A stretch of DNA of 56,912 bases from Halococcus agarilyticus (lineage in GTDB: Archaea > Halobacteriota > Halobacteria > Halobacteriales > Halococcaceae): NCBI RefSeq assembly GCF_000334895.1, contig NZ_BAFM01000019.1, positions 1-56,912 of the forward strand, read 5' to 3'. The position numbers and the translations under genes were made by a program. Positions 1 through 56,912 of this stretch are shown piece by piece. The notes under the pieces were generated by a model. It made no database searches. It was not told the origin of the DNA and was given only the letters and a program-made list of their open reading frames with translations. Positions within the stretch are counted from its first letter, which is position 1, and every line of letters starts with the position of its first letter.

Positions 1-289
1 CTAACGACCACTGGAGGTCCTTTCTTTGTTGAAGGAGTCCTGCTAATTTTTGCACGGGTTTCGACGACATCACCGAGCTGGTGAGTCGTTGATTCTCTTG
101 CGATTGATCTAAGGGAGTTGCATTAGTTACTTCGATGTCACTCCCTTTTTGCTCCCAAGCTTCAGGCGACGGAGCTCCGCTAACCAGACCAACGCCATTA
201 GCTCCCAGTACACCGACACCGGCAGTAGTTCCCACTTTTTTCAGCAAGCTTCGACGATTCAGATCGTTAGCTTTCACATCTTTCCTCAT
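1..289 (-). CDS. Tat-exported protein of unknown function (partial, C-terminus outside window)
   Basis: An open frame of 96 codons runs from an ATG at 289 to the window edge without a stop. It starts MRKDVKANDLNRRSLLKKVG and continues into a hydrophobic Gly/Val/Leu stretch ending in a Ser-Gly-Ala site, which is a twin-arginine (Tat) signal. The first ~50 mature residues are polar and Gln/Ser rich, with no motif I recognise. Codon use is AT-richer than every neighbour (many AAA, TTA and GCT codons), which hints at recent acquisition or a relaxed small-secreted-protein gene. A TATA box at 317-325 supports the start. It could be a secreted peptide precursor or a short cell-surface protein; function is unassigned. 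Confidence 0.7.
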   Translation of the reverse strand, partial: MRKDVKANDLNRRSLLKKVGTTAGVGVLGANGVGLVSGAPSPEAWEQKGSDIEVTNATPLDQSQENQRLTSSVMSSKPVQKLAGLLQQRKDLQWSL

Positions 290-316
290 GGCACACTTGA
301 CTTATGTTCTAGTGCA

Positions 317-325
317 GTATAAAAG
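317..325 (-). promoter_or_regulatory. TATA box for the Tat-protein gene
   Basis: Read on the minus strand this is CTTTTATAC, about 28-36 nt before the ATG at 289. Archaeal transcription starts about 26 nt past the box, so the transcript would be leaderless or have only a few leader bases. The rest of 290-532 is an AT-rich intergenic stretch between this gene and the 3' end of the epimerase gene, with nothing else recognisable. Confidence 0.5.
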
Positions 326-532
326 TTTTCTAGCTTCTCTTATGACGATTTACTGTAACTCTATAAATTTATGTTGTTTCGGGGCCGGTACGTGCTCTCT
401 CATGCGGAACTGTCCACCTCAGCAAGTATCGTTCCGGTACACCTACGCTCGCTGAGCGCGACTTTCCCACCCGTGTTCTCTGCTGGTTCAATAGGGATTT
501 CACGATGTCGATAGCCAGCGGTACGATGCCGC

Positions 533-1462
533 TCAGGTCAGTTCCGCGATGAGCTCGCGCGCGCCGCGCCGGATCGCTGCGTCGCTCGACAGTTCGGGAC
601 TCCACCCGAGCGCGGCGAGTTTCTCGATCGAGAGCCGCATCCGCGGAACGTCGCCGGTCCAGCCGCGGTCGCCGCCGGTGTAGGCGTACTCGGGATCGAG
701 CCCCATCTCGTCGGCCACGATGTCCGCGATCCGCGTCACCGAGGTCGTGGTCCGCGTTCCCAGGTTGTAGGTGTTCATCGCCTGGTCGGTGTGCTCCACG
801 ACGTGCTGGATGGCCTCGATGCAGTCCGTGACGTGGAGATAGGACTTCTCCTGGCGGCCGTCGCCGAGGATCTCCAACCTCTGGGGATCGTCGTCGAGCT
901 TCTCGATGAAATCGGGCACGACGTTCCCGCGCTGGTGCGGGCCGACGATGTTCGCGAAGCGGAACAGCCAGACCGTGAAGTCGTGGGAGTGGGCGTACGT
1001 CGAGAGGATGCCCTCGTCGGCGAGCTTGCTCGCGCCGTAGATGGAGATCGGTTCGAGCGGGGCGTAGTCCTCCGGGGTCGGCATCGGTGCTTCGCCGTAG
1101 ACCGTCGAGGAGGAGGTGAACGCGATGTTCGAGACGCCGACCTCGTGCATCCGTTCGAGGACGTTGTAGGTCATCGCGCCGTTCTCCTCGAACAGCTGGC
1201 GAGGGTTCGCGTAGTTCGTGTCGGTGTACGCCGCGAAGTGGAACACACAGTCGAGGTCGTCGGTGACGACCCGCGTCACGTCGTCGGGATCGGTCATGTC
1301 GGCCTCGACGAACTCGACGCCGTCGGGAACGCGCTCACGAGAGCCCTTCGAGAGATCGTCCGCGACGACCACCTCGTTGCCGTCGGCGAGCCGTGCCGCG
1401 AGATGCGAGCCCACGAGGCCCGCCCCGCCGGTCACGAGCAGCCGTTTGCCCGAAAGATCCAT
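533..1462 (-). CDS. NAD-dependent epimerase/dehydratase (extended SDR, GalE-like)
   Basis: 309 aa. The N-terminus carries the NAD-binding glycine motif TGGAGLVGSH (residues ~11-20), and the catalytic YGASK (YxxxK) lies mid-protein, preceded by a serine-rich TSSSTVYG strand. These define extended short-chain dehydrogenases acting on nucleotide sugars (UDP-glucose 4-epimerase or dTDP-glucose dehydratase type). Substrate cannot be read from sequence. Length is normal for the family. The open frame extends far upstream, but the ATG at 1462 gives the family N-terminus and has a TATA-like CATACTC box about 27 nt upstream on the minus strand. It probably feeds surface glycosylation together with the glycosyltransferase genes at 5-9 kb. 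Confidence 0.88.
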   Translation of the reverse strand: MDLSGKRLLVTGGAGLVGSHLAARLADGNEVVVADDLSKGSRERVPDGVEFVEADMTDPDDVTRVVTDDLDCVFHFAAYTDTNYANPRQLFEENGAMTYNVLERMHEVGVSNIAFTSSSTVYGEAPMPTPEDYAPLEPISIYGASKLADEGILSTYAHSHDFTVWLFRFANIVGPHQRGNVVPDFIEKLDDDPQRLEILGDGRQEKSYLHVTDCIEAIQHVVEHTDQAMNTYNLGTRTTTSVTRIADIVADEMGLDPEYAYTGGDRGWTGDVPRMRLSIEKLAALGWSPELSSDAAIRRGARELIAELT

Positions 1463-1570
1463 GTTCCGGATGCCGAGGCGTCGAGTATGTGTCTTCCGAT
1501 CCCTGTGCCGCGTTCGGGGGCCGACGGCGGTGTCGCGGGGTTTATGCCCGCTGCGACGAAAAGCCGGCCA

Positions 1571-2257
1571 ATGGATCGAACCCGCGAGTCGGCCGCCGGT
1601 TCCTCGAACCGGGGCCGGTCGCCGTCGGTGGATCGACGCCGGGCGCTGCTCGGGGCCGCCGGCCTCGCCACGACCGCGCTCGCCGGCTGTCTCGGCAGCG
1701 GTTCCTCGGGGAGTTCGGGCAGCGCGACCACCCGAAGTGGTGATCCGCTGTCGGCCCCGGTCAAAGGTGATCCCGAGGCCAGCGTGACCGTCGCGGTCTA
1801 CGAGGACTTCGCGTGTCCGCACTGCCAGAGCTACAATGCAGAGATCCTCCCCGAAATCGAGTCGGAGTACATCGAACCCGGGACGATACGGTACGAGCAC
1901 CACGACTTCCCGCTCCCGGTCGACGATCCGCAGTCGTACTACGCGGCGAACGCGGCCCGCGCCGTGCAAGATCGGGCCGGTGACGAGCAGTTCTGGACCT
2001 ACGCGGGCCTGCTCTTCGAGAACCAGTCCTCGCTCGGCGGAGACCGCTACGCGTCGCTGGCCGACGAGGTGGGCGTCGACAGCGATCAGGTTCGAACCGC
2101 CGCGACGAGCCGTGTCTACCGGAACACCGTCATGGGCGGCAGGGAGCAGGGCGAAGAACGGGGTGTGACTGGAACCCCGGGCGTTCTCGTCGACGGGAAC
2201 GTCCTCTCGGGGTACTCCTTCGACGCGATCAGCTCCGCCATCGAATCGGCACGATAG
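1571..2257 (+). CDS. DsbA/thioredoxin-fold lipoprotein
   Basis: 228 aa. The N-terminus has a Tat motif (DRRRALLG) followed by a lipobox LAGC, so the protein is exported folded and lipid-anchored. A Gly/Ser linker leads to a thioredoxin-fold domain with the active-site CPHC (FACPHCQSY), typical of the DsbA/DSBA-like thioredoxin_4 family. A cis-Pro segment GTPGVLVDG near the C-terminus fits that fold. It likely acts as an extracytoplasmic thiol-disulfide oxidoreductase. The ATG at 1571 is favoured over the in-frame ATG at 1544 because a TTTATG box at 1541-1546 sits about 27 nt upstream. It is followed after 6 nt by trm56. Confidence 0.88.
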   Translation: MDRTRESAAGSSNRGRSPSVDRRRALLGAAGLATTALAGCLGSGSSGSSGSATTRSGDPLSAPVKGDPEASVTVAVYEDFACPHCQSYNAEILPEIESEYIEPGTIRYEHHDFPLPVDDPQSYYAANAARAVQDRAGDEQFWTYAGLLFENQSSLGGDRYASLADEVGVDSDQVRTAATSRVYRNTVMGGREQGEERGVTGTPGVLVDGNVLSGYSFDAISSAIESAR

Positions 2258-2263
2258 CACACC

Positions 2264-2800
2264 ATGCAGAGCGAACCCCCGGTCTGGGTGCTCCGACTCG
2301 GCCATCGACCGGGCCGTGACGAGCGGATGAGCACTCACGTCGGGCTGACCGCTCGCGCGCTCGGAGCCGATCGGGTCGTGTTCGCCGGCAGTGCCGACGG
2401 ACCCCAAAAGACAGTCAGCGACATCACGGGACGCTTCGGCGGCCCGTTCGACGTCGAGGCGCGCGAGTCCTACCGACCGCTGCTCCGCGAGTGGGACGGC
2501 CAGGTCGTGCATCTCACGATGTACGGGCTCCCGATCGAGGACTGTGAGTCTGAGATCCGGGCGGCCCACCGATCCGAGCCCCTGCTCGTGGTCGTCGGCG
2601 CGGAGAAGGTGGCTGGCGAAGTGTACGACGCCGCCGACTGGAACATTGGAATCACCAACCAGCCCCACTCCGAGGTCGCCTCGCTCGCGGTGTTCCTCGA
2701 TCGGCTGTTCGAGGGCCGCGAACTCGATCGGGAGTGGACGGACGCCGAGCGGACGGTCGTGCCCCAGGAGCGCGGCAAGCGCGTCGAACGCTCCGAGTGA
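2264..2800 (+). CDS. trm56: tRNA (cytidine-56-2'-O)-methyltransferase aTrm56
   Basis: 178 aa, the usual length. It matches the archaeal aTrm56 SPOUT family: an N-terminal VLRLGHRPGRDERMSTHVGL segment, an internal LVVVGAEKV strand, and the C-terminal knot region NIGITNQPHSEVASLA. The enzyme methylates the 2'-OH of C56 in the T-loop of tRNAs using S-adenosylmethionine and strengthens the D-loop/T-loop contact. It starts 6 nt after the DsbA-like gene and is probably co-transcribed with it. Good family match; no disrupted motif seen. Confidence 0.93.
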   Translation: MQSEPPVWVLRLGHRPGRDERMSTHVGLTARALGADRVVFAGSADGPQKTVSDITGRFGGPFDVEARESYRPLLREWDGQVVHLTMYGLPIEDCESEIRAAHRSEPLLVVVGAEKVAGEVYDAADWNIGITNQPHSEVASLAVFLDRLFEGRELDREWTDAERTVVPQERGKRVERSE

Positions 2801-2831
2801 CGGTCTCGCAGACGAGCCGGGGTAAACGATG

Positions 2832-2838
2832 GATTTAC
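2832..2838 (+). promoter_or_regulatory. TATA box of tfe
   Basis: GATTTAC centred about 28 nt before the ATG at 2864. No Shine-Dalgarno sequence precedes that ATG, so a leaderless tfe transcript is expected. Confidence 0.5.
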
Positions 2839-2863
2839 CCGCCCTGATGCCCGAAGACGGGCA

Positions 2864-3382
2864 ATGGCGTTTGAGGACCTCCTCGAAGACCCCGTGGTCC
2901 AGACCTATCTCCACGAACTCGTCGGCCCGCGCGGGATGCCCGTCGCCGCCGCACCGCCCGATGGCGAAGTGACCGACGAGGAGTTGGCCGAGGACCTCGG
3001 CCTCGAACTCAACGACGTCCGGCGGGCGCTGTTCATCCTCTACGAAAACGATCTCGCGAGCTACCGCCGGCTCCGCGACGAGGACTCGGGGTGGCTCACC
3101 TACCTCTGGACGTTCGAATACGAGTCGATCCCCGGCAATCTCCAGGACGAGATGGGGCGGCTGCTGGAGGCGTTGGAGGAGCGCCGGGAGTACGAGCGTG
3201 ACAACGAGTTCTACCTGTGTGAGGTCGACTCGCTCCGGTTCGAGTTCGGCGAGGCGATGGAGTTCGGGTTCGAGTGCCCCCAGTGTGGCTCCGCGCTCGA
3301 ATCGATGGAGAACGACCGGTTGATCGACGCGATGGACGAGCGCATCGACGAGCTCCACGACACGCTCACCGTCCCCGCCTGA
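2864..3382 (+). CDS. tfe: Transcription initiation factor TFE (TFIIE-alpha homologue)
   Basis: 172 aa. The N-terminal two thirds form the extended winged helix (VVQTYLHELVG, LNDVRRALFILYENDL), followed by a coiled-coil linker (ALEERREYERDNE) and a C-terminal zinc-ribbon remnant. TFE stabilises the open complex of archaeal RNA polymerase together with TBP and TFB. The second zinc knuckle is intact (CPQCG), but the first reads CEVD where CxxC is usual, so one zinc ligand is missing or replaced by Asp. The next gene overlaps the stop by one base (TGATG), indicating translational coupling. Confidence 0.95.
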   Translation: MAFEDLLEDPVVQTYLHELVGPRGMPVAAAPPDGEVTDEELAEDLGLELNDVRRALFILYENDLASYRRLRDEDSGWLTYLWTFEYESIPGNLQDEMGRLLEALEERREYERDNEFYLCEVDSLRFEFGEAMEFGFECPQCGSALESMENDRLIDAMDERIDELHDTLTVPA

Positions 3383-4047
3383 TGGTCGTTCTCGCCACCA
3401 AGTGCTACGTCGAGGGGGACGCCCGCGAGCGTGCGCTCACCGGACTTGAGTCGCTCGTCGACAACGCGATCGGCGATCTCGAAGTGACGTACGAGGTGGG
3501 GGTCCGTCACGACGACTTCCCCTCGGTGACGGTCGAAGGGGAGGACGGGGTGGCCGCACGGAACGTCCTCGGCGAGGAGTGGGGCGCGATCACGCCCGAG
3601 TTCGAACGAGGCGAAACCTACACCGGAACCCTCGAATCGTGGGACGAGTCGGGGTTCGTGCTCGACGCCGGCGAGGAGATCCGTGTGCCGGCCGACGAGA
3701 TCGGGTTGGGGCCCGGGAGTCCCGAACAGGTCCGGACGCGGTACGGCCTCGTCCAGCATCTCCCCCTCCAGTTCGTCTACGGCGAGCCGTCGCGCCTGGC
3801 CGACGACGAGCGCGATCGGCTGTACGACTGGACGCGGGGCACAGGGCGAGTGAACGTCAACAGCGCGACCCGTGGAGAGGCGCGCGCGACCGTCAACCGC
3901 GCGGGCCACGCGAACGACATCGTGACCGTCGAGCGGCTCGGCCTCCTCGAACAGAGCGTGATCTGTCGCGAGGGGACCGATCCACCGGGGCTGCTCGCGA
4001 GCATCGGTGGGTATCTGCCCGCCGAGCTCCTCTGTGTCGTCCCATGA
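3382..4047 (+). CDS. DUF2110 family protein
   Basis: 221 aa. Begins MVVLATKCYVEGDARERALT. This is the archaeal DUF2110 family, which I know as a frequent neighbour of tfe; its function is not established. The middle looks like a small beta domain (YTGTLESWDESGFVLDAGEE), and the C-terminal half contains a GLLEQSVICREGTDPPGLLA segment. The ATG at 3382 overlaps the tfe stop codon and its own stop overlaps the next ATG (ATGA at 4044), so three genes are coupled. The conserved linkage suggests a role in transcription or RNA metabolism, but this is inference. Confidence 0.85.
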   Translation: MVVLATKCYVEGDARERALTGLESLVDNAIGDLEVTYEVGVRHDDFPSVTVEGEDGVAARNVLGEEWGAITPEFERGETYTGTLESWDESGFVLDAGEEIRVPADEIGLGPGSPEQVRTRYGLVQHLPLQFVYGEPSRLADDERDRLYDWTRGTGRVNVNSATRGEARATVNRAGHANDIVTVERLGLLEQSVICREGTDPPGLLASIGGYLPAELLCVVP

Positions 4048-4808
4048 CGCGACGGCGGCTCCTCGCGTTCGGGCTCCTCGTCGGGCTCGTCGCGCTCGCG
4101 GGCTGCTCGTCGATCCTCGGCCCGGGAGCGGGCGGTGGGGGCGACGCCGCCAACACGAGCTACGACTGGGACACCGACGCGAACGCCACGATAAACGTCA
4201 CCGGCGGGAGCTACGAGGCGGTCTACGCGGTCCAGAACGAATCGACGTTCCCGGTCTTCCGGCGGAACGAGCTCGGTCAGAACCAGCCGCTGGGGGTCTC
4301 CGCGCTGCAGTTCCGGTACCCCGACGGCCGGGTGGTGACGGCGGACGAGACGCCGGGGTTCAACACCTCGACCGAGCGCGAGCGCGCCGTCATCAACCTC
4401 CCCGCGAGGAACGGGAAGCTCGGGTTCACCGCGTCGGCCCAGGGCAAGCGCTTCACCACCCGGACGTTCGTCGAGGGGTCCTACGAGGTCACGATCCCGA
4501 AGGGGATGCGGGTCGACTACGAGCCGCTCGCGAAGGTGTCTCCCGGCTACACGAACAAGCGGATGGTCGACGGGCGAGTGCAGATCAGGTGGGACGACGT
4601 CGAGTCCAGCGCCGTGGTGGTGCGGTACTACCTCCAGCGCGACCTGTACCTCTTCATCGCCGGGGCCGCCGTGCTGGTGCTCGTGGCGGCCGGCGGCGCG
4701 CTCTACTACCTCCGGCAGATCCGCGATCTCGAACGCCGGCGGAAGGAGGCAGGGCCGGACGTCGACACCGGCAGCAGCTCCGACGACGGGCCGCCGGGAT
4801 TCGGATAG
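4044..4808 (+). CDS. Membrane-anchored lipoprotein, DUF5803-like
   Basis: 254 aa. The N-terminus MTRRRLLAFGLLVGLVALAGC is a signal with lipobox LAGC. An extracytoplasmic domain of ~190 residues follows, then a transmembrane helix (LYLFIAGAAVLVLVAAGGAL, ~210-230) and a basic cytoplasmic segment (RQIRDLERRRKEA). The layout matches a haloarchaeal family often placed after tfe/DUF2110, which I recall as DUF5803. Function unknown. Its start overlaps the DUF2110 stop (ATGA), so it belongs to the tfe operon. Confidence 0.75.
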   Translation: MTRRRLLAFGLLVGLVALAGCSSILGPGAGGGGDAANTSYDWDTDANATINVTGGSYEAVYAVQNESTFPVFRRNELGQNQPLGVSALQFRYPDGRVVTADETPGFNTSTERERAVINLPARNGKLGFTASAQGKRFTTRTFVEGSYEVTIPKGMRVDYEPLAKVSPGYTNKRMVDGRVQIRWDDVESSAVVVRYYLQRDLYLFIAGAAVLVLVAAGGALYYLRQIRDLERRRKEAGPDVDTGSSSDDGPPGFG

Positions 4809-4834
4809 ATACGCCCCGGTCGCCGTTCACCTTG

Positions 4835-5040
4835 GAGCGGTGGCGCGCGGGAGCGGTGCGAGGCGCGAACGAAGAGAGGGCCTCGTTGCGAACGGGGAGG
4901 CACGACCCGTGAGCGCACGGTTCGCGCGAGGGATGACTGAGCGGAGTGAGCGAAGCGAGCGCAGCGAGGGAGTCGGCTGGGGAGGGGGTGGCCTACGGTA
5001 CTCGTTTGTTCCGGGACTCTCCCACGACATTTCGGCCGCT
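4835..5040. repeat. Dispersed CG-rich intergenic repeat, copy A
   Basis: The gap 4809-5102 contains no credible gene. It holds short reiterations such as gagtgagcgaagcgagcg and the phrase gcgcgagggatgactgagcg. Read on the minus strand it contains cctccccagccgactccc and agtcatccctcgc, which recur almost unchanged near 42.2 kb and in part at 19.8-20.1 kb and 49.2 kb. It lies between two convergent genes. Treated as a member of the repeat family described in the findings. Confidence 0.55.
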
Positions 5041-5102
5041 GTCAGGGGCCCCTCGACAGTATCTCGCGTAATCGAAAGAGATAGCAAACGAACTGATTCC
5101 GT

Positions 5103-7478
5103 TCAGGCCGGCAACCCGTTCTGGTCGACGCGGTAGATCGTCACGTCCTCGAACTGCCTGGCGACCTCGACGCCCCGGAGATCCGCGACGGCGATCCGCT
5201 CGTACGCCGCGCGCTCGTTCGGGCCGACGTAGACGTACCGGACGTCGTACTCGCGGAGAAGCTGTGCCTGGTCCACGGGACGCCCTTCGTAGATGGTTTC
5301 GACGTCCGCGACGCGCTCGCGGTACGCTTCGTCGCCCCGGTAGCCGGTCTCGTGGCTCCAGCCCGCGACCGTCGGCAGCCCCGTCAGACTGGAGGGGGCG
5401 TTCACCCAGCGGTAGGGTTTGCGGGGGTCGTCGTTGCACCAGCAACCAGGCAGCGAGACGATGTGGGGCTGGCCGGATCGGTCGTCGAGCCACGCGATGG
5501 CGGCCGCCTCGTCGGGGTGGGTCGCCGGGACGAACGCGCGCGCGTCGAGCGTGGGGTCGTCGACGCTCGTCACCGGGCTCTCGCTCGTGAACTGGTCGGT
5601 GAGCGCGAGGCCGCCGTAGATCGATGTCGAGAGGACGACCAGCGCGAGCAGCGCGCGGCCGGCGATCCGCCATCGGCCCGCCATCGCGTCGGCGACCCCG
5701 GCGGGGCGGGCGTCGACCAGCCACGCGGCCATCGCGCCCGCTGCAGTCGCGAAGAGGACCCAGATCTGCGCATAGGTCTTGAACACCGTGTTGAACCGTC
5801 CCGGTCCCGCGTTCTCCTGGATGTAGACGAACTCGACCAGCAGGACGAGTCCCGCCCCCGCGACCAGCAGGACAGTCTCGTAGCCGACGGTCGCCCCGAC
5901 GAGCGAGTCGCGGGTGGCGACGCCGCCATCGGATTCGGCGGGGTGTCGTCGGCTGCTGTCGACGAACGCCGATCGAGCACCGCTCGAACCGGCGTTCCGC
6001 CGGGTCACAAGCACGAGCCATCCCACGAGGAGCAGCGGACCGAACACTACGACGGCGGCCGCATCGGCCAGCCACGCGATCGCGACCAGGCCGGCGAGCG
6101 CGGCGAGCACCGCCTCGCGCGTCCGGGTGCCGAGCGAGCGCGCGTGGACGGCGAGATACGGCACGAACACGAGGAGGAACGCGCCGTAGACGAGCAACAG
6201 CGGGCCGAGCGCGCTCCGTTCCGGGAGGAAGGCGACCGCGCGCCCGCTCGCCGAACCGAGCCAGAACGGGATCGACCACGCGACTCCGAGTGCGAGGACG
6301 ACCGCCGCGGCCGCGAGCGCGCTCGCCGTCCTGCGCACTTCTCCGCGGAGGCTGGAGCCGGCGGACGACCGCAGGCGAGCCGCGATCCGCTCGGGAAACA
6401 GCGACACCGGGTCGGCGTCGGCGAACGTCATCGCGAGCCACCCGATCCCGGCGACGGTCGGAAAGCTCCACGTGTTGACGACCGCGAGCAGGCCCGCGAT
6501 CGGCGGCACAGCGCCGAACGCGAGGAGTCGCCGTCGCAACACCGCGTCGGCGGGCGCACAGTAGTAGGCGAACCAGCACGCCGCCGCCAGCAGGAGGAAG
6601 GGCGTGCTCAGCATGTGGGCGTGGAGATCGCCGTTGAGCCACGCGAACAGCGGGAACTCGTTGACCGTCCCCGGAATGACGCGGCTCGCGTCCCAGTAGC
6701 CGAACGCCGCGGGTGAGGCCGCGAGCCCCGTGATCTCGATGCCGAGCCAGGCGGCGACCGACTCCGTCACACCGTCGGGAAGCGCCCACAGCACCGCTCG
6801 ACCGGCGGTTTCGAGATTGCTCGCGAACCCGACGAGGAACGCCGCGATCACACCAGCGGTGCGGGGCGATCGACCGCGTTCGGCCGCGATCGCCCCGGCG
6901 AGTCCGTAGGCCGCGGTCACGACCATCGCGAAAAAGCCCGCGAGCGCGAGGTTGTACGCGTAGCGCGCCTCCGTGAACGTGAGCTTCGCGAGCAGCGTCG
7001 TGAGGAGGTGACCGCCGTAGTAATACTGGACCGGCTCGCCGGCGAACCAGACGTCCTCCGGTGGGAGCCGGGTCGTTCGGGAGAGGGACTTGAGAAGACC
7101 GAAATCGAGGAACTTCTCGCCGCCACCCGGATGCACCGCCGGATCGACCGCCCGGATCGCGATCATGAACAGGAAGGCGAGCGCGAACACCACCACCGGG
7201 GCGAGCGCTCGCCTGGCGTCGATGTCGTCGCGGTCGAGCCGTCGAAGCGAGAGCCCCGACAGCGCCACGAGGACCGCGATCCCGGCGACGAGGCCGGCGA
7301 CGAGCGAGAGGTGACCGACCCAGTAGGCGACGCAACCGACGACCGCGAGCGAGAGCGGGAGCGCGAGCGCGGCTCCATGGTCGGGGAATCGCCGGAAAAG
7401 AAGTGCAGCGAGAGGCGCACCCGCCAGTCCGAGGGCAAAGAGGACGGCGAGCCACCGGACGACGAGACCGTACTCCAT
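5103..7478 (-). CDS. DUF2298 (Chlor_Arch_YYY) multi-membrane-spanning protein
   Basis: 791 aa with about 15-18 hydrophobic helices. It contains the family landmarks: HPGGGEKFLDFGLLKSL, the EPVQYYYGGHLL segment and NEFPLFAWLNGDLHAHML. These match the archaeal/Chloroflexi DUF2298 family, predicted GT-C-like membrane glycosyltransferases acting with lipid-linked sugars. The C-terminal ~140 residues form an extracytoplasmic domain (VVSLPGCWCNDDPRKPYRW, then YVYVGPNERAAYE). Start chosen at 7478; an in-frame ATG at 7502 would add eight residues. It is divergent from a GT2 gene at 7599, supporting a surface-glycan role. Exact activity is not proven. Confidence 0.87.
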   Translation of the reverse strand: MEYGLVVRWLAVLFALGLAGAPLAALLFRRFPDHGAALALPLSLAVVGCVAYWVGHLSLVAGLVAGIAVLVALSGLSLRRLDRDDIDARRALAPVVVFALAFLFMIAIRAVDPAVHPGGGEKFLDFGLLKSLSRTTRLPPEDVWFAGEPVQYYYGGHLLTTLLAKLTFTEARYAYNLALAGFFAMVVTAAYGLAGAIAAERGRSPRTAGVIAAFLVGFASNLETAGRAVLWALPDGVTESVAAWLGIEITGLAASPAAFGYWDASRVIPGTVNEFPLFAWLNGDLHAHMLSTPFLLLAAACWFAYYCAPADAVLRRRLLAFGAVPPIAGLLAVVNTWSFPTVAGIGWLAMTFADADPVSLFPERIAARLRSSAGSSLRGEVRRTASALAAAAVVLALGVAWSIPFWLGSASGRAVAFLPERSALGPLLLVYGAFLLVFVPYLAVHARSLGTRTREAVLAALAGLVAIAWLADAAAVVVFGPLLLVGWLVLVTRRNAGSSGARSAFVDSSRRHPAESDGGVATRDSLVGATVGYETVLLVAGAGLVLLVEFVYIQENAGPGRFNTVFKTYAQIWVLFATAAGAMAAWLVDARPAGVADAMAGRWRIAGRALLALVVLSTSIYGGLALTDQFTSESPVTSVDDPTLDARAFVPATHPDEAAAIAWLDDRSGQPHIVSLPGCWCNDDPRKPYRWVNAPSSLTGLPTVAGWSHETGYRGDEAYRERVADVETIYEGRPVDQAQLLREYDVRYVYVGPNERAAYERIAVADLRGVEVARQFEDVTIYRVDQNGLPA

Positions 7479-7598
7479 GCCGAAACCCGGGAACCGGTGC
7501 ATATCCCTCTTGTGGGATCGGCGAGCGTGAACGGACGGAAGCGGAGTTCGGGCCGGCGGTTCCGAACCCCTTTTGTCCGCGCCCGCGGAGGTGGCCCC

Positions 7599-8375
7599 AT
7601 GCACCGGTCCGTCGGGGTCGTCGTGCCGGCCTACCGGCCCGACGTCGAGCGCCTCGCGACCTACGTCGCCGCGATCGACGAGCGCTGCGCCCCGACGACG
7701 ATCCGGATCGAACTCGACGCCCCCCGGTCCGGGGTGGCCGACCGACTCGCGGACCTCTCGGCGACCGTCGCCACGTCGCCCCACCGGCGGGGGAAGGGGC
7801 GCGCGATCACCGCCGGGTTCGAGGCGCTCGACACCGACGTGCTCGCCTTCGCCGACGCCGACGGGAGCACGCCCGCCGACTCGCTCGCCGACGTGATCGC
7901 GCCGGTCGAGGGAGGCGGAGCGGATCTCGCGGTCGGCTCGCGCCGCCACCCCGACGCGACGATCGCGCGCCACCGGACGTTCGCGCGCCGCCGGCTCGGC
8001 GACACGTTCGCGTGGCTCGCCCGGCGGCTGGTCGCCCCCCAACTGTTCGACTACCAGTGTGGCGCGAAGGCGATCTCGCGGGAGGCGTGGGAACGGATCC
8101 GCGAACACCTCTACGAGCCGGGCTTCGCGTGGGACATCGAGCTGGTGGCGATGGCGGATGCGTTCGGGCTCTCGATCGAGGAGGTGCCGATCACGTGGCA
8201 CGACCAGCCCGATTCGACCGTCTCGCCGATCGAGACGTCGGTCGCGCTCGCGCAGGGGTTGCTCGCCGCCAGGCACCGCGCGGCGCTGATCACCGAAAGC
8301 CGCCTCCACGGCGCGATCGCCGCACGCCGGGAGGCCCCGACAGCGCTCGTCGACGCGGGCCGTCCCGACCGATGA
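7599..8375 (+). CDS. GT2 family glycosyltransferase, dolichol-phosphate-sugar synthase-like
   Basis: 258 aa. The N-terminus VGVVVPAYRPDVERL is the GT-A nucleotide-sugar fold start, the DxD metal motif is FADADGS (~90), and the YQCGAKAISREAW and GFAWDIELVAMA segments are typical of dolichol-phosphate mannose/glucose synthases. It probably transfers a sugar from a nucleotide donor to dolichol phosphate or an S-layer glycan precursor at the inner membrane face. Its stop overlaps the start of the GtrA gene (ATGA), a frequent pairing. Sugar specificity cannot be told. Confidence 0.88.
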   Translation: MHRSVGVVVPAYRPDVERLATYVAAIDERCAPTTIRIELDAPRSGVADRLADLSATVATSPHRRGKGRAITAGFEALDTDVLAFADADGSTPADSLADVIAPVEGGGADLAVGSRRHPDATIARHRTFARRRLGDTFAWLARRLVAPQLFDYQCGAKAISREAWERIREHLYEPGFAWDIELVAMADAFGLSIEEVPITWHDQPDSTVSPIETSVALAQGLLAARHRAALITESRLHGAIAARREAPTALVDAGRPDR

Positions 8376-8884
8376 GCGCACGCTCGCTGCTGGCCGACCT
8401 CCGGGCACGCCTCGCGAGCGGACGGGTGACGGGGCGAGTGCTCGAACTGGTGTCGGCGGTCCGCTTCGGCCAGTTCGCCTCGGTCGGCGTCGTCGGCGCG
8501 CTATTCGACGTGACGACCGCGACGGCGCTGCGCGAGCTCGGTGTCTTCCCCGAGATCGCCGTCTTCGTCGGCATCGAGGTCTCGGTCGTCGTCATGTTTC
8601 TCCTCAACGACAACTGGACGTTCGCCGAGGAGGGCAGGGGTGGACTCCGCCCGACGCTCCGACGACTGCTCCGCTCGAACCTCGTCCGAACGGGTGGAAT
8701 CCTGGTCCAGCTCGTGACCTTCCGATTGCTCTATCGTGTGGTCGCGGTCGACCTCGCCGTCGCGGGTCTCGACGGGTGGTTCGTCGTCTCGAAGGTCGCC
8801 GGGATCGGCGCGGGCCTGCTCGTCAACTACGTCGCCGAGAGCCTGCTCACGTGGCGGGTCCACACGGGTCCCGGCGACGGATGA
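8372..8884 (+). CDS. GtrA family membrane protein
   Basis: 170 aa with four predicted membrane helices. Landmarks: VRFGQFASVGVVGALFDVTT near the start, LLNDNWTFAE in the middle, and LLVNYVAESLLTWR at the end, where N-W-TF is the GtrA hallmark. GtrA proteins are thought to flip or present lipid-linked sugars for the partner GT2 enzyme. Translation is coupled to that enzyme through a 4-nt overlap. Normal length. Confidence 0.9.
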   Translation: MSARSLLADLRARLASGRVTGRVLELVSAVRFGQFASVGVVGALFDVTTATALRELGVFPEIAVFVGIEVSVVVMFLLNDNWTFAEEGRGGLRPTLRRLLRSNLVRTGGILVQLVTFRLLYRVVAVDLAVAGLDGWFVVSKVAGIGAGLLVNYVAESLLTWRVHTGPGDG

Positions 8885-8923
8885 ATCACAACCCTTAACC
8901 AACGGACAGCGATACGAGAGAGT

Positions 8924-8998
8924 AGCGGGATAGGATAGCCAGGAGATTCCGGCGGGCTCATAACCCGCAGACCGGTAGTTCAAATCTACCTCCCGCTA
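8924..8998 (+). tRNA. Initiator tRNA-Met (anticodon CAT)
   Basis: A 75-nt cloverleaf. The acceptor stem AGCGGGA (8924-8930) pairs with TCCCGCT (8991-8997), with discriminator A at 8998. The anticodon stem GCGGG/CCCGC encloses a loop with CAT at 8959-8961, and the T-arm reads GGTAGTTCAAATCTACC. The A1:U72 pair and the run of G:C pairs next to the anticodon loop are hallmarks of archaeal initiator tRNA, so I assign initiator rather than elongator. No intron is seen and the 3' CCA is not encoded. Confidence 0.92.
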
Positions 8999-9002
8999 TC
9001 CC

Positions 9003-9315
9003 ACCTTTTGCTACGGTCGCTCACTTCGTTCGCTCTCTGCTCGCGGGCCGAAAGCCCGCTCGCACGGTACGGGGGACGCGGAGCGTCCCTCGCTCCTCGC
9101 AAAATCTGGACCAAAAGCCTCGTCACCTCCTTCGGAGGTTCCTCGGCCCGCTTGCTCACACCGCGCTCACGGCTTCTTGGCGCGGCGGAGCCGCGCCAAC
9201 GGTCCGAGGCGGCTTCGCCGCCTCGCTATCGCCGTTCGCGCAAGCCGCGGCGCTTCGCGCCGCGCGTTCGCTCGCGGTACGATAGCTTGCCCGACCGCAC
9301 CGACCGCAGACCCTA
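9003..9315. repeat. Dispersed CG-rich intergenic repeat, copy B
   Basis: This block starts a few bases after the tRNA and fills the gap up to the beta-propeller gene. It is packed with perfect short hairpins: gggacgcggagcgtccc (9074-9090), ggcgcggcggagccgcgcc (9179-9197) and gaggcggcttcgccgcctc (9206-9224). It also holds the module ctcgcaaaatctggacca that recurs at 19.98 kb and 49.28 kb. No convincing gene on either strand. Confidence 0.65.
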
Positions 9316-9352
9316 AATTCGGTAGTTCGCCCTCTCGAAACGCCAGTGGTGC

Positions 9353-10696
9353 TCAGTTTTGCTGTTCGTTCGCTGTTTCCGCGGGCGGATTCTGCGGCCG
9401 TGACTTGGCTTGATTCTCCTTCTGCGAACGATCTCCGTTCTCGGGCCGTGAGGAGACGTTTTGCGACCGTGTCACGTCCGTAGCTTCGGTTCGGGGCTGC
9501 GGTCTGGACTGGGTCGGCGCGCTCTCTCGGGACTGCTGGCGTGGCTGCGCGGTGCGGGACTGCGGCGGGTTTCGTGACGGCTCTCGTCGTGGTGGGGTGG
9601 ACGCGTGCGGTTGCGGCGATTCGGCCGCCGGCTGCACGGGTTCGCTTCGGGGCTGCTGTGCGGTCGAGGGTCGGTTTGACGCTGTCGACGCGGATTCGCG
9701 AGGTGCGTTCGGGTCGGCGTCGTACACCTCGCCGCGTCCTGCGTACTCGTCGCCGTCGGGGCTCTTGCCGGCCGCGCGCGTCGTCCCGCGCGGGCGTTCG
9801 AGCACGAGGCCGCCCTTCCCGATCGCGATGTCGGGGTCGCCGAGCGCGAGGTCGTAGAGGGTGTCGTCGGTGGGGGTGTGGAGTCGCTCCCACCGTTCGC
9901 CGCCGTCCGTGCGCTGGTACATGAGGCCGCCGTCGCCGAGCGCGACCATCTGGTTCTCGTACATGTCGAACGCGTGGAGCGCGCCCTTCTCGGCGACGCC
10001 GATCGGCGTCCAGTCGCGGTAGGAGTTGTCGTAGCGGTAGAGCACCCCTTTCCCGGCGGCGATGTACACCCGGCCGTTGCGCTCGGCCCAGATGTCGTAG
10101 AACTTGACCTGTGACTCGATCACTCCGATGTCCTTCCAACCATCGTTTCTGGTTGTCATGAACGCGTTGCCGCTGGTGTCGATACCATACCCGTAGCCGT
10201 CGGGTGAGGCGGCCAGCCCTGTCATGGTCGACCCCTTGTTTGCGGGTTTCTCGGGCACGCCCCAGTTGATCGTGAACCCATCGACGCTGCACGGCATGAT
10301 CTCCCCCGACCCGTTGGCGACCAGTAGCTTCTCGCTACCGGTGTTGCCGCTGACGGCGATCGACTCCCACGTGCTGGTCATCTCGTTGGGGTAGGAGTAG
10401 TCGTACTTCCGGTTGGTCTCGACGTCGTAGCAACCGATCGCGCCGCTCGACCCCGCGAACCACAGCCGCTTGCCGTCGTCGGTCACGTCGAGCGTCCGCA
10501 GCTGGTTTTGACTCACGTTCGGCCCGTCGTCGGTAATGATCGCCCATCCTTTGCCACGGTCACCCGCGATGATTCCGCCGTCACCCACCGCGAACGGACC
10601 GCGGGACGTGGTGACGACCTCGAAGAGGTCGTTCGAAAAGGGCGTCTCGACTACCTGCCACTCCGGCTCGTTCCTGTCGGCTCCGAGTCCCCACAT
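9353..10696 (-). CDS. Beta-propeller (YCF48/photosynthesis-assembly-like) protein with Gln/Pro/Arg/Ser-rich tail
   Basis: 447 aa. Residues ~1-310 are repeated blades with recurring phrases such as GPFAVGDGGIIAGDRGKGW, KRLWFAGSSGAIGCYD and MVALGDGGLMYQRTDGGERW, like YCF48/BNR-type propellers. Residues ~315-447 are low complexity (Q, P, R, S, A), probably disordered. There is no signal peptide, so it is likely cytoplasmic. The ATG at 10696 gives a compact N-terminus (MWGLGADRNEPEWQVVETP); a TATA box AATATATG lies at 10735-10744 on the opposite reading. It is divergent from a 76-aa protein with a similar tail. Function unknown. Confidence 0.8.
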   Translation of the reverse strand: MWGLGADRNEPEWQVVETPFSNDLFEVVTTSRGPFAVGDGGIIAGDRGKGWAIITDDGPNVSQNQLRTLDVTDDGKRLWFAGSSGAIGCYDVETNRKYDYSYPNEMTSTWESIAVSGNTGSEKLLVANGSGEIMPCSVDGFTINWGVPEKPANKGSTMTGLAASPDGYGYGIDTSGNAFMTTRNDGWKDIGVIESQVKFYDIWAERNGRVYIAAGKGVLYRYDNSYRDWTPIGVAEKGALHAFDMYENQMVALGDGGLMYQRTDGGERWERLHTPTDDTLYDLALGDPDIAIGKGGLVLERPRGTTRAAGKSPDGDEYAGRGEVYDADPNAPRESASTASNRPSTAQQPRSEPVQPAAESPQPHASTPPRREPSRNPPQSRTAQPRQQSRESAPTQSRPQPRTEATDVTRSQNVSSRPENGDRSQKENQAKSRPQNPPAETANEQQN

Positions 10697-10840
10697 GCGA
10701 TCGGAGGAACGTCGCCGTAGCTCTTGAGTTGTGGACAATATATGGAAGAATAGAACGTTCGGGCTGGTGTGTCGGTTCCGGATCGTCCGCTTTTCTTCAG
10801 TACGGACACCCATTTACCGTTCCCAGCGATGGGTGTAGCC

Positions 10841-11071
10841 ATGGCGGAAATGACCGTCGTCGACGCCAACGACCGCGCCATCCAGCGATGTACCGAGTTC
10901 GAACTGCGCGAGCACGGCCTCGTCACGAAGACCGAGAACGGCGACGAGACCGGCTTCTTCCCGTTCGGGAGCTTCGCCTACGTCGGGCGAACCCAACGAC
11001 GGGACGAGCAAGCGACCGCCCAGCAGGAGGCTCGGCAAGGGACCAGTCGCCCCCAGAGCCGCCAGCAGTAA
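10841..11071 (+). CDS. Small conserved-looking protein with Gln/Arg-rich tail
   Basis: 76 aa. Residues 1-52 form a compact domain (MTVVDANDRAIQRCTEFELR, then GFFPFGSFAYVGR), and residues 55-76 are a Gln/Arg/Ser/Ala tail ending SRPQSRQQ. It is divergent from the beta-propeller gene, whose tail has the same composition, so the two may act together. The ATG at 10841 is preferred to one at 10829 because a CATTTACC box at 10810-10817 lies about 27 nt upstream. No family recognised. Confidence 0.7.
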   Translation: MAEMTVVDANDRAIQRCTEFELREHGLVTKTENGDETGFFPFGSFAYVGRTQRRDEQATAQQEARQGTSRPQSRQQ

Positions 11072-11112
11072 GCAGTAGTTCGAGCCGGACGTTCGGGGCC
11101 ACCCCCGGCCGT

Positions 11113-11805
11113 TCAGGCGGGCTGTTCGATGCCGAGTTCGTCGAGGAGCGTTTCGGCGGCCGCGGCCGACGAGCCAGGTCCGCGGGCGGTGACGAGATCG
11201 CCGTCGACGGTGACGCTCGTGTCGGCGTCGAGTTCGGCATCCCAGTTGCCGCCCGCTGCACGGACCTCGTCCTCGACCCAGTAGGGAAGTTTCCGGCCGT
11301 CGGGCATCCTGTCGTGGTCGTCCACAATACCTTCCTCCCACTCGTTCGGGAACCCGGTGACGTCCCGGCCCTCGACGAGCCGGCCCTCGCTCTCGCCCCA
11401 CGTGAACGCGAGGATGCCGACGGCGTGACAGACCACGAGCGCCGTGCCGTCGTCGCCGGCGACCGCGTCGGCCAGCAGCGTGCGGGCGTGACGATCCTGA
11501 TTGATGTCCCACTCGGTTCCGTGCCCGCCGGGGAACACCACCGCGTCGTACTCGTCGGCGTCGGCGGCCGCGACCGGGATCGGGTCGTTCAGCCGGTCGT
11601 CGTTCTCGTGGACCTCCATGACGTGTTCGGCGGTCTCCTCGCCCACCTCGTCGGGATCGACCGAGCGCTCGTCGATCTCCGGAGGCGATCCGCTCGGCGT
11701 GGCCACGGTGACGTCGACGCTCGCATCCGAGAGACTCGTGAGCGGCTCGATGCATTCCTCGCCCCAGTAGCCCTCCTCGCTGACGACGAACAGTGCGGTT
11801 GTCAT
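11113..11805 (-). CDS. DJ-1/PfpI (Hsp31-like) class I glutamine amidotransferase-fold protein
   Basis: 230 aa. The nucleophile elbow ALVVCHAVGILAF carries the conserved Cys-His pair, and AVVFPGGHGTEWD supplies the FPGGHG oxyanion/acid region typical of Hsp31-like DJ-1 proteins. Family members act as glyoxalases, deglycases, chaperones or peptidases; which one applies here cannot be decided. Length fits the larger Hsp31/YajL-like group. It is a single gene on the minus strand, convergent with the small protein at 10841. Confidence 0.85.
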   Translation of the reverse strand: MTTALFVVSEEGYWGEECIEPLTSLSDASVDVTVATPSGSPPEIDERSVDPDEVGEETAEHVMEVHENDDRLNDPIPVAAADADEYDAVVFPGGHGTEWDINQDRHARTLLADAVAGDDGTALVVCHAVGILAFTWGESEGRLVEGRDVTGFPNEWEEGIVDDHDRMPDGRKLPYWVEDEVRAAGGNWDAELDADTSVTVDGDLVTARGPGSSAAAAETLLDELGIEQPA

Positions 11806-11911
11806 CGCCCACGATACGCCCCCACCGCCGAAAGGCTCACGGCCGCCGGACAGTTCCGCCGCTTATCTGGTACCGTCGCCCGTCTCCACCGCCGCTCGTC
11901 GCCTCCGCCGC

Positions 11912-13240
11912 TCACCCGGCTCCGTCGCCGATCCGCTCGGCGGGCCGTGGCTCCGGGTACCCCTCGTCGTGGAGGTGACAGGACGCCGGATGGCCCACCG
12001 CGGTCTCACGGAGTTCGGGTGGATCGCGCTCGCAGACGGTCGCGAACTCCTCGGCGAGCAGCTCGCGCGCCTCGGCGAGGTCGTCGCGGACCACGTGATC
12101 GAGCGCGTCGTCGAGCACCCGCTCCGCGCTCGGGCTGTCGAGCGTCGGCGGCACGTCGAACTCCTCGCGGATCGCGCGCTTCAGCGTCTCGTCGTCCGGG
12201 TTCTCGGATTCCATCGAGACGAACTCCCGAACCGCTTCGAGGTCGATCCCCTGGCCGTCGACGTGCTGGCGCAGGTCCATCACCGCGCGCCAGTTCTCCT
12301 GCTCGAACTCGTAGTCCGTGGGCTGGATCACCTCGGGACACCGGGTGTGGAACCGGCAGCCGCTCGGCGGGTTCGAGGGGCTCGGGACGTCCCCGCTCAA
12401 TACTACCCGATCCGCCCGATCGCGCGGGTCCGGGGTGGGGATCGACGCGAGCAGCGCGCGGGTGTAGGGGTGGGCGGGGTTCTCGAACAGCTCCTCGGTC
12501 GGCGCGACCTCCACGATCTCGCCGAGATACATCACCGCGACACGATCGCAGACCTCCCGCACCACGCCGAGGTCGTGCGAGATGAACAGCATCCCGACCC
12601 CGAACTCGTCTTGGATCTCGTTCATCCGCGAGAGGATCGTCGACTGGATCGAGACGTCGAGCGCGCTCACGGGCTCGTCGGCCACGATCAGTTCGGGGTT
12701 GACCACCAGCGCCCGCGCGAGCGCGACGCGCTGTTTCTGCCCGCCCGAGAACTCGTGGGGGTACCGATCGAAGTCCTCGCCCGACAGCCCGATCCGGTCG
12801 AGCAGGTTCTCGACGATCCGCCGTCGGCGGTTGCGGTCGCGCATCCCGTGGACGCGGAGCGGTTCGGCGACCGACTCGCCGATGCTCATCCGGGGATCGA
12901 AGCTGGAGGTCGGGTCCTGGAAGATCATCTGGGCGCGCCGCCGGAACCGCTTCAGCTCCGCGTCGTCGTATGCGGTGATGTCGGTGCCGTCGAACAGCAC
13001 CTCGCCCGCGGTGGGATCCTCCAGGCGGAGCATGCTCGTCGCGGCGGTCGACTTCCCACAGCCGGACTCGCCGACCAGGCCAACGGTCTCGCCGCGCTCG
13101 ACGGTGAAGCTGATCCCGTCGACCGCCTTCACGCGGCCGACCTCGCGCTTCAGAACCCCCTCCGTGATCGGGTAGTGTTTCTTCAGCCCGCGGACTTCGA
13201 GCAGCGGCGCGTCGCCGCTCGTCGGTATGTCGCTACTCAT
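11912..13240 (-). CDS. Dipeptide/oligopeptide ABC transporter ATP-binding protein (OppF/DppF type)
   Basis: 442 aa. Walker A GESGCGKST (57-65), signature FSGGQKQR (164-171), Walker B LIVADEP (184-190) and SHDLG switch (221-225) are intact. The OppF C-terminal domain begins CRFHTRCP (295-302), but its second half (TVCERDPPEL, GHPASCHLH) comes about 100 residues later. An acidic insert therefore separates the paired cysteines, making the protein longer than the usual ~330 aa. It energises peptide uptake with the OppD-like partner. The start overlaps the upstream OppD stop by 8 nt. Confidence 0.93.
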   Translation of the reverse strand: MSSDIPTSGDAPLLEVRGLKKHYPITEGVLKREVGRVKAVDGISFTVERGETVGLVGESGCGKSTAATSMLRLEDPTAGEVLFDGTDITAYDDAELKRFRRRAQMIFQDPTSSFDPRMSIGESVAEPLRVHGMRDRNRRRRIVENLLDRIGLSGEDFDRYPHEFSGGQKQRVALARALVVNPELIVADEPVSALDVSIQSTILSRMNEIQDEFGVGMLFISHDLGVVREVCDRVAVMYLGEIVEVAPTEELFENPAHPYTRALLASIPTPDPRDRADRVVLSGDVPSPSNPPSGCRFHTRCPEVIQPTDYEFEQENWRAVMDLRQHVDGQGIDLEAVREFVSMESENPDDETLKRAIREEFDVPPTLDSPSAERVLDDALDHVVRDDLAEARELLAEEFATVCERDPPELRETAVGHPASCHLHDEGYPEPRPAERIGDGAG

Positions 13241-14351
13241 CGTCGGCCTCCCTGGATTCCGTCCCCTCTGCAGTCTCGGCACCGACCCCGCCCCGCACGG
13301 CACCGCCGTCCGCGAGGCCGGTGTCGGTCTCTCCGGCCGGCTCGCTCTCGCGGACGACCGACGGATCGCCGCTGGGACCGTAGTGGACACAGGAGACCCG
13401 GTGGTCGTCGGTGCCGTCGACGGGGTAGAGTTCGGGCTGGTCGCCGACGCGACAGTCGTCGATCGCGTGCTCGCACCGAGGGTTGAACCGGCAGCCCTCG
13501 GGCGGGTCGGTCGGGTCCGGCAGCGTTCCGTCGATCGACCCCATCGGGGTTCCACGTCCCGGGAGGCACCTGAGCAGTGCCCGGGTGTAGGGATGGGAGG
13601 GCCGTTCGAAGATGTCGTACACGTCGCCCCGCTCCATCACCTTCCCCGCGTACATCACGACCACGCGATCGGCGATCTCGGCCACGACGCCGAGGTCGTG
13701 AGTGACGAAGAGGACGCTCATGTGGAACTCCTCCTGGAGGTCGGCGATCAGTGCGAGGATCTGAGCCTGGATCGTGACGTCCAAGGCGGTCGTCGGCTCG
13801 TCGGCGATCAGGAGATCGGGGTTCGCGGCGAGCGCCATCGCCACCACCACGCGCTGTTTCATCCCACCCGAGAACTCGTGGGGGTAGTCGTCGAACCGAG
13901 CGGCGGCCTCCGGGATCCCGACCCGATCGAGCAGATCGATCGCGTGCTCTTTCGCCCCCGCGTCCGAAACGGTGTGGTCGTGGAGTTCGATCGCCTCCAC
14001 GATCTGCCACCCCACGGTGTAGACGGGGTTGAGCGCGCCCTGGGGGTTCTGGAAGACGTGCCCGATCCGACCGCCACGGACCTCCCGGAGCTCCTTTTCG
14101 GTGAGCTTCGTCAGGTCCTCGCCGTCGAACAGCACCTCGCCGCCGGCGATCTCGCCCGGAGGGCTCTGGATGAGTTTCGTGAGCGATTCGCTCGCGACCG
14201 TCTTGCCCGAGCCGGACTCGCCGACGATACACACCGTCTCGCCGCGGGCGACGTCGAAGCTCACGCCGTCGACCGCGCGAACGGTGCCCTCGTCGGTGTG
14301 GAACTGCGTCCGGAGGTCTCGAACCGAGAGCAGTGATTCGTCTTGCATCAT
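13233..14351 (-). CDS. Dipeptide/oligopeptide ABC transporter ATP-binding protein (OppD/DppD type)
   Basis: 372 aa. Walker [10 protein letters not shown], signature FSGGMKQR and Walker B LLIADEP are all present, and the OppD C-terminal domain [16 protein letters not shown] carries the cysteines found in iron-sulfur/oligopeptide-type ATPases. The extra C-terminal ~40 residues are acidic and Gly-rich ([16 protein letters not shown]), likely a disordered halophilic tail. Two adjacent ATG codons (14351 and 14348) are possible starts; the gene overlaps the permease stop upstream. Confidence 0.93.
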
Positions 14352-15496
14352 TCGGTCTCCTGTCGTGGGTCGAGCGCGTCGCGCAGCGCGTCCCCGAGGA
14401 AGTTAAAGGAGAGGATCGTGAGAAACAGGAACACGCCGGGAATGGTCGAGATCCACCACGCGTCGCTGAGCTCGCCTCGTCCCGCCGCGATCGTCTGTCC
14501 CCACGAGTACACCGTCGGATCGCCGAGTCCGAGGAAGGAGAGCCCAGCCTCGGCGAGGATCAGGAAGGGGATGTTGAGCGTCGCGGCCGTGATGATGGAG
14601 TTCGAGACGTTCGGGACGATATGTCGCCGGATCACGTGATAGGTGCTTCCGCCGGCGCTTTTGGCCGCCTTGATGTACGCCTCCTCGTTGCGCTGGAGCG
14701 CCTCGCTTCGGATGATCCGGGCGTACCCACCCCACCCCGTGAGGCCGAAGATCACGATCAACAGGAAGAGGCTGCCGCCGTAGAGGTAGACGAGGATCAG
14801 AAAGAGGAAGAACGTCGGGAAGGTGAGCTGGATGTCGACGTACCGCATCAACACCTCGTCGACCCACCCGCCGCCGTAGGCGGCGGTCGCGCCGACCGCG
14901 GTGGCGATCACCATCGAGATCAGGGTCGCGATCAACGCCACCTGCATGCTGACCCGCATCCCGAAGATCACTGCCTTCATCACGCCCACACCGTCCTGTG
15001 TCGTCCCGAACGGGTACGTCCACGACCCGCCCTCCTGCCAGACCGGGGGCTGGGAGATCGCGCCGAAGTTCGGCTCCGGCGCGTTGATGAACACCGTTCC
15101 GATGGTCCCGACGAGGAAGATCCCGATCAGGAAGACGAGACCGAGCACCGCCGCCTTGTTCTTCTTGAACTGCCGCCAGTAGTACGCGGTCAGCCGGCGG
15201 TTCCGCGCGAGCGGGACGATGGCGTAGAGAAAGAGGACGAGGAGGGTACCGACGAACAGCCAGTCCACGCCGGTGAGATCCCAGACGTACCCGAAGCCGG
15301 CGACCGTCACGTCGATCGTCGCCCGGCTCGGTGGGAGCACGAAGACGTCGTACAGCAAGAGGAGCGCGTACGCTGCGAACGCCCCGTAGGTCACCGCGGC
15401 GATCGCGTCGACGTCGCCGATGCCGCTGTCGAGCGTTTCCCAGTCGACGTCCTCGAACCGCTCTCCCTCGCCGTCCGGTGGTGTGTCGACCGCCAT
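14348..15496 (-). CDS. ABC peptide transporter permease (DppC/OppC type) with N-terminal extension
   Basis: 382 aa. The core starts around residue 105 with RQFKKNKAAVLGLVFLIGIF, the OppC N-terminal signature, and contains the inner-membrane binding loop EAYIKAAKSAGGSTYHVIRR (EAA motif) that contacts the ATPase. Before the core there are ~100 extra residues with two or three hydrophobic helices, beyond the usual DppC length of ~300. It is translationally coupled to both neighbours. Substrate predicted as di/oligopeptides by family. Confidence 0.92.
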   Translation of the reverse strand: MAVDTPPDGEGERFEDVDWETLDSGIGDVDAIAAVTYGAFAAYALLLLYDVFVLPPSRATIDVTVAGFGYVWDLTGVDWLFVGTLLVLFLYAIVPLARNRRLTAYYWRQFKKNKAAVLGLVFLIGIFLVGTIGTVFINAPEPNFGAISQPPVWQEGGSWTYPFGTTQDGVGVMKAVIFGMRVSMQVALIATLISMVIATAVGATAAYGGGWVDEVLMRYVDIQLTFPTFFLFLILVYLYGGSLFLLIVIFGLTGWGGYARIIRSEALQRNEEAYIKAAKSAGGSTYHVIRRHIVPNVSNSIITAATLNIPFLILAEAGLSFLGLGDPTVYSWGQTIAAGRGELSDAWWISTIPGVFLFLTILSFNFLGDALRDALDPRQETE

Positions 15497-16479
15497 CAGC
15501 GATCACCGTAGCTGATCCGCGGGTCGAGCACCGTGTACGCGATGTCCTGAAGCAGGTTGCCGATCACGGCGATGAACACCGGGATCAGCGTGGTGCCGAG
15601 CACCAGCGCGGTGTCCTGGTTGATGATCGCCTGATAGCTCAAGAATCCGAGGCCCGGGATCCCGAAGACCACCTCGATGAGGTACGACGCCGTCAGGATC
15701 AGCCCCAGCAGGTCCCCGACCAGCAGCGTCGAGAGCGGCACCAGGGTCGGCCGGAGGATGTGCCGAGTCAGCATCCGCCAGCCGGTCGCGCCCTTCGCGC
15801 GTGCGGTCTTGACGAACTCCGCCTGGACGTACTCCAGCGCCTCCGCCCGGGCGTACCGGGCGTTGCCCGCCAGCGCGGAGGTCATCAACACGACGATCGG
15901 CAACACGAGCTGGTGGAGGTTCGCCAGCGAGAACGTCCGGTTGGTGGCGATCTGCGCGTCGAACAGCACCGGAAACCAGTTGAGCTGGACCGAGAACACC
16001 AGCAGGAGGACGATCCCGAACCAGAAGTTGGGGATGCTGACCCCGAAGAAGGCCGCGAGCGTGGCGACGTAGTCGCTGCGCTCGTACTGGTGGACCGCCG
16101 AGTACAGCCCGATCCCCATCCCGATGATCGTCGAGAGGACGATCGAGGGAGCGCCGTACATCATGGAGTACGGGATCGCCGTGAGGATCGCCTCCGACAC
16201 CGGCTGTGATCGGGTGTCCGACCAGCCCCAGTCCCCCGACGCGAGGTTGGTGAGGTAGTCGAGATACCGCTCCCAGAGCGGTCCCTGGAGGCCGCGCCGC
16301 GCCCGGAACGCTTCGGCCGCCGCCTCGGCGCTCTGCCCGCTCTGTGCCGCCTGGAACTGCACCTGCGCGAGTCCCGCGTTGGGTGCGGCGTCGAGCAGGA
16401 CGAAGGTGATCGTCAGGATCACGAACGTCACCACGCCCGCCCACGCGACCCGCCGCGCGACGTACCATCCCATTCCCAT
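15496..16479 (-). CDS. ABC peptide transporter permease (DppB/OppB type)
   Basis: 327 aa with six predicted helices. The N-terminus YVARRVAWAGVVTFVILTIT and the C-terminal IINQDTALVLGTTLIPVFIA are typical DppB. The EAA loop is EYVQAEFVKTARAKGATGWR. It pairs with the DppC-type permease to form the channel. It starts 15 nt after the binding-protein stop and overlaps the downstream permease by one base. Confidence 0.93.
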   Translation of the reverse strand: MGMGWYVARRVAWAGVVTFVILTITFVLLDAAPNAGLAQVQFQAAQSGQSAEAAAEAFRARRGLQGPLWERYLDYLTNLASGDWGWSDTRSQPVSEAILTAIPYSMMYGAPSIVLSTIIGMGIGLYSAVHQYERSDYVATLAAFFGVSIPNFWFGIVLLLVFSVQLNWFPVLFDAQIATNRTFSLANLHQLVLPIVVLMTSALAGNARYARAEALEYVQAEFVKTARAKGATGWRMLTRHILRPTLVPLSTLLVGDLLGLILTASYLIEVVFGIPGLGFLSYQAIINQDTALVLGTTLIPVFIAVIGNLLQDIAYTVLDPRISYGDR

Positions 16480-16494
16480 CGTTGGTCCCGATGA

Positions 16495-18489
16495 TCAGGC
16501 CTCGTCGAAGTACCAGATGTTGTCGTCCCACCCGAAGCCGAACGTCTCGTCCGGCCCGACCACGTTCGGCTGGTAGCCGATGATGTCGACGCCCATGTTG
16601 GTGAACAGGTTGGCCTGTTCCTTCGAGAGCGCACCGAAGATGCTGGCCAGCGCCTGCTGGCGCGTTTGCTGGTCGGTCGCGGTCGAGGCCCTGCTGTACA
16701 GCTCGTTCAGGTTCGCCTCGGGGTAGTAGCCGAAGAAGTTCGTCGAGGTCTCCCGCTGCCAGAACACGTCGGTCGACGTCGGCGTTCGGGGGTAGGTGTT
16801 GAAGACGATGCCGTACATCATGTCCCACTGCTCCGGACTCACCGAGTCGGTCCGTTCGCCCGCGTTGAACGGTCCGGCGCTCCAGTCGCCCTCCTCGTCG
16901 CCGAAGTTGCCGTTCGTCGGGCTGTTCGTGACGTACTTGTCGAGCAGCGTGTTGAACCGAACGGCGGTGAGCGACACCGCGAACCCGAGCTTCTCGAACT
17001 GCTGTTTGAAGTACTTGCAGGTCGTCTCGGTCGTCTGCGACCCCGTCGTGTAGACGAGGGTGAGCGTGACCTGGTTGCCGTTCTCGTTGACGACCTGCCC
17101 GCCCTCGTAGGCGTACGGAGTGTCACCGAGCGCGCTCTGGAGTTCGCTCCGGGCTTGCTCCATGCTGAACGTGTCCCCGACGCCGAACTGTTCGACCTGC
17201 GAGTCGTCGTAGAAATCGGAGAACTGCGGCTGGAACGTGTGGGCGACGTTGCCGTAGCCGTTGAGGATGTTCTCGAGGATGAGCTGCTTGTCGACGGCGT
17301 AGGCGAGCGCCCGGCGGACCGCCGTGCTCCGGAACCCCTCCGCGAAGACGCTGTTGGCCCGTCGGTTGTAGATCAGCTGCGAGCAGAACGGCTGTGGGGC
17401 GACGACGACGCTCGTGTCGTCCGATCCCTCGAACTGACTCACTTGCGTCGAGGGGATCGCCGTCGTGGTTATCTCGTTGGCCTGCAGCGCCGAGAGGCGC
17501 GTGCTCTGCTCGCCGATGACCCGGTAGGTGTACTGATCGAAGTACGGCGCACCCTGCCACGCCGCGGGGACGTCCGAGGCGTCGCGCATGTAGTAGTCGT
17601 CGTTTCGGGTCGCCACGAACGCCGCCTCCCGATCCCAGCGCTCGAAGCTGTACGGCCCGAGGTTCCCGCTGTAGGCGAGCGTGCTGATCTCCTCGTCCTG
17701 CTGGAGTCCCTCGAGGTCCTTGTCGGGGACGTACTGTTCGAGGAGCCCCTTCGGCATGCAGAACGCCCCCCACAGGATCGGCTTCAGCGGGAACGCCGGG
17801 TCGGGGTTGGGGAGCCGGATCTCGAAGGAGAGTTTGCCGGTCTTCTCGACCGGGATGAACTCGCCCTCGCGCTGCCAGTCACCCCGGTTGGAGTAGGCCG
17901 CCCAGTTGTCCTCGGTCTGGTAGACGTTCTTGATCATGTACACCCAGTCCTCGGCGGTCATCTGGCCGTAGTCCCCGCCCCACTGGAGGTTGTCCCGGAG
18001 GTTCGCGGTGTAGACCCGGTTGTCGGGCCCCGATTCGAGGTCGAGCCAGAGCGGGAACACCTCGTTTTCGGTCGTGATCGCGTAGGCGCTGTCGAGCGCC
18101 AGTCCGATCCGGTTCGACGACGGGACGTCGGAGACCTGGATGAAGTTCAGGGTCTGGGCGTCGGTGCTGGAACCGGCGATGTAGTTCCCGCCGACCGTGC
18201 GCTGACCCCCGGACTGTTGGGTCTCTTCCGAGGCGTTCCCGCCCTCGGTCGAGGCGTTCCCACCACCCGAGGTGGCCGTCGCCTCGGTCGTCCCGCCACC
18301 GGACGCCTCCGTTCCACCGCCGCCACCGCCGGCGGTGCTCGTCGAATCACCCGAGCCACCGCCGCCGGAACAGCCGGCGAGCGCGGCCGCCGCCCCGCTC
18401 ACCCCGAGCGTCTGCAAGAACCGTCGACGATTCGGAAATCGGAGGGCTGGCATTCGTTCTCGTCCGTCGTCGTTGCCATCGGTTGGCAT
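16495..18489 (-). CDS. ABC transporter peptide-binding lipoprotein (SBP family 5)
   Basis: 664 aa. The N-terminus has a Tat motif (NRRRFLQTLG) and lipobox ALAGC, followed by a long Gly/Ser/Thr/Glu linker up to ~residue 90 that spaces the domain from the membrane. The rest is a family 5 solute-binding protein (GGNYIAGSSTDAQTLNFI, YAVDKQLILENILNG). It captures peptides outside the cell and delivers them to the DppB/C channel encoded downstream. It is the first gene of the five-gene operon, the usual order for a binding protein that is needed in excess. Confidence 0.92.
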   Translation of the reverse strand: MPTDGNDDGRERMPALRFPNRRRFLQTLGVSGAAAALAGCSGGGGSGDSTSTAGGGGGGTEASGGGTTEATATSGGGNASTEGGNASEETQQSGGQRTVGGNYIAGSSTDAQTLNFIQVSDVPSSNRIGLALDSAYAITTENEVFPLWLDLESGPDNRVYTANLRDNLQWGGDYGQMTAEDWVYMIKNVYQTEDNWAAYSNRGDWQREGEFIPVEKTGKLSFEIRLPNPDPAFPLKPILWGAFCMPKGLLEQYVPDKDLEGLQQDEEISTLAYSGNLGPYSFERWDREAAFVATRNDDYYMRDASDVPAAWQGAPYFDQYTYRVIGEQSTRLSALQANEITTTAIPSTQVSQFEGSDDTSVVVAPQPFCSQLIYNRRANSVFAEGFRSTAVRRALAYAVDKQLILENILNGYGNVAHTFQPQFSDFYDDSQVEQFGVGDTFSMEQARSELQSALGDTPYAYEGGQVVNENGNQVTLTLVYTTGSQTTETTCKYFKQQFEKLGFAVSLTAVRFNTLLDKYVTNSPTNGNFGDEEGDWSAGPFNAGERTDSVSPEQWDMMYGIVFNTYPRTPTSTDVFWQRETSTNFFGYYPEANLNELYSRASTATDQQTRQQALASIFGALSKEQANLFTNMGVDIIGYQPNVVGPDETFGFGWDDNIWYFDEA

Positions 18490-18655
18490 GTGTGTGTGAA
18501 ACGTTGTCTACGGGAAAAGGCCGTCGCTTTCTGCGGCAAACAATTGTTACAAATAATGGGAGTGCACGCCGGGCGCACGAACGCGGACGATGAGACTCGG
18601 TCTCGAACGCTTCGGTCAGTGATCGGCCGGTCGTGTCGGATACGCGGAAAAGAGC

Positions 18656-19225
18656 TTACCCGTCGCCGTGGGGATCGGTGATGACGACCTCTTGATCCTC
18701 GACGTCGACGTTGATCAGCGTCTTCACGTCGTACGGGCTGTCGTCGAGTTCGTTGCCGCCGCCGACCTTCTTGATGACCGCGACGACGTCGACGATCTCC
18801 GCACCGATCTCCTCCAGCGCGCCGGTGATCCCGCGGAGCGTCCCGCCCGTGGAGAGCACGTCGTCGAGCAGGAGCACCCGATCACCCTCGTCGACGTCGT
18901 TGACGTACATCTCGTTCTCGGAGTAGCCCGTGACCTGCGAGAGCGCGACCTCTCCCTCCAGGCCGTACTGGCGCTTGCGGACCACCACGAGCGGGATGTC
19001 GGTCATCAGCGAGGTCGCGGTGGAGATGTGAATGCCCATCGCAGCGGGCGTCACGATCTTGTCGACGTCTTCGAGCGCGGCCTTCCGGATGATCTTGATG
19101 ACGATCTCGCGCAGGAGTTCGGGTTCGAGCATCGGGACGCCGTCGCTGATCGGATGGACGAAGTAGTGATACCCTTCCTTCTCGATGATCGGCGCGTCGA
19201 GCAGCGAGTCCCGAAGCTGATTCAT
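18656..19225 (-). CDS. hpt: Hypoxanthine/guanine phosphoribosyltransferase (archaeal HGPRT)
   Basis: 189 aa, the normal length. The PRPP-binding motif is [13 protein letters not shown]; the N-terminal [20 protein letters not shown] and [14 protein letters not shown] segments match archaeal HGPRT. The enzyme salvages purine bases to IMP and GMP using PRPP. Some haloarchaeal members of this group have been annotated as adenine PRTases, so base preference is less certain than the class. A GGTAAAAC box at 19248-19255 (GTTTTACC on the minus strand) lies about 26 nt upstream, indicating a leaderless transcript. Confidence 0.9.
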
Positions 19226-19364
19226 GCCGCTGGTACACCGAGTCGTCGGTAAAACTTGACGGTCGTCGGTCGTGAACCGCGCTCGCTCGCCGCCCTCGTC
19301 GGCGGCGACGCCTGGCCGCAGCGAGGGATGGGTTTTTGCCGTGCGCTCGTCAACCAGCGATCAT

Positions 19365-19808
19365 ATGACCACGACGGCGCGCGAGCGATTTCGGGAGAAC
19401 GCCACGGGGATCACCTCGACGGTGGTGACGGGGGTCTGGCTCGTCGCCCTGTTCACCGGCCAGTCGTGGTGGCTCGCGGCGCTTCTCTTCGGCTACATCG
19501 TCGTCGTCCCGGTCGTCTCGATGCTGTTCGGCGACGACGAGGACTGGGAGGAACACGCCGACGAGGAACGGGCGGACGACGAGCACTGGGAGGACGGCTG
19601 GACCGGCGGCGGCTGGACGACCGAGGACTCGTCCGACGAGCCGCCCGAAACCGACAACCGCGACGCCCTCGAAACGCTCCGGAATCGCTACGCACGCGGC
19701 GAACTCACGGACGAACAGTTCGAACGGAAAGTCGAGCGACTCCTCGATACCGACTCCCTCGAAGCCGTCGAGGACCAGTATCGCGAGCGCGAGCGGTTGC
19801 GGGAGTAG
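19365..19808 (+). CDS. Small membrane protein with C-terminal SHOCT-like domain
   Basis: 147 aa. Two hydrophobic helices (TSTVVTGVWLVALFTG and WLAALLFGYIVVVPVVSMLF) are followed by a very acidic Trp-rich linker (EDWEEHADEERADDEHWED). The C-terminal ALETLRNRYARGELTDEQFE is the short SHOCT pattern found at the ends of many prokaryotic membrane proteins. Role unknown, possibly oligomerisation or protein binding. The ATG at 19365 is the best start; the upstream in-frame region lacks haloarchaeal coding character. Confidence 0.78.
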   Translation: MTTTARERFRENATGITSTVVTGVWLVALFTGQSWWLAALLFGYIVVVPVVSMLFGDDEDWEEHADEERADDEHWEDGWTGGGWTTEDSSDEPPETDNRDALETLRNRYARGELTDEQFERKVERLLDTDSLEAVEDQYRERERLRE

Positions 19809-19829
19809 TGTGTTTCACAGACGATCTGA

Positions 19830-20165
19830 TTGCTGCGGGCTGCTCCCGCCACGATGCCGGACACTCACTTTTTTGCTTCGTCGGGGGCGCTCGGTCGCTC
19901 ACGGATCGCTACGCTCCCCGTTCGCATCGAGGCGCTCACTTTGCTCGCACCTCGCGCCGCTCGCCCACCACTCTTCGTAAAATTTGGACTAAAAACCCCG
20001 CTCAACTCCCATTTTTTGCTGCACTCGCTCGTTCGTGGTTCGAGAGACGCGAAGCGTCTTTCGAACGACTTCGCTCACTCAGTCATCCCTCGCGCAGTGT
20101 TGCGCGCCGACGGAGCGGCGCGCAGCGCGCGCCACCGCACAGCGAACCGCACGGCTGGCACCACG
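19830..20165. repeat. Dispersed CG-rich intergenic repeat, copy C
   Basis: No credible gene lies in 19809-20279. The block shows cacttttttgcttcgtcggg (19867-19886), then the module cttcgtaaaatttggactaa (19973-19992), then a hairpin gagacgcgaagcgtctttc and agtcatccctcgcgcagtg. It ends with a CG hairpin and accgcacagcgaaccgcac. These phrases recur in copies A, B, D and E. Confidence 0.65.
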
Positions 20166-20279
20166 ACTTCCTGAGACCGCCACGTGACCGTTGAGTCGTC
20201 GGCTATCCGTTCGCCGTCGAAAAATGAGATTACACCGAGTTGTTCAGTTCACCCGCGAAGGGTGAGGCGAGCAGTCGGA

Positions 20280-20696
20280 TTACGTGGTGCCACTAACGGC
20301 AGAGTCGAACGTCTGAAGGACCGCCGAGTTGCCGTTACCGTCGTCCCAGATGACCTTGACGGGTTCTCCGGCTGTCCCCGTCGCAGATGTGGAGTCGCCA
20401 GAGACGTAGGCACTTTCCTCACCACTTCCTCCTCCCCACTCAGTTCTGGTTCCATCGCCAATCTGGTAGTACAAATTGCCATTCGTTATCGAATCGCCAC
20501 TTTCCATGGTTAGCGTCCCATCTTCACTATAACTGAAGCTCGCCTGGGGAGCGCTGCTCTGACTCCCAAAGATGCCGGTGGCGAACGCACCGACGACGGC
20601 GGCGAGAATGACGACGACCGCGATCATCAGCACGACGCCGATGACCGGGCTGACTGCACGTGAATCCGACCGGAGTTCGTTGAGTTTCGTTTTCAT
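20280..20696 (-). CDS. Archaeal type IV pilin
   Basis: 138 aa. The N-terminus has a short basic leader (MKTKLNELRSDSRAVSPVIG) running into an uninterrupted hydrophobic helix (VVLMIAVVVILAAVVGAF), the hallmark of haloarchaeal class III pilins processed by the PibD peptidase. The mature domain is a ~90-residue Ser/Gly/Thr-rich beta-type domain (ASFSYSEDGTLTMESGD). Such pilins form adhesion pili or minor subunits; there are no pil assembly genes nearby. An ATG at 20717 would add seven leader residues. Single gene, divergent from mrpA. Confidence 0.88.
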   Translation of the reverse strand: MKTKLNELRSDSRAVSPVIGVVLMIAVVVILAAVVGAFATGIFGSQSSAPQASFSYSEDGTLTMESGDSITNGNLYYQIGDGTRTEWGGGSGEESAYVSGDSTSATGTAGEPVKVIWDDGNGNSAVLQTFDSAVSGTT

Positions 20697-20957
20697 AGTC
20701 TTGGTTTCGCGACCCATCAGCCCCGGACTCGACAGCAATCATCGTCGCCGACTGATTCAGCTATCGTGACTGTCGAGTTCGTTTATGCTGATGCGTTGGC
20801 GAGGATTGAGAAGGGGACACCATAATATTTGTCCTTGTCGGTTTCGGTTGCACACGATCACGACGCTATTTCGTCCATTGGAGCCGTGGAATGCTACCGC
20901 TCTCCTCTCCCGGTTCCGATACGGCACGAACGACCGGCTGAGAAGGGATTTGAGAAC

Positions 20958-20965
20958 GATTAAGT
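20958..20965 (+). promoter_or_regulatory. TATA box of the Mrp operon
   Basis: GATTAAGT centred about 27 nt before the GTG at 20989. It supports that GTG as a leaderless start. The remaining intergenic stretch (20697-20957) is AT-richer and holds no gene; it carries the divergent upstream region of the pilin gene. Confidence 0.5.
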
Positions 20966-20988
20966 CCCGTCGTCGGTTGATCGGAAGT

Positions 20989-23451
20989 GTGTCTCTCGCG
21001 ACGCTCGCCGCATCCTCGATCACGCCGACGGTCGCCGGAATCGGTGGCAGCGTCGCTCAAACCACTGCGGAACCGACGGCCGCCGTGCTGGTCGCCGCGC
21101 TCGGACTGCCCTTCCTCGGCGCGCTGGTCGTGCCACTGCTCTATCGCGCCCTCGGCGAGCGCGTGGCGTACGTCGCGGCGGCGATCGCGCTCGCGTGCTT
21201 CGGGCTCGTCGCGAGCCAGTACGGCACGCAGGGAACAGTTACAGTGCCGTGGATCCCGGAACTCGACGTCGCGCTCGTGCTGTATCTCGACGGCCTCTCG
21301 CTCCTGATCGCGCTGCTCGCCAGCGGGATCGGTGTGCTGATCTTCACCTACTCCGGGAGCTACATGCACGGCGAGTCCGGCATCGCACGCTACTACGCCA
21401 CCCTGCTCGCGTTCATGGGCTCGATGCTCGGCGTCGCGCTCGCCTCTGACCTCATCTCGCTGTTCGTCTTCTGGGAGCTCACCAGCATCACCTCCTTCGG
21501 GCTGATCGGCCACTACCGCGAGGAGGCGAGCTCGCTCTACGCCGCCCGGAAATCCATGCTCATCACCGTCTCGGGCGGCCTGTTCATGCTCGTCGGCTTC
21601 CTCCTCCTCCGATACGTCTCGGGCGAAGCGCTCGCGAGCGCGACCTACACCCTCGTCGGCACGCCCGACTCGATGATCGCGAACGCCGACGCGATGCGCG
21701 TCGCCCTCCAGGATGCGGGCCTGTTCCTCCCCGTGCTCGGGCTGATCGCGATCGGCGCAGGTGCGAAGTCCGCCCAGGTCCCGCTCCATCTCTGGCTGCC
21801 GAACGCGATGGAGGCCCCGACGCCGGTCTCGGCGTTCCTCCACTCCGCCACGATGGTCAAGGCCGGCGTCTACCTCGTCGGCCGGATGCGCCCCCTCCTC
21901 GTCGGCGAGGAGTGGATGCTGCTGTTCGGGACGCTGGGCCTCCTCACGATGACCGTCACCGCGCTGCTCGCCATCGGCGCAAGCGACATCAAGGAGCTCC
22001 TCGCGTACTCCACCGCCTCCCACCTCGGACTCATCACCGCGGGCTTCGGCTTCGCCAACCAGCTCGGCGCGGAGACCGGCGTGTTCCACATCCTGAACCA
22101 CGCGCTGTTCAAGGCGACCCTGTTCCTCGTCGCGGGGATCGTCGCCCACGAGGCCGGCACCCGGGCGATCGACGAGCTCTCCGGCCTCCGCCACGACCTC
22201 CCCCTCGTTGCTGTGATCACCGCGATCGCGGCGCTCGGGATGGCCGGCCTTCCGCCGTTCAACGGCTTTTATTCCAAGGAACTCCTGTTCGAGGCGGCCT
22301 ACGAGGTCGCCCACACGGACGGCGGCCTCCTCTGGCTGTTCCCGATCGTCGCCGTCGTGGGGAGCGTCTTCACCTTCCTCTACTCCATTCGGTTCCTCTG
22401 GCTGTTCATGGGCGAGAAGCCCGCCGGACTCGGTGAGGTCCACTCCCCGCCCGCCCTGCTGGTCGCGCCACCGGCCATCCTCGCGGCGCTCGCCGCGGTC
22501 GTCGGGATCGACCCCCAGCTCGCGGTCGATACGATCGTCCAGTCGGCGTTCGGCAGTGCGGTCGCCGGCGAGGCCCACACGATGAGCGTCCACCTCCCGA
22601 CCGAACTCAAACCCGCAGTCCTGATGAGCGCGATCACGATCGCCGTCGGCATCGTCGCCTCGCCGTTTTACGACCGCATCCGCGACGCCGTCCGGCGGGC
22701 GAGCCGCGGCCCGCTCTCGGCGAACTGGTACTACGACGGCGCGGTCGACGGCCTCGAACGCGCGAGCGCGCTCTCGCTGCCCCGCGTACAGACCGGTTAC
22801 TTCCGAACGTACGCGGCCTGGACGCTCGCCGCGACCAGCCTGCTCGCGCTCGCCGGCTACCTCGCGGCGGGCGTCTCGCTGCCCGCGTTCACCGGCCTCT
22901 CGGTCGCGCTCCCGGTCGTGATCGTTCTCGCGGTCGCCGTGGTCGGCGCGGCCGCGGTCGGGATCGCGCCCTCGCACGTCGCCGGCGTGCTCACCCTCTC
23001 GATCCTCGGGTTCATGATCGCGCTCTTTTACGTCCTGTCGAACGCACCCGACCTCGCGCTCACCCAGCTGGCCGTCGAGACCCTCGTGCTCGTGCTCTTC
23101 CTCCTGGTGCTCGACAAACTCCCCGCCTACTACGGCGACGCACCCCTCTCCCGGACGCTCCGCGACGGCGCGCTCGCGGCCGGGGTCGGCGTGACGGTCT
23201 TCGTCACCGTGCTGGTGGCGACCGCCGCGAGCCCGAACGACGTGATCGCCGAGTTCCTCGTCGAGCGCGCGCCGGTCCCCAAAGAGCACGGCCCCGTCCT
23301 GCTCGACTCCGGCGGCGGCGGCAACATCGTCAACGTCATTCTGGTCGACTTCAGAGCGTTCGACACGATGGGCGAGATCTCGGTGGTGGCGATGGCCGCG
23401 CTCTCGGTGCTCACGCTGATCGCCATGCGCGGCCGGGGGGAGTCCTCGTGA
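20989..23451 (+). CDS. mnhA: Mrp/Mnh cation:proton antiporter subunit A
   Basis: About 820 aa with some 20 membrane helices. The NuoL-like half holds FWELTSITSFGLIGHY (conserved membrane Glu), AGAKSAQVPLHLWLPNAMEA (Lys and His) and NHALFKATLFLVAG (Lys), the residues of the proton path. The C-terminal third is the DUF4040/MbhE-like region (NAPDLALTQLAVETLVLVLF), so the full fused MrpA is present. The start is uncertain: an ATG at 20785 opens the frame, but 20785-20988 has poor codon character and Arg-rich translation, so I prefer the GTG at 20989. First gene of a seven-gene antiporter operon. Confidence 0.92.
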   Translation: MSLATLAASSITPTVAGIGGSVAQTTAEPTAAVLVAALGLPFLGALVVPLLYRALGERVAYVAAAIALACFGLVASQYGTQGTVTVPWIPELDVALVLYLDGLSLLIALLASGIGVLIFTYSGSYMHGESGIARYYATLLAFMGSMLGVALASDLISLFVFWELTSITSFGLIGHYREEASSLYAARKSMLITVSGGLFMLVGFLLLRYVSGEALASATYTLVGTPDSMIANADAMRVALQDAGLFLPVLGLIAIGAGAKSAQVPLHLWLPNAMEAPTPVSAFLHSATMVKAGVYLVGRMRPLLVGEEWMLLFGTLGLLTMTVTALLAIGASDIKELLAYSTASHLGLITAGFGFANQLGAETGVFHILNHALFKATLFLVAGIVAHEAGTRAIDELSGLRHDLPLVAVITAIAALGMAGLPPFNGFYSKELLFEAAYEVAHTDGGLLWLFPIVAVVGSVFTFLYSIRFLWLFMGEKPAGLGEVHSPPALLVAPPAILAALAAVVGIDPQLAVDTIVQSAFGSAVAGEAHTMSVHLPTELKPAVLMSAITIAVGIVASPFYDRIRDAVRRASRGPLSANWYYDGAVDGLERASALSLPRVQTGYFRTYAAWTLAATSLLALAGYLAAGVSLPAFTGLSVALPVVIVLAVAVVGAAAVGIAPSHVAGVLTLSILGFMIALFYVLSNAPDLALTQLAVETLVLVLFLLVLDKLPAYYGDAPLSRTLRDGALAAGVGVTVFVTVLVATAASPNDVIAEFLVERAPVPKEHGPVLLDSGGGGNIVNVILVDFRAFDTMGEISVVAMAALSVLTLIAMRGRGESS

Positions 23452-23933
23452 GCACCCCCGACCGCGACACCGACGTCACCGTGATCGCGAAGACGGTCAC
23501 CAGGGTGGTGTTCCCGCTCATCCTCCTGACCGCGATCGCCCTCCTGCTCCGGGGCCACAACCTCCCCGGCGGCGGGTTCATCGCCGGGGTGCTCACCGCC
23601 GCGGCGTTCGCGCTGCTGTACGTGATCTTCGGTCTCGATTTCGTCGGAAGCGACCTCCTCGATCGCGGCGGCACGCCCACAGTGGCCGCCGGGCCGGCGA
23701 TCGTCGCCGAGTACCGACTCGCCTTCGCCGCCGGGCTCGGCCTCGCGGTCACGGGCGGGATCGCCGCCATCGCGCTCGGCTTCCCGTTCCTCACCCAGGC
23801 CGTCCTCTTCCTCTACGATCTCCCGATCTACCACGAGCTCGAACTCGCGAGCGCGTTCGTCTTCGATCTCGGGGTGTATCTCGTCGTGGTCGGCGCGCTG
23901 CTCACGATCCTCGCGGTGGTGGGCGCTGAATGA
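23448..23933 (+). CDS. mnhB: Mrp/Mnh cation:proton antiporter subunit B
   Basis: 161 aa with four helices. The GHNLPGGGFIAGVLTAAAFA segment is the MnhB signature, and the end (FDLGVYLVVVGALLTILAVV) is also typical. Starts with GTG overlapping the mnhA stop (GTGA). Structural subunit of the multi-subunit Na+(K+)/H+ antiporter in the cell membrane. Confidence 0.93.
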   Translation: MSTPDRDTDVTVIAKTVTRVVFPLILLTAIALLLRGHNLPGGGFIAGVLTAAAFALLYVIFGLDFVGSDLLDRGGTPTVAAGPAIVAEYRLAFAAGLGLAVTGGIAAIALGFPFLTQAVLFLYDLPIYHELELASAFVFDLGVYLVVVGALLTILAVVGAE

Positions 23934-24283
23934 CCCAGTTCGTGCTCGCGGGTGTGCTCGGCCTCCTGTTCGCGTTCGGAACCTTCCTCGTCCTCCGGCG
24001 CGACATCGTCAGGGTCGTCTGGGGCGTGACCATCATCGCCCAGTCCGCGAACGTCTATCTCGTCACGATGGGCGGACTCGCCGGGACGGTGCCGATCGTC
24101 GGCCACGGCCCGCCGGCTGATCCCAGCAGCGTCACCGATCCGCTGGTCCAGGCGCTCGTGCTCACCGCCATCGTCATCGGCTTTGGTACTACCGCGTTCG
24201 CGCTCGTGCTCACCTACCGGGTGTACGAGGAACACGGCACCATCGACCTCGACGAGCTCGGCGAGACGGGGGGTGAGGTCTGA
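23930..24283 (+). CDS. mnhC: Mrp/Mnh cation:proton antiporter subunit C (NuoK-like)
   Basis: 117 aa with three helices. The RRDIVRVVWGVTIIAQSANV and TDPLVQALVLTAIVIGFGTT segments match MnhC, which is homologous to NuoK of complex I. Overlaps mnhB (ATGA) and is followed by mnhD through a TGATG overlap, showing tight translational coupling. Confidence 0.93.
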   Translation: MTQFVLAGVLGLLFAFGTFLVLRRDIVRVVWGVTIIAQSANVYLVTMGGLAGTVPIVGHGPPADPSSVTDPLVQALVLTAIVIGFGTTAFALVLTYRVYEEHGTIDLDELGETGGEV

Positions 24284-25869
24284 TGGCTCCGCAGGTCGTG
24301 ATCGCGCCGCTGCTGATCGCGCTCGTGACCGCCATCCTGAGCCTCCTGCTCCGTCGGTTCCCGCGCGCCCAGCGTGCGGTGAGTCTCACCGGCGCGCTCG
24401 CCTACCTCGGGGGCGTAGCGTGGCTTGCCACGGCCGTCGCCCGGGAGTCGATCCTCGTCTACCAGGTCTCCGCGTGGCAGGCACCCCTTGGCATCACCCT
24501 CGTCGCCGACGCGCTCTCGACCTTCATGCTCGGGCTCACGGCGGTCGTCTCGCTCGCCGCCGTCGTCTTCTCCGCACGATACATGAGCGAATACGGCCAG
24601 CAGCTGTCCTATCACGCCCTCTACCATCTCCTCGTGGTCGGCGTCACCGGATCCTTCCTCACCGGCGATATCTTCAACCTGTTCGTCTGGTTCGAGGTCA
24701 TGCTGCTGTCGAGCTACGTCCTCGTGGTCTTCTACTCGGGACCGGAACACACCCGTGCGGCGCTCCAGTACACGGTGTTGAACCTGCTCGGCAGCGCGGT
24801 CATGCTGCTCGCGATCGGCGGACTTTACTCCACGACCGGCACGCTCAACATGGCCGACATGGCCCGCCGGCTCGCGAACCCTGCGGAGTTCGGTATCGAT
24901 CCGGTTCCCGTTCTGGGGATCGCTGCCATCCTGTTCGCGGTGTTCGCGCTCAAGGCCGGGATCGTCCCCTTCCAGTTCTGGGTGCCAGCCGCCTACCGCG
25001 CCGCGCCCGCTCCGGTTTCGGCGATGCTCGCTGGCGTCACGAAGAAGGTGGGAATTTACGCGATCGTCCGGCTCTACTTCACCGTCTTCGCGGCGGCGAG
25101 CCTGCCGGCCGGCCTCTCGCTGCCCGGCTTCGCGGGCGATTCCTTCCTCGCCTTCTTCGGCCCGATCCTGTTCGTGATGGCCGCGGCGAGCATCGTTCTC
25201 GGCGGCGTGGGTGCGGTAAGTCGAGTGGATCTGGACGGGGTGCTCGCGTACTCCAGCATCGGCCAGATCGGGTTCGTCGTGCTTCCGCTCGCGATCGCCG
25301 CGACAGTGCCAGGGGTGCGCGAACTCGGGATCGCGGCGGCGCTGATCTACGCGCTCAACCACGGCCTCGCGAAGGCGATGCTGTTCCTCGCGAGCGGCAC
25401 GATCCGGGAGGCCATCGGCACGGTGCGCTTCGAGTATCTCGGCGGGCTCGCGCGCCGCACGCCGGTGCTCTCGGTCGGGTTCTTCCTCGGCGCGCTCGCG
25501 CTGGTCGGGATCCCGCCGCTGTCGGGCTTCTTCGGCAAGCTGCTCGTCTTCCGGACCGCCGCCGATGCCGGGGCCGTGGGGGGTCAGGGAGCGACGCTCG
25601 CGCTCGCCCTCGCGTTGGGCGGCGCGATCCTCACGGTCGCGTACTTCTCGCGCGCCTGGAACGAGGGGTTCTGGGGCACCCAGTCCGAGGCCGTCCGGAC
25701 GGCGACGTACTCGCCGACGCTGGTGGCGGTCGTGATCTCGCTCGCCGCCACCCTCGTGATCGTCGGCGTCGGCTTCGATCCCGTGATGCGGGCGGCCCGC
25801 GCCGCCGCCGGTGCGGCGGTGGATCGAGGAACGTACGTCGAGAGCGTGCTGCCCGGAGGGTCGCCATGA
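24283..25869 (+). CDS. mnhD: Mrp/Mnh cation:proton antiporter subunit D (NuoN/M-like)
   Basis: 528 aa with about 14 helices. The antiporter-type residues are present: FNLFVWFEVMLLSSYVLVVF (conserved Glu), LKAGIVPFQFWVPAAYRAAP (Lys), and YALNHGLAKAMLFLASG (Lys). This subunit is homologous to the proton-pumping NuoM/N proteins of complex I. Length is slightly above the usual ~490, mostly in the C-terminus. Overlaps both neighbours. Confidence 0.94.
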   Translation: MAPQVVIAPLLIALVTAILSLLLRRFPRAQRAVSLTGALAYLGGVAWLATAVARESILVYQVSAWQAPLGITLVADALSTFMLGLTAVVSLAAVVFSARYMSEYGQQLSYHALYHLLVVGVTGSFLTGDIFNLFVWFEVMLLSSYVLVVFYSGPEHTRAALQYTVLNLLGSAVMLLAIGGLYSTTGTLNMADMARRLANPAEFGIDPVPVLGIAAILFAVFALKAGIVPFQFWVPAAYRAAPAPVSAMLAGVTKKVGIYAIVRLYFTVFAAASLPAGLSLPGFAGDSFLAFFGPILFVMAAASIVLGGVGAVSRVDLDGVLAYSSIGQIGFVVLPLAIAATVPGVRELGIAAALIYALNHGLAKAMLFLASGTIREAIGTVRFEYLGGLARRTPVLSVGFFLGALALVGIPPLSGFFGKLLVFRTAADAGAVGGQGATLALALALGGAILTVAYFSRAWNEGFWGTQSEAVRTATYSPTLVAVVISLAATLVIVGVGFDPVMRAARAAAGAAVDRGTYVESVLPGGSP

Positions 25870-26423
25870 GACGGTGGCCGGCGCTCGGGGTCGTGCTCGC
25901 GGTGCTCTGGCTGTTCGTCCGCGGGATCGAGCTCACCCCCGACCGGATCGCCGGCGAGTTCCTGATCGGGCTCGCGATCGGCGTCCCGGTCGCGTTCGTC
26001 TTCCGGCGGTTCTACGCCGAGGAGTTCGTGCTCGCGCGATCCCTCCGGATCGTCCCCTACGTCGGGCTCTACCTCGCGGTGTTCGTGAAGGAGCTGCTCG
26101 TGGCGAACGTCGACGTCGTCTATCGGGTGCTCTCGCCGTCGATGCCGATCGAGCCCGACGTGGTCGCCATCCCGCTGCGGGTCGAGTCCGACGTCGCGAT
26201 CACCACGATCGCCAACTCGATCACCCTCACACCGGGCACGCTCACGATGGATTACGACGACGACACCAACACGCTCTACGTCCACGGCATCACCGGCCGC
26301 AATCGTGAGGGCGTGGTCGCCCCGATCCGGACGTGGGAGGACTACGCGCTCGTGATCTTCGGCGAGGACGCGAGCCCCGACGACGCACCGCCCGCCCCGC
26401 GGGGTGATCTGGGTGGCGACTGA
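25866..26423 (+). CDS. mnhE: Mrp/Mnh cation:proton antiporter subunit E
   Basis: 185 aa. N-terminal helices (GVVLAVLWLFVRGIELTPDR) and the cytosolic domain ITTIANSITLTPGTLTMDYD with YVHGI are the MnhE pattern. Starts ATGA-overlapping with mnhD; the acidic C-terminal tail (EDASPDDAPPAPRGDLGG) is a halophilic addition. Subunit of the same membrane complex. Confidence 0.93.
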   Translation: MRRWPALGVVLAVLWLFVRGIELTPDRIAGEFLIGLAIGVPVAFVFRRFYAEEFVLARSLRIVPYVGLYLAVFVKELLVANVDVVYRVLSPSMPIEPDVVAIPLRVESDVAITTIANSITLTPGTLTMDYDDDTNTLYVHGITGRNREGVVAPIRTWEDYALVIFGEDASPDDAPPAPRGDLGGD

Positions 26424-26703
26424 GCTGCCGGCGTTCCTCGACCTCGCCATCACCGCGGGCCTCGTGATCGCGAGCGGCGTCACCCTGCTGGCGGGCTACC
26501 GGGTGATCCGTGGTCCGACCACACCCGATCGAGTGGTGGGGCTCGACGCCATCGGGACCAACGTGGTCGCGGTCGCGGTCCTGTTCGCGATCCGCACTGG
26601 ACGGGGCTTCTTCGTCGACATCGGCCTCGTGCTCGCCATCATCGGCTTCATCAGCACGATCGCCGTCGCGCGCTACGTCTCGGAGGGAGACATCATCCAA
26701 TGA
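26404..26703 (+). CDS. mnhF: Mrp/Mnh cation:proton antiporter subunit F
   Basis: 99 aa with three helices. The GYRVIRGPTTPDRVVGLDAI segment with the conserved Asp in PDRVVGLD is the MnhF signature. Start is GTG at 26404 or GTG at 26413; either overlaps the end of mnhE. It ends overlapping mnhG (ATGA). Confidence 0.92.
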   Translation: MIWVATELPAFLDLAITAGLVIASGVTLLAGYRVIRGPTTPDRVVGLDAIGTNVVAVAVLFAIRTGRGFFVDIGLVLAIIGFISTIAVARYVSEGDIIQ

Positions 26704-27050
26704 ACACGATCCACGCACTCCTCGTCACGCTCCTCGTCGCCATCGGCAGCGGATTCTTGCTCGTCGGCACGATCGGCCTGCTCCGATTTCCCGACGTCTA
26801 CAACCGGATGCACGCCACCAGCAAGGCCACCACGCTCGGCGCGGCCTCGCTGTTCCTGGCGGGAGCGGTCTACTTCGGCCCACAGGAGGTCGGCGGCGCG
26901 GGGTTGACGTCGCTCGTGGGGATCGTCTTCCTCTTCCTGACGGTGCCGACCGGCGCACACGTCATCTCCCAGGCCGCCGAACGCATGGGCGTCGCGTTCC
27001 ACGGCGACGCGTCGTGGCCGGACGACGACCCGAGAGACCCCGAACAGTGA
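26700..27050 (+). CDS. mnhG: Mrp/Mnh cation:proton antiporter subunit G
   Basis: 116 aa. GTIGLLRFPDVYNRMHATSK is the MnhG signature and TVPTGAHVISQAAER ends the family core. The C-terminal tail is acidic. It closes the seven-gene A-to-G operon, all members overlapping by a few bases, so all subunits are probably made together. Confidence 0.93.
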   Translation: MNTIHALLVTLLVAIGSGFLLVGTIGLLRFPDVYNRMHATSKATTLGAASLFLAGAVYFGPQEVGGAGLTSLVGIVFLFLTVPTGAHVISQAAERMGVAFHGDASWPDDDPRDPEQ

Positions 27051-27133
27051 TCGCAACCGTATTGTACGCGAGCCCTGATGCGTTCGGATATCGGCCGCCG
27101 AACCGCCCGATCGACCCCCGTTTCGCATAAGCC

Positions 27134-28927
27134 ATGTCCACCGAGTCCTCCCGCTCGACGATCCCGACCGCCGCCGTCCGCGACCGCCTCGCGAGTGTCG
27201 TGGCCCGTCCTCGCCTCGTCGTCGCGATCGTCACCCTCGCCGCGCTCGCCGTCCGGCTGTTCGGGCTCGGTGCGCGCGTCGCCCACCAGGACGAGGCCCG
27301 GGTCGCGTTCTGGGCGTACCGCTACATGGAATCCGGCGTCTACTGGTACCGCCCGATCGTCCACGGTCCGTTCCTGACGATCGTCGACAGTCACGTCTTC
27401 TCCGTGCTGGGGGCCTCGGACTTCACGATGCGCCTCGTGGTCGCCGTCGTCGGGGGACTGCTCCCGCTCACGGCGCTGCTCTTTCGCCGCCGGCTCCGGA
27501 ACGGCGAGACGATCGCACTTGCCTTAGTGCTCGCCGCGAACCCGATCCTGCTCTACTACTCGCGCTTTTACCGGAACGACCTGCTGCTCGCGGGGTTCAT
27601 GCTCGTCGCGTTCGGCTTCTTCGTTCGGGCGTACGACGACGATCGGGCCGCCTTCCTCCACCTCGGCGTCGCCGCGTTCGCGCTCGCGTTCACGACCAAG
27701 GAGAACGCCCTCGTCTACCCCGTCACGTGGGCCGGCGCGACCCTCCTGCTCTGGGATCACCGGCTGTTCCTCGACCGGGCGGGTGAGCGCGGCCTCCGGA
27801 ACGCGATCTGGGAGCGGACACGGCGGACCGGCCGCTGGCTCCGAGGCTGGTGGCTCCACCTCGCGCTCGCGGTCGTGGAGTTCTTCGCGATCTTCGTGTT
27901 CTTCTACGCGCCGCGCGGCGAGGCCGCCCGGCCGGAGCCGACCCTCGGCGCGACGCTCGCCGATCCGACCCTGCTCCCCGATCTCGTCGGGGAGGCGGTT
28001 CTCGGGTCGTGGAACGCCTTCCTCGGCCAGTGGGGCAGCGGCAATCAGGAGTCGTACCTCTCGACCGCGGGCGCGCTCTGGCCGCCGCTCGAAACTGGCG
28101 CGCTCGCCCTCCTCGCCCTTGCAGTCGTGGGGTTCGTCGCCGATCGCTACGCCGGCGAGCACCCGCGCGACGCCGTGGCGTTCGGGGCGTACTGGGGTTT
28201 CGCGAGCGCGCTCGGCTATCCGGTGATCGTCGACAACCCGTTCCCGTGGGAGGTGATCCACGTGATCGTGCCGCTCGCGCTCCCGGCGGCGATCGGACTC
28301 GCGCTGGTGGGGCGGGTCGGCCTCGCGAGCCTCGCGGATCGGGACACGATCTCGGCGGTCGCCGCGGCCCTGGTCCTCCTTGCGGTCGCCGGCCAGGTCG
28401 GCGTGACCGCCTACGACACCTCCTTCGCCGAGCCACAGAGCCCCGACAACGAACTGGTCCAGTACGCCCAGTCCGGCAGCGAGATGAAGCCGCTGCTCGG
28501 CGACGTGCGTCGAGCCGTCGGAGCGAACGACGGCACCGACGTGCTCTACTACGGCGACGATCCCGACTTCGACGGCGACGAACTCTACGCGCCGAACCCC
28601 GGATCCCACGACACGCCGATCGCCGGGGATGAATGGTTCGAGCGCCTCCCGTTCGCGTGGTATCTCGAAGCCTACGGAGCGGAGACGAACAGCACGGACC
28701 GGCCGGCGACCGTGCGTGGGGCGGTGTCGAGCGGCGACCGACCGCCGGTCGTGATCGCGTTCAGCGAGTCGGCAGCCTGTAACGAGGAGTACGACAACGC
28801 CACCGACATCGATCGATTCCTCGACGGGTACGAGCGCCACGTGGTCGATCGGTTCCTCTACGACAGCGGCTGTACCATCAGCAGTATGGCAGTCTACGTC
28901 GACGAGGATCAGGCTACTGGGGCGTAG
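27134..28927 (+). CDS. Flippase-activity-associated protein Agl23 (TIGR03663, GT-C-like)
   Basis: 597 aa with about 10-12 helices. The N-terminal loop RVAHQDEARVAFWAYRYMES carries the DE pair of GT-C enzymes, followed by YWYRPIVHGPFL and YYSRFYRNDLLLAG, all typical of TIGR03663/Agl23. In haloarchaea the family is linked to flipping or transfer of dolichol-phosphate sugars in S-layer N-glycosylation. The C-terminal ~150 residues are extracytoplasmic and acidic. It follows mnhG by 84 nt and may have its own promoter. Confidence 0.88.
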   Translation: MSTESSRSTIPTAAVRDRLASVVARPRLVVAIVTLAALAVRLFGLGARVAHQDEARVAFWAYRYMESGVYWYRPIVHGPFLTIVDSHVFSVLGASDFTMRLVVAVVGGLLPLTALLFRRRLRNGETIALALVLAANPILLYYSRFYRNDLLLAGFMLVAFGFFVRAYDDDRAAFLHLGVAAFALAFTTKENALVYPVTWAGATLLLWDHRLFLDRAGERGLRNAIWERTRRTGRWLRGWWLHLALAVVEFFAIFVFFYAPRGEAARPEPTLGATLADPTLLPDLVGEAVLGSWNAFLGQWGSGNQESYLSTAGALWPPLETGALALLALAVVGFVADRYAGEHPRDAVAFGAYWGFASALGYPVIVDNPFPWEVIHVIVPLALPAAIGLALVGRVGLASLADRDTISAVAAALVLLAVAGQVGVTAYDTSFAEPQSPDNELVQYAQSGSEMKPLLGDVRRAVGANDGTDVLYYGDDPDFDGDELYAPNPGSHDTPIAGDEWFERLPFAWYLEAYGAETNSTDRPATVRGAVSSGDRPPVVIAFSESAACNEEYDNATDIDRFLDGYERHVVDRFLYDSGCTISSMAVYVDEDQATGA

Positions 28928-28965
28928 TTCGACTGCCGACTCTCGGAAGATGGAGCGCCGCCGAG

Positions 28966-29313
28966 TTACGTTTCCAACTGTTTGTCCCGTTCGAGAAGCC
29001 GTCTGAGCGTCACGCCTTCGAGCTTGGCGACGTACTCCCCGACATCGCTCTCGGCATCGAATCGGTACATCGGGCTGTCGCCGACGTTGCGGGTGTGTTC
29101 GACGACGCCGAGTTCCCGTAGCTCGTCGATGTGGTCGTAGACGGTGCTGCGCGCGACGCCGGCCAGCCGCGCGATGTCGCTCACGTTGAGGTCGGTCCCC
29201 TCCTCGCCGAGCAGCGCAGCGATGATTTTCACGCGCGCGCCCGACCCGAACAGGTGGGTGAGCGGCGTATTGTCGGCGTATGGTTCTGCGCTGGACCCAA
29301 CCTCAGTTGCCAT
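28966..29313 (-). CDS. Winged helix-turn-helix transcriptional regulator
   Basis: 115 aa. The wHTH is seen as ARVKIIAALLGEEGTDLNVS followed by DIARLAGVARSTVYDHIDEL (recognition helix) and a wing GVVEHTRNVGDSPMYRF. This is the ArsR-like architecture common in haloarchaea. A GTTTATAG box at 29338-29345 lies ~26 nt upstream, so the mRNA is leaderless. The inverted repeat CCATAT-(9)-ATATGG (29310-29330) overlaps the start codon and could be its own operator. Target genes unknown. Confidence 0.85.
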   Translation of the reverse strand: MATEVGSSAEPYADNTPLTHLFGSGARVKIIAALLGEEGTDLNVSDIARLAGVARSTVYDHIDELRELGVVEHTRNVGDSPMYRFDAESDVGEYVAKLEGVTLRRLLERDKQLET

Positions 29314-29330
29314 ATTTACCCAGTATATGG
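29310..29330. promoter_or_regulatory. Inverted repeat over the start of the wHTH gene (possible autoregulatory site)
   Basis: CCATAT at 29310-29315 is mirrored by ATATGG at 29325-29330 with nine bases between. It lies just past the TATA box, where a bound repressor would block transcription start. Binding is not shown by the sequence. Confidence 0.35.
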
Positions 29331-29417
29331 GGCAACCCTATAAACCCTGCTTGATTCAGACTTCGTTAGTGTAGTTTGAATCGACATACTTATTTCAAAT
29401 AGGCGTGAGGCCTGAAT

Positions 29418-29693
29418 ATGGACGGCCCGGAGATACGGAATCGAATCATCGAGAAACTGCTCCGCAAACGGGTCGTCGGTTCTCACAAGAAGCGAGTCGA
29501 TACCGTCACGAACTGGCTACCGTCGCACGCTCAGGGCCGCGGCGAACAACTGATCCGGGAGATGATAACCGATCCGAACGTGCCGGTCGAAGCCTACGGT
29601 GGGAGTCGGGACAACGTTCGCCTGGCGAGCGTCGAAAGCGCCGTCGAATATCTCAAGCGCCACGACGGCAACGTTCCATTCGGGTTCGATTGA
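29418..29693 (+). CDS. Small conserved-looking basic/acidic protein, unknown function
   Basis: 91 aa. Begins MDGPEIRNRIIEKLLRKRVV and contains GSHKKRVDTVTNWLPSHAQG and SAVEYLKRHDGNVPFGFD. It is predicted mostly helical with no signal peptide or membrane helix. A CTTATTTC box at 29389-29396 is ~26 nt upstream of the ATG, so a leaderless transcript is likely. It is divergent from the wHTH gene and convergent with coaBC. I do not recognise a family. Confidence 0.72.
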   Translation: MDGPEIRNRIIEKLLRKRVVGSHKKRVDTVTNWLPSHAQGRGEQLIREMITDPNVPVEAYGGSRDNVRLASVESAVEYLKRHDGNVPFGFD

Positions 29694-29702
29694 CCGTTCT
29701 TT

Positions 29703-30860
29703 TCAGTCGAGTTCGCCACTCAGCGACTCGGCAACGCGTGCGCCGAGCCCGGATTTGTCGCCAGTGTACTCGCTCGCCTCGTTTTCGCGGACCACGAGCG
29801 CGCGCGTCTCGGCCTCGCCCATCACGCTCGCGTCGTTGGCGACCACGAACGCGAGCCCCGCCCGCGAGCGGATCCCCCGCGCGGCCGCGATCATCGCCTC
29901 GTCGTCGCCGCTCGTCTCGGTCTTGAACCCGACGATCGGGAGGTCGGGGTGGGCGTCCCGAACCGTGTCGATCAGCTTCGGGGTCGGTTCGAGATCGAGT
30001 GTCAGATTCTCTTGGCCCGATCTGATCTTCTCGGCGCTCCCCTCGACGGTGTAATCGCCGATCGCCGCCGCCGAGACGAGCGCGTCCGCCCCCTCGACGG
30101 ACCCCTCGACCGCTGCCGTCATCTCCGCGGCGCTTTCTACCGGTTCGACCGTGGCGTAGGGAACGTCGTCGCCGTCGTGGACGAGCGTCACGTCCGCGCC
30201 GCGGGCGTAGCACGCGCGCGCGACCGCCTGGCCGGTCCTCCCCGACGAGCGGTTGGTCAGCACTCGCACGGGGTCGATCGACTCCGACGTGGGGCCGCTC
30301 GTCACCACCACGTGCCGGCCGGCGAGCGGCGTCTCGCCGGTGGCCCGTGCGGTTTCGAGAACGATCGCGTCCTCGGTCGCGATCTTCGCCTTGCCTTCCT
30401 CGATCCGGGGCGGGACGAACGCGACGCCCCACGATTCGACGCGCTCGATCGCGTCGAGTACCCCCGGATGGTCGTACATCGGCTCGTGCATCGCGGGCGC
30501 GACGACCACAGGGATATCGGCCCCGAGCGCGGTCGTCGCCGTAGTAGTGACGGGTGTGTCGTCGATCGCGCTCGCGACCTTCCCGACGGTGTTGGCGGTC
30601 GCGGGCGCGAGCAGGAGAACGTCGGCCCAGCCCTCGCGGCCGCAGAGTTCGACGTGCTCGATGCTCCCCGTGATCTCGGTCACGACGGGGTTGTCGGTCG
30701 CGAACTCGACGGCCCACGGATGGACGATCCCCTGGGCGCTCTCGGTCATCACGCCCCGGACCGCGGCTCCTTGACGACGCAGCTCGTGGGCAAGCTCGAC
30801 AGTTTTCACCGCCGCGATCGAGCCGGTGATCCCGAGCGCGACGTTCACTCCGCGCAACAT
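29703..30860 (-). CDS. coaBC: Bifunctional phosphopantothenoylcysteine decarboxylase/phosphopantothenate-cysteine ligase (CoaBC)
   Basis: 385 aa. The N-terminal flavoprotein half begins MLRGVNVALGITGSIAAVKT, has the catalytic His region EHVELCGREGWADVLLLAPA and the PAMHEPMYDHP loop. The C-terminal ligase half starts VVTSGPTSESIDPVRVLTNR and includes SSGRTGQAVARACYARGADV and the lysine-containing VGFKTETSG. It makes 4'-phosphopantetheine from phosphopantothenate and cysteine in CoA synthesis. The frame is open upstream, but the ATG at 30860 is right: an ATTTAAA box (30886-30892) lies 27-29 nt before it. Confidence 0.93.
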   Translation of the reverse strand: MLRGVNVALGITGSIAAVKTVELAHELRRQGAAVRGVMTESAQGIVHPWAVEFATDNPVVTEITGSIEHVELCGREGWADVLLLAPATANTVGKVASAIDDTPVTTTATTALGADIPVVVAPAMHEPMYDHPGVLDAIERVESWGVAFVPPRIEEGKAKIATEDAIVLETARATGETPLAGRHVVVTSGPTSESIDPVRVLTNRSSGRTGQAVARACYARGADVTLVHDGDDVPYATVEPVESAAEMTAAVEGSVEGADALVSAAAIGDYTVEGSAEKIRSGQENLTLDLEPTPKLIDTVRDAHPDLPIVGFKTETSGDDEAMIAAARGIRSRAGLAFVVANDASVMGEAETRALVVRENEASEYTGDKSGLGARVAESLSGELD

Positions 30861-30885
30861 CCTCTGGATATGGGTCGCCTCGCGG

Positions 30886-30892
30886 TTTAAAT
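30886..30892 (-). promoter_or_regulatory. TATA box of coaBC
   Basis: On the minus strand ATTTAAA, about 27-29 nt upstream of the ATG at 30860. It excludes the longer 414-aa reading frame, whose extra codons would lie upstream of or across the promoter. Confidence 0.55.
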
Positions 30893-30967
30893 CCGCCGAC
30901 GGTGGCGTGACTCGCCATTCCGACTCCGATCGAAGTCCGCTCTCCAAGGACGACCGTAGAATCGAGA

Positions 30968-32419
30968 TCAGCGAGTCTGGCGAACCGCGGCCACGCCGAG
31001 GACGGCGAGTCCGACGACACCGAGGAGAACGAGGACGAGCCGGGCGACGCCGAAGATCGAGGCGCTCGTCCCCTCGCTCTCGCCAGTCTCGGGCGGTGGG
31101 GTCGTCGAGCCGTTCGTGGCCGTGTCGTTCGACGGCGCGATCGTCTCCGGCGTGTCGGTGGTCGTCGGCATACCGGTCGTCGTCGGCGAGGTAGCGTTCG
31201 TCGGCGGATCGCCCACCGCGACGTCGCTCGCCGTCGTCCCGTCAGTCGTCGTGGTGTTCGCTGTCACGTTGCCGGGTGGCGTCGCCGTGGTGTTCGCTGT
31301 CACGTTCTCCGTTGTGGTGCTCACCGTCGGCGGCGACGCGACCGGCGTCAGCGTTCGCTGGACCGACGGCGACGCGCCGGCCGACACGTTCACCGATCCG
31401 CCGGATGCGCCGGGGACGGCCGCGAGCGGTGCGAACGTTCCGAACTCCGTGATGTTGGGGACCGTCACCGTGCTCGACGACGCGTCGATCGTGGCTCTGT
31501 CGACGTCCGCCCAGAACTCGCCGTCGTTGCGGTACACCACGACCGACGAGCCGTTGGGGTTGTCGTACCCCATCGTCAGCGAGACTTCCGATCCCGCACC
31601 GCCGGTGCCCGTCGTCTCGACGAACGTCCCGAGGCTACGGGTGTCCTGAGGGATCTCGGGTGGGTCGGTCGTCGAGCGGAGACCGACGTTCCGCTCGGTG
31701 AAAGAGACCGTCGTGACCGCGAGTCGGAGGTCAGTGACGGTGTTCGTGCCGCCGTTGCGGAGCGAGTAGTAGTCCCACCGGGAGTTGTTCCGAGCGGCGT
31801 TGTCGACCACCGTGTTGTTCGGGCTGTCGCGCTCGAAGTGGATGCCCCACTTGTTCTCGACCGCGACGTTGCCCCGAAGCGTGTTGTTCTGGCTCTGGCC
31901 GCCGATCGCCATCCCGAGCCCGTTCGCGTACGCGGTGTTGTCGACCAGCCGGTTTCCGGTCGCCCGTGCGAGCTTGATCCCCTCGGTGTTGTTGTTCGCG
32001 ATCGTCCCCCTGATCGTGCTGTCCACGACGCCGAGGTAGAACACGCCGACCGTCCAGTTGCTCGTCTGGATCCGCCGGACGGTGACGTTCTCGACCGCGC
32101 GCGCGGTCCCGTTGGCGTGGATCGCGTGGCCCGACCCGCTCCCCTCCAGCGTGTGGCCCGCGCCGTCGAGCGTCACGTCGCTCGCCGCGATCGTGATGCA
32201 GTTGCCCTCGCCGCCGGTGACGTTTGCGGTCAGGACGTACTCTCCCGACGAGTCGATCGTTCGGCACGAGTCGACGCCGACCGTGCCGTTCCCCGCGCTC
32301 TGCGCACCCGCCACACCGACCAGTGTCCCGGCCGCGAGCAGCGCCACGACCACGACGCCGACGAGCAGCGCACGGTGGTCGTCCGTCCCGTCATCGCCGA
32401 AACCCCAGAGTGAGCCCAT
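30968..32419 (-). CDS. Surface-anchored right-handed beta-helix (NosD-like) protein
   Basis: 483 aa. A signal/anchor helix (LLVGVVVVALLAAGTLVGVA) is followed by a parallel beta-helix with repeated ~23-residue turns (DVTLDGAGHTLEGSGSGHAI, NNTEGIKLARATGNRLVDNT, NNTLRGNVAVENKWGIHFER). Residues ~350-450 are a Thr/Pro/Asn-rich stalk, likely glycosylated, ending in a membrane helix (ARLVLVLLGVVGLAVLGVAA) and RQTR. It is predicted to sit outside the cell on a stalk. Beta-helix proteins bind or cleave polysaccharides, but no catalytic residues can be named here. Confidence 0.85.
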   Translation of the reverse strand: MGSLWGFGDDGTDDHRALLVGVVVVALLAAGTLVGVAGAQSAGNGTVGVDSCRTIDSSGEYVLTANVTGGEGNCITIAASDVTLDGAGHTLEGSGSGHAIHANGTARAVENVTVRRIQTSNWTVGVFYLGVVDSTIRGTIANNNTEGIKLARATGNRLVDNTAYANGLGMAIGGQSQNNTLRGNVAVENKWGIHFERDSPNNTVVDNAARNNSRWDYYSLRNGGTNTVTDLRLAVTTVSFTERNVGLRSTTDPPEIPQDTRSLGTFVETTGTGGAGSEVSLTMGYDNPNGSSVVVYRNDGEFWADVDRATIDASSSTVTVPNITEFGTFAPLAAVPGASGGSVNVSAGASPSVQRTLTPVASPPTVSTTTENVTANTTATPPGNVTANTTTTDGTTASDVAVGDPPTNATSPTTTGMPTTTDTPETIAPSNDTATNGSTTPPPETGESEGTSASIFGVARLVLVLLGVVGLAVLGVAAVRQTR

Positions 32420-32577
32420 CAGTCGTCGCGTTCGTACAGATCGGGTGCGTATGTATCTCCCGGTATCGCGCGCACGGACCGTGGAACGATGTCGCGCGAA
32501 TCGCCGACCGGAAGCCGCGTCACTCCCCGGAAATCGGGAGGGGGAACGCTTACGGGGCGGCGGCGCGAGGCGTTGTC

Positions 32578-33099
32578 GTGGATAGCGTCGAAGTCAGCAC
32601 CGTGGTCTATCTGCCGCCCGAGGAGACCTACGGGTTCCTCCTCGATTTCCCCGGCTACGCGAACTACTCCGAGTACCTCACCGGCGTCGAGAATCGTGGC
32701 GACGGCTCGCCCGGCACGATCTACGACCTCCACTTCGCGTGGTGGAAGCTCACCTACACGGCCCGCTCGCGCGTCACCGAAGTCGATCCGCCGAACCGGA
32801 TCGACTGGCGGATCGTGAAGGACATCGACGCCCGTGGCCGCTGGACGGTCGAGCGCGTCGACCGGGCGGGGCGCGAGCACGCCTCGGAGGTCCGCCTCCG
32901 GATCGAGTTCGACGCCGACTCGGTCGACCCGAGCGGGCTCGATCTCCCGCGCCTCGTCTCGCTGTCGTGGGTGGTCGAGAAGGTAAAGCCGCTGATCGAA
33001 CGCGAAGCCGAGCGCGTGGTCGAGCGGATCGTCGCCGACATCGAGGGCGAGTCTCGACCGGTTGATCTAACGGTCCACGCGACCCCCGACGACGTTTGA
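32578..33099 (+). CDS. SRPBCC (START-like/polyketide cyclase) family protein
   Basis: 173 aa, starting with GTG (32578) preceded by a GCTTACGG box (32547-32554) about 27 nt upstream. The fold pattern VVYLPPEETYGFLLDFPGYA, then YLTGVENRGDGSPGTIYDL and a C-terminal helix EKVKPLIEREAERVVERIV, matches SRPBCC/COQ10-like ligand-binding proteins. Members bind hydrophobic ligands; the ligand here is unknown. The open frame upstream to 32224 is antisense to the beta-helix gene and not used. Confidence 0.82.
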   Translation: MDSVEVSTVVYLPPEETYGFLLDFPGYANYSEYLTGVENRGDGSPGTIYDLHFAWWKLTYTARSRVTEVDPPNRIDWRIVKDIDARGRWTVERVDRAGREHASEVRLRIEFDADSVDPSGLDLPRLVSLSWVVEKVKPLIEREAERVVERIVADIEGESRPVDLTVHATPDDV

Positions 33100-33216
33100 G
33101 GCCGCTCTCGGTCGAACGATGCACGGACCAGTCACACTTTTTTGACCGAGGGCGGATACTGTACGTAGCGAACGAATCGACGGACTCGAACGCCAGCGAG
33201 GACACCGAGGGAGTTC

Positions 33217-33879
33217 ATGTCGACCGAAGACCAGGCAGAACACGAGGACGAGGCGACCACGGAGCGGATCCGGCCGTTCGACGAGGACGCCCGTGACCTC
33301 GCGGCGACCGCCATCGACGTCGCGGAGCGCCTGACCACGACCCGCGAGTTCGTGCTCCTCGGCGACCAGCTCGCGTGGCGCGAGGAGTCGCTTCCGCCGG
33401 AACAGCTCCGCCAGGCGGCCGCCGAGGGCGACGACGCGGCGATCGAACGCGCCGCCCGGAACCAGGCGATCGACAACGGGCCGTACGTGAAAGCGAGATG
33501 GGAGGCGATGCGTTCCGTGGACCGCCATGATCTGAACGAGGGGCATCTGGTGTCCGCCGTCGTGTTCGCCGTCTTCGTCGCCCTGCTGTCCACGGGCGGT
33601 GTCTCGTGGGCGGCGGTAGCGTTGCCGATCGGGCTCGTCTGCGCGTACGCCGCCTACAGGCTCTATCACGCGTTCCGGACCCACGGATCACGGCCGAGAG
33701 CGTTCGTTCTCGGGGTCGAGACGGACCCGGTTTCGGTCGAAGTCGTCCTAGACGATCGCGAACCCGAGGCGGTGGCGCTCTGGCATCTCCATCGGGAGTA
33801 CGCCACCGGTTCGATCTCCGAAGAGCTCCACGAGGCGGCGACGAAGCGCGTGCTCCGTCACTACGGCACGCCCTCGTGA
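33217..33879 (+). CDS. Membrane protein of unknown function (two helices)
   Basis: 220 aa. The N-terminal ~100 residues are acidic and soluble (RDLAATAIDVAERLTTTREF), then two helices (HLVSAVVFAVFVALLSTGGV and WAAVALPIGLVCAYAAYRLY), then a C-terminal soluble part ending in a SHOCT-like stretch (ATGSISEELHEAATKRVLRH). An AGGGAG element 4-9 nt before the ATG could serve as a ribosome-binding site. I do not recognise a named family. Confidence 0.72.
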   Translation: MSTEDQAEHEDEATTERIRPFDEDARDLAATAIDVAERLTTTREFVLLGDQLAWREESLPPEQLRQAAAEGDDAAIERAARNQAIDNGPYVKARWEAMRSVDRHDLNEGHLVSAVVFAVFVALLSTGGVSWAAVALPIGLVCAYAAYRLYHAFRTHGSRPRAFVLGVETDPVSVEVVLDDREPEAVALWHLHREYATGSISEELHEAATKRVLRHYGTPS

Positions 33880-33966
33880 CCGCACTGTCGGCACGTTCGG
33901 AGAAGACAGCCACTCGTTCAGGGGAGTTTCGGCTACTCCCGTCGGTCTCGGTGCCGGTTCGGCCGA

Positions 33967-34728
33967 TCACCCGTAGGTCGCGTCCCACCGGGTCGCCTTC
34001 CGGAGATTGCCGCAGTCGTTGCACTTCACCCGACCCATCGTGTCCATCGCGTTGTCGAGGGTCTCGCAGTTCGCACAGAAGTAGCCGTACTTGTGCTCCT
34101 CGTCGAAGTCGGGCTGAGTGTAGCTCGTGAAGAAGGGGCCCTTCGAGCCGCGCTCGATCTCCTCTTCGTTGACGTACATCTCCTGACCGTCGGGGGTCGT
34201 CACGGGTCCCTCGGCGATGTCGGGTCCGGGATCGGCCGCGACGGTGCCGGCTTTCATGTAGATGTTCTCGCGGTAGGTCTCGTCGTCGATGGTGACTTCG
34301 TCCGTGTCGACCATCTCGAACTCGAAGTCCTCGTAGAAGTCGTTGCCCTCCGCGTTGTCCTCGATGACCTTCGCGCGGAGCTGGGCCGCCCCCATGTCGA
34401 ACAGCGCCTCCCGGGTCGCCTCGAACAGCTCGGTTCCGACCCCGCCGCCGCGGTAGGCCGGATCGACGTGGAGCCAGAGCAGGTCGCCGTTGCCGCCCTC
34501 GGCCACGAGATCGCTTTCGGAGAACCCTCGGACCTCGCCCTCGTCCTCGGCGACGAGAATCAGCGCGTCGGGCTCGTCGATCGTCGTCCCGAGGCTCTCG
34601 TCGTCGTACCACTCGGTGATCGCGCTCTCGATCGCCCGGGGGCTGAGCGAGTACGACGCCTCCATCGAGTCCCGCGCGATCCGTCTGATCGCTTCGCCGT
34701 CGTCGCGGGTGGCTTCACGGATCTCCAT
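33967..34728 (-). CDS. GNAT N-acetyltransferase fused to a C-terminal zinc ribbon
   Basis: 253 aa. The GNAT domain spans residues 1-150, with the acetyl-CoA loop YRGGGVGTELFEATREALFD (Q/RxxGxG/A motif as YRGGGVG). Residues ~160-253 end in a zinc ribbon with FCANCETLD and KCNDCGNLRKATRWDATYG (CxxC...CxxC). The haloarchaeal tail resembles what I recall as DUF5816. Acetyl acceptor unknown; a zinc ribbon suggests a protein or nucleic-acid target. A GTTTATGC box ~26 nt upstream supports the ATG at 34728. Confidence 0.85.
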   Translation of the reverse strand: MEIREATRDDGEAIRRIARDSMEASYSLSPRAIESAITEWYDDESLGTTIDEPDALILVAEDEGEVRGFSESDLVAEGGNGDLLWLHVDPAYRGGGVGTELFEATREALFDMGAAQLRAKVIEDNAEGNDFYEDFEFEMVDTDEVTIDDETYRENIYMKAGTVAADPGPDIAEGPVTTPDGQEMYVNEEEIERGSKGPFFTSYTQPDFDEEHKYGYFCANCETLDNAMDTMGRVKCNDCGNLRKATRWDATYG

Positions 34729-34807
34729 GCGACCGCTTCGACGGTCGCGGGCATAAACCCCGGTGCCGATCGGCCGCCGTCGCGTGGTCACGGCGGACGG
34801 CTGTGGA

Positions 34808-35881
34808 TCACTCCCCGTAGAACGCCTCCGGGCCGTGATCGTCCTGCCAGGCGAACGCGAACAGCCGACGGGTCGGCACCCGCGCGAGGTTTCGTCCGTC
34901 TGTGCTCTCGCCGGTCGCGCCGTTCCACCGCGTTCCGTCGCCGTCGAACGCGTGCGGGTCGTCGGTCGACGTGAACGCGTATCCGGGGCTCTCGAACGCG
35001 GCCATCCCGTCCGGCGTGGCGAACACCACGATCGGTAGGTCGCCAATCGTTACCGTGACGACCCCGCTTTCGGTCGTCGCGTCGTCGGTGGCCTCGTCTT
35101 CCGGCCCTCGTGCGTTCTCGCGGTCGGCGTCGGCCCCGACGACGCGCGAGCGCGGGACGCCGAGGGCCGTTCCGTCGCGCTCGATCCCGAGCACGATCTC
35201 CTTGGGGGCGAGGTCGTCGCGGCCCCACTCGCGCGAGCCGTCGCCGCGGTGGGCCGCGAGCCCGAACCCGTCGCCCGCGAAGTATCGCTCGTAGGGGGCG
35301 GCGTCGTACTCGATCGGGGCCATCTCGGGGCCGTCGCCGCTCGCCTCGCTCCGGCCGCCCGGCGGCACGAGCACCCCTCCACCCCTGTGATCCCGACGAA
35401 ACCGCTCGACGGTGGTCACGCTTGCGGGGAGCACGGTGAGCGCCCGCCCCTCGAACTCGCCCGCGATACACTCGCCGAGCGACTGCTTCCACTCGGAGTC
35501 GGTCTCGCGGTCGTAGAGCACGAGGTCGTCGTCGGCGAGCTTGCCCGACACGCCGAAAGACAGCACGAGGCTGTCTTTCGAGCCTCCGCTCGTGTCACTC
35601 TCGGAGACCCCGAACTCCAGGGCTCGTCCGTCCACGGTTCGGTCGTAGACGACCGCGCTCGCACACAGCGGGCACCACGTCACCGCGATCGGCCGTCCCG
35701 CGACCTCGTCGTTGACGATCTCGTGGTAGTGGAGGATCCCGAGCGGGTACGCCCGAGCGGGCGCGCCCTCGAAATCGATCACGATGGCCTCGTCGTCCGG
35801 GTCACCGTCGTAGGTTTCGGCGAACGCGGGTTCGTCGATGCTCGGGATCGCGTCGCGCGGCACGACATCGCGGACGTTCAT
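34808..35881 (-). CDS. DUF3179 domain-containing protein
   Basis: 357 aa. The core has VDFEG-like strands and the diagnostic PIAVTWCPLCASAVVYDRTV (CPLC) plus VLYDRETDSEWKQSLGECIA, which define DUF3179. There is no clear signal peptide. Function of the family is unknown. The ATG at 35881 is used; the longer frame adds a Trp-rich stretch unlike the family. A GTTTTCATC element sits about 25 nt upstream. Confidence 0.85.
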   Translation of the reverse strand: MNVRDVVPRDAIPSIDEPAFAETYDGDPDDEAIVIDFEGAPARAYPLGILHYHEIVNDEVAGRPIAVTWCPLCASAVVYDRTVDGRALEFGVSESDTSGGSKDSLVLSFGVSGKLADDDLVLYDRETDSEWKQSLGECIAGEFEGRALTVLPASVTTVERFRRDHRGGGVLVPPGGRSEASGDGPEMAPIEYDAAPYERYFAGDGFGLAAHRGDGSREWGRDDLAPKEIVLGIERDGTALGVPRSRVVGADADRENARGPEDEATDDATTESGVVTVTIGDLPIVVFATPDGMAAFESPGYAFTSTDDPHAFDGDGTRWNGATGESTDGRNLARVPTRRLFAFAWQDDHGPEAFYGE

Positions 35882-36072
35882 GGCCGGCGTAGGGAGCCAT
35901 CGATGAAAACACCACGCCCGCCCCGTGAGGCGCAAAAGATTAGAAGAGAGATATTTCGATCGTGGAGCGGGATGACCGATCCACCGAACGACGGTGTCGT
36001 AACGCTAAAGGGTCGAACATTCGTCTAGACGACTAACATGAACATCGTACGAGGATTTCGGAGGGGATCACG

Positions 36073-36759
36073 TTGGGTGTCGAGGTAAGGGAGTCGCCGG
36101 TCTCGGCCGAAGCGTTCGAGGCGATGGAGGCGTTCGTCGGCGATTACCTCGCGGCCAGCGTCAACAACGAGGAGGAGGGTGGCCGGATGCGGTGGTACCC
36201 GTGGCATTCGGCGGCGTACCGGTTCAACCACATCCGAAACGTGGTCGCGATCGCCACCGAGATCGCCGAAGCCGAGGGCGCGAACGTCGACGTGGTCCGG
36301 GTGGCCGCGTTGTTCCACGACGTCTCGAAGCTCGAAGCCGAACAGGACTACCACGCCGAGGCGGGCGCACGCGTCGCACGCGAGTACCTCGACTCCCAGG
36401 GCGAGTACCCCGATTCGTTCGTCGAGGAGGTGTGTACGGCGGTCGCGGATCACTCCTACCAGGGCCCGCTCGGCGAGCTCCCGCTCGAAACCCGGTGTCT
36501 CATCGAGGCCGACCTGCTCGACAAGGTGGGGGCGAACGGCGCGATACTGCTGGTGCTCCGGATGGGCTACGAGTCCCGAACCCACATGGACGCCGCCGAG
36601 ATGGTCGATCGGGTGACCGAGCGCGGCGAGAGCGTGGCCTCGCGGGTCGAGAGCGACGAGGCCGTGAGCATCGCCCACCAGCGCCGCAAGCGGGTGACGT
36701 GGCTGCGCGAGTGGCTCGAAGACGAGGTCGCCGGGATGGACGTCGACGGCGAGGAGTGA
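36073..36759 (+). CDS. HD domain phosphohydrolase
   Basis: 228 aa from a TTG at 36073, preceded by GGAGGGG at about 36058-36066, which can serve as a ribosome-binding site. The HD motifs are RFNHIRNVVAIATEIAEAEG (His), VAALFHDVSKLEAEQDYHAE (His-Asp) and TAVADHSYQGPLGELPLETR (His). Metal-dependent hydrolases of this group cleave nucleotides or phosphodiesters; substrate unknown. The next in-frame ATG (36124) would still retain the HD core, so the N-terminus is uncertain. Confidence 0.83.
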   Translation: MGVEVRESPVSAEAFEAMEAFVGDYLAASVNNEEEGGRMRWYPWHSAAYRFNHIRNVVAIATEIAEAEGANVDVVRVAALFHDVSKLEAEQDYHAEAGARVAREYLDSQGEYPDSFVEEVCTAVADHSYQGPLGELPLETRCLIEADLLDKVGANGAILLVLRMGYESRTHMDAAEMVDRVTERGESVASRVESDEAVSIAHQRRKRVTWLREWLEDEVAGMDVDGEE

Positions 36760-36769
36760 GCCGCCGAGC

Positions 36770-37462
36770 TCACGCGAGCGATCCGCCGAGCACCGACGTC
36801 GCCTCGCCCAGGAAGACGAGTCCGAACACCGCGAGCACGAGCGCGCTCGCGTAGGCTATCGTCGGCCCGACGCCGGTCGCCCGGCGTTCGGCCGCAACGA
36901 GGGTCGCCGGAAACCCCACGATCCAGACCACGATCCCGGCGAAGAAGCCGACGAGGAGCGTCGGGCTTCCCGTAGAGACCACGAGCACGCCCGAGAGCGC
37001 CTCGCCGATCGACGGCAGCGCCGCGAGCACGTCGATCCGGCCCGGTTCGAGCAGGCCGACGCCGACGGTGAGCCAGAAGACGATCTGGTAGGGGTTGGTG
37101 AGCGCGAGCACGAACGCCTTCCGGAACCCTCGCGAGCCCTCGGGGGCCGCCTCCGCGGTCGAAGCGGTCGCGTCCCGCGCCGCGGTGTAGGCGAAATAGA
37201 GCATCAACGCACCGCCGACCGCGAACGCGAGGCCGCGCACGACCGGGAACCGCTCGACCACCGCGACCGCGCCGAACAGGGCAAGGACGAAGAAGCAGGC
37301 GTCCGCGGTCAGCGCGCCGAGTCCCGCCCAAAAGCCCGCGGTCCACCCCCTGAGAACGCTCTCCTCGGCGATGATCGCGTTCATCGGGCCAGGCGGCGCG
37401 GCGATCGCCAGTCCGAACACCGCGCCGGCGAGCACCGTCGTCACGGCTTCGAGAACCGCCAT
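36770..37462 (-). CDS. LysE family exporter
   Basis: 230 aa with six predicted helices. The N-terminus GLAIAAPPGPMNAIIAEESV carries the LysE/RhtB PPGP signature, and ALTNPYQIVFWLTVGVGLL holds the conserved NP. The family exports amino acids or related metabolites. An Lrp-type regulator gene lies 340 nt upstream on the same strand, a pairing common for amino-acid exporters, so control by that regulator is likely. Confidence 0.88.
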   Translation of the reverse strand: MAVLEAVTTVLAGAVFGLAIAAPPGPMNAIIAEESVLRGWTAGFWAGLGALTADACFFVLALFGAVAVVERFPVVRGLAFAVGGALMLYFAYTAARDATASTAEAAPEGSRGFRKAFVLALTNPYQIVFWLTVGVGLLEPGRIDVLAALPSIGEALSGVLVVSTGSPTLLVGFFAGIVVWIVGFPATLVAAERRATGVGPTIAYASALVLAVFGLVFLGEATSVLGGSLA

Positions 37463-37801
37463 CGGCTACGCTCGTCGGATGGCCCGATCGAGACTGTTCG
37501 CGAGACCGACGCGTGCAGGCGTCTTCGGCGTCATCGTCCCGTGTACGACGGTCGGCGTGAATAAGGTGTTCATCGTGTTGATACGTGTCAACGCGGTTCG
37601 GTCGCCCGAGCGAGAGAGGAGTGAAGAGCCGGGGACCGTGCCCACGGTGGCGTCAGCCGTCGTGGGCGGCTCTCCGGTGCGCACGAGTCCGAAGACACCG
37701 TCGCCATCGAAACGCGGCCGAGTCACGTCGGCGGGCCCGACGAGCCGACCATCGTGGCTGCTCCGAAGGCAATCCACTATCGTCTCGGTCGACTCCCGCA
37801 G
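37463..37801. other. Intergenic region between lysE and lrp with a palindrome and a short ORF
   Basis: No firm gene. At 37577-37592 lies the near-perfect palindrome GTTGATACGTGTCAAC. A 35-codon frame begins at 37573 on the minus strand (MNTLFTPTVVHGTMTPKTPA...) and stops at 37466, three bases before the lysE start codon, so it could be a leader or upstream ORF. The longer 103-codon frame lacks haloarchaeal character. Confidence 0.4.
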
Positions 37802-38275
37802 TTATTCCTCGTGCTGGCTCTCGAACCCGGAGTACGGGCTGCGATGGGTGTTCCGGATCAGATCCTCGTCCGAAACCCCGAGGCCGAGCTCGTCCAGCTC
37901 CTCCCCGATCCGGCTGAGATCGTCGCCATCGACGCCGATCGCGCGGACGAGCACGTTCGCCTCGCCGGTCATCACTTCCTGTACCTCCACGACACCGGGG
38001 ACGTCGGCTGCCGCCGCTGCGAGCTCCTCGCGTTCCGGAATCGGAGCCGTACAGACGATGAGCGTGTACAGTTGGAATCCCGCGGCCTCGTAGTCGACGT
38101 CCGCGTGGTAGCCGCTGATCACCTCGTCCGATTCGAGTCGCTGGATGCGGTTCCGAACGGTGCTCGCCGACACGTCGAGCGACGCTGCGATGTCACTCGA
38201 CGAGGTGTGCCGCCCGTCCTCCTGGAGCGCATGCAGTATCCGTCCATCCAGGGCGTCGAGGTCACGGATCGCCAT
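37802..38275 (-). CDS. Lrp/AsnC family transcriptional regulator
   Basis: 157 aa. N-terminal helix-turn-helix: LDALDGRILHALQEDGRHTS and ASLDVSASTVRNRIQRLESD. The C-terminal RAM/ACT-type sensor domain (YTLIVCTAPIPEREELAAAA, VPGVVEVQEVMTGEANVLVR) binds amino acids in this family. A TGTTAATG box ~26-30 nt upstream supports the ATG at 38275. It probably controls the LysE exporter in response to an amino acid. Confidence 0.9.
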   Translation of the reverse strand: MAIRDLDALDGRILHALQEDGRHTSSSDIAASLDVSASTVRNRIQRLESDEVISGYHADVDYEAAGFQLYTLIVCTAPIPEREELAAAAADVPGVVEVQEVMTGEANVLVRAIGVDGDDLSRIGEELDELGLGVSDEDLIRNTHRSPYSGFESQHEE

Positions 38276-38440
38276 TCACCCCTGCGTTCGCTACCCTCGC
38301 CATTAACACTGTCCACCGAGTTCTATCAGAACAGCAGTTGCGAGATACTCTCACATCGATCCGATACGACGGTACATGTGCTCCCGGACGATCGCTGCTT
38401 TCTAACGTGTGGAGCGAGAAACGAGTCGCACCCATAGTCA

Positions 38441-39556
38441 ATGAACGCAACCGAGATCGGTGTCCGGCTCGTTGCCGGTGTCTTGCTCGTCCTCGCGAAC
38501 GGGTTCTTCGTCACCATCGAGTTCGCCCTCACCCGTGCGCGACAGTACTCGGAGTCGGCGTTCGTCGAGCCAGGTGTTCGCGGTCTCGAACGCGCGTGGG
38601 CGATGACCGAGGAGCTCGAGATCTACCTCACGGGTTGTCAGGTCGGGATCACCGCGGCCAGCGTCTCGCTGGGTATCGTGGCCGAACCGGCGCTCGCGGC
38701 GATCTTCGAGCCGCTGTTTAGCGGGACGGTTCTCGCGTCGATCGGCGCGGGCGTGCTCTTGGCGTTCCTCATCGTGAGCCTGGTACACAAGGTCTATGGC
38801 GAGCAGACCCCCACCTACCTCGGCGTCGAGCGCTCGAAGCAGGTCTGTCGGTACGGCGCGACCCCGCTGTACTGGTTCACGCGGAGCATCCGACCGATCC
38901 TCGATCTCGGTGATATAGTCGCGAAATGGACGCTCAAACTGTTCGGCGTGGAGATGACCGGCGCGTGGCTCGAATCAGAGGTCGACGTGATCGAGGGCCG
39001 TGCGGATCTCCACCGCCAGCTGGGATCGGTGCTCGCCGAGGGCGACCTTCCCGAGGAGCGCCACGAGGAGGTGATGAACGCGTTGGCTGTGGGTGAGATG
39101 ACCGTTCGGAACGTCATGGTGCCGCGCGAGGAAATCGCCGCGCTCTCGACCGAGAACACACCCGCGGAGAACGTCGCAATCGTCGAGGACAACCCCCACC
39201 TCCGGTTCCCGTTGTTCGGCGATGACGACGGTGATCTCCGTGGGATCGTCTATCTGGCGGAGCTCACCAACCACTTCGAGGCGTTCCGGGACGGCGAGAC
39301 CGGGATCGAGGAGATTGCCGCGCCGCCAATGACGCTGCCGGCCGACGAGGAGGTCAGCGACGCGATCGACCGGTTCCAAGACGAGAATCAGGAACTCGCG
39401 CTCGTGACAGAGGACGGCGAGATCGTCGGCCTCCTCACCGCCACCGACGCCTTCGAGGAGGTCATGGGCGAGCTCGAAGACCCCATCGATGTCTACGATC
39501 AAGCACGGAACCGGGAGAACTCGCTGGGCATCGATTCATCAGGTGATCCGACGTGA
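38441..39556 (+). CDS. CNNM/CorC-HlyC family transporter (DUF21-CBS), tandem copy 1
   Basis: 371 aa. The DUF21 membrane domain (VLANGFFVTIEFALTRARQY, GCQVGITAASVSLGIVAEPA, three to four helices) is followed by paired CBS domains (GEMTVRNVMVPREEIAALST and LALVTEDGEIVGLLTATDAF). Family members transport or control Mg2+/Co2+ and sense nucleotides through CBS. The usual C-terminal CorC_HlyC domain is absent. A paralogue follows 73 nt downstream. Confidence 0.9.
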   Translation: MNATEIGVRLVAGVLLVLANGFFVTIEFALTRARQYSESAFVEPGVRGLERAWAMTEELEIYLTGCQVGITAASVSLGIVAEPALAAIFEPLFSGTVLASIGAGVLLAFLIVSLVHKVYGEQTPTYLGVERSKQVCRYGATPLYWFTRSIRPILDLGDIVAKWTLKLFGVEMTGAWLESEVDVIEGRADLHRQLGSVLAEGDLPEERHEEVMNALAVGEMTVRNVMVPREEIAALSTENTPAENVAIVEDNPHLRFPLFGDDDGDLRGIVYLAELTNHFEAFRDGETGIEEIAAPPMTLPADEEVSDAIDRFQDENQELALVTEDGEIVGLLTATDAFEEVMGELEDPIDVYDQARNRENSLGIDSSGDPT

Positions 39557-39629
39557 TCGAGACCTCCGGAGTCCGACGGTTTCGCGTATCGAGTGACACG
39601 ATGCCTTCGACCCGATCGTTCACGGGGCT

Positions 39630-40739
39630 ATGGCGATGAACCCGACCGAGCTCACCATCCGACTCGTCGCGGGGGTCGCGTTGATCCTCGCCAACGGCTT
39701 TTTCGTCGCCATCGAGTTCGGCCTGACGCGCGCCCAGCAGTACACCGAATCGGAGTTCGTCGAACCGGGGGTTGCCGGTCTCGAACGCGCGTGGGAGATG
39801 ACCGAGAGCTTGGAGATCTACCTGACTAGCTGTCAGGTCGGGATCACCTCTTCGAGCATCGCGGTCGGTATCGTGGCCGAGCCCGCGCTCGCAGCCATCT
39901 TCGAGCCGCTGTTCGGCGGGACGGTTCTCGCGTCGTTCGGTGCGGGAGCGATTCTCGCGTTTCTCATCATCAACCTCCTCCATCTCACCCACGGGGAGCA
40001 AGCACCGACCTATCTGGGGGTCGAGCGCTCGAAGCAGGTGTGTCGGTACGGCGCGACGCCGCTGTACTGGTTCACGCGGATCACCTGGCCGGTCATCACG
40101 TTTGGAGATGGGGCGGCGAAGTGGACGCTCGGGCTGTTCGGCGTGGAGATGACCGGCGCGTGGCTCGAATCCGGCGAGGACGAGGTCGAGGGGCGTGCGG
40201 ACCTCTACAAGCGCTTCGAATCGGTGCTCGACGAGAGCGACATCGACGACGAACGGCGCGAGGAGGTGATGAACGCGCTCGTCGCCGGCGACGCACCGGT
40301 ACAGGGGATCATGATCCCGCGCGAAGACATCGCCGCGCTGTCGACCGAGAACACCTTCGAGGAGAACCTCGTGATCATGGAGGACCACTCACGGTCTCGC
40401 TACCCGCTTCTCGGGGAAGACGAGAACGATTTCCGCGGGATCGTCTACCTTCCCGCGATCACGAACAACTTCGATGCCCTCCTGAACGACGAGATCGGCA
40501 TCGAGGCGGTCGCTGCGCCGACGATGACGCTACCGGCCGACGAGGAGATCAGCGACGCGGTCGACCGGTTCCAGGCCGAAAACCAGGAGCTCGCGCTGGT
40601 CGAGGACGGTGGAGAGATCGTCGGACTGTTGACCGCAACCGATGCCTTCGAGGAGGTCATGGGCGACATCGAGGATCCGATCGACGAGACACAGAGAACC
40701 GAACGCCGGAGCAGCCACGGGCGGTCAACGGGGTCCTGA
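39630..40739 (+). CDS. CNNM/CorC-HlyC family transporter (DUF21-CBS), tandem copy 2
   Basis: 369 aa. Nearly collinear with the upstream gene: VALILANGFFVAIEFGLTRA, CQVGITSSSIAVGIVAEPAL, YLGVERSKQVCRYGATPLYW and the CBS segment VEDGGEIVGLLTATDAFEEV recur. Differences cluster in the CBS region and at the C-terminal tail. A second ATG six bases in (39636) is possible. Likely a recent tandem duplication giving two subunits or isoforms. Confidence 0.9.
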   Translation: MAMNPTELTIRLVAGVALILANGFFVAIEFGLTRAQQYTESEFVEPGVAGLERAWEMTESLEIYLTSCQVGITSSSIAVGIVAEPALAAIFEPLFGGTVLASFGAGAILAFLIINLLHLTHGEQAPTYLGVERSKQVCRYGATPLYWFTRITWPVITFGDGAAKWTLGLFGVEMTGAWLESGEDEVEGRADLYKRFESVLDESDIDDERREEVMNALVAGDAPVQGIMIPREDIAALSTENTFEENLVIMEDHSRSRYPLLGEDENDFRGIVYLPAITNNFDALLNDEIGIEAVAAPTMTLPADEEISDAVDRFQAENQELALVEDGGEIVGLLTATDAFEEVMGDIEDPIDETQRTERRSSHGRSTGS

Positions 40740-40865
40740 CCAGTAACGAATCCCCACAGCGTGATATTGCAGTACGGAACCCGTCCTGCATTCTGTCTCG
40801 ATGGCCCGAGTACGAAATCGCCCGACACCGACCCACCAACGACCGTCTCCACGAGAACGAAGTCG

Positions 40866-42056
40866 TTAGACGCCTTTCCCCATCAGGTGGCTCCGGAGGA
40901 TGTCGTCCTCCTTGTTACCGGTGGCGGTGTTCATGAGCACCACCGTGTCGTCGCTCTCGAACTCGTCCCGCTCGGCGAGCTCCCACGCACCGCTCGCGGC
41001 CGCCGCGCAGGTCGCGCCCATCTCGATCCCCTCGTGCTGGGCCACCGTGATCGCGCTGTCGAGGATGTCCTCGTCGGGGGTCGCGACCGCGCCGCCCTCC
41101 GACTCGCGGAGCGCGTCGAGGATCAGCGGGCTCGCCCCGGGGTCGGGAATCTCGATCCCGCCACAGATCGTGTCGGGCGTATCCCACGTCTCGTGGATCG
41201 CGTCGCCCTCGTTCCACGCCTCGACGATCGGCGCGCAGCCGCTCGACTGGGCGGCGTACATCGCGGGCAGGTCGTCGGTGAGCCCGAGGTCGTGGAACTC
41301 CTTCGCGCCCTTGTGCATCCCGACGAGGCCTACACCGCCGCCGGTGGGGTAGACGATCCGGTCCGGGACTGCCCAGTCGAGCTGTTCTGCGATCTCGTAG
41401 TACATCGTCTTCTTGCCCTCGTGGCGGTACGGCGTCGTGAACGAACTCGTGGAGTACCAGTCCTCGCCTGCCATCGCGTCGGCGCAGGCCGCGGCGGCGT
41501 CCTCGAAGCGGCCCTCGACCACGGTCATGTCGCCGCCGTGGACGTTGATCATCGCCTTGTTGACGAAGTTCGCCCGTGAGGGGACGAACACGTGCGAGTC
41601 GAGGCCCGCACGGGCGGCGTACGCCGCGGCCGACTGACCGGCGTTGCCAGCCGACGTGAGCACGATGTCGCTCGCGCCGTGTTCGCGCGCGGCCGACACC
41701 GCGAGCGCGTGGCCGCGGTCCTTGAACGAGCCCGTCGGGTTCCGGCCCTCGTCCTTGATGAGTAGTCGTGAGACGCCGAGTTCGTCGGCGAGCGCGGGAC
41801 ACTCGATCAAGGGGGTGGTACCCTCGTCCATCGTCACCGCCGCCGCGCGCGGGATCGGGAGGAGTTCCTCGTAGCGCCACTGGCCATCGAACGGCCTGGC
41901 GTCAAGGTCCGTCTGTGTGAGATCGAGCTCCGCGTAGTCGTAGCGTGGATTGAGGATGCCACCGCACTCGGGACAGTCGTGAGTCACCGACTCGGCGTCG
42001 AACCGCTCGCCGCAGTCGGTGCATCCGAGCCCGTCGAACGCCGCGGTCGTCTCCAT
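40866..42056 (-). CDS. thrC: Threonine synthase
   Basis: 396 aa. An N-terminal zinc ribbon (LGCTDCGERFD, HDCPECGGILN) precedes the PLP domain. The PLP lysine lies in GRNPTGSFKDRGHALAVSAA and the phosphate loop in YPTGGGVGLVGMHKG. It converts O-phosphohomoserine to threonine. The zinc-ribbon form is common in archaea. Other PLP lyases with the same fold (e.g. cysteate synthase) are less likely. Confidence 0.9.
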   Translation of the reverse strand: METTAAFDGLGCTDCGERFDAESVTHDCPECGGILNPRYDYAELDLTQTDLDARPFDGQWRYEELLPIPRAAAVTMDEGTTPLIECPALADELGVSRLLIKDEGRNPTGSFKDRGHALAVSAAREHGASDIVLTSAGNAGQSAAAYAARAGLDSHVFVPSRANFVNKAMINVHGGDMTVVEGRFEDAAAACADAMAGEDWYSTSSFTTPYRHEGKKTMYYEIAEQLDWAVPDRIVYPTGGGVGLVGMHKGAKEFHDLGLTDDLPAMYAAQSSGCAPIVEAWNEGDAIHETWDTPDTICGGIEIPDPGASPLILDALRESEGGAVATPDEDILDSAITVAQHEGIEMGATCAAAASGAWELAERDEFESDDTVVLMNTATGNKEDDILRSHLMGKGV

Positions 42057-42194
42057 ACGCTTCGGAGCATCGCCGGCGACAAATGGGTTCCCGTCCGCTC
42101 ATCGTTGTCGACGAAACCGACCCGAATCGGTATCGCCAACACTACTCCGAGTCGCCAGTCTCGATACGGCTTCCGAGACCGCACTGTTGCCGAC

Positions 42195-42365
42195 GCAAGT
42201 GAGAACCGCAAGCCACACGCCTCCCCAGCCGACTGCGCTCCTCGCTCGCTTCGCTCGCTGTGGTGCTCATCCCTCGCACGAGAGTTGCACGGCGCTCCGC
42301 CGGAGCGCCGCGCAGCCGTGCGCCAACCGCACGGTTGTGTCTCCAGTTCGTGACACGCCGTCCGG
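42195..42365. repeat. Dispersed CG-rich intergenic repeat, copy D
   Basis: The gap 42057-42407 has no gene. It contains ccacacgcctccccagccga, then tcctcgctcgcttcgctcgc, then tcatccctcgcac, then the hairpin cggcgctccgccggagcgccg (42289-42309) and gccaaccgcacggt. The same phrases occur in copies A, C, E and F. Confidence 0.6.
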
Positions 42366-42407
42366 ACCGATGGGAGGCGTTTTGTTCCCGGCGGTCGGAG
42401 CCGATCC

Positions 42408-43697
42408 ATGACCCGGGTCATCGTCGTCGGCGGCGGGCTCGCGGGCCTGGTCGCGGCCCGTCACCTCGGCCGCGCGGGGATCGACGTCCAGATGTTCGAG
42501 CGCCGAGAGGCGGTCGGCGGCCGCGTTCGGAGCCGCCACGAGGACGGGTTCGTTCTCGATCGTGGCTTCCAGGTGTTGTTCACGGCCTACCCCGCCGCGA
42601 AGCGCGAACTCGATCTCTCCTCCCTCGACCTCCGCGAGTTCACGCCCGGCGCGACGATCGCGCGGCCGGGACACCGAACCACCCTCGCCGACCCGCTCCG
42701 CGATCCCGGCTCGCTCACCGAAACGCTGTTCAACCGCGATCCCACGCTCTTCGACAAGCTCCGGGTGCTCTCGCTCCGCCGCGAGTTCGGCGAACGGGAC
42801 GAGGCCGACCTGTTCACGGGCGAGGACCGATCGATCCGCGCACTCCTCGCCGATCGGGGATTCTCGGAGCCGTTCGTCGAGCGGTTTTTCGCCCCCTTCT
42901 ACGGCGGGATCACGCTCGATCGGAGCCTCTCGACCTCGGCCGCGGTGTTCGGCTACACCTTCCGGATGCTCGCCGAGGGATCGATCGCGATCCCCGCCGA
43001 CGGAATGGGCGCGATCCCCGCACAGCTCGCCGACGCCGCCCGCGACGCCGGAGCCGAAATCGCGCTCGATACGCCGGTCGAGACGATCGAAACCGATGGT
43101 TCGGCCGGTGAGAACGTTGCCTCGAACAGCGGCGCGACCGTCGAGACCGATAGCGAGACCCACACGGCGGACGCGGTCGTGGTCGCCACCGATCCACGGG
43201 CCGCCAGGGACCTCACCGGCGTCGCGTCGATCCCGACCGACGCCCGCGGCTGCGTGACCCAGTACTTCTCCTTCCCCACTCACGACGCGCTCGACACCGG
43301 TCGGAAACTCCTGCTCAACGCCGAAGAGGACGGCCCGAACCACGTCGCACCGCTTTCGGCGGTGGCCTCCGAGTACGCTCCCGAGGGCCGGGAACTCCTG
43401 AGCGCGACCTTTCTCGGCAATCCCGACGAGAGCGACGACGAACTCGCCAGACAGGTCGAGCGGACGCTCGCAGCGTGGTACCCCGAGCGACGCTTCGACG
43501 ACCTCGCCCATCTCCACACCGACCGGATCCCGTTCGCTCAGATCGCTCAGCCGCCTGGCTTCTATCGCGACACGCCGGCCGTCGACGCTCCGGATGGATC
43601 GGTCTATCTCGCCGGCGATCACACCCGGTGGTCGTCGATCCACGCCGCGATGGACAGCGGTCGCGCGGCCGCCCGCGCGGTCCTCGACTCAGAGTAG
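42408..43697 (+). CDS. FAD-dependent amine-oxidase/phytoene-desaturase-like oxidoreductase
   Basis: 429 aa. The N-terminal FAD motif VIVVGGGLAGLVAARHLGRA with the E of FERREAVGGRVRS is a Rossmann dinucleotide fold. The C-terminal FAD segment is GSVYLAGDHTRWSSIHAAMD. The family covers protoporphyrinogen oxidase, phytoene desaturase and amine oxidases; substrate cannot be chosen. Its 3' end overlaps the convergent metallophosphoesterase gene by nine bases. Confidence 0.87.
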   Translation: MTRVIVVGGGLAGLVAARHLGRAGIDVQMFERREAVGGRVRSRHEDGFVLDRGFQVLFTAYPAAKRELDLSSLDLREFTPGATIARPGHRTTLADPLRDPGSLTETLFNRDPTLFDKLRVLSLRREFGERDEADLFTGEDRSIRALLADRGFSEPFVERFFAPFYGGITLDRSLSTSAAVFGYTFRMLAEGSIAIPADGMGAIPAQLADAARDAGAEIALDTPVETIETDGSAGENVASNSGATVETDSETHTADAVVVATDPRAARDLTGVASIPTDARGCVTQYFSFPTHDALDTGRKLLLNAEEDGPNHVAPLSAVASEYAPEGRELLSATFLGNPDESDDELARQVERTLAAWYPERRFDDLAHLHTDRIPFAQIAQPPGFYRDTPAVDAPDGSVYLAGDHTRWSSIHAAMDSGRAAARAVLDSE

Positions 43698-44378
43698 CTC
43701 CCGGAACGCACCCAGGGGAGGGAATTCGACCGTCTCCTCCGCGTCCTCGTCGCGGACCACGGGCCGGAACCGATCGATGTCGGTGACCAGCGGCGAGCGT
43801 TCGAGCGTTCCGCGACCGTGGCCACCGTTGACCGCGACGCCGCCCGCGAGCCGGGTGAACGCCGGGAGAACCAGCACGTCCGCGCCGCAGTAGACGCCGT
43901 TGCCGAGGAGATAGCAGGGCCAGTCGTCGCCCTCGATAGCGATCTTCGGGTGGTCGTGACCGACGACGTATCGCTCGGCCTCGCGCTCGGGCGGTTCGTG
44001 GCCGTGGAGAATGGTCGTTTCTCCCGCAGAGAACGCGGCCGGGGCCGGGCCGTCCCAGACCCCATCGAGCATCGTATCGTGGTTGCCCGATGTGATGACC
44101 AGCCGTGCGCCAGCCTCCTCGACGCCTGCTTTGACCTCCCGAAACGTCTCGCGCGCCGCGGCCGGAACGTGTGAAAAGGCGTGGAGCACGTCGCCAGCGA
44201 GGACGACCGTCGCGGGCGAAAACCGCTCGCACAGCGCGCCGATCCGCGACGGAACGTCGGTCTCGGGGAGCGGCACCTCGACGTTCGCGCTCGCGCCGCG
44301 CCCGAGATGGAGGTCCGCGAGCACGAGCGTATCGCTCTCGGGGAGGTGGACCGCCCGGTCCGCGAACGCCACGTCCAT
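43689..44378 (-). CDS. Metallophosphoesterase (ligase-associated/archaeal type)
   Basis: 229 aa. Metal-binding motifs: LVLADLHLGRG (DxH), VVLAGDVLHAF (GDxxH), ITSGNHD (GNHD) and LHGHEPPE plus VVGHDHP (GHxH). This is the compact archaeal calcineurin-like phosphoesterase group. Substrate unknown. An in-frame GTG at 44447 would lengthen it by 23 residues; ATG at 44378 gives the common family start, so the N-terminus is unsettled. Confidence 0.87.
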   Translation of the reverse strand: MDVAFADRAVHLPESDTLVLADLHLGRGASANVEVPLPETDVPSRIGALCERFSPATVVLAGDVLHAFSHVPAAARETFREVKAGVEEAGARLVITSGNHDTMLDGVWDGPAPAAFSAGETTILHGHEPPEREAERYVVGHDHPKIAIEGDDWPCYLLGNGVYCGADVLVLPAFTRLAGGVAVNGGHGRGTLERSPLVTDIDRFRPVVRDEDAEETVEFPPLGAFRELL

Positions 44379-44444
44379 CACCCGGCCTCCGGGCGCGAAA
44401 CGGATAGCCCCGACGAACGGATGCGACTCGTTACCGCCTTTCGT

Positions 44445-44484
44445 CACACTCTTATTACAATTGCTAGTGTGTCACACTATGTGA
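44445..44484. promoter_or_regulatory. Shared divergent promoter with nested GTCACACT repeats
   Basis: The element CTTATTAC (44450-44457) reads as a TATA box in both directions (GTAATAAG on the minus strand). It is flanked by GTCACACT (44443-44450) and by the near-palindrome AGTGTGTCACACT (44466-44478), then TGTGAC. The plus-strand spacing (26 nt) fits the GTG at 44481. These repeats could bind a regulator of both divergent genes. Confidence 0.45.
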
Positions 44485-45185
44485 CGACCACCGATCCGTT
44501 CGGTCGCGCCATCCGCGACTTCCATCGCGGCGAACAGGACGAACCGCTGATCGATCGGGACGGCGCGACGACCCGTGACCACCCGATCGAGGAGTTCTAC
44601 TTCGGCGAATTCGACCCCGAGAGCGACGCGGGCGCGTGGCGCGCGTCGTGGCTCGACGGACCGCTGCTCGACATGGGTGCGGGCCGGGACGCGCTCTACT
44701 TCCAAGAACGCTTCGAGACAGTCGCCATCGAACCGTCGGCACACCTCGTGGCAACGATGCGCGAGCGCGGCGTCCGCGACGCCCGCGTCGGGGACATGTT
44801 CGCGCTCCGCGAGACGTTCGACCGCGACCGGTTCGGGTCGGCGCTCGCCATCGGCACCCAGGTGGGGCTCGCGGGATCGATGCAGGGACTGCGCCGGTTT
44901 CTCGGTGACCTCGCGTTCGTGACGACGCCCGACGCGAGCGCGGTGCTCGACGGCTACGATCCCGACTGGGAGGGCGAGGACCTGCTCGGCTACCGTTCCG
45001 ACCCGACCCCAGGCCTCGCCCACCGGGTGCTGCACTTCGAGTACGGGGACGAGGTGGGCGAAACACTACATTTCCGCCTGTTCAGTCCCGATCGTGTCCG
45101 CGAGGCGGCCGTCGGTACTGGCTGGAGCGTCGCCGAAGTCCGAACCGACGCCGGCTACTACCGCCTGGCGCTGACGAAGGCGTAG
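44481..45185 (+). CDS. Class I SAM-dependent methyltransferase
   Basis: 234 aa from GTG at 44481. Motif I LLDMGAGRDALYFQER (E/DxGxGxG-like) and the following AIEPSAHLVATMRERGVRDA fit the SAM-binding Rossmann fold. The C-terminal LHFRLFSPDRVREAAVGTGW completes the fold. Target unknown; haloarchaea carry many such proteins. The earlier in-frame GTG at 44469 is possible but spacing from the TATA box favours 44481. Confidence 0.85.
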   Translation: MTTTDPFGRAIRDFHRGEQDEPLIDRDGATTRDHPIEEFYFGEFDPESDAGAWRASWLDGPLLDMGAGRDALYFQERFETVAIEPSAHLVATMRERGVRDARVGDMFALRETFDRDRFGSALAIGTQVGLAGSMQGLRRFLGDLAFVTTPDASAVLDGYDPDWEGEDLLGYRSDPTPGLAHRVLHFEYGDEVGETLHFRLFSPDRVREAAVGTGWSVAEVRTDAGYYRLALTKA

Positions 45186-45227
45186 TTTGGGATCGTGGAA
45201 CACCCGTTCGACCGCGCCCGCGACGCG

Positions 45228-45821
45228 CTACCCGGCGTGTTCTTTCGCGGTCGTGTACGCCTCGCGCACCCGGCGAAACTCCTCGTGATCGCCGCCGTGA
45301 TCCGGATGGACCTGCTTCACCTTCTCGCGGTAGGCCGTCTTGACCTCGGCGACGCTCGCGCCTGCCGGGAGGCCGAGCACCCCGAAGGCGGCGTTCGCAG
45401 GATCGACTCCGGTGCCTTCGTCGAGTGCGAGATCGGGGGTGTCGAACGGCAGTCGCGAACCGAGATGAACACCGGGGAGTTCGTGCTCGACGAGAACGGC
45501 GTGCGTCTCCGCACGCTGGATCCGGTAGTACGCCCGTGCGTCGAACGTGATCGCGACGTCATGCTTCGGGAGATAGAAAGCAACCGCCTCGCCACAGACC
45601 GGATGCTCCTCGGCGAACGGCTCGTCGATCGACTGGAGATACTCGCGGATCTCACGCCGGCGCTTTCCCTCGCCGGTGAGCCGCGCCGAATGCCGTACTG
45701 TGGTCGGGAACAGTCGCGCGCCGACGACGAACACGCTCGCGACGACCACGATGGAGCCCAGGGCGAGGATCGCGCTGAGAACCAACCACTCGGACAGCAG
45801 GGCGGTCACCGCTTCTGACAC
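45228..45821 (-). CDS. Membrane-anchored protein with C-terminal J domain (DnaJ)
   Basis: 197 aa. An N-terminal helix (LVLSAILALGSIVVVASVFV) anchors it; the middle has a soluble alpha/beta region with HPVCGEAVAFYLPKHDVAIT. Residues ~140-197 form a J domain: AAFGVLGLPAGASVAEVKTA and KVKQVHPDHGGDHEEFRRVR with the HPD triad. It would recruit DnaK (Hsp70) to the membrane. The longer frame from 45884 is rejected because an ACTAATAAG box (45843-45851) lies ~26 nt before the GTG at 45821. Confidence 0.83.
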   Translation of the reverse strand: MSEAVTALLSEWLVLSAILALGSIVVVASVFVVGARLFPTTVRHSARLTGEGKRRREIREYLQSIDEPFAEEHPVCGEAVAFYLPKHDVAITFDARAYYRIQRAETHAVLVEHELPGVHLGSRLPFDTPDLALDEGTGVDPANAAFGVLGLPAGASVAEVKTAYREKVKQVHPDHGGDHEEFRRVREAYTTAKEHAG

Positions 45822-45842
45822 GCCCGACGGTAGGCGTCGCCG

Positions 45843-45851
45843 ACTAATAAG
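45843..45851 (-). promoter_or_regulatory. TATA box of the J-domain gene
   Basis: On the minus strand CTTATTAGT, centred about 26 nt before the GTG at 45821, so a leaderless mRNA is expected and the 63-nt-longer ORF is not the gene. Confidence 0.5.
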
Positions 45852-46020
45852 CGACTCGACGGGTGTTCGGATCGATGAACTCAACCTATACAGTACCCTG
45901 AATTGTGGTTGTTCTACGGTCTTATGTTTTGAAGTATACTATTCCGCAGTTCTGGAAACGTCGAACAGTCATCTAAACATCAATTGAAGCGACACTCCAG
46001 CGGGCGGAGAGCGTTGGCCG

Positions 46021-46060
46021 GATTCGTGGCCGCAAATCGGCGATTCGCGGCCGCGAAATC
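46021..46060 (+). promoter_or_regulatory. Tandem palindromic operator-like sites upstream of the wHTH-membrane gene
   Basis: Two copies of an 18-19-nt element lie three bases apart: GATTCGTGGCCGCAAATC (46021-46038) and GATTCGCGGCCGCGAAATC (46042-46060). Each is itself nearly palindromic around GGCC. They end 10 nt before the TATA box at 46071. The rest of 45885-46104 is AT-richer with no gene seen. Confidence 0.5.
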
Positions 46061-46070
46061 CACTCGGTGT

Positions 46071-46078
46071 TTTATATT
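46071..46078 (+). promoter_or_regulatory. TATA box of the wHTH-membrane gene
   Basis: TTTATATT centred about 30 nt before the GTG at 46105, consistent with a leaderless or nearly leaderless mRNA. Confidence 0.55.
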
Positions 46079-46104
46079 CCCCCCTTTCCTTACCCCGGAT
46101 CACC

Positions 46105-46692
46105 GTGGCAGCTCTCCCGGACTGGATTGACAGTCGCATCGACAGAAACCTCGACAACTCGCTGACGCAGCGCCATGTAGTTGCGACGATGTTGGACGCG
46201 GAGCGGCCGTTCTTCTCCGCCCGACAGGTTCAGTCGCGGGTGAAACCGGACATCAGCAAGGCCACGGTTCGAAACCGATTGAACGAGCTGCGGGAGCTTG
46301 ATATCGTGGCCACAGAAGCGTACCCCGAATCGGAGACTCTGTACTACATCGACTATCCGGAATCGAACTGGCCGCTTTCCCCGGAAGGACAGCGTGCTCT
46401 CACTATGGAGTCTCCGCTCGATCGCCTCTCCATGCGCGGGTTTCTCACGATGCAGGAAACGGCAGGTATCAGAACGCTGGTCCTCGCCGGCTATCAGTTG
46501 ACGTTACTCCTGCTGGCGCTTGGAGCCGTCCTTTCGGTGCTCGGGCTTGACGTTGTTTTCGGGAGCGGTATCCCTCTTTGGGGGACAGCATTCAACGTGC
46601 TCGCGGTGAGCACCCTTACCCTCGTCACTGAACGGGCGGTCTCGTGGGTTCGGTCACGGTACGGGCGGCTGAACCCGCTCCCAAGCGCATAG
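46105..46692 (+). CDS. Membrane-anchored winged-helix transcriptional regulator
   Basis: 195 aa from GTG. Residues ~18-75 form a winged helix (QRHVVATMLDAERPFFSARQ, then ISKATVRNRLNELRELDIVA). Residues ~123-175 form two membrane helices (TLVLAGYQLTLLLLALGAVL and IPLWGTAFNVLAVSTLTLVT). A DNA-binding domain tethered to the membrane suggests direct signal-to-DNA control. Two palindromic sites lie just upstream of its promoter, making self-control likely. DUF4870 and DUF3592 genes follow in the same direction. Confidence 0.82.
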   Translation: MAALPDWIDSRIDRNLDNSLTQRHVVATMLDAERPFFSARQVQSRVKPDISKATVRNRLNELRELDIVATEAYPESETLYYIDYPESNWPLSPEGQRALTMESPLDRLSMRGFLTMQETAGIRTLVLAGYQLTLLLLALGAVLSVLGLDVVFGSGIPLWGTAFNVLAVSTLTLVTERAVSWVRSRYGRLNPLPSA

Positions 46693-46723
46693 ACAGACAG
46701 ACGACTGATGCCACACGATCATC

Positions 46724-47176
46724 ATGAGTTCGAACGAATCCAAACCTAGACCTGGTCCAGAGCTACTGAACGAGCGTACCCTTTCGGGCATTTTCGTCCA
46801 CTTGCTCGGATTTCTGACGGTAGTCGTTGGCCCCGGATTGATCTATTTGATCTCCGACCACGACTTCACCCGAGCGAACGCGCGAAACGTGTTGAACTGG
46901 TATCTGACAATTCTCGTCCTCACGCTCGTTGCGTTTGGTGTCTTTCTACTCGGCGCGGACACGATGACTATTGGCGGGAACACTATGGAGTGGTCGCCGC
47001 TGCCAGGCTCTCTCGGAAGCGCGTTCGGGATCGTCGGTGGTCTCCTGCTGCTCCTCGCCATTCTCTCGTGGATGGCGACGTTCTTCTTCATGTTGTTCGC
47101 CACGTTCAAGGCGATCACCGGGACCGCGTGGGAGTATCCCTTCGCCAGGGAACTAATCGGGAGTGAGAGGGGGTAG
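46724..47176 (+). CDS. DUF4870 (Tic20-like) membrane protein
   Basis: 150 aa with three helices: GIFVHLLGFLTVVVGPGLIY, FTRANARNVLNWYLTILVLT and LLLLAILSWMATFFFMLFAT, followed by the conserved GTAWEYPF. The pattern HxxxNARNxxNW is typical of DUF4870. Function unknown; such proteins are often near regulators of membrane state. Lies 31 nt after the regulator gene. Confidence 0.8.
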   Translation: MSSNESKPRPGPELLNERTLSGIFVHLLGFLTVVVGPGLIYLISDHDFTRANARNVLNWYLTILVLTLVAFGVFLLGADTMTIGGNTMEWSPLPGSLGSAFGIVGGLLLLLAILSWMATFFFMLFATFKAITGTAWEYPFARELIGSERG

Positions 47177-47181
47177 TCGCC

Positions 47182-47682
47182 GTGTCTGACGAATCCGGGT
47201 TCTCTATCGACGGTCCGAACACGTTTCGGGGAGCGGTCCTGCTGTTGGTCGTCGGCCTCGCGGCGTCCGGCTACGGAGCCTACGACTACCTCCAGCAATC
47301 CGACGCGGTCGAGAACTCGGTCGAGGTCGACGCCGAAATCACCGAGGTCGGGGTCGAGTCCGTCTCGTCTAGCAGTAGTGGCGGTGCCGATTTCACGCCG
47401 ACAGTCCAGTTCGCCTACGAGTATCAAGCGACCTCGTACACGAGTACGAACGTCTTCCCCGCGGAGATCACCAGGAACTACGACACGGAGGATGCGGCCC
47501 GGTCCGTTCTCGATGACTACGAGACGGGCGAGACAGCCACCGCATACGTCGCCCCCGACGACCCGGGGAACGCGTTTCTGAAAAACCGGACGTCGAACTC
47601 GCCACTGCTGTTCGTCGGAGTCGGTTTGGTCTTCGCGGTGGTTGGCGGCCTCTCTGTAGTGAACCGCTATCGTGGCAGGTGA
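47182..47682 (+). CDS. DUF3592 domain membrane protein
   Basis: 166 aa from GTG at 47182, five bases after the DUF4870 stop. A helix (GAVLLLVVGLAASGYGAYDY) is followed by an extracytoplasmic beta-rich domain (VEVDAEITEVGVESVSSSSS, TPTVQFAYEYQATSYTSTNV, ETATAYVAPDDPGNAFLKNR) and a C-terminal helix (LLFVGVGLVFAVVGGLSVVN). This is the DUF3592 plan. Role unknown. A gagaggggg element before the start may aid translation. Confidence 0.8.
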   Translation: MSDESGFSIDGPNTFRGAVLLLVVGLAASGYGAYDYLQQSDAVENSVEVDAEITEVGVESVSSSSSGGADFTPTVQFAYEYQATSYTSTNVFPAEITRNYDTEDAARSVLDDYETGETATAYVAPDDPGNAFLKNRTSNSPLLFVGVGLVFAVVGGLSVVNRYRGR

Positions 47683-47886
47683 CCGACCACACCGGGTATC
47701 AACTCCAAGTGCCCACACGGCCAGCCGTTCGTGACTCGATAGCGGAAGGGCAGGCGTAGTCACCGGACATCACCCTGATCAAGTATCGTCCAGAAAAATA
47801 CGGGCAAGTCGCTCAGAATACGACTCGAAGATCGGGCCGATTCGGCACAAAATTACGACGAGAATCGTCCGTCACATATTCAGAAT

Positions 47887-48150
47887 TCAGCGTACTCCAT
47901 AGTGACCCGGTTCGTCGTCGCTCGCGGGTTCGGCGAAACAGAGCGCGTCGGCGTTTGCGACCATCCACGGGATCGCCCAGTCGAGCAGCACGTCCTCGGT
48001 CTCGACGTCGAGTTCGGCCTCGGGATCGAGCCCCTGGAGGAGGCGCGCGATCTCGTAAACAGAGTACATCGTTTCGGGATCGAGCACCTCATCGGGGGTC
48101 CGGAACTCGAAGGGGCGCACGCGGTCGAACGACGATTTCGGTCGGGGCAT
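47887..48150 (-). CDS. Small DUF5827-like protein
   Basis: 87 aa, acidic. MPRPKSSFDRVRPFEFRTPD and PETMYSVYEIARLLQGLDPE are typical of a small haloarchaeal family that I recall as DUF5827; function unknown. The ATG at 48150 has a GATTTAGG box on the minus strand (48172-48179) ~26 nt upstream. The longer frame is not coding in character. 47683-47886 holds no gene that I can see. Confidence 0.75.
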   Translation of the reverse strand: MPRPKSSFDRVRPFEFRTPDEVLDPETMYSVYEIARLLQGLDPEAELDVETEDVLLDWAIPWMVANADALCFAEPASDDEPGHYGVR

Positions 48151-48292
48151 GCGATCGCTACGTCGAACGGGCCTAAATCCTCGGCGGTGTGGCCGTGCTC
48201 GCGGCGCTACTGATGGCTGGGCGGTCGGTTCGGCTCCGTGCCTGGAGCTGTGGCTGGGTGGTCGAGTGCGCCAAAAATCGTGAGTTCGGGAA

Positions 48293-48904
48293 CTACTCGT
48301 GGTTCGACGTGGTCTTCTCGAAGTTGTCCGCGGCGGCGTCCCAGTCGACGACCTCGAAGAAGGCGTCGACGAAGCTGCCACGGTCGGGACCGTAGTCGTA
48401 GTAGTACGAGTGCTCCCAGACGTCGAGCGCGAGCACGGGATGGGCTCCCCAGAGCGCGCCCTCGTCGTGGTTGTCGACCGCTACATTGCGAAGCTGGTCT
48501 GCAACCGGATCGTAGATCAGGAGTGCCCAGCCCGAGGCAGCCGACGCGGCGGCCTCGAACTCGCCCTTCCAGCCCTCGTAGGAGCCGAAGTCCTCCTCGA
48601 TGCGGTCGGCGAGCTCCCCCGAGGGTTCGCCGCCGCCGTCGGGACTCATGTTCTCCCAGAACATGGTGTGGAGGTAGTGCCCACAGCCGTTGTGAGTCAC
48701 GTCGCCGAGCGCGCCGCCGGTCGAGCCGTAATCGCCCGACGACCGGTTCTCGGCGAGCGTCTCCTCGGCGCTGTTGAGCCCGTTGACGTACCCCTGATGG
48801 TGGGTGTCGTGGTGCCAGTTGAGCACCTGCTCCGAGATGTGCGGTTCGAGCGCGTCGTAGTCGTACGGAAGCGGTGGAAGCTCCGCGTTCGAGTGTTCAG
48901 ACAT
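48293..48904 (-). CDS. sod: Superoxide dismutase (Mn/Fe family)
   Basis: 203 aa. Metal ligands by pattern: HISEQVLNWHHDTHHQGYVN (His), HNGCGHYLHTMFWENMSPDG (His), and ALDVWEHSYYYDYG (Asp and His). It removes superoxide in the cytoplasm. Unusually for this window, a Shine-Dalgarno sequence GGAGGA lies 7 nt before the ATG. GTTAAAGG (48942-48949) fits a TATA position, implying a short leader of about 16-20 nt. Confidence 0.94.
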   Translation of the reverse strand: MSEHSNAELPPLPYDYDALEPHISEQVLNWHHDTHHQGYVNGLNSAEETLAENRSSGDYGSTGGALGDVTHNGCGHYLHTMFWENMSPDGGGEPSGELADRIEEDFGSYEGWKGEFEAAASAASGWALLIYDPVADQLRNVAVDNHDEGALWGAHPVLALDVWEHSYYYDYGPDRGSFVDAFFEVVDWDAAADNFEKTTSNHE

Positions 48905-48911
48905 GATCAAA

Positions 48912-48917
48912 TCCTCC
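48912..48917 (-). promoter_or_regulatory. Shine-Dalgarno sequence of sod
   Basis: Reads GGAGGA on the minus strand, seven bases before the ATG at 48904. Most other genes here appear leaderless, so sod seems to be set for stronger or separately controlled initiation. Confidence 0.6.
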
Positions 48918-48984
48918 ACCCGGTACATCGACGCGATAGCTGTTAAAGGTTGAGGAATGAGTGATACCATCCCACATGGTCTGT

Positions 48985-49420
48985 GTCGGCTAACGTTGCT
49001 GATGGCGGACGGCGCGCGGGAGTGTGCAGGCGGCGCGAGCCGAGCGAGGGCCGCCGGACGCACGAACGGGGAGCGCAAGCGACCCGTGAGCGCGGAGCGC
49101 ACGACCCGCGTGAGGGATGAGCGAAGCGAGGGTCGCCAAGCGAACGGGGAGCAAAGCGACCCGTGAGCGAAACGAGCGGAGCGAATCGGTTGGGGAGGCG
49201 TGTGGCGGTTGCGGTGCTGGGCGGTGGGTGTCAGCAATCGAACCGCGAACGAGCAACGCGAGTGAGCGGGTGTTTTTAGTCCAGGTTTTTGCGAGGAGCG
49301 GTGCGCGAGAGAATGAAATGAGCGAGCGCACCCGACGAAGTAAAAAAGTGGGTGCGGGAGGCGTGTGGCGGTTGCGGTGCGGTTCTCACTTGCGACGGAA
49401 TCCGCGGTGGTGAGTCTACT
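48985..49420. repeat. Dispersed CG-rich intergenic repeat, copy E (longest)
   Basis: The gap 48905-49490 (586 nt) has no gene on either strand. It is a dense array of gagcg/cgagc words. Read on the minus strand it holds cacttttttacttcgtcggg and the module ctcgcaaaaacctggactaa (49273-49292), then ccacacgcctccccaaccga. The phrase gcgaggcgtgtggcggttgcggtgc occurs twice on the plus strand (near 49197 and 49359), an internal duplication. Confidence 0.65.
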
Positions 49421-49490
49421 CGTCAACAAAACCACCTCGTTCCGGCATCACCCGCTACCGATTTCCGACGGTCTCGTTGCTCTCCATCGG

Positions 49491-50894
49491 TCATTCGTCG
49501 TCGCCGCGCGCCCGCTCAAACATCGCGATCGCTTCCTCGCGGCGCTCGCCGTGGTCGCAGATCGGTGCGGGATACTCGGGGGCGAGCTCCTCACGCTCCT
49601 CACTACCGAGTTCGTGCCACGAGTGGATGTCGTCGGGATCGACGCCGTCGAGTTCCGGGACGTACGTCGTGATATACTCTGCGTCGGGATCGTAGCGCTC
49701 GCCCTGGGTCATCGGGTTGAAAACTCGAAAATAGGGCTGGGCGTCCGTCCCGGTCGAGGCGGCCCACTGCCAGCCGCCGTTGTCGTTCGCGGTGTCGTGG
49801 TCGACGAGTCGCTCGCGGAAGTGGTCGTAGCCCGCACGCCAGTCGAGCAGGAGGTCCTTCGTGAGAAAGGAGGCGACGATCATCCGGACGCGGTTGTGCA
49901 TGTACGCCTCCACGCGGAGCTGGCGCATGCCGGCGTCGACGATGGGGTAGCCCGTCTCGCCGGCCTTCCACGCCGCGAGGTCCTCGGCGTCGTCACGCCA
50001 TTCGATCTCGTTTTCGAACTCCTGGTAGTTCCGCGTCACCACGTGCGGGTTGAAGTAGGTGACTTGCGTGTAGAACTCGCGCCAGGCGAGCTCCTCCTGA
50101 TACGTTTCGATCGCCTCGCGTTCTTCCCCGTTTTCGGCGTCGTCCAGCGCCGCCGCGGTGCGCTCCGTGACCTCACGGATCCCGATGGTGCCGTACTTGA
50201 GGTCCTGAGAGAGCCGCGACGTTCCCGCACGCGCGGGATATTCGCGCTCCTCGTCGTACTCGAAGATCGCCGACTCGCAGAACCGATCGAGACGCTCGCG
50301 TGCCGCCTCGGTGCCCGCCGGGGGAAGGTTCGTGTCGGGCTCCTCGAACCCCAGCTCGTCGATCTCGGGAAGCGCGTCGCCCGCCACGTCGGCGAGCGCG
50401 TCGGCGTCGGGCGTGGGAAGGGGATCGTCCTTCTCGCGGTCGAGCCACTTGTCGCCGAAATAGGAGAACACCGCGTAGGGATCGCCGTCGTTCGTGGTGA
50501 TGGTGCCTGGCTCGTGATGCACCGCGTCGTGGAACGCCTCGTGGTCGACGCCCGCCTCGTCGAGCGCCGCACGAACCGCCTCGTCGCGCTTCTGAGCGAG
50601 GCCCGTGTAATCGTGATTCCAGACTACACCATCGACCCCGTGCTCGTCGGCGAGGTCTGGAAGTTCCTCGGCAGGGTTGCCCCGGACGATGATCAGGTCG
50701 CTGCCCCGCTCACGGTACCACTCGCGGAGCCAGGCGAGCGCGTCGTGCAGGAACGCCATCCGTGGCGGAACGGCGTGTTCCAGCACGTCGGGATCGAAGA
50801 CGAAGACCGGAAGGACGGGACCATCGTCGGCGGCCGCGGCGAGCGCGCGATTGTCCGCCGCGCGGAGGTCGCGCCGGTGCCAGTGAAGTTGCAT
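49491..50894 (-). CDS. phr: Deoxyribodipyrimidine photolyase (class I CPD photolyase family)
   Basis: 467 aa. The N-terminal photolyase/antenna domain begins MQLHWHRRDLRAADNRALAA. The FAD-binding domain has GETGYPIVDAGMRQLRVEAY, NRVRMIVASFLTKDLLLDWR, NDNGGWQWAASTGTDAQPYF and RVFNPMTQGERYDPDAEYI, matching haloarchaeal Phr2-type CPD photolyases. It repairs UV-made pyrimidine dimers with blue light. A cryptochrome or (6-4) role cannot be excluded by sequence alone. A TATA-like GGTTTAGG box lies ~27 nt upstream on the minus strand. Confidence 0.93.
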   Translation of the reverse strand: MQLHWHRRDLRAADNRALAAAADDGPVLPVFVFDPDVLEHAVPPRMAFLHDALAWLREWYRERGSDLIIVRGNPAEELPDLADEHGVDGVVWNHDYTGLAQKRDEAVRAALDEAGVDHEAFHDAVHHEPGTITTNDGDPYAVFSYFGDKWLDREKDDPLPTPDADALADVAGDALPEIDELGFEEPDTNLPPAGTEAARERLDRFCESAIFEYDEEREYPARAGTSRLSQDLKYGTIGIREVTERTAAALDDAENGEEREAIETYQEELAWREFYTQVTYFNPHVVTRNYQEFENEIEWRDDAEDLAAWKAGETGYPIVDAGMRQLRVEAYMHNRVRMIVASFLTKDLLLDWRAGYDHFRERLVDHDTANDNGGWQWAASTGTDAQPYFRVFNPMTQGERYDPDAEYITTYVPELDGVDPDDIHSWHELGSEEREELAPEYPAPICDHGERREEAIAMFERARGDDE

Positions 50895-51075
50895 ACGCGG
50901 GACAGGAGCGGGTACTTCCTAAACCACCGGGAAGCGGTACGCCGCGTGTGCGGTCCCGATAGGGACGATAGCGTCGGGGTAGACGAGGGCTCCGCTGACC
51001 GGCAGGGTCTATGGTGGCGAGTGCCCCGCAGTCGACGCCCGAACAGTTTTGGTACCACGACGCATGATCCGGCGT

Positions 51076-51246
51076 ATGCCGGACGACGACGAACGGCAGC
51101 TCGCCGAGGACAGTCCGCCGCGGATGGTGCTGTGCCAGCGCTGTAGCGAGGCGTTCGACTGGCGCGAGGAGTCGTGTCCGCACTGCGGGTGGGAGAAAGC
51201 CGAGTGGACCGACGAAGGTCGGTACGGCCTCGCACGATCGGATTGA
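51076..51246 (+). CDS. Small zinc-ribbon protein
   Basis: 56 aa. Contains two CxxC pairs: VLCQRCSEAFD and ESCPHCGWEKAEW. This is a rubredoxin-like/zinc-ribbon fold common in haloarchaea. It may bind zinc and a protein or nucleic-acid partner; function unknown. The ATG at 51076 fits a GTTTTGGTACC element ~26 nt upstream; in-frame ATGs at 51049 and 51064 are less likely. Confidence 0.75.
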   Translation: MPDDDERQLAEDSPPRMVLCQRCSEAFDWREESCPHCGWEKAEWTDEGRYGLARSD

Positions 51247-51258
51247 GCGGCGACTGGC

Positions 51259-52008
51259 TCAGTCCGCCCCTTCGACGCCGTTGCGCGCCTCGTTGAGTGC
51301 CGAACAGATGCTTCCCTGCCCGGTCGCGTTCGTCTTTGCAAGCCGCGCACGATGCTGCACGCGATCGAACTCGTCGGGCGAAATCGGCTCGCCCTCGGGC
51401 GTCGCAAACAGCCGGTCCGTCGGGCCGGTCACGAGACCGGTCGCCGCCGCTTTCCGAAGGTACTCGACCACCGGATCCGCCGACACCGACACCACGAGAC
51501 CACCGTCGGCGAGCGAGACGAGTGTCTGCTCGTCATCGAGGGAGACGTCCGCACGCCGGAGCGCGGCGATCTGTTCGGGGTCGATCCCGGCATCGAGCAG
51601 CGCCTCGATCGCGCGGTACTGCCGACCCATCCGGGCCTTCTCGTCGAGCGTTCGTCGCACGTCCGCGAGGCCGTCCTCGGCGTCGGGGAAGGCGTCCTCG
51701 AAGGCCAGCCTCTCGTTCACGCCGTGGTTGATCTCGTCTTCGTGCATGTGGTCTCTGAGCCGGACCACGCACTTCTCGACGTCCGGAAGGGCCGACACTT
51801 CGTCGCGCGCGCCGGTCGCCATCATCCACGCGAACGCGGGCGAACACCACGCCGTCGGCAGCACGAGCTCCACCGTCACCACGGACGCATCGATGGCGAG
51901 GTCGCGGATGTAGTCGAGTTCGACGATCGACTCGTCGAGTTCGGGATCGTCGACTCGATCGAGCCGGTCACGGACGGCGGCCTGTGTCGGACGGGTAGTT
52001 GTCGCCAT
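51259..52008 (-). CDS. DUF59/MIP18-type metal-sulfur cluster assembly-like protein (alkane-monooxygenase-cluster type)
   Basis: 249 aa. The N-terminal half is a DUF59/MIP18 fold: VDDPELDESIVELDYIRDLA and VTVELVLPTAWCSPAFAWMM with a conserved Cys. The second half (LRDHMHEDEINHGVNERLAF, RQYRAIEALLDAGIDPEQIA) matches, as I recall, the longer DUF59 proteins encoded beside bacterial soluble propane monooxygenases, thought to help assemble their metal centre. It overlaps the amidohydrolase stop by one base (TAATG). The proposed function is inference. Confidence 0.83.
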   Translation of the reverse strand: MATTTRPTQAAVRDRLDRVDDPELDESIVELDYIRDLAIDASVVTVELVLPTAWCSPAFAWMMATGARDEVSALPDVEKCVVRLRDHMHEDEINHGVNERLAFEDAFPDAEDGLADVRRTLDEKARMGRQYRAIEALLDAGIDPEQIAALRRADVSLDDEQTLVSLADGGLVVSVSADPVVEYLRKAAATGLVTGPTDRLFATPEGEPISPDEFDRVQHRARLAKTNATGQGSICSALNEARNGVEGAD

Positions 52009-53063
52009 TAGTCGTCGGCGGCGGTCTCCCCGTACTGTTCACCCATGTCGAACTCCGCGCTGATGGCGTCGTCGTGGAGCTCGTCCTTTTTTGCCTCGAT
52101 GTCGATATCGTAGAGCTCCGCGGCGTTTTCGCCCATGATCTTCTTCTTCACGTCGTGAGTGAGTTCGACACCGAACTCGGCGCGCTGGTCCGCGGTGAGT
52201 TCGGCGTCCATCACCGCCTCGACCACCCATTCGGGCTCCCAGAGCGCGTAGTCGCTCCCGAACAAGAGGTTGTCCTCGCCGACCCAGAAGAGGAGCTCGC
52301 CCATGATCTCGCCGAACTTCCGCGGGCGTGCATGTGCCATCGGCGCGACGACCGCCAGCCCGCCGTAGACGTTGGTCTCCTGGGCTCCGATGTGGGCGAA
52401 GTCGTCGAACCGGGGGAACCCGACGTGCTCGACGATGAAATTGAGTTCCGGGAACGACGTCGCGGCGTCGTCCACGTCGGCCACGTCGAAGGCGTCACGA
52501 TTCAGGGGGCGGATCGTCGGTCCCTTGTGGGCGTGAATGTTCGTGATTCCCAACTCGGCGCACTTTTCGAGGTAGTCGAACGATTCCTCCGAATCGAGCC
52601 GCCACCCTTTCGAGTCGCCGTTCCACTCGGCGGTGTACAGTTTGACACCCTGAATGTCGTGTTCGTCCTTCTGGCGTTCGAGCTCTTCGAGCCCTGTCTC
52701 GCCCTCGCGCGGGTCGAATCGTCCGTTGAGGACGAACCGTTCGGGGTACTCCTCCGTGAGGTGGGCGTTGTCCTCGATGGTGTTGAACCCGTCCTCGTAG
52801 AACTCGCCGAGATACGTCGGCTGGAAGATGCCCATGTCCGCGTGGCCGTCCCGGAAGAGGTCCTCCACCATCCGATCGGCGCTGTACTGGCGATACTCGT
52901 CCATGTCCCAGAGGCGCTCCTCGGGTGTGAACGCCGAGTGATAGTCGTAGAAGCACTGAATGAACTGTTCGCCTCCCTCGTGGACGATGTTCTCCTCGCT
53001 CGCATCCCAGTGATGGATGTGCGAATCGATGACGAACACGTCCTCGCCGTCGTGCCGGTACAT
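52008..53063 (-). CDS. Amidohydrolase-2 (TIM-barrel metal-dependent hydrolase) of the propane-monooxygenase accessory type
   Basis: 351 aa. The N-terminus MYRHDGEDVFVIDSHIHHWD has the metal-binding HxH. Further metal/active-site segments are GVKLYTAEWNGDSKGWRLDS, NIHAHKGPTIRPLNRDAFDV (His), NFIVEHVGFPRFDDFAHIG (His) and LLFGSDYALWEPEW (catalytic Asp). The sequence closely follows, from memory, the amidohydrolase encoded within actinobacterial propane monooxygenase operons. Its substrate is unknown. The ATG at 53063 is used because an AAGATATATT box at 53092-53100 lies about 30 nt upstream; the frame extends further but not as family sequence. Confidence 0.88.
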   Translation of the reverse strand: MYRHDGEDVFVIDSHIHHWDASEENIVHEGGEQFIQCFYDYHSAFTPEERLWDMDEYRQYSADRMVEDLFRDGHADMGIFQPTYLGEFYEDGFNTIEDNAHLTEEYPERFVLNGRFDPREGETGLEELERQKDEHDIQGVKLYTAEWNGDSKGWRLDSEESFDYLEKCAELGITNIHAHKGPTIRPLNRDAFDVADVDDAATSFPELNFIVEHVGFPRFDDFAHIGAQETNVYGGLAVVAPMAHARPRKFGEIMGELLFWVGEDNLLFGSDYALWEPEWVVEAVMDAELTADQRAEFGVELTHDVKKKIMGENAAELYDIDIEAKKDELHDDAISAEFDMGEQYGETAADD

Positions 53064-53091
53064 GGCGAATGATGAATGGTCACACGCAACA

Positions 53092-53097
53092 ATATAT
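53092..53097 (-). promoter_or_regulatory. TATA box of the amidohydrolase-DUF59 operon
   Basis: ATATAT (minus strand AAGATATATTG context) about 30 nt before the ATG at 53063. It is in the 157-nt divergent gap shared with the alcohol dehydrogenase gene, so both directions may be controlled together. Confidence 0.45.
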
Positions 53098-53220
53098 CTT
53101 TGGCAATTTTTCGGCATAGTCAGCCGTAGTTTCGTTCGGACGGGTTGTGTGGCCGGTTGACGCCACGGATGGACGTCACGAACACTTTTGCCGATGACCG
53201 GAGTACCGGTGTGTGCTACC

Positions 53221-54261
53221 ATGCAAGCAGCCAGGCTCCACGAGTACACCGAGGAGATGGACGACGCGCTCGCGATCGACGACGTCGACGCGCCGCAGGT
53301 GAGCCGGGCCGATCACGTGGTCGTCGACATCGAGGGGGCAGGCTGGTGCCAGACGGACAACCACGTCATCGAGGGGATGTGGGAGCAGTATATGCCCCAG
53401 AATCTCCCGATGATCCTCGGCCACGAGAACGCCGGCACGGTAGTCGAAGTCGGCGACGGCGTCTCGGTGGTCGCGGAGGGCGACCAGGTGATCTGCCACC
53501 CGGTAATGACTTGCGGCACCTGCCGTCCCTGTCGGCTCGGCGAGGACATGTACTGTGAGAACGTCGCCTTTCCGGGGCTCAGTACTGATGGGGGGTTCGC
53601 CGAGTCGCTGCTCACGAACGAGCGTGCCGTCATCCCGCTGCCCGACGGCATCGACACCACCGACATCGCGCCTCATGCCGACGCGGGCATCACGGCCTAC
53701 CACGCGGTGAAAAAGGCCGTCGACGAGCTGAATCCGGGCGATCACGCGGTCGTCGTCGGGATCGGTGGGCTCGGCCACATCGGGCTGCAGTGTCTCGACG
53801 CGATGAGCGCCACTACCATCACCGCGGTCGATCTCAAGGACGGCGCGCTCGATCTGGCGACCGATCTCGGGGCGCATCACACCGTGAATCCCGACTCGGC
53901 GGACGTCGCGAGCGAGATCGAATCGATCACCGACGGCGTCGGCGCACAGCAAGTGCTCGACTTCGTCGGTAGCGACGCGACCACCGCGCTCGCACCCGAT
54001 GTCGTCGCGGCCGGCGGCGACCACCACGTCGTCGGCTACGGCGGTCACGTCCACGAACCCGCCCAGGCGCTCGTCAACGGCGAGTTCAGCTATCGTGGCA
54101 CGCTCGTCGGCCAGTACACCGAACTCCAGGAGCTCGTCGCGCTGGTCGAACGCGGCGACGTCGATCTCCGGACCTCTCGGTACGGGCTCGACGAGATCAA
54201 CGACGTCGCCGCGAAGCTCGAGCACGGCGAGATCGAGGGTCGGGCCGTTATCACGCCCTGA
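53221..54261 (+). CDS. Zinc-dependent alcohol dehydrogenase (medium-chain, NAD(P)-type)
   Basis: 346 aa. Catalytic zinc ligands: GWCQTDNHVIEG (Cys) and GHENAG (His-Glu). The structural zinc loop is intact: CGTCRPCRLGEDMYC. The cofactor fold is VVVGIGGLGHIGLQC. It oxidises alcohols to ketones or aldehydes. Starting with MQAARLHEYTEEMDD, it resembles alcohol dehydrogenases placed in propane monooxygenase clusters, where the alcohol would be a secondary product such as 2-propanol; this specificity is inference. The ATG at 53188 is a less likely longer start. Confidence 0.92.
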   Translation: MQAARLHEYTEEMDDALAIDDVDAPQVSRADHVVVDIEGAGWCQTDNHVIEGMWEQYMPQNLPMILGHENAGTVVEVGDGVSVVAEGDQVICHPVMTCGTCRPCRLGEDMYCENVAFPGLSTDGGFAESLLTNERAVIPLPDGIDTTDIAPHADAGITAYHAVKKAVDELNPGDHAVVVGIGGLGHIGLQCLDAMSATTITAVDLKDGALDLATDLGAHHTVNPDSADVASEIESITDGVGAQQVLDFVGSDATTALAPDVVAAGGDHHVVGYGGHVHEPAQALVNGEFSYRGTLVGQYTELQELVALVERGDVDLRTSRYGLDEINDVAAKLEHGEIEGRAVITP

Positions 54262-54357
54262 AAGCCCTCGGAACTGCGGGGCCGGTGGCCCGCGCATCCG
54301 GCCTCCCTACGGTCGGCCGGACGCCTGACGGCGGTTCCTCGCCCTTATCATGTTGCT

Positions 54358-54384
54358 CAAAAACGCCGCTGCGCGGCGTTTTTG
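54358..54384 (+). terminator. Stem-loop with flanking A/T runs (terminator-like), first of two
   Basis: CAAAAACGCCGC (54358-54369) pairs perfectly with GCGGCGTTTTTG (54373-54384) across a 3-nt loop. The T run makes it terminator-like for plus-strand transcripts from the alcohol dehydrogenase gene; the symmetric A run makes it equally usable on the minus strand from nuoN. Confidence 0.55.
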
Positions 54385-54390
54385 GCATGC

Positions 54391-54409
54391 GAAAAATCTC
54401 CGATTTTTC
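54391..54409 (+). terminator. Stem-loop, second of two
   Basis: GAAAAATC (54391-54398) pairs with GATTTTTC (54402-54409) across a 3-nt loop, six bases after the first hairpin. Two adjacent A/T-flanked hairpins between convergent genes suggest bidirectional termination. Confidence 0.45.
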
Positions 54410-54740
54410 AGCACCACCAGGCCTGCATTGCGCGACCCGCGCTGTCGCGTCTGCTCACGGGCCGAGGCGCTACGCGCCTCGTGGCGGCACGCGCTGAAGC
54501 CCCCGTCCCTCCCCGTGCGGCCGCGATGAACGCGGCCGCGTGGCTTCCTTCCGCCTCCGCACCGCCAACCGCACAGCACCGCCAGACCGATACCGTTCGA
54601 ACGCTCATCGCCAGTACGGATCGACTCTATGCTCTGTACACGGTGAATGATACCAGGCGCTATCGAGCTGATGACCTTCGATCAGCAACTCACGGAACGC
54701 CCTGCACCTCCCGGTTGAGGAGAACGCGACAACCGAAGAA

Positions 54741-56222
54741 TCAGGAGAACAGCGCGGCGGCAGCGTCGACCGCCGGATCGGTGACGAACCCGAACGCGGG
54801 GATCAGCAGCACCGTCACCAGGCCGGCAGCGACGACCGCGGTGTACAGCCCGATCGGGTAGTCGTTGAGCGAGATCTCGCTGGTGGGGTCGTCGAGCCAC
54901 ATCGCCTTCACGACCCGGAGGTAGTAGTACAGCGAGAGCACGCTGTTGACGACCCCGACGGCGGCGAGCCACCAGAACCCCGACCCCACCGCCGCGTAGA
55001 ACAGGAAGTACTTCGAGAGGAAGCCCGCACCGAGCGGGATCCCCGCGAGGCTAAACATGAACACCGTCATCGCGAGGCACGCGACCGGTGCCTCGCGCCC
55101 GAGACCGTTGTAGTCCTCGAACGTCCTCCCCACGGAGCCCCAGTGCTCGACCAGCGCGACGAACAGGAAGGCCCCGGTGTTCATGAACCCGTAGACGAAC
55201 AGGTGGGTCATGCTCATCCCGAGCACGAACGAGTCCTGCCCGCCGCCGAGCGCCGCGAGCCCGATCAGGACGTAGCCCGCCTGGCCGACCGACGAGTACG
55301 CGAGCATCCGCTTCACGTTGTCCTGAGTCGCGGCCGCGAAGTTGCCGAGCGTCATCGTCACGATCGCGAGAATCTGGAAGGCGAGCACCCAGTCGATGCT
55401 CGAGGTGATGTCGAGTCCGAACGCCACGATGAACACCCGGAACGCGATGACGAACCCGGCGGCCTTCGAGGCCGACGAGAGGAACGCCGAGATCGGGGCC
55501 GGCGCACCCTCGTACGCCTCCGGGGCCCAGAAGTGGAAGGGGACGCTCGCGGTCTTGAACGCGAATCCGCCGAGCACCATCAGCACGCCCATGCCGAGCA
55601 CGCCCGTGAGCTCGGTCCCGGCGGCGGCCTCGGCGACGTCGCTGAAGAGGAGGCTCCCCGTGGCGGCGTAGACGAGGCTGATCCCGTACGCGAAGATCGC
55701 CGAGGAGAGCGCCCCGATCAGGAAGTACTTCAATCCCGCCTCGACGCTGCCACGATTGTCCTTCATGAACGCCACCAGCGCGTACGTCGGCAGCGAGACG
55801 AGTTCGAGGCTCACGAACGCGACCGCGAGACTCCCCGCGGAGGCGAGCAGCGTCATCCCGGTCGCGGCGAGCACCACGAGCACGTAGTACTCGGCCTGTT
55901 CGGCCTCGCCCGCGAGGTAGTCGTAGCTCGCGATCGTGACGAGCGTCGCGACGCTCGTGAAGATCACCGTGAAGAAGAGGCTCATCCCGTCGACGACGAG
56001 CTGACCGTTGTAGAACTGCACGCCACCGTTGGTTCCCGTCCCGGTGACGAGGAGCGCGCCGGCAGCGACGAGCGCGGCCAGCGAGCCGACCGTCGCGGTC
56101 CCCGAGAGCAGCGTCCGGTTCTTCGAGCGCGGGTCGACGCTGTCGATCACGAACAGCGCGAGCGCGGTCAGACCGAGCAGCAGCGTCGGCGCGAGCGCGG
56201 TCCATTCAGGAAGGGGTGCCAT
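54741..56222 (-). CDS. nuoN: NADH-quinone oxidoreductase subunit N-like protein (NuoN)
   Basis: 493 aa with about 14 helices. Proton-path segments are FVSLELVSLPTYALVAFMKD (conserved Glu), GFAFKTASVPFHFWAPEAYE (Lys) and VKRMLAYSSVGQAGYVLIGL. Haloarchaea use a Nuo-like complex with an electron donor other than NADH in most cases; the donor cannot be told here. The ATG follows directly after the nuoM stop (TGAATG), so the two are translated together. Confidence 0.94.
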   Translation of the reverse strand: MAPLPEWTALAPTLLLGLTALALFVIDSVDPRSKNRTLLSGTATVGSLAALVAAGALLVTGTGTNGGVQFYNGQLVVDGMSLFFTVIFTSVATLVTIASYDYLAGEAEQAEYYVLVVLAATGMTLLASAGSLAVAFVSLELVSLPTYALVAFMKDNRGSVEAGLKYFLIGALSSAIFAYGISLVYAATGSLLFSDVAEAAAGTELTGVLGMGVLMVLGGFAFKTASVPFHFWAPEAYEGAPAPISAFLSSASKAAGFVIAFRVFIVAFGLDITSSIDWVLAFQILAIVTMTLGNFAAATQDNVKRMLAYSSVGQAGYVLIGLAALGGGQDSFVLGMSMTHLFVYGFMNTGAFLFVALVEHWGSVGRTFEDYNGLGREAPVACLAMTVFMFSLAGIPLGAGFLSKYFLFYAAVGSGFWWLAAVGVVNSVLSLYYYLRVVKAMWLDDPTSEISLNDYPIGLYTAVVAAGLVTVLLIPAFGFVTDPAVDAAAALFS

Positions 56223-56912
56223 TCAGGCACCACCCCCCAGCAGCGGACCGACCGCGTCCTGGATCATCCCGAAGAACACGTCGGGCGCGGTGCCGAGCCC
56301 GATGATGCAGACCACGAGCACCGCGAGCGGCACCACGTCGTGGAAGGCGGCCCGGCCGATCGTGTAGTCCGTGTCGAGCCGGAACTCGCCGAACAGCGTG
56401 CGCTGCATCGCGTACAGCAGGTAGCCCGCCACGATCACGATCCCGAACATCGCGATCGCGGTGTAGATCATCGAGCCCGCGAAGTCGGCGGCGAACGAGC
56501 CCTGGAAGATGAAGTACTCGCCCATGAAGCCCGCCATGAACGGCAGCCCCATGTAGGCGAAACAGCCCGCGACGAACAGGGTCGTCGTGACCGGCATCCG
56601 GTCGGCGAGTCCCGCCATGTCGCCCACCATCCGGGAGTGGGTGGTGTTGTAGATCACGCCGACACACGCGAACAGCAGCCCCGAGATGAGCCCGTGAGAG
56701 ATCATCTGGAAGGTCGCCCCGCCCAGCCCGAACTCGGTGTACGCCACGAGGCCGAGAATGACGAACCCCATCGACGAGATGGAGGAGTACGCCACGATCC
56801 GTTTGAGATCCTGCTGGGCGAGTGCGAGCATCGCGCCGTAGATCACGCTCACCACCGCGAGGATCGCGATGTAGGGCGCGAGCGTCGAGGCCGTCTCGGG
56901 CGAGCGATCGTG
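56223..56912 (-). CDS. nuoM: NADH-quinone oxidoreductase subunit M-like protein (NuoM), C-terminal part
   Basis: 230 codons are visible; the 5' part lies beyond the right edge and the frame is open to base 56912. Visible segments: LALAQQDLKRIVAYSSISSM, ISHGLISGLLFACVGVIYNT and LPFMAGFMGEYFIFQGSFAA, all typical of the C-terminal half of NuoM (antiporter-like, proton pumping). It lies upstream of nuoN in the transcript, the normal L-M-N order. Confidence 0.93.
   Translation of the reverse strand, partial: HDRSPETASTLAPYIAILAVVSVIYGAMLALAQQDLKRIVAYSSISSMGFVILGLVAYTEFGLGGATFQMISHGLISGLLFACVGVIYNTTHSRMVGDMAGLADRMPVTTTLFVAGCFAYMGLPFMAGFMGEYFIFQGSFAADFAGSMIYTAIAMFGIVIVAGYLLYAMQRTLFGEFRLDTDYTIGRAAFHDVVPLAVLVVCIIGLGTAPDVFFGMIQDAVGPLLGGGA

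Follow-up and report, generated by a model that had tools for sequence, protein, structure and literature searches.

Halococcus agarilyticus carries, in a window of 56,912 nt (the whole stretch of DNA that was analyzed, contig NZ_BAFM01000019.1), a trio of genes predicted to encode a zinc alcohol dehydrogenase (ADH), an Amidohydro_2 protein (hereafter, the hydrolase), and a DUF59 protein (positions 51259–54261). Genes for the hydrolase and the DUF59 protein have long been noted beside prmABCD and mimABCD, where the natural reading is that they are helpers of the monooxygenase, and no paper was found that assigns a role to either protein. The question raised by the locus is whether the trio serves a monooxygenase in this archaeon or has a function of its own.

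The Trio in Halococcus agarilyticus

The layout described in the sequence-only reading, namely a DUF59 gene that overlaps the hydrolase gene and an ADH gene that diverges from both, was confirmed by the coordinates and by Pfam (Table 1). Every Pfam assignment was above its cut-off, including 155 bits for the hydrolase against the Amidohydro_2 model (cut-off 26.4) and 48 bits for the DUF59 protein against the FeS_assembly_P model (cut-off 23.5). The stop codon of the hydrolase gene and the start codon of the DUF59 gene share 1 nt (TAATG). The gap between the hydrolase and ADH genes is probably a divergent promoter region, and it contained the AT-rich AGATATATTG about 30–40 nt ahead of the hydrolase start and CGAACACTTTTG, which by eye is BRE/TATA-like, about 30–45 nt ahead of the ADH start. 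A 56-aa zinc-ribbon-like ORF (CQRC...CPHC; 51076–51246, + strand) was located between a photolyase gene and the DUF59 gene.

Table 1. Coordinates of the trio and of its divergent gap in the window.
Feature	Position	Strand	Details
DUF59/MIP18-type protein	51259-52008	-	249 aa; PF01883 E=1.5e-12
Amidohydro_2 TIM-barrel protein (hydrolase)	52008-53063	-	351 aa; PF04909 E=4e-45
Divergent gap, hydrolase/ADH	53064-53220		157 nt; putative promoter
Zinc-dependent medium-chain ADH	53221-54261	+	346 aa; PF08240/PF00107

Distribution and Linkage Among Haloarchaea

Across a class-wide sample of 292 haloarchaeal genomes from 77 genera, the hydrolase was found at 65–85% identity in 87 genomes (about 30%). 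The DUF59 protein had an identical phyletic pattern, being encoded by exactly these 87 genomes, and the pattern was scattered over 35 of the 77 genera. Among 67 non-redundant haloarchaeal loci, the two genes were adjacent and co-directional in every one, which shows that they form an obligate pair. The orthologous ADH was more widespread (157 of 292 genomes), and it was present in 86 of the 87 pair-bearing genomes versus 71 of the 205 others (Fisher p ~1e-28, although the genomes are related and thus not statistically independent). The single pair-bearing genome that lacked the ADH was 93% complete. At the level of gene order, 49 of the 67 loci had a divergent ADH gene less than 300 nt from the pair (gaps of 95–252 nt), and seven had one across a wider gap; the ADH gene was directly downstream at three loci and outside the examined stretch at eight. 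Five sampled genomes among these eight (G014, G116, G178, G256, and G283) encoded the ADH elsewhere. The pair is therefore almost confined to genomes with an orthologous ADH, and the genes usually lie back to back. This asymmetry, in which the pair needs the ADH and not the reverse, fits a route where the ADH supplies or uses a metabolite of the pair.

Search for a Monooxygenase and a Chaperonin

The BMM hydroxylase family (PF02332) was absent from the genome of H. agarilyticus (3.48 Mb, 97.9% complete), and the same search returned matches in the Paracoccus, Gemmobacter, and Thermomicrobium replicons that served as positive controls. A GroEL-type chaperonin was likewise absent from this genome, in which all three PF00118 proteins were thermosome subunits. 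The sequence-only reading had noted that no monooxygenase, reductase, or chaperonin gene lies in the window. Its suggestion that the monooxygenase may lie elsewhere found no support in the search, and neither did alkane oxidation, which it had also proposed; the trio is widespread in haloarchaea without BMM. PF02332 was detected in only three of the 292 haloarchaeal genomes, and none of these belonged to the 87 trio genomes, which supports the second alternative of that reading, a role of its own for the set.

Comparison With Bacterial Loci

All three families recur in bacterial prm/mim (group-V SDIMO) operons, as the sequence-only reading had stated. On plasmids from Paracoccus, Gemmobacter, Ponticoccus, Caballeronia, Aminobacter, and Bradyrhizobium, genes for hydroxylase alpha and beta subunits, a reductase, and a coupling protein preceded relatives of the hydrolase (54–57% identical) and of the DUF59 protein (~30%); GroEL came next, and most of these operons also included an ADH of the same kind. 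The same gene set has been stated for prm clusters (PMC4428276; PMC6849523). The haloarchaeal hydrolase was ~48–57% identical to the operon copies and the DUF59 protein ~26–33%. The ADH fell into an MDR subclade with the ADHs of the bacterial operons and with ADH 1h2b from Aeropyrum pernix, the nearest solved structure, whereas its three nearest paralogues in the genome fell outside this subclade. HvADH2, an ADH that has been studied in Haloferax, was modelled with formaldehyde dismutase as the template (27% identity). The haloarchaeal trio and the group-V operon (prmABCD/mimABCD) thus share the three families, the adjacency of the hydrolase and DUF59 genes, and the ADH subclade. However, the haloarchaeal trio lacked hydroxylase, reductase, coupling protein, and GroEL, its ADH gene was divergent instead of part of the operon, and it formed a single archaeal clade on a long stem.

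Bacterial loci without BMM were also identified, comprising a trio in Thermomicrobium and pairs in Peribacillus and Rhizobium N324. These contexts were drawn from plasmid records; a contig search with one sequence matched haloarchaeal copies only. The IclR-DUF59-amidohydrolase-ADH cluster on the megaplasmid of Thermomicrobium roseum resembled the haloarchaeal trio in that it had no adjacent monooxygenase and had an IclR neighbor, as in some haloarchaeal loci, but it is bacterial and co-directional, and the megaplasmid also carried a BMM at a distance of ~370 kb. No ADH gene was found near the Peribacillus and Rhizobium N324 pairs, which were followed by a DJ-1/PfpI gene and by a gene annotated as lactoylglutathione lyase, respectively. 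In the hydrolase tree, a long stem with full support (100/100) set the haloarchaeal copies apart from the others, and the nearest sequences, weakly placed, were the monooxygenase-free Peribacillus and Thermomicrobium copies (80/43 and 95/69).

Predicted Structure and Candidate Metal Ligands of the Hydrolase

The predicted structure of the hydrolase was a TIM barrel (pLDDT 82). The nearest solved folds were dihydroxybenzoate and 5-carboxyvanillate decarboxylases, LigJ hydratase, ACMSD, and the oxygenase SfbO (8sm6), at about 12–18% identity (Foldseek). A sequence search of the PDB with the hydrolase alone gave no matches, and a search with its profile gave one weak match. H15, K141, H179, H213, and D271 did not vary among 22 diverse hydrolase sequences, and H17 was almost as conserved; the invariant residues also included R218, R246, and K180. 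In the model, H15/H17, K141, H179, and H213 were on or at the ends of beta strands 1, 4, 5, and 6, and D271 was at the expected eighth; these six residues are candidate metal ligands. HxH, beta4 Lys, beta5 His, beta6 His, and beta8 Asp are arranged like the ligands of subtype-I amidohydrolases, in which the lysine is carboxylated. A binuclear metal site is nevertheless offered only as a hypothesis because homology to dihydroorotase is not established. The hydrolase shared HxH, beta5 His, beta6 His, and beta8 Asp with the ACMSD, dihydroxybenzoate decarboxylase, and LigJ hydratase branch of PF04909, but it was only ~13–18% identical to these enzymes and had the invariant beta4 Lys. TIGR00856 matched three of the 22 hydrolase members weakly. 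E. coli PyrC was considered as a direct homologue and was rejected, as the hhalign alignment was not significant. In the Peribacillus hydrolase (L005), Ala replaced the second His of HxH (DSHVAIWD), and given this substitution at the equivalent of residue 17, its metal site may differ.

The DUF59 Protein

The DUF59 protein contained an N-terminal FeS_assembly_P domain (residues 10–79) with an invariant Cys55, and an extra C-terminal domain (residues ~113–243) that was confidently modelled and had no Pfam match. An N-terminal DUF59 domain with a conserved Cys is also found in the assembly factors PaaD, SufT, and CIAO2B (MIP18). PaaD, for instance, partners the di-iron oxygenase PaaABC. In contrast to these factors, the haloarchaeal protein has the additional domain of ~130 residues, and its obligate partner is an amidohydrolase. 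The C-terminal domain weakly resembled the catalytic fold of tyrosine recombinases (XerA 5hxy and XerD 5dcf; Foldseek probability 0.94–0.98, E 0.05–0.16).

Gene Neighborhood and Regulators

Comparison of the neighborhoods revealed no metabolic neighbor beyond the trio that was common to most haloarchaeal loci. An IclR regulator was located beside the trio copies in L063, L067, L068, L099, and L102, as well as in Thermomicrobium, and a bacterio-opsin-activator-type regulator was located beside the copies in L001, L002, L054, L070, and L081. These regulators suggest an inducible catabolic function. Downstream of the pair, phosphoesterase and DnaJ-like genes (43689–45884 in the window; clusters 8 and 9) were found, which recurred in the loci of several haloarchaeal families, suggesting an old and conserved chromosomal site. 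Other copies were plasmid-borne. L067 and L068, from different haloarchaeal families, shared a cluster of a sugar-type ABC transporter, a solute-binding protein, SDR, DUF849 (beta-keto acid cleavage-like), and IclR about 1.3–7.6 kb upstream of the hydrolase gene; this transporter-SDR-DUF849 cluster was set aside as a functional clue, being present at two loci only and having its own regulator. A GroEL-like neighbor in L120 was rejected as a MimG-type chaperonin because its sequence was thermosome-like.

Proposed Function and Alternatives

The trio is widespread and its genes travel together in archaea that lack the monooxygenase, and it must therefore have a job of its own; an obligate pair in about 30% of the sampled haloarchaea points to a function that is independent of the monooxygenase. 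It is an old, self-standing module rather than what is left of an alkane operon. In the explanation that we favor, with roughly even confidence, the trio is a self-contained catabolic (or detoxifying) module of haloarchaea that operates with no di-iron monooxygenase and probably completes the degradation of a small alcohol, ketone, or acid. The ADH would interconvert an alcohol and its carbonyl and would feed the metal-dependent Amidohydro_2 enzyme, which may hydrolyze, hydrate, or (de)carboxylate a compound that belongs to this short pathway, and in which the invariant Arg218, Arg246, and Lys180 could hold a carboxylate. The DUF59 protein may be a dedicated assembly factor for the metal site of the hydrolase, which is the simplest guess because the pairing is obligate. 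Zn or Mn is the usual metal of the characterized members of PF04909. To our knowledge, none of them needs an Fe/S assembly factor, and this counts against the DUF59 protein as a maturase of the hydrolase. Furthermore, many genomes have the ADH and no pair, and the tie between the two could thus be less close than in a pathway of two steps. Bacteria would have joined the pair to a propane/acetone monooxygenase whose product enters the step of the pair. Haloarchaea thus provide a clean system for finding the substrate of the pair, and the role of the bacterial pair can be tested without the monooxygenase.

A more specific version of this pathway, in which the substrates of the trio are C3 hydroxyketones derived from acetone (acetol and methylglyoxal) or their acids, appears rather unlikely. 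In Actinomycetospora, the Adh1 of the Mim cluster has been proposed to oxidize acetol to methylglyoxal, and the amidohydrolase of the cluster was abundant, with a share of 3.2% in the proteome table for 2-HIBA/acetone (PMC7176365). The DJ-1/PfpI and lactoylglutathione lyase annotations beside the Peribacillus and Rhizobium N324 pairs agree with such a substrate, but neighbors of this kind were found at these two BMM-free loci only, and the haloarchaeal loci lacked them. It is also conceivable, if doubtful, that the pair is a new metalloenzyme/maturase couple. The DUF59 protein would then equip a PF04909 enzyme that has a beta4 lysine with iron or with a mixed-metal site, the reaction would be unlike those of the known Zn/Mn PF04909 enzymes and of the amidohydrolase-related oxygenases (AROs), and bacterial propane oxidizers would have taken over the step as essential to alkane/ketone catabolism.

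It is improbable that the hydrolase and the DUF59 protein instead form a pair that matures or activates the ADH (or other metalloproteins) and raises its metal loading under some condition. The dependence of the pair on the ADH, the conserved divergent layout, and the membership of DUF59 in an assembly-factor family would all be expected of such a pair. However, many genomes keep the ADH without the pair, Peribacillus and Rhizobium N324 have the pair with no ADH nearby, and the hydrolase retains a full set of conserved catalytic-type residues.

The "amidohydrolase" could itself be an oxygenase with an Mn/Fe or di-iron site, similar to AibH2 and SfbO, with the DUF59 protein helping to load iron. 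DUF59 proteins do partner other di-iron oxygenases. The hydrolase and the dinuclear oxygenases AibH2, SfbO, and PtmU3 share the PF04909 TIM barrel, SfbO was among the Foldseek matches, and ARO-like sequences occur in haloarchaea (PMC10401708). In contrast, the active-site residues argue against an AibH2-type role, which seems quite improbable. The ligands of AibH2 are Asp25, His27, His211, Glu265, Asp337, and His340 (PMC7782822), and a motif comparison did not find this six-ligand set (D-x-H, H, E, and D-x-x-H) in the hydrolase. Throughout the 22 sequences, the beta6 residue was the invariant His213 instead of Glu, and the position three residues after D271 was of the Leu/Ile type and never His, so that both the beta6 Glu ligand and the D-x-x-H motif of these oxygenases (PMC7782822, PMC10401708, PMC10811679) were missing. 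An adjacent Rieske ferredoxin accompanies 90% of AibH2-like proteins; no Rieske gene was annotated within 12 kb in the Halorarius and Halomicrococcus loci (L001 and L002).

The view of the trio as an accessory part of a propane or short-chain alkane monooxygenase system, with the hydroxylase encoded elsewhere in the genome, is largely refuted and highly implausible. The same three families do occur in genuine bacterial prm/mim operons (hydrolase ~55% and DUF59 ~30% identical; PMC4428276), but the nearly complete genome held no PF02332 and only thermosomes as chaperonins, no trio genome had a BMM, and the three haloarchaeal BMM loci were tmo-like and had no copy of the hydrolase. These three loci, identified by eye from sequence, were operons with alpha and beta subunits, Rieske, and coupling proteins. 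An extradiol-dioxygenase-like gene and IclR were found nearby in L123 and L124, and KatG was close to the operons in L109 and L123. In L123, a transposase gene was located between the beta and alpha subunit genes.
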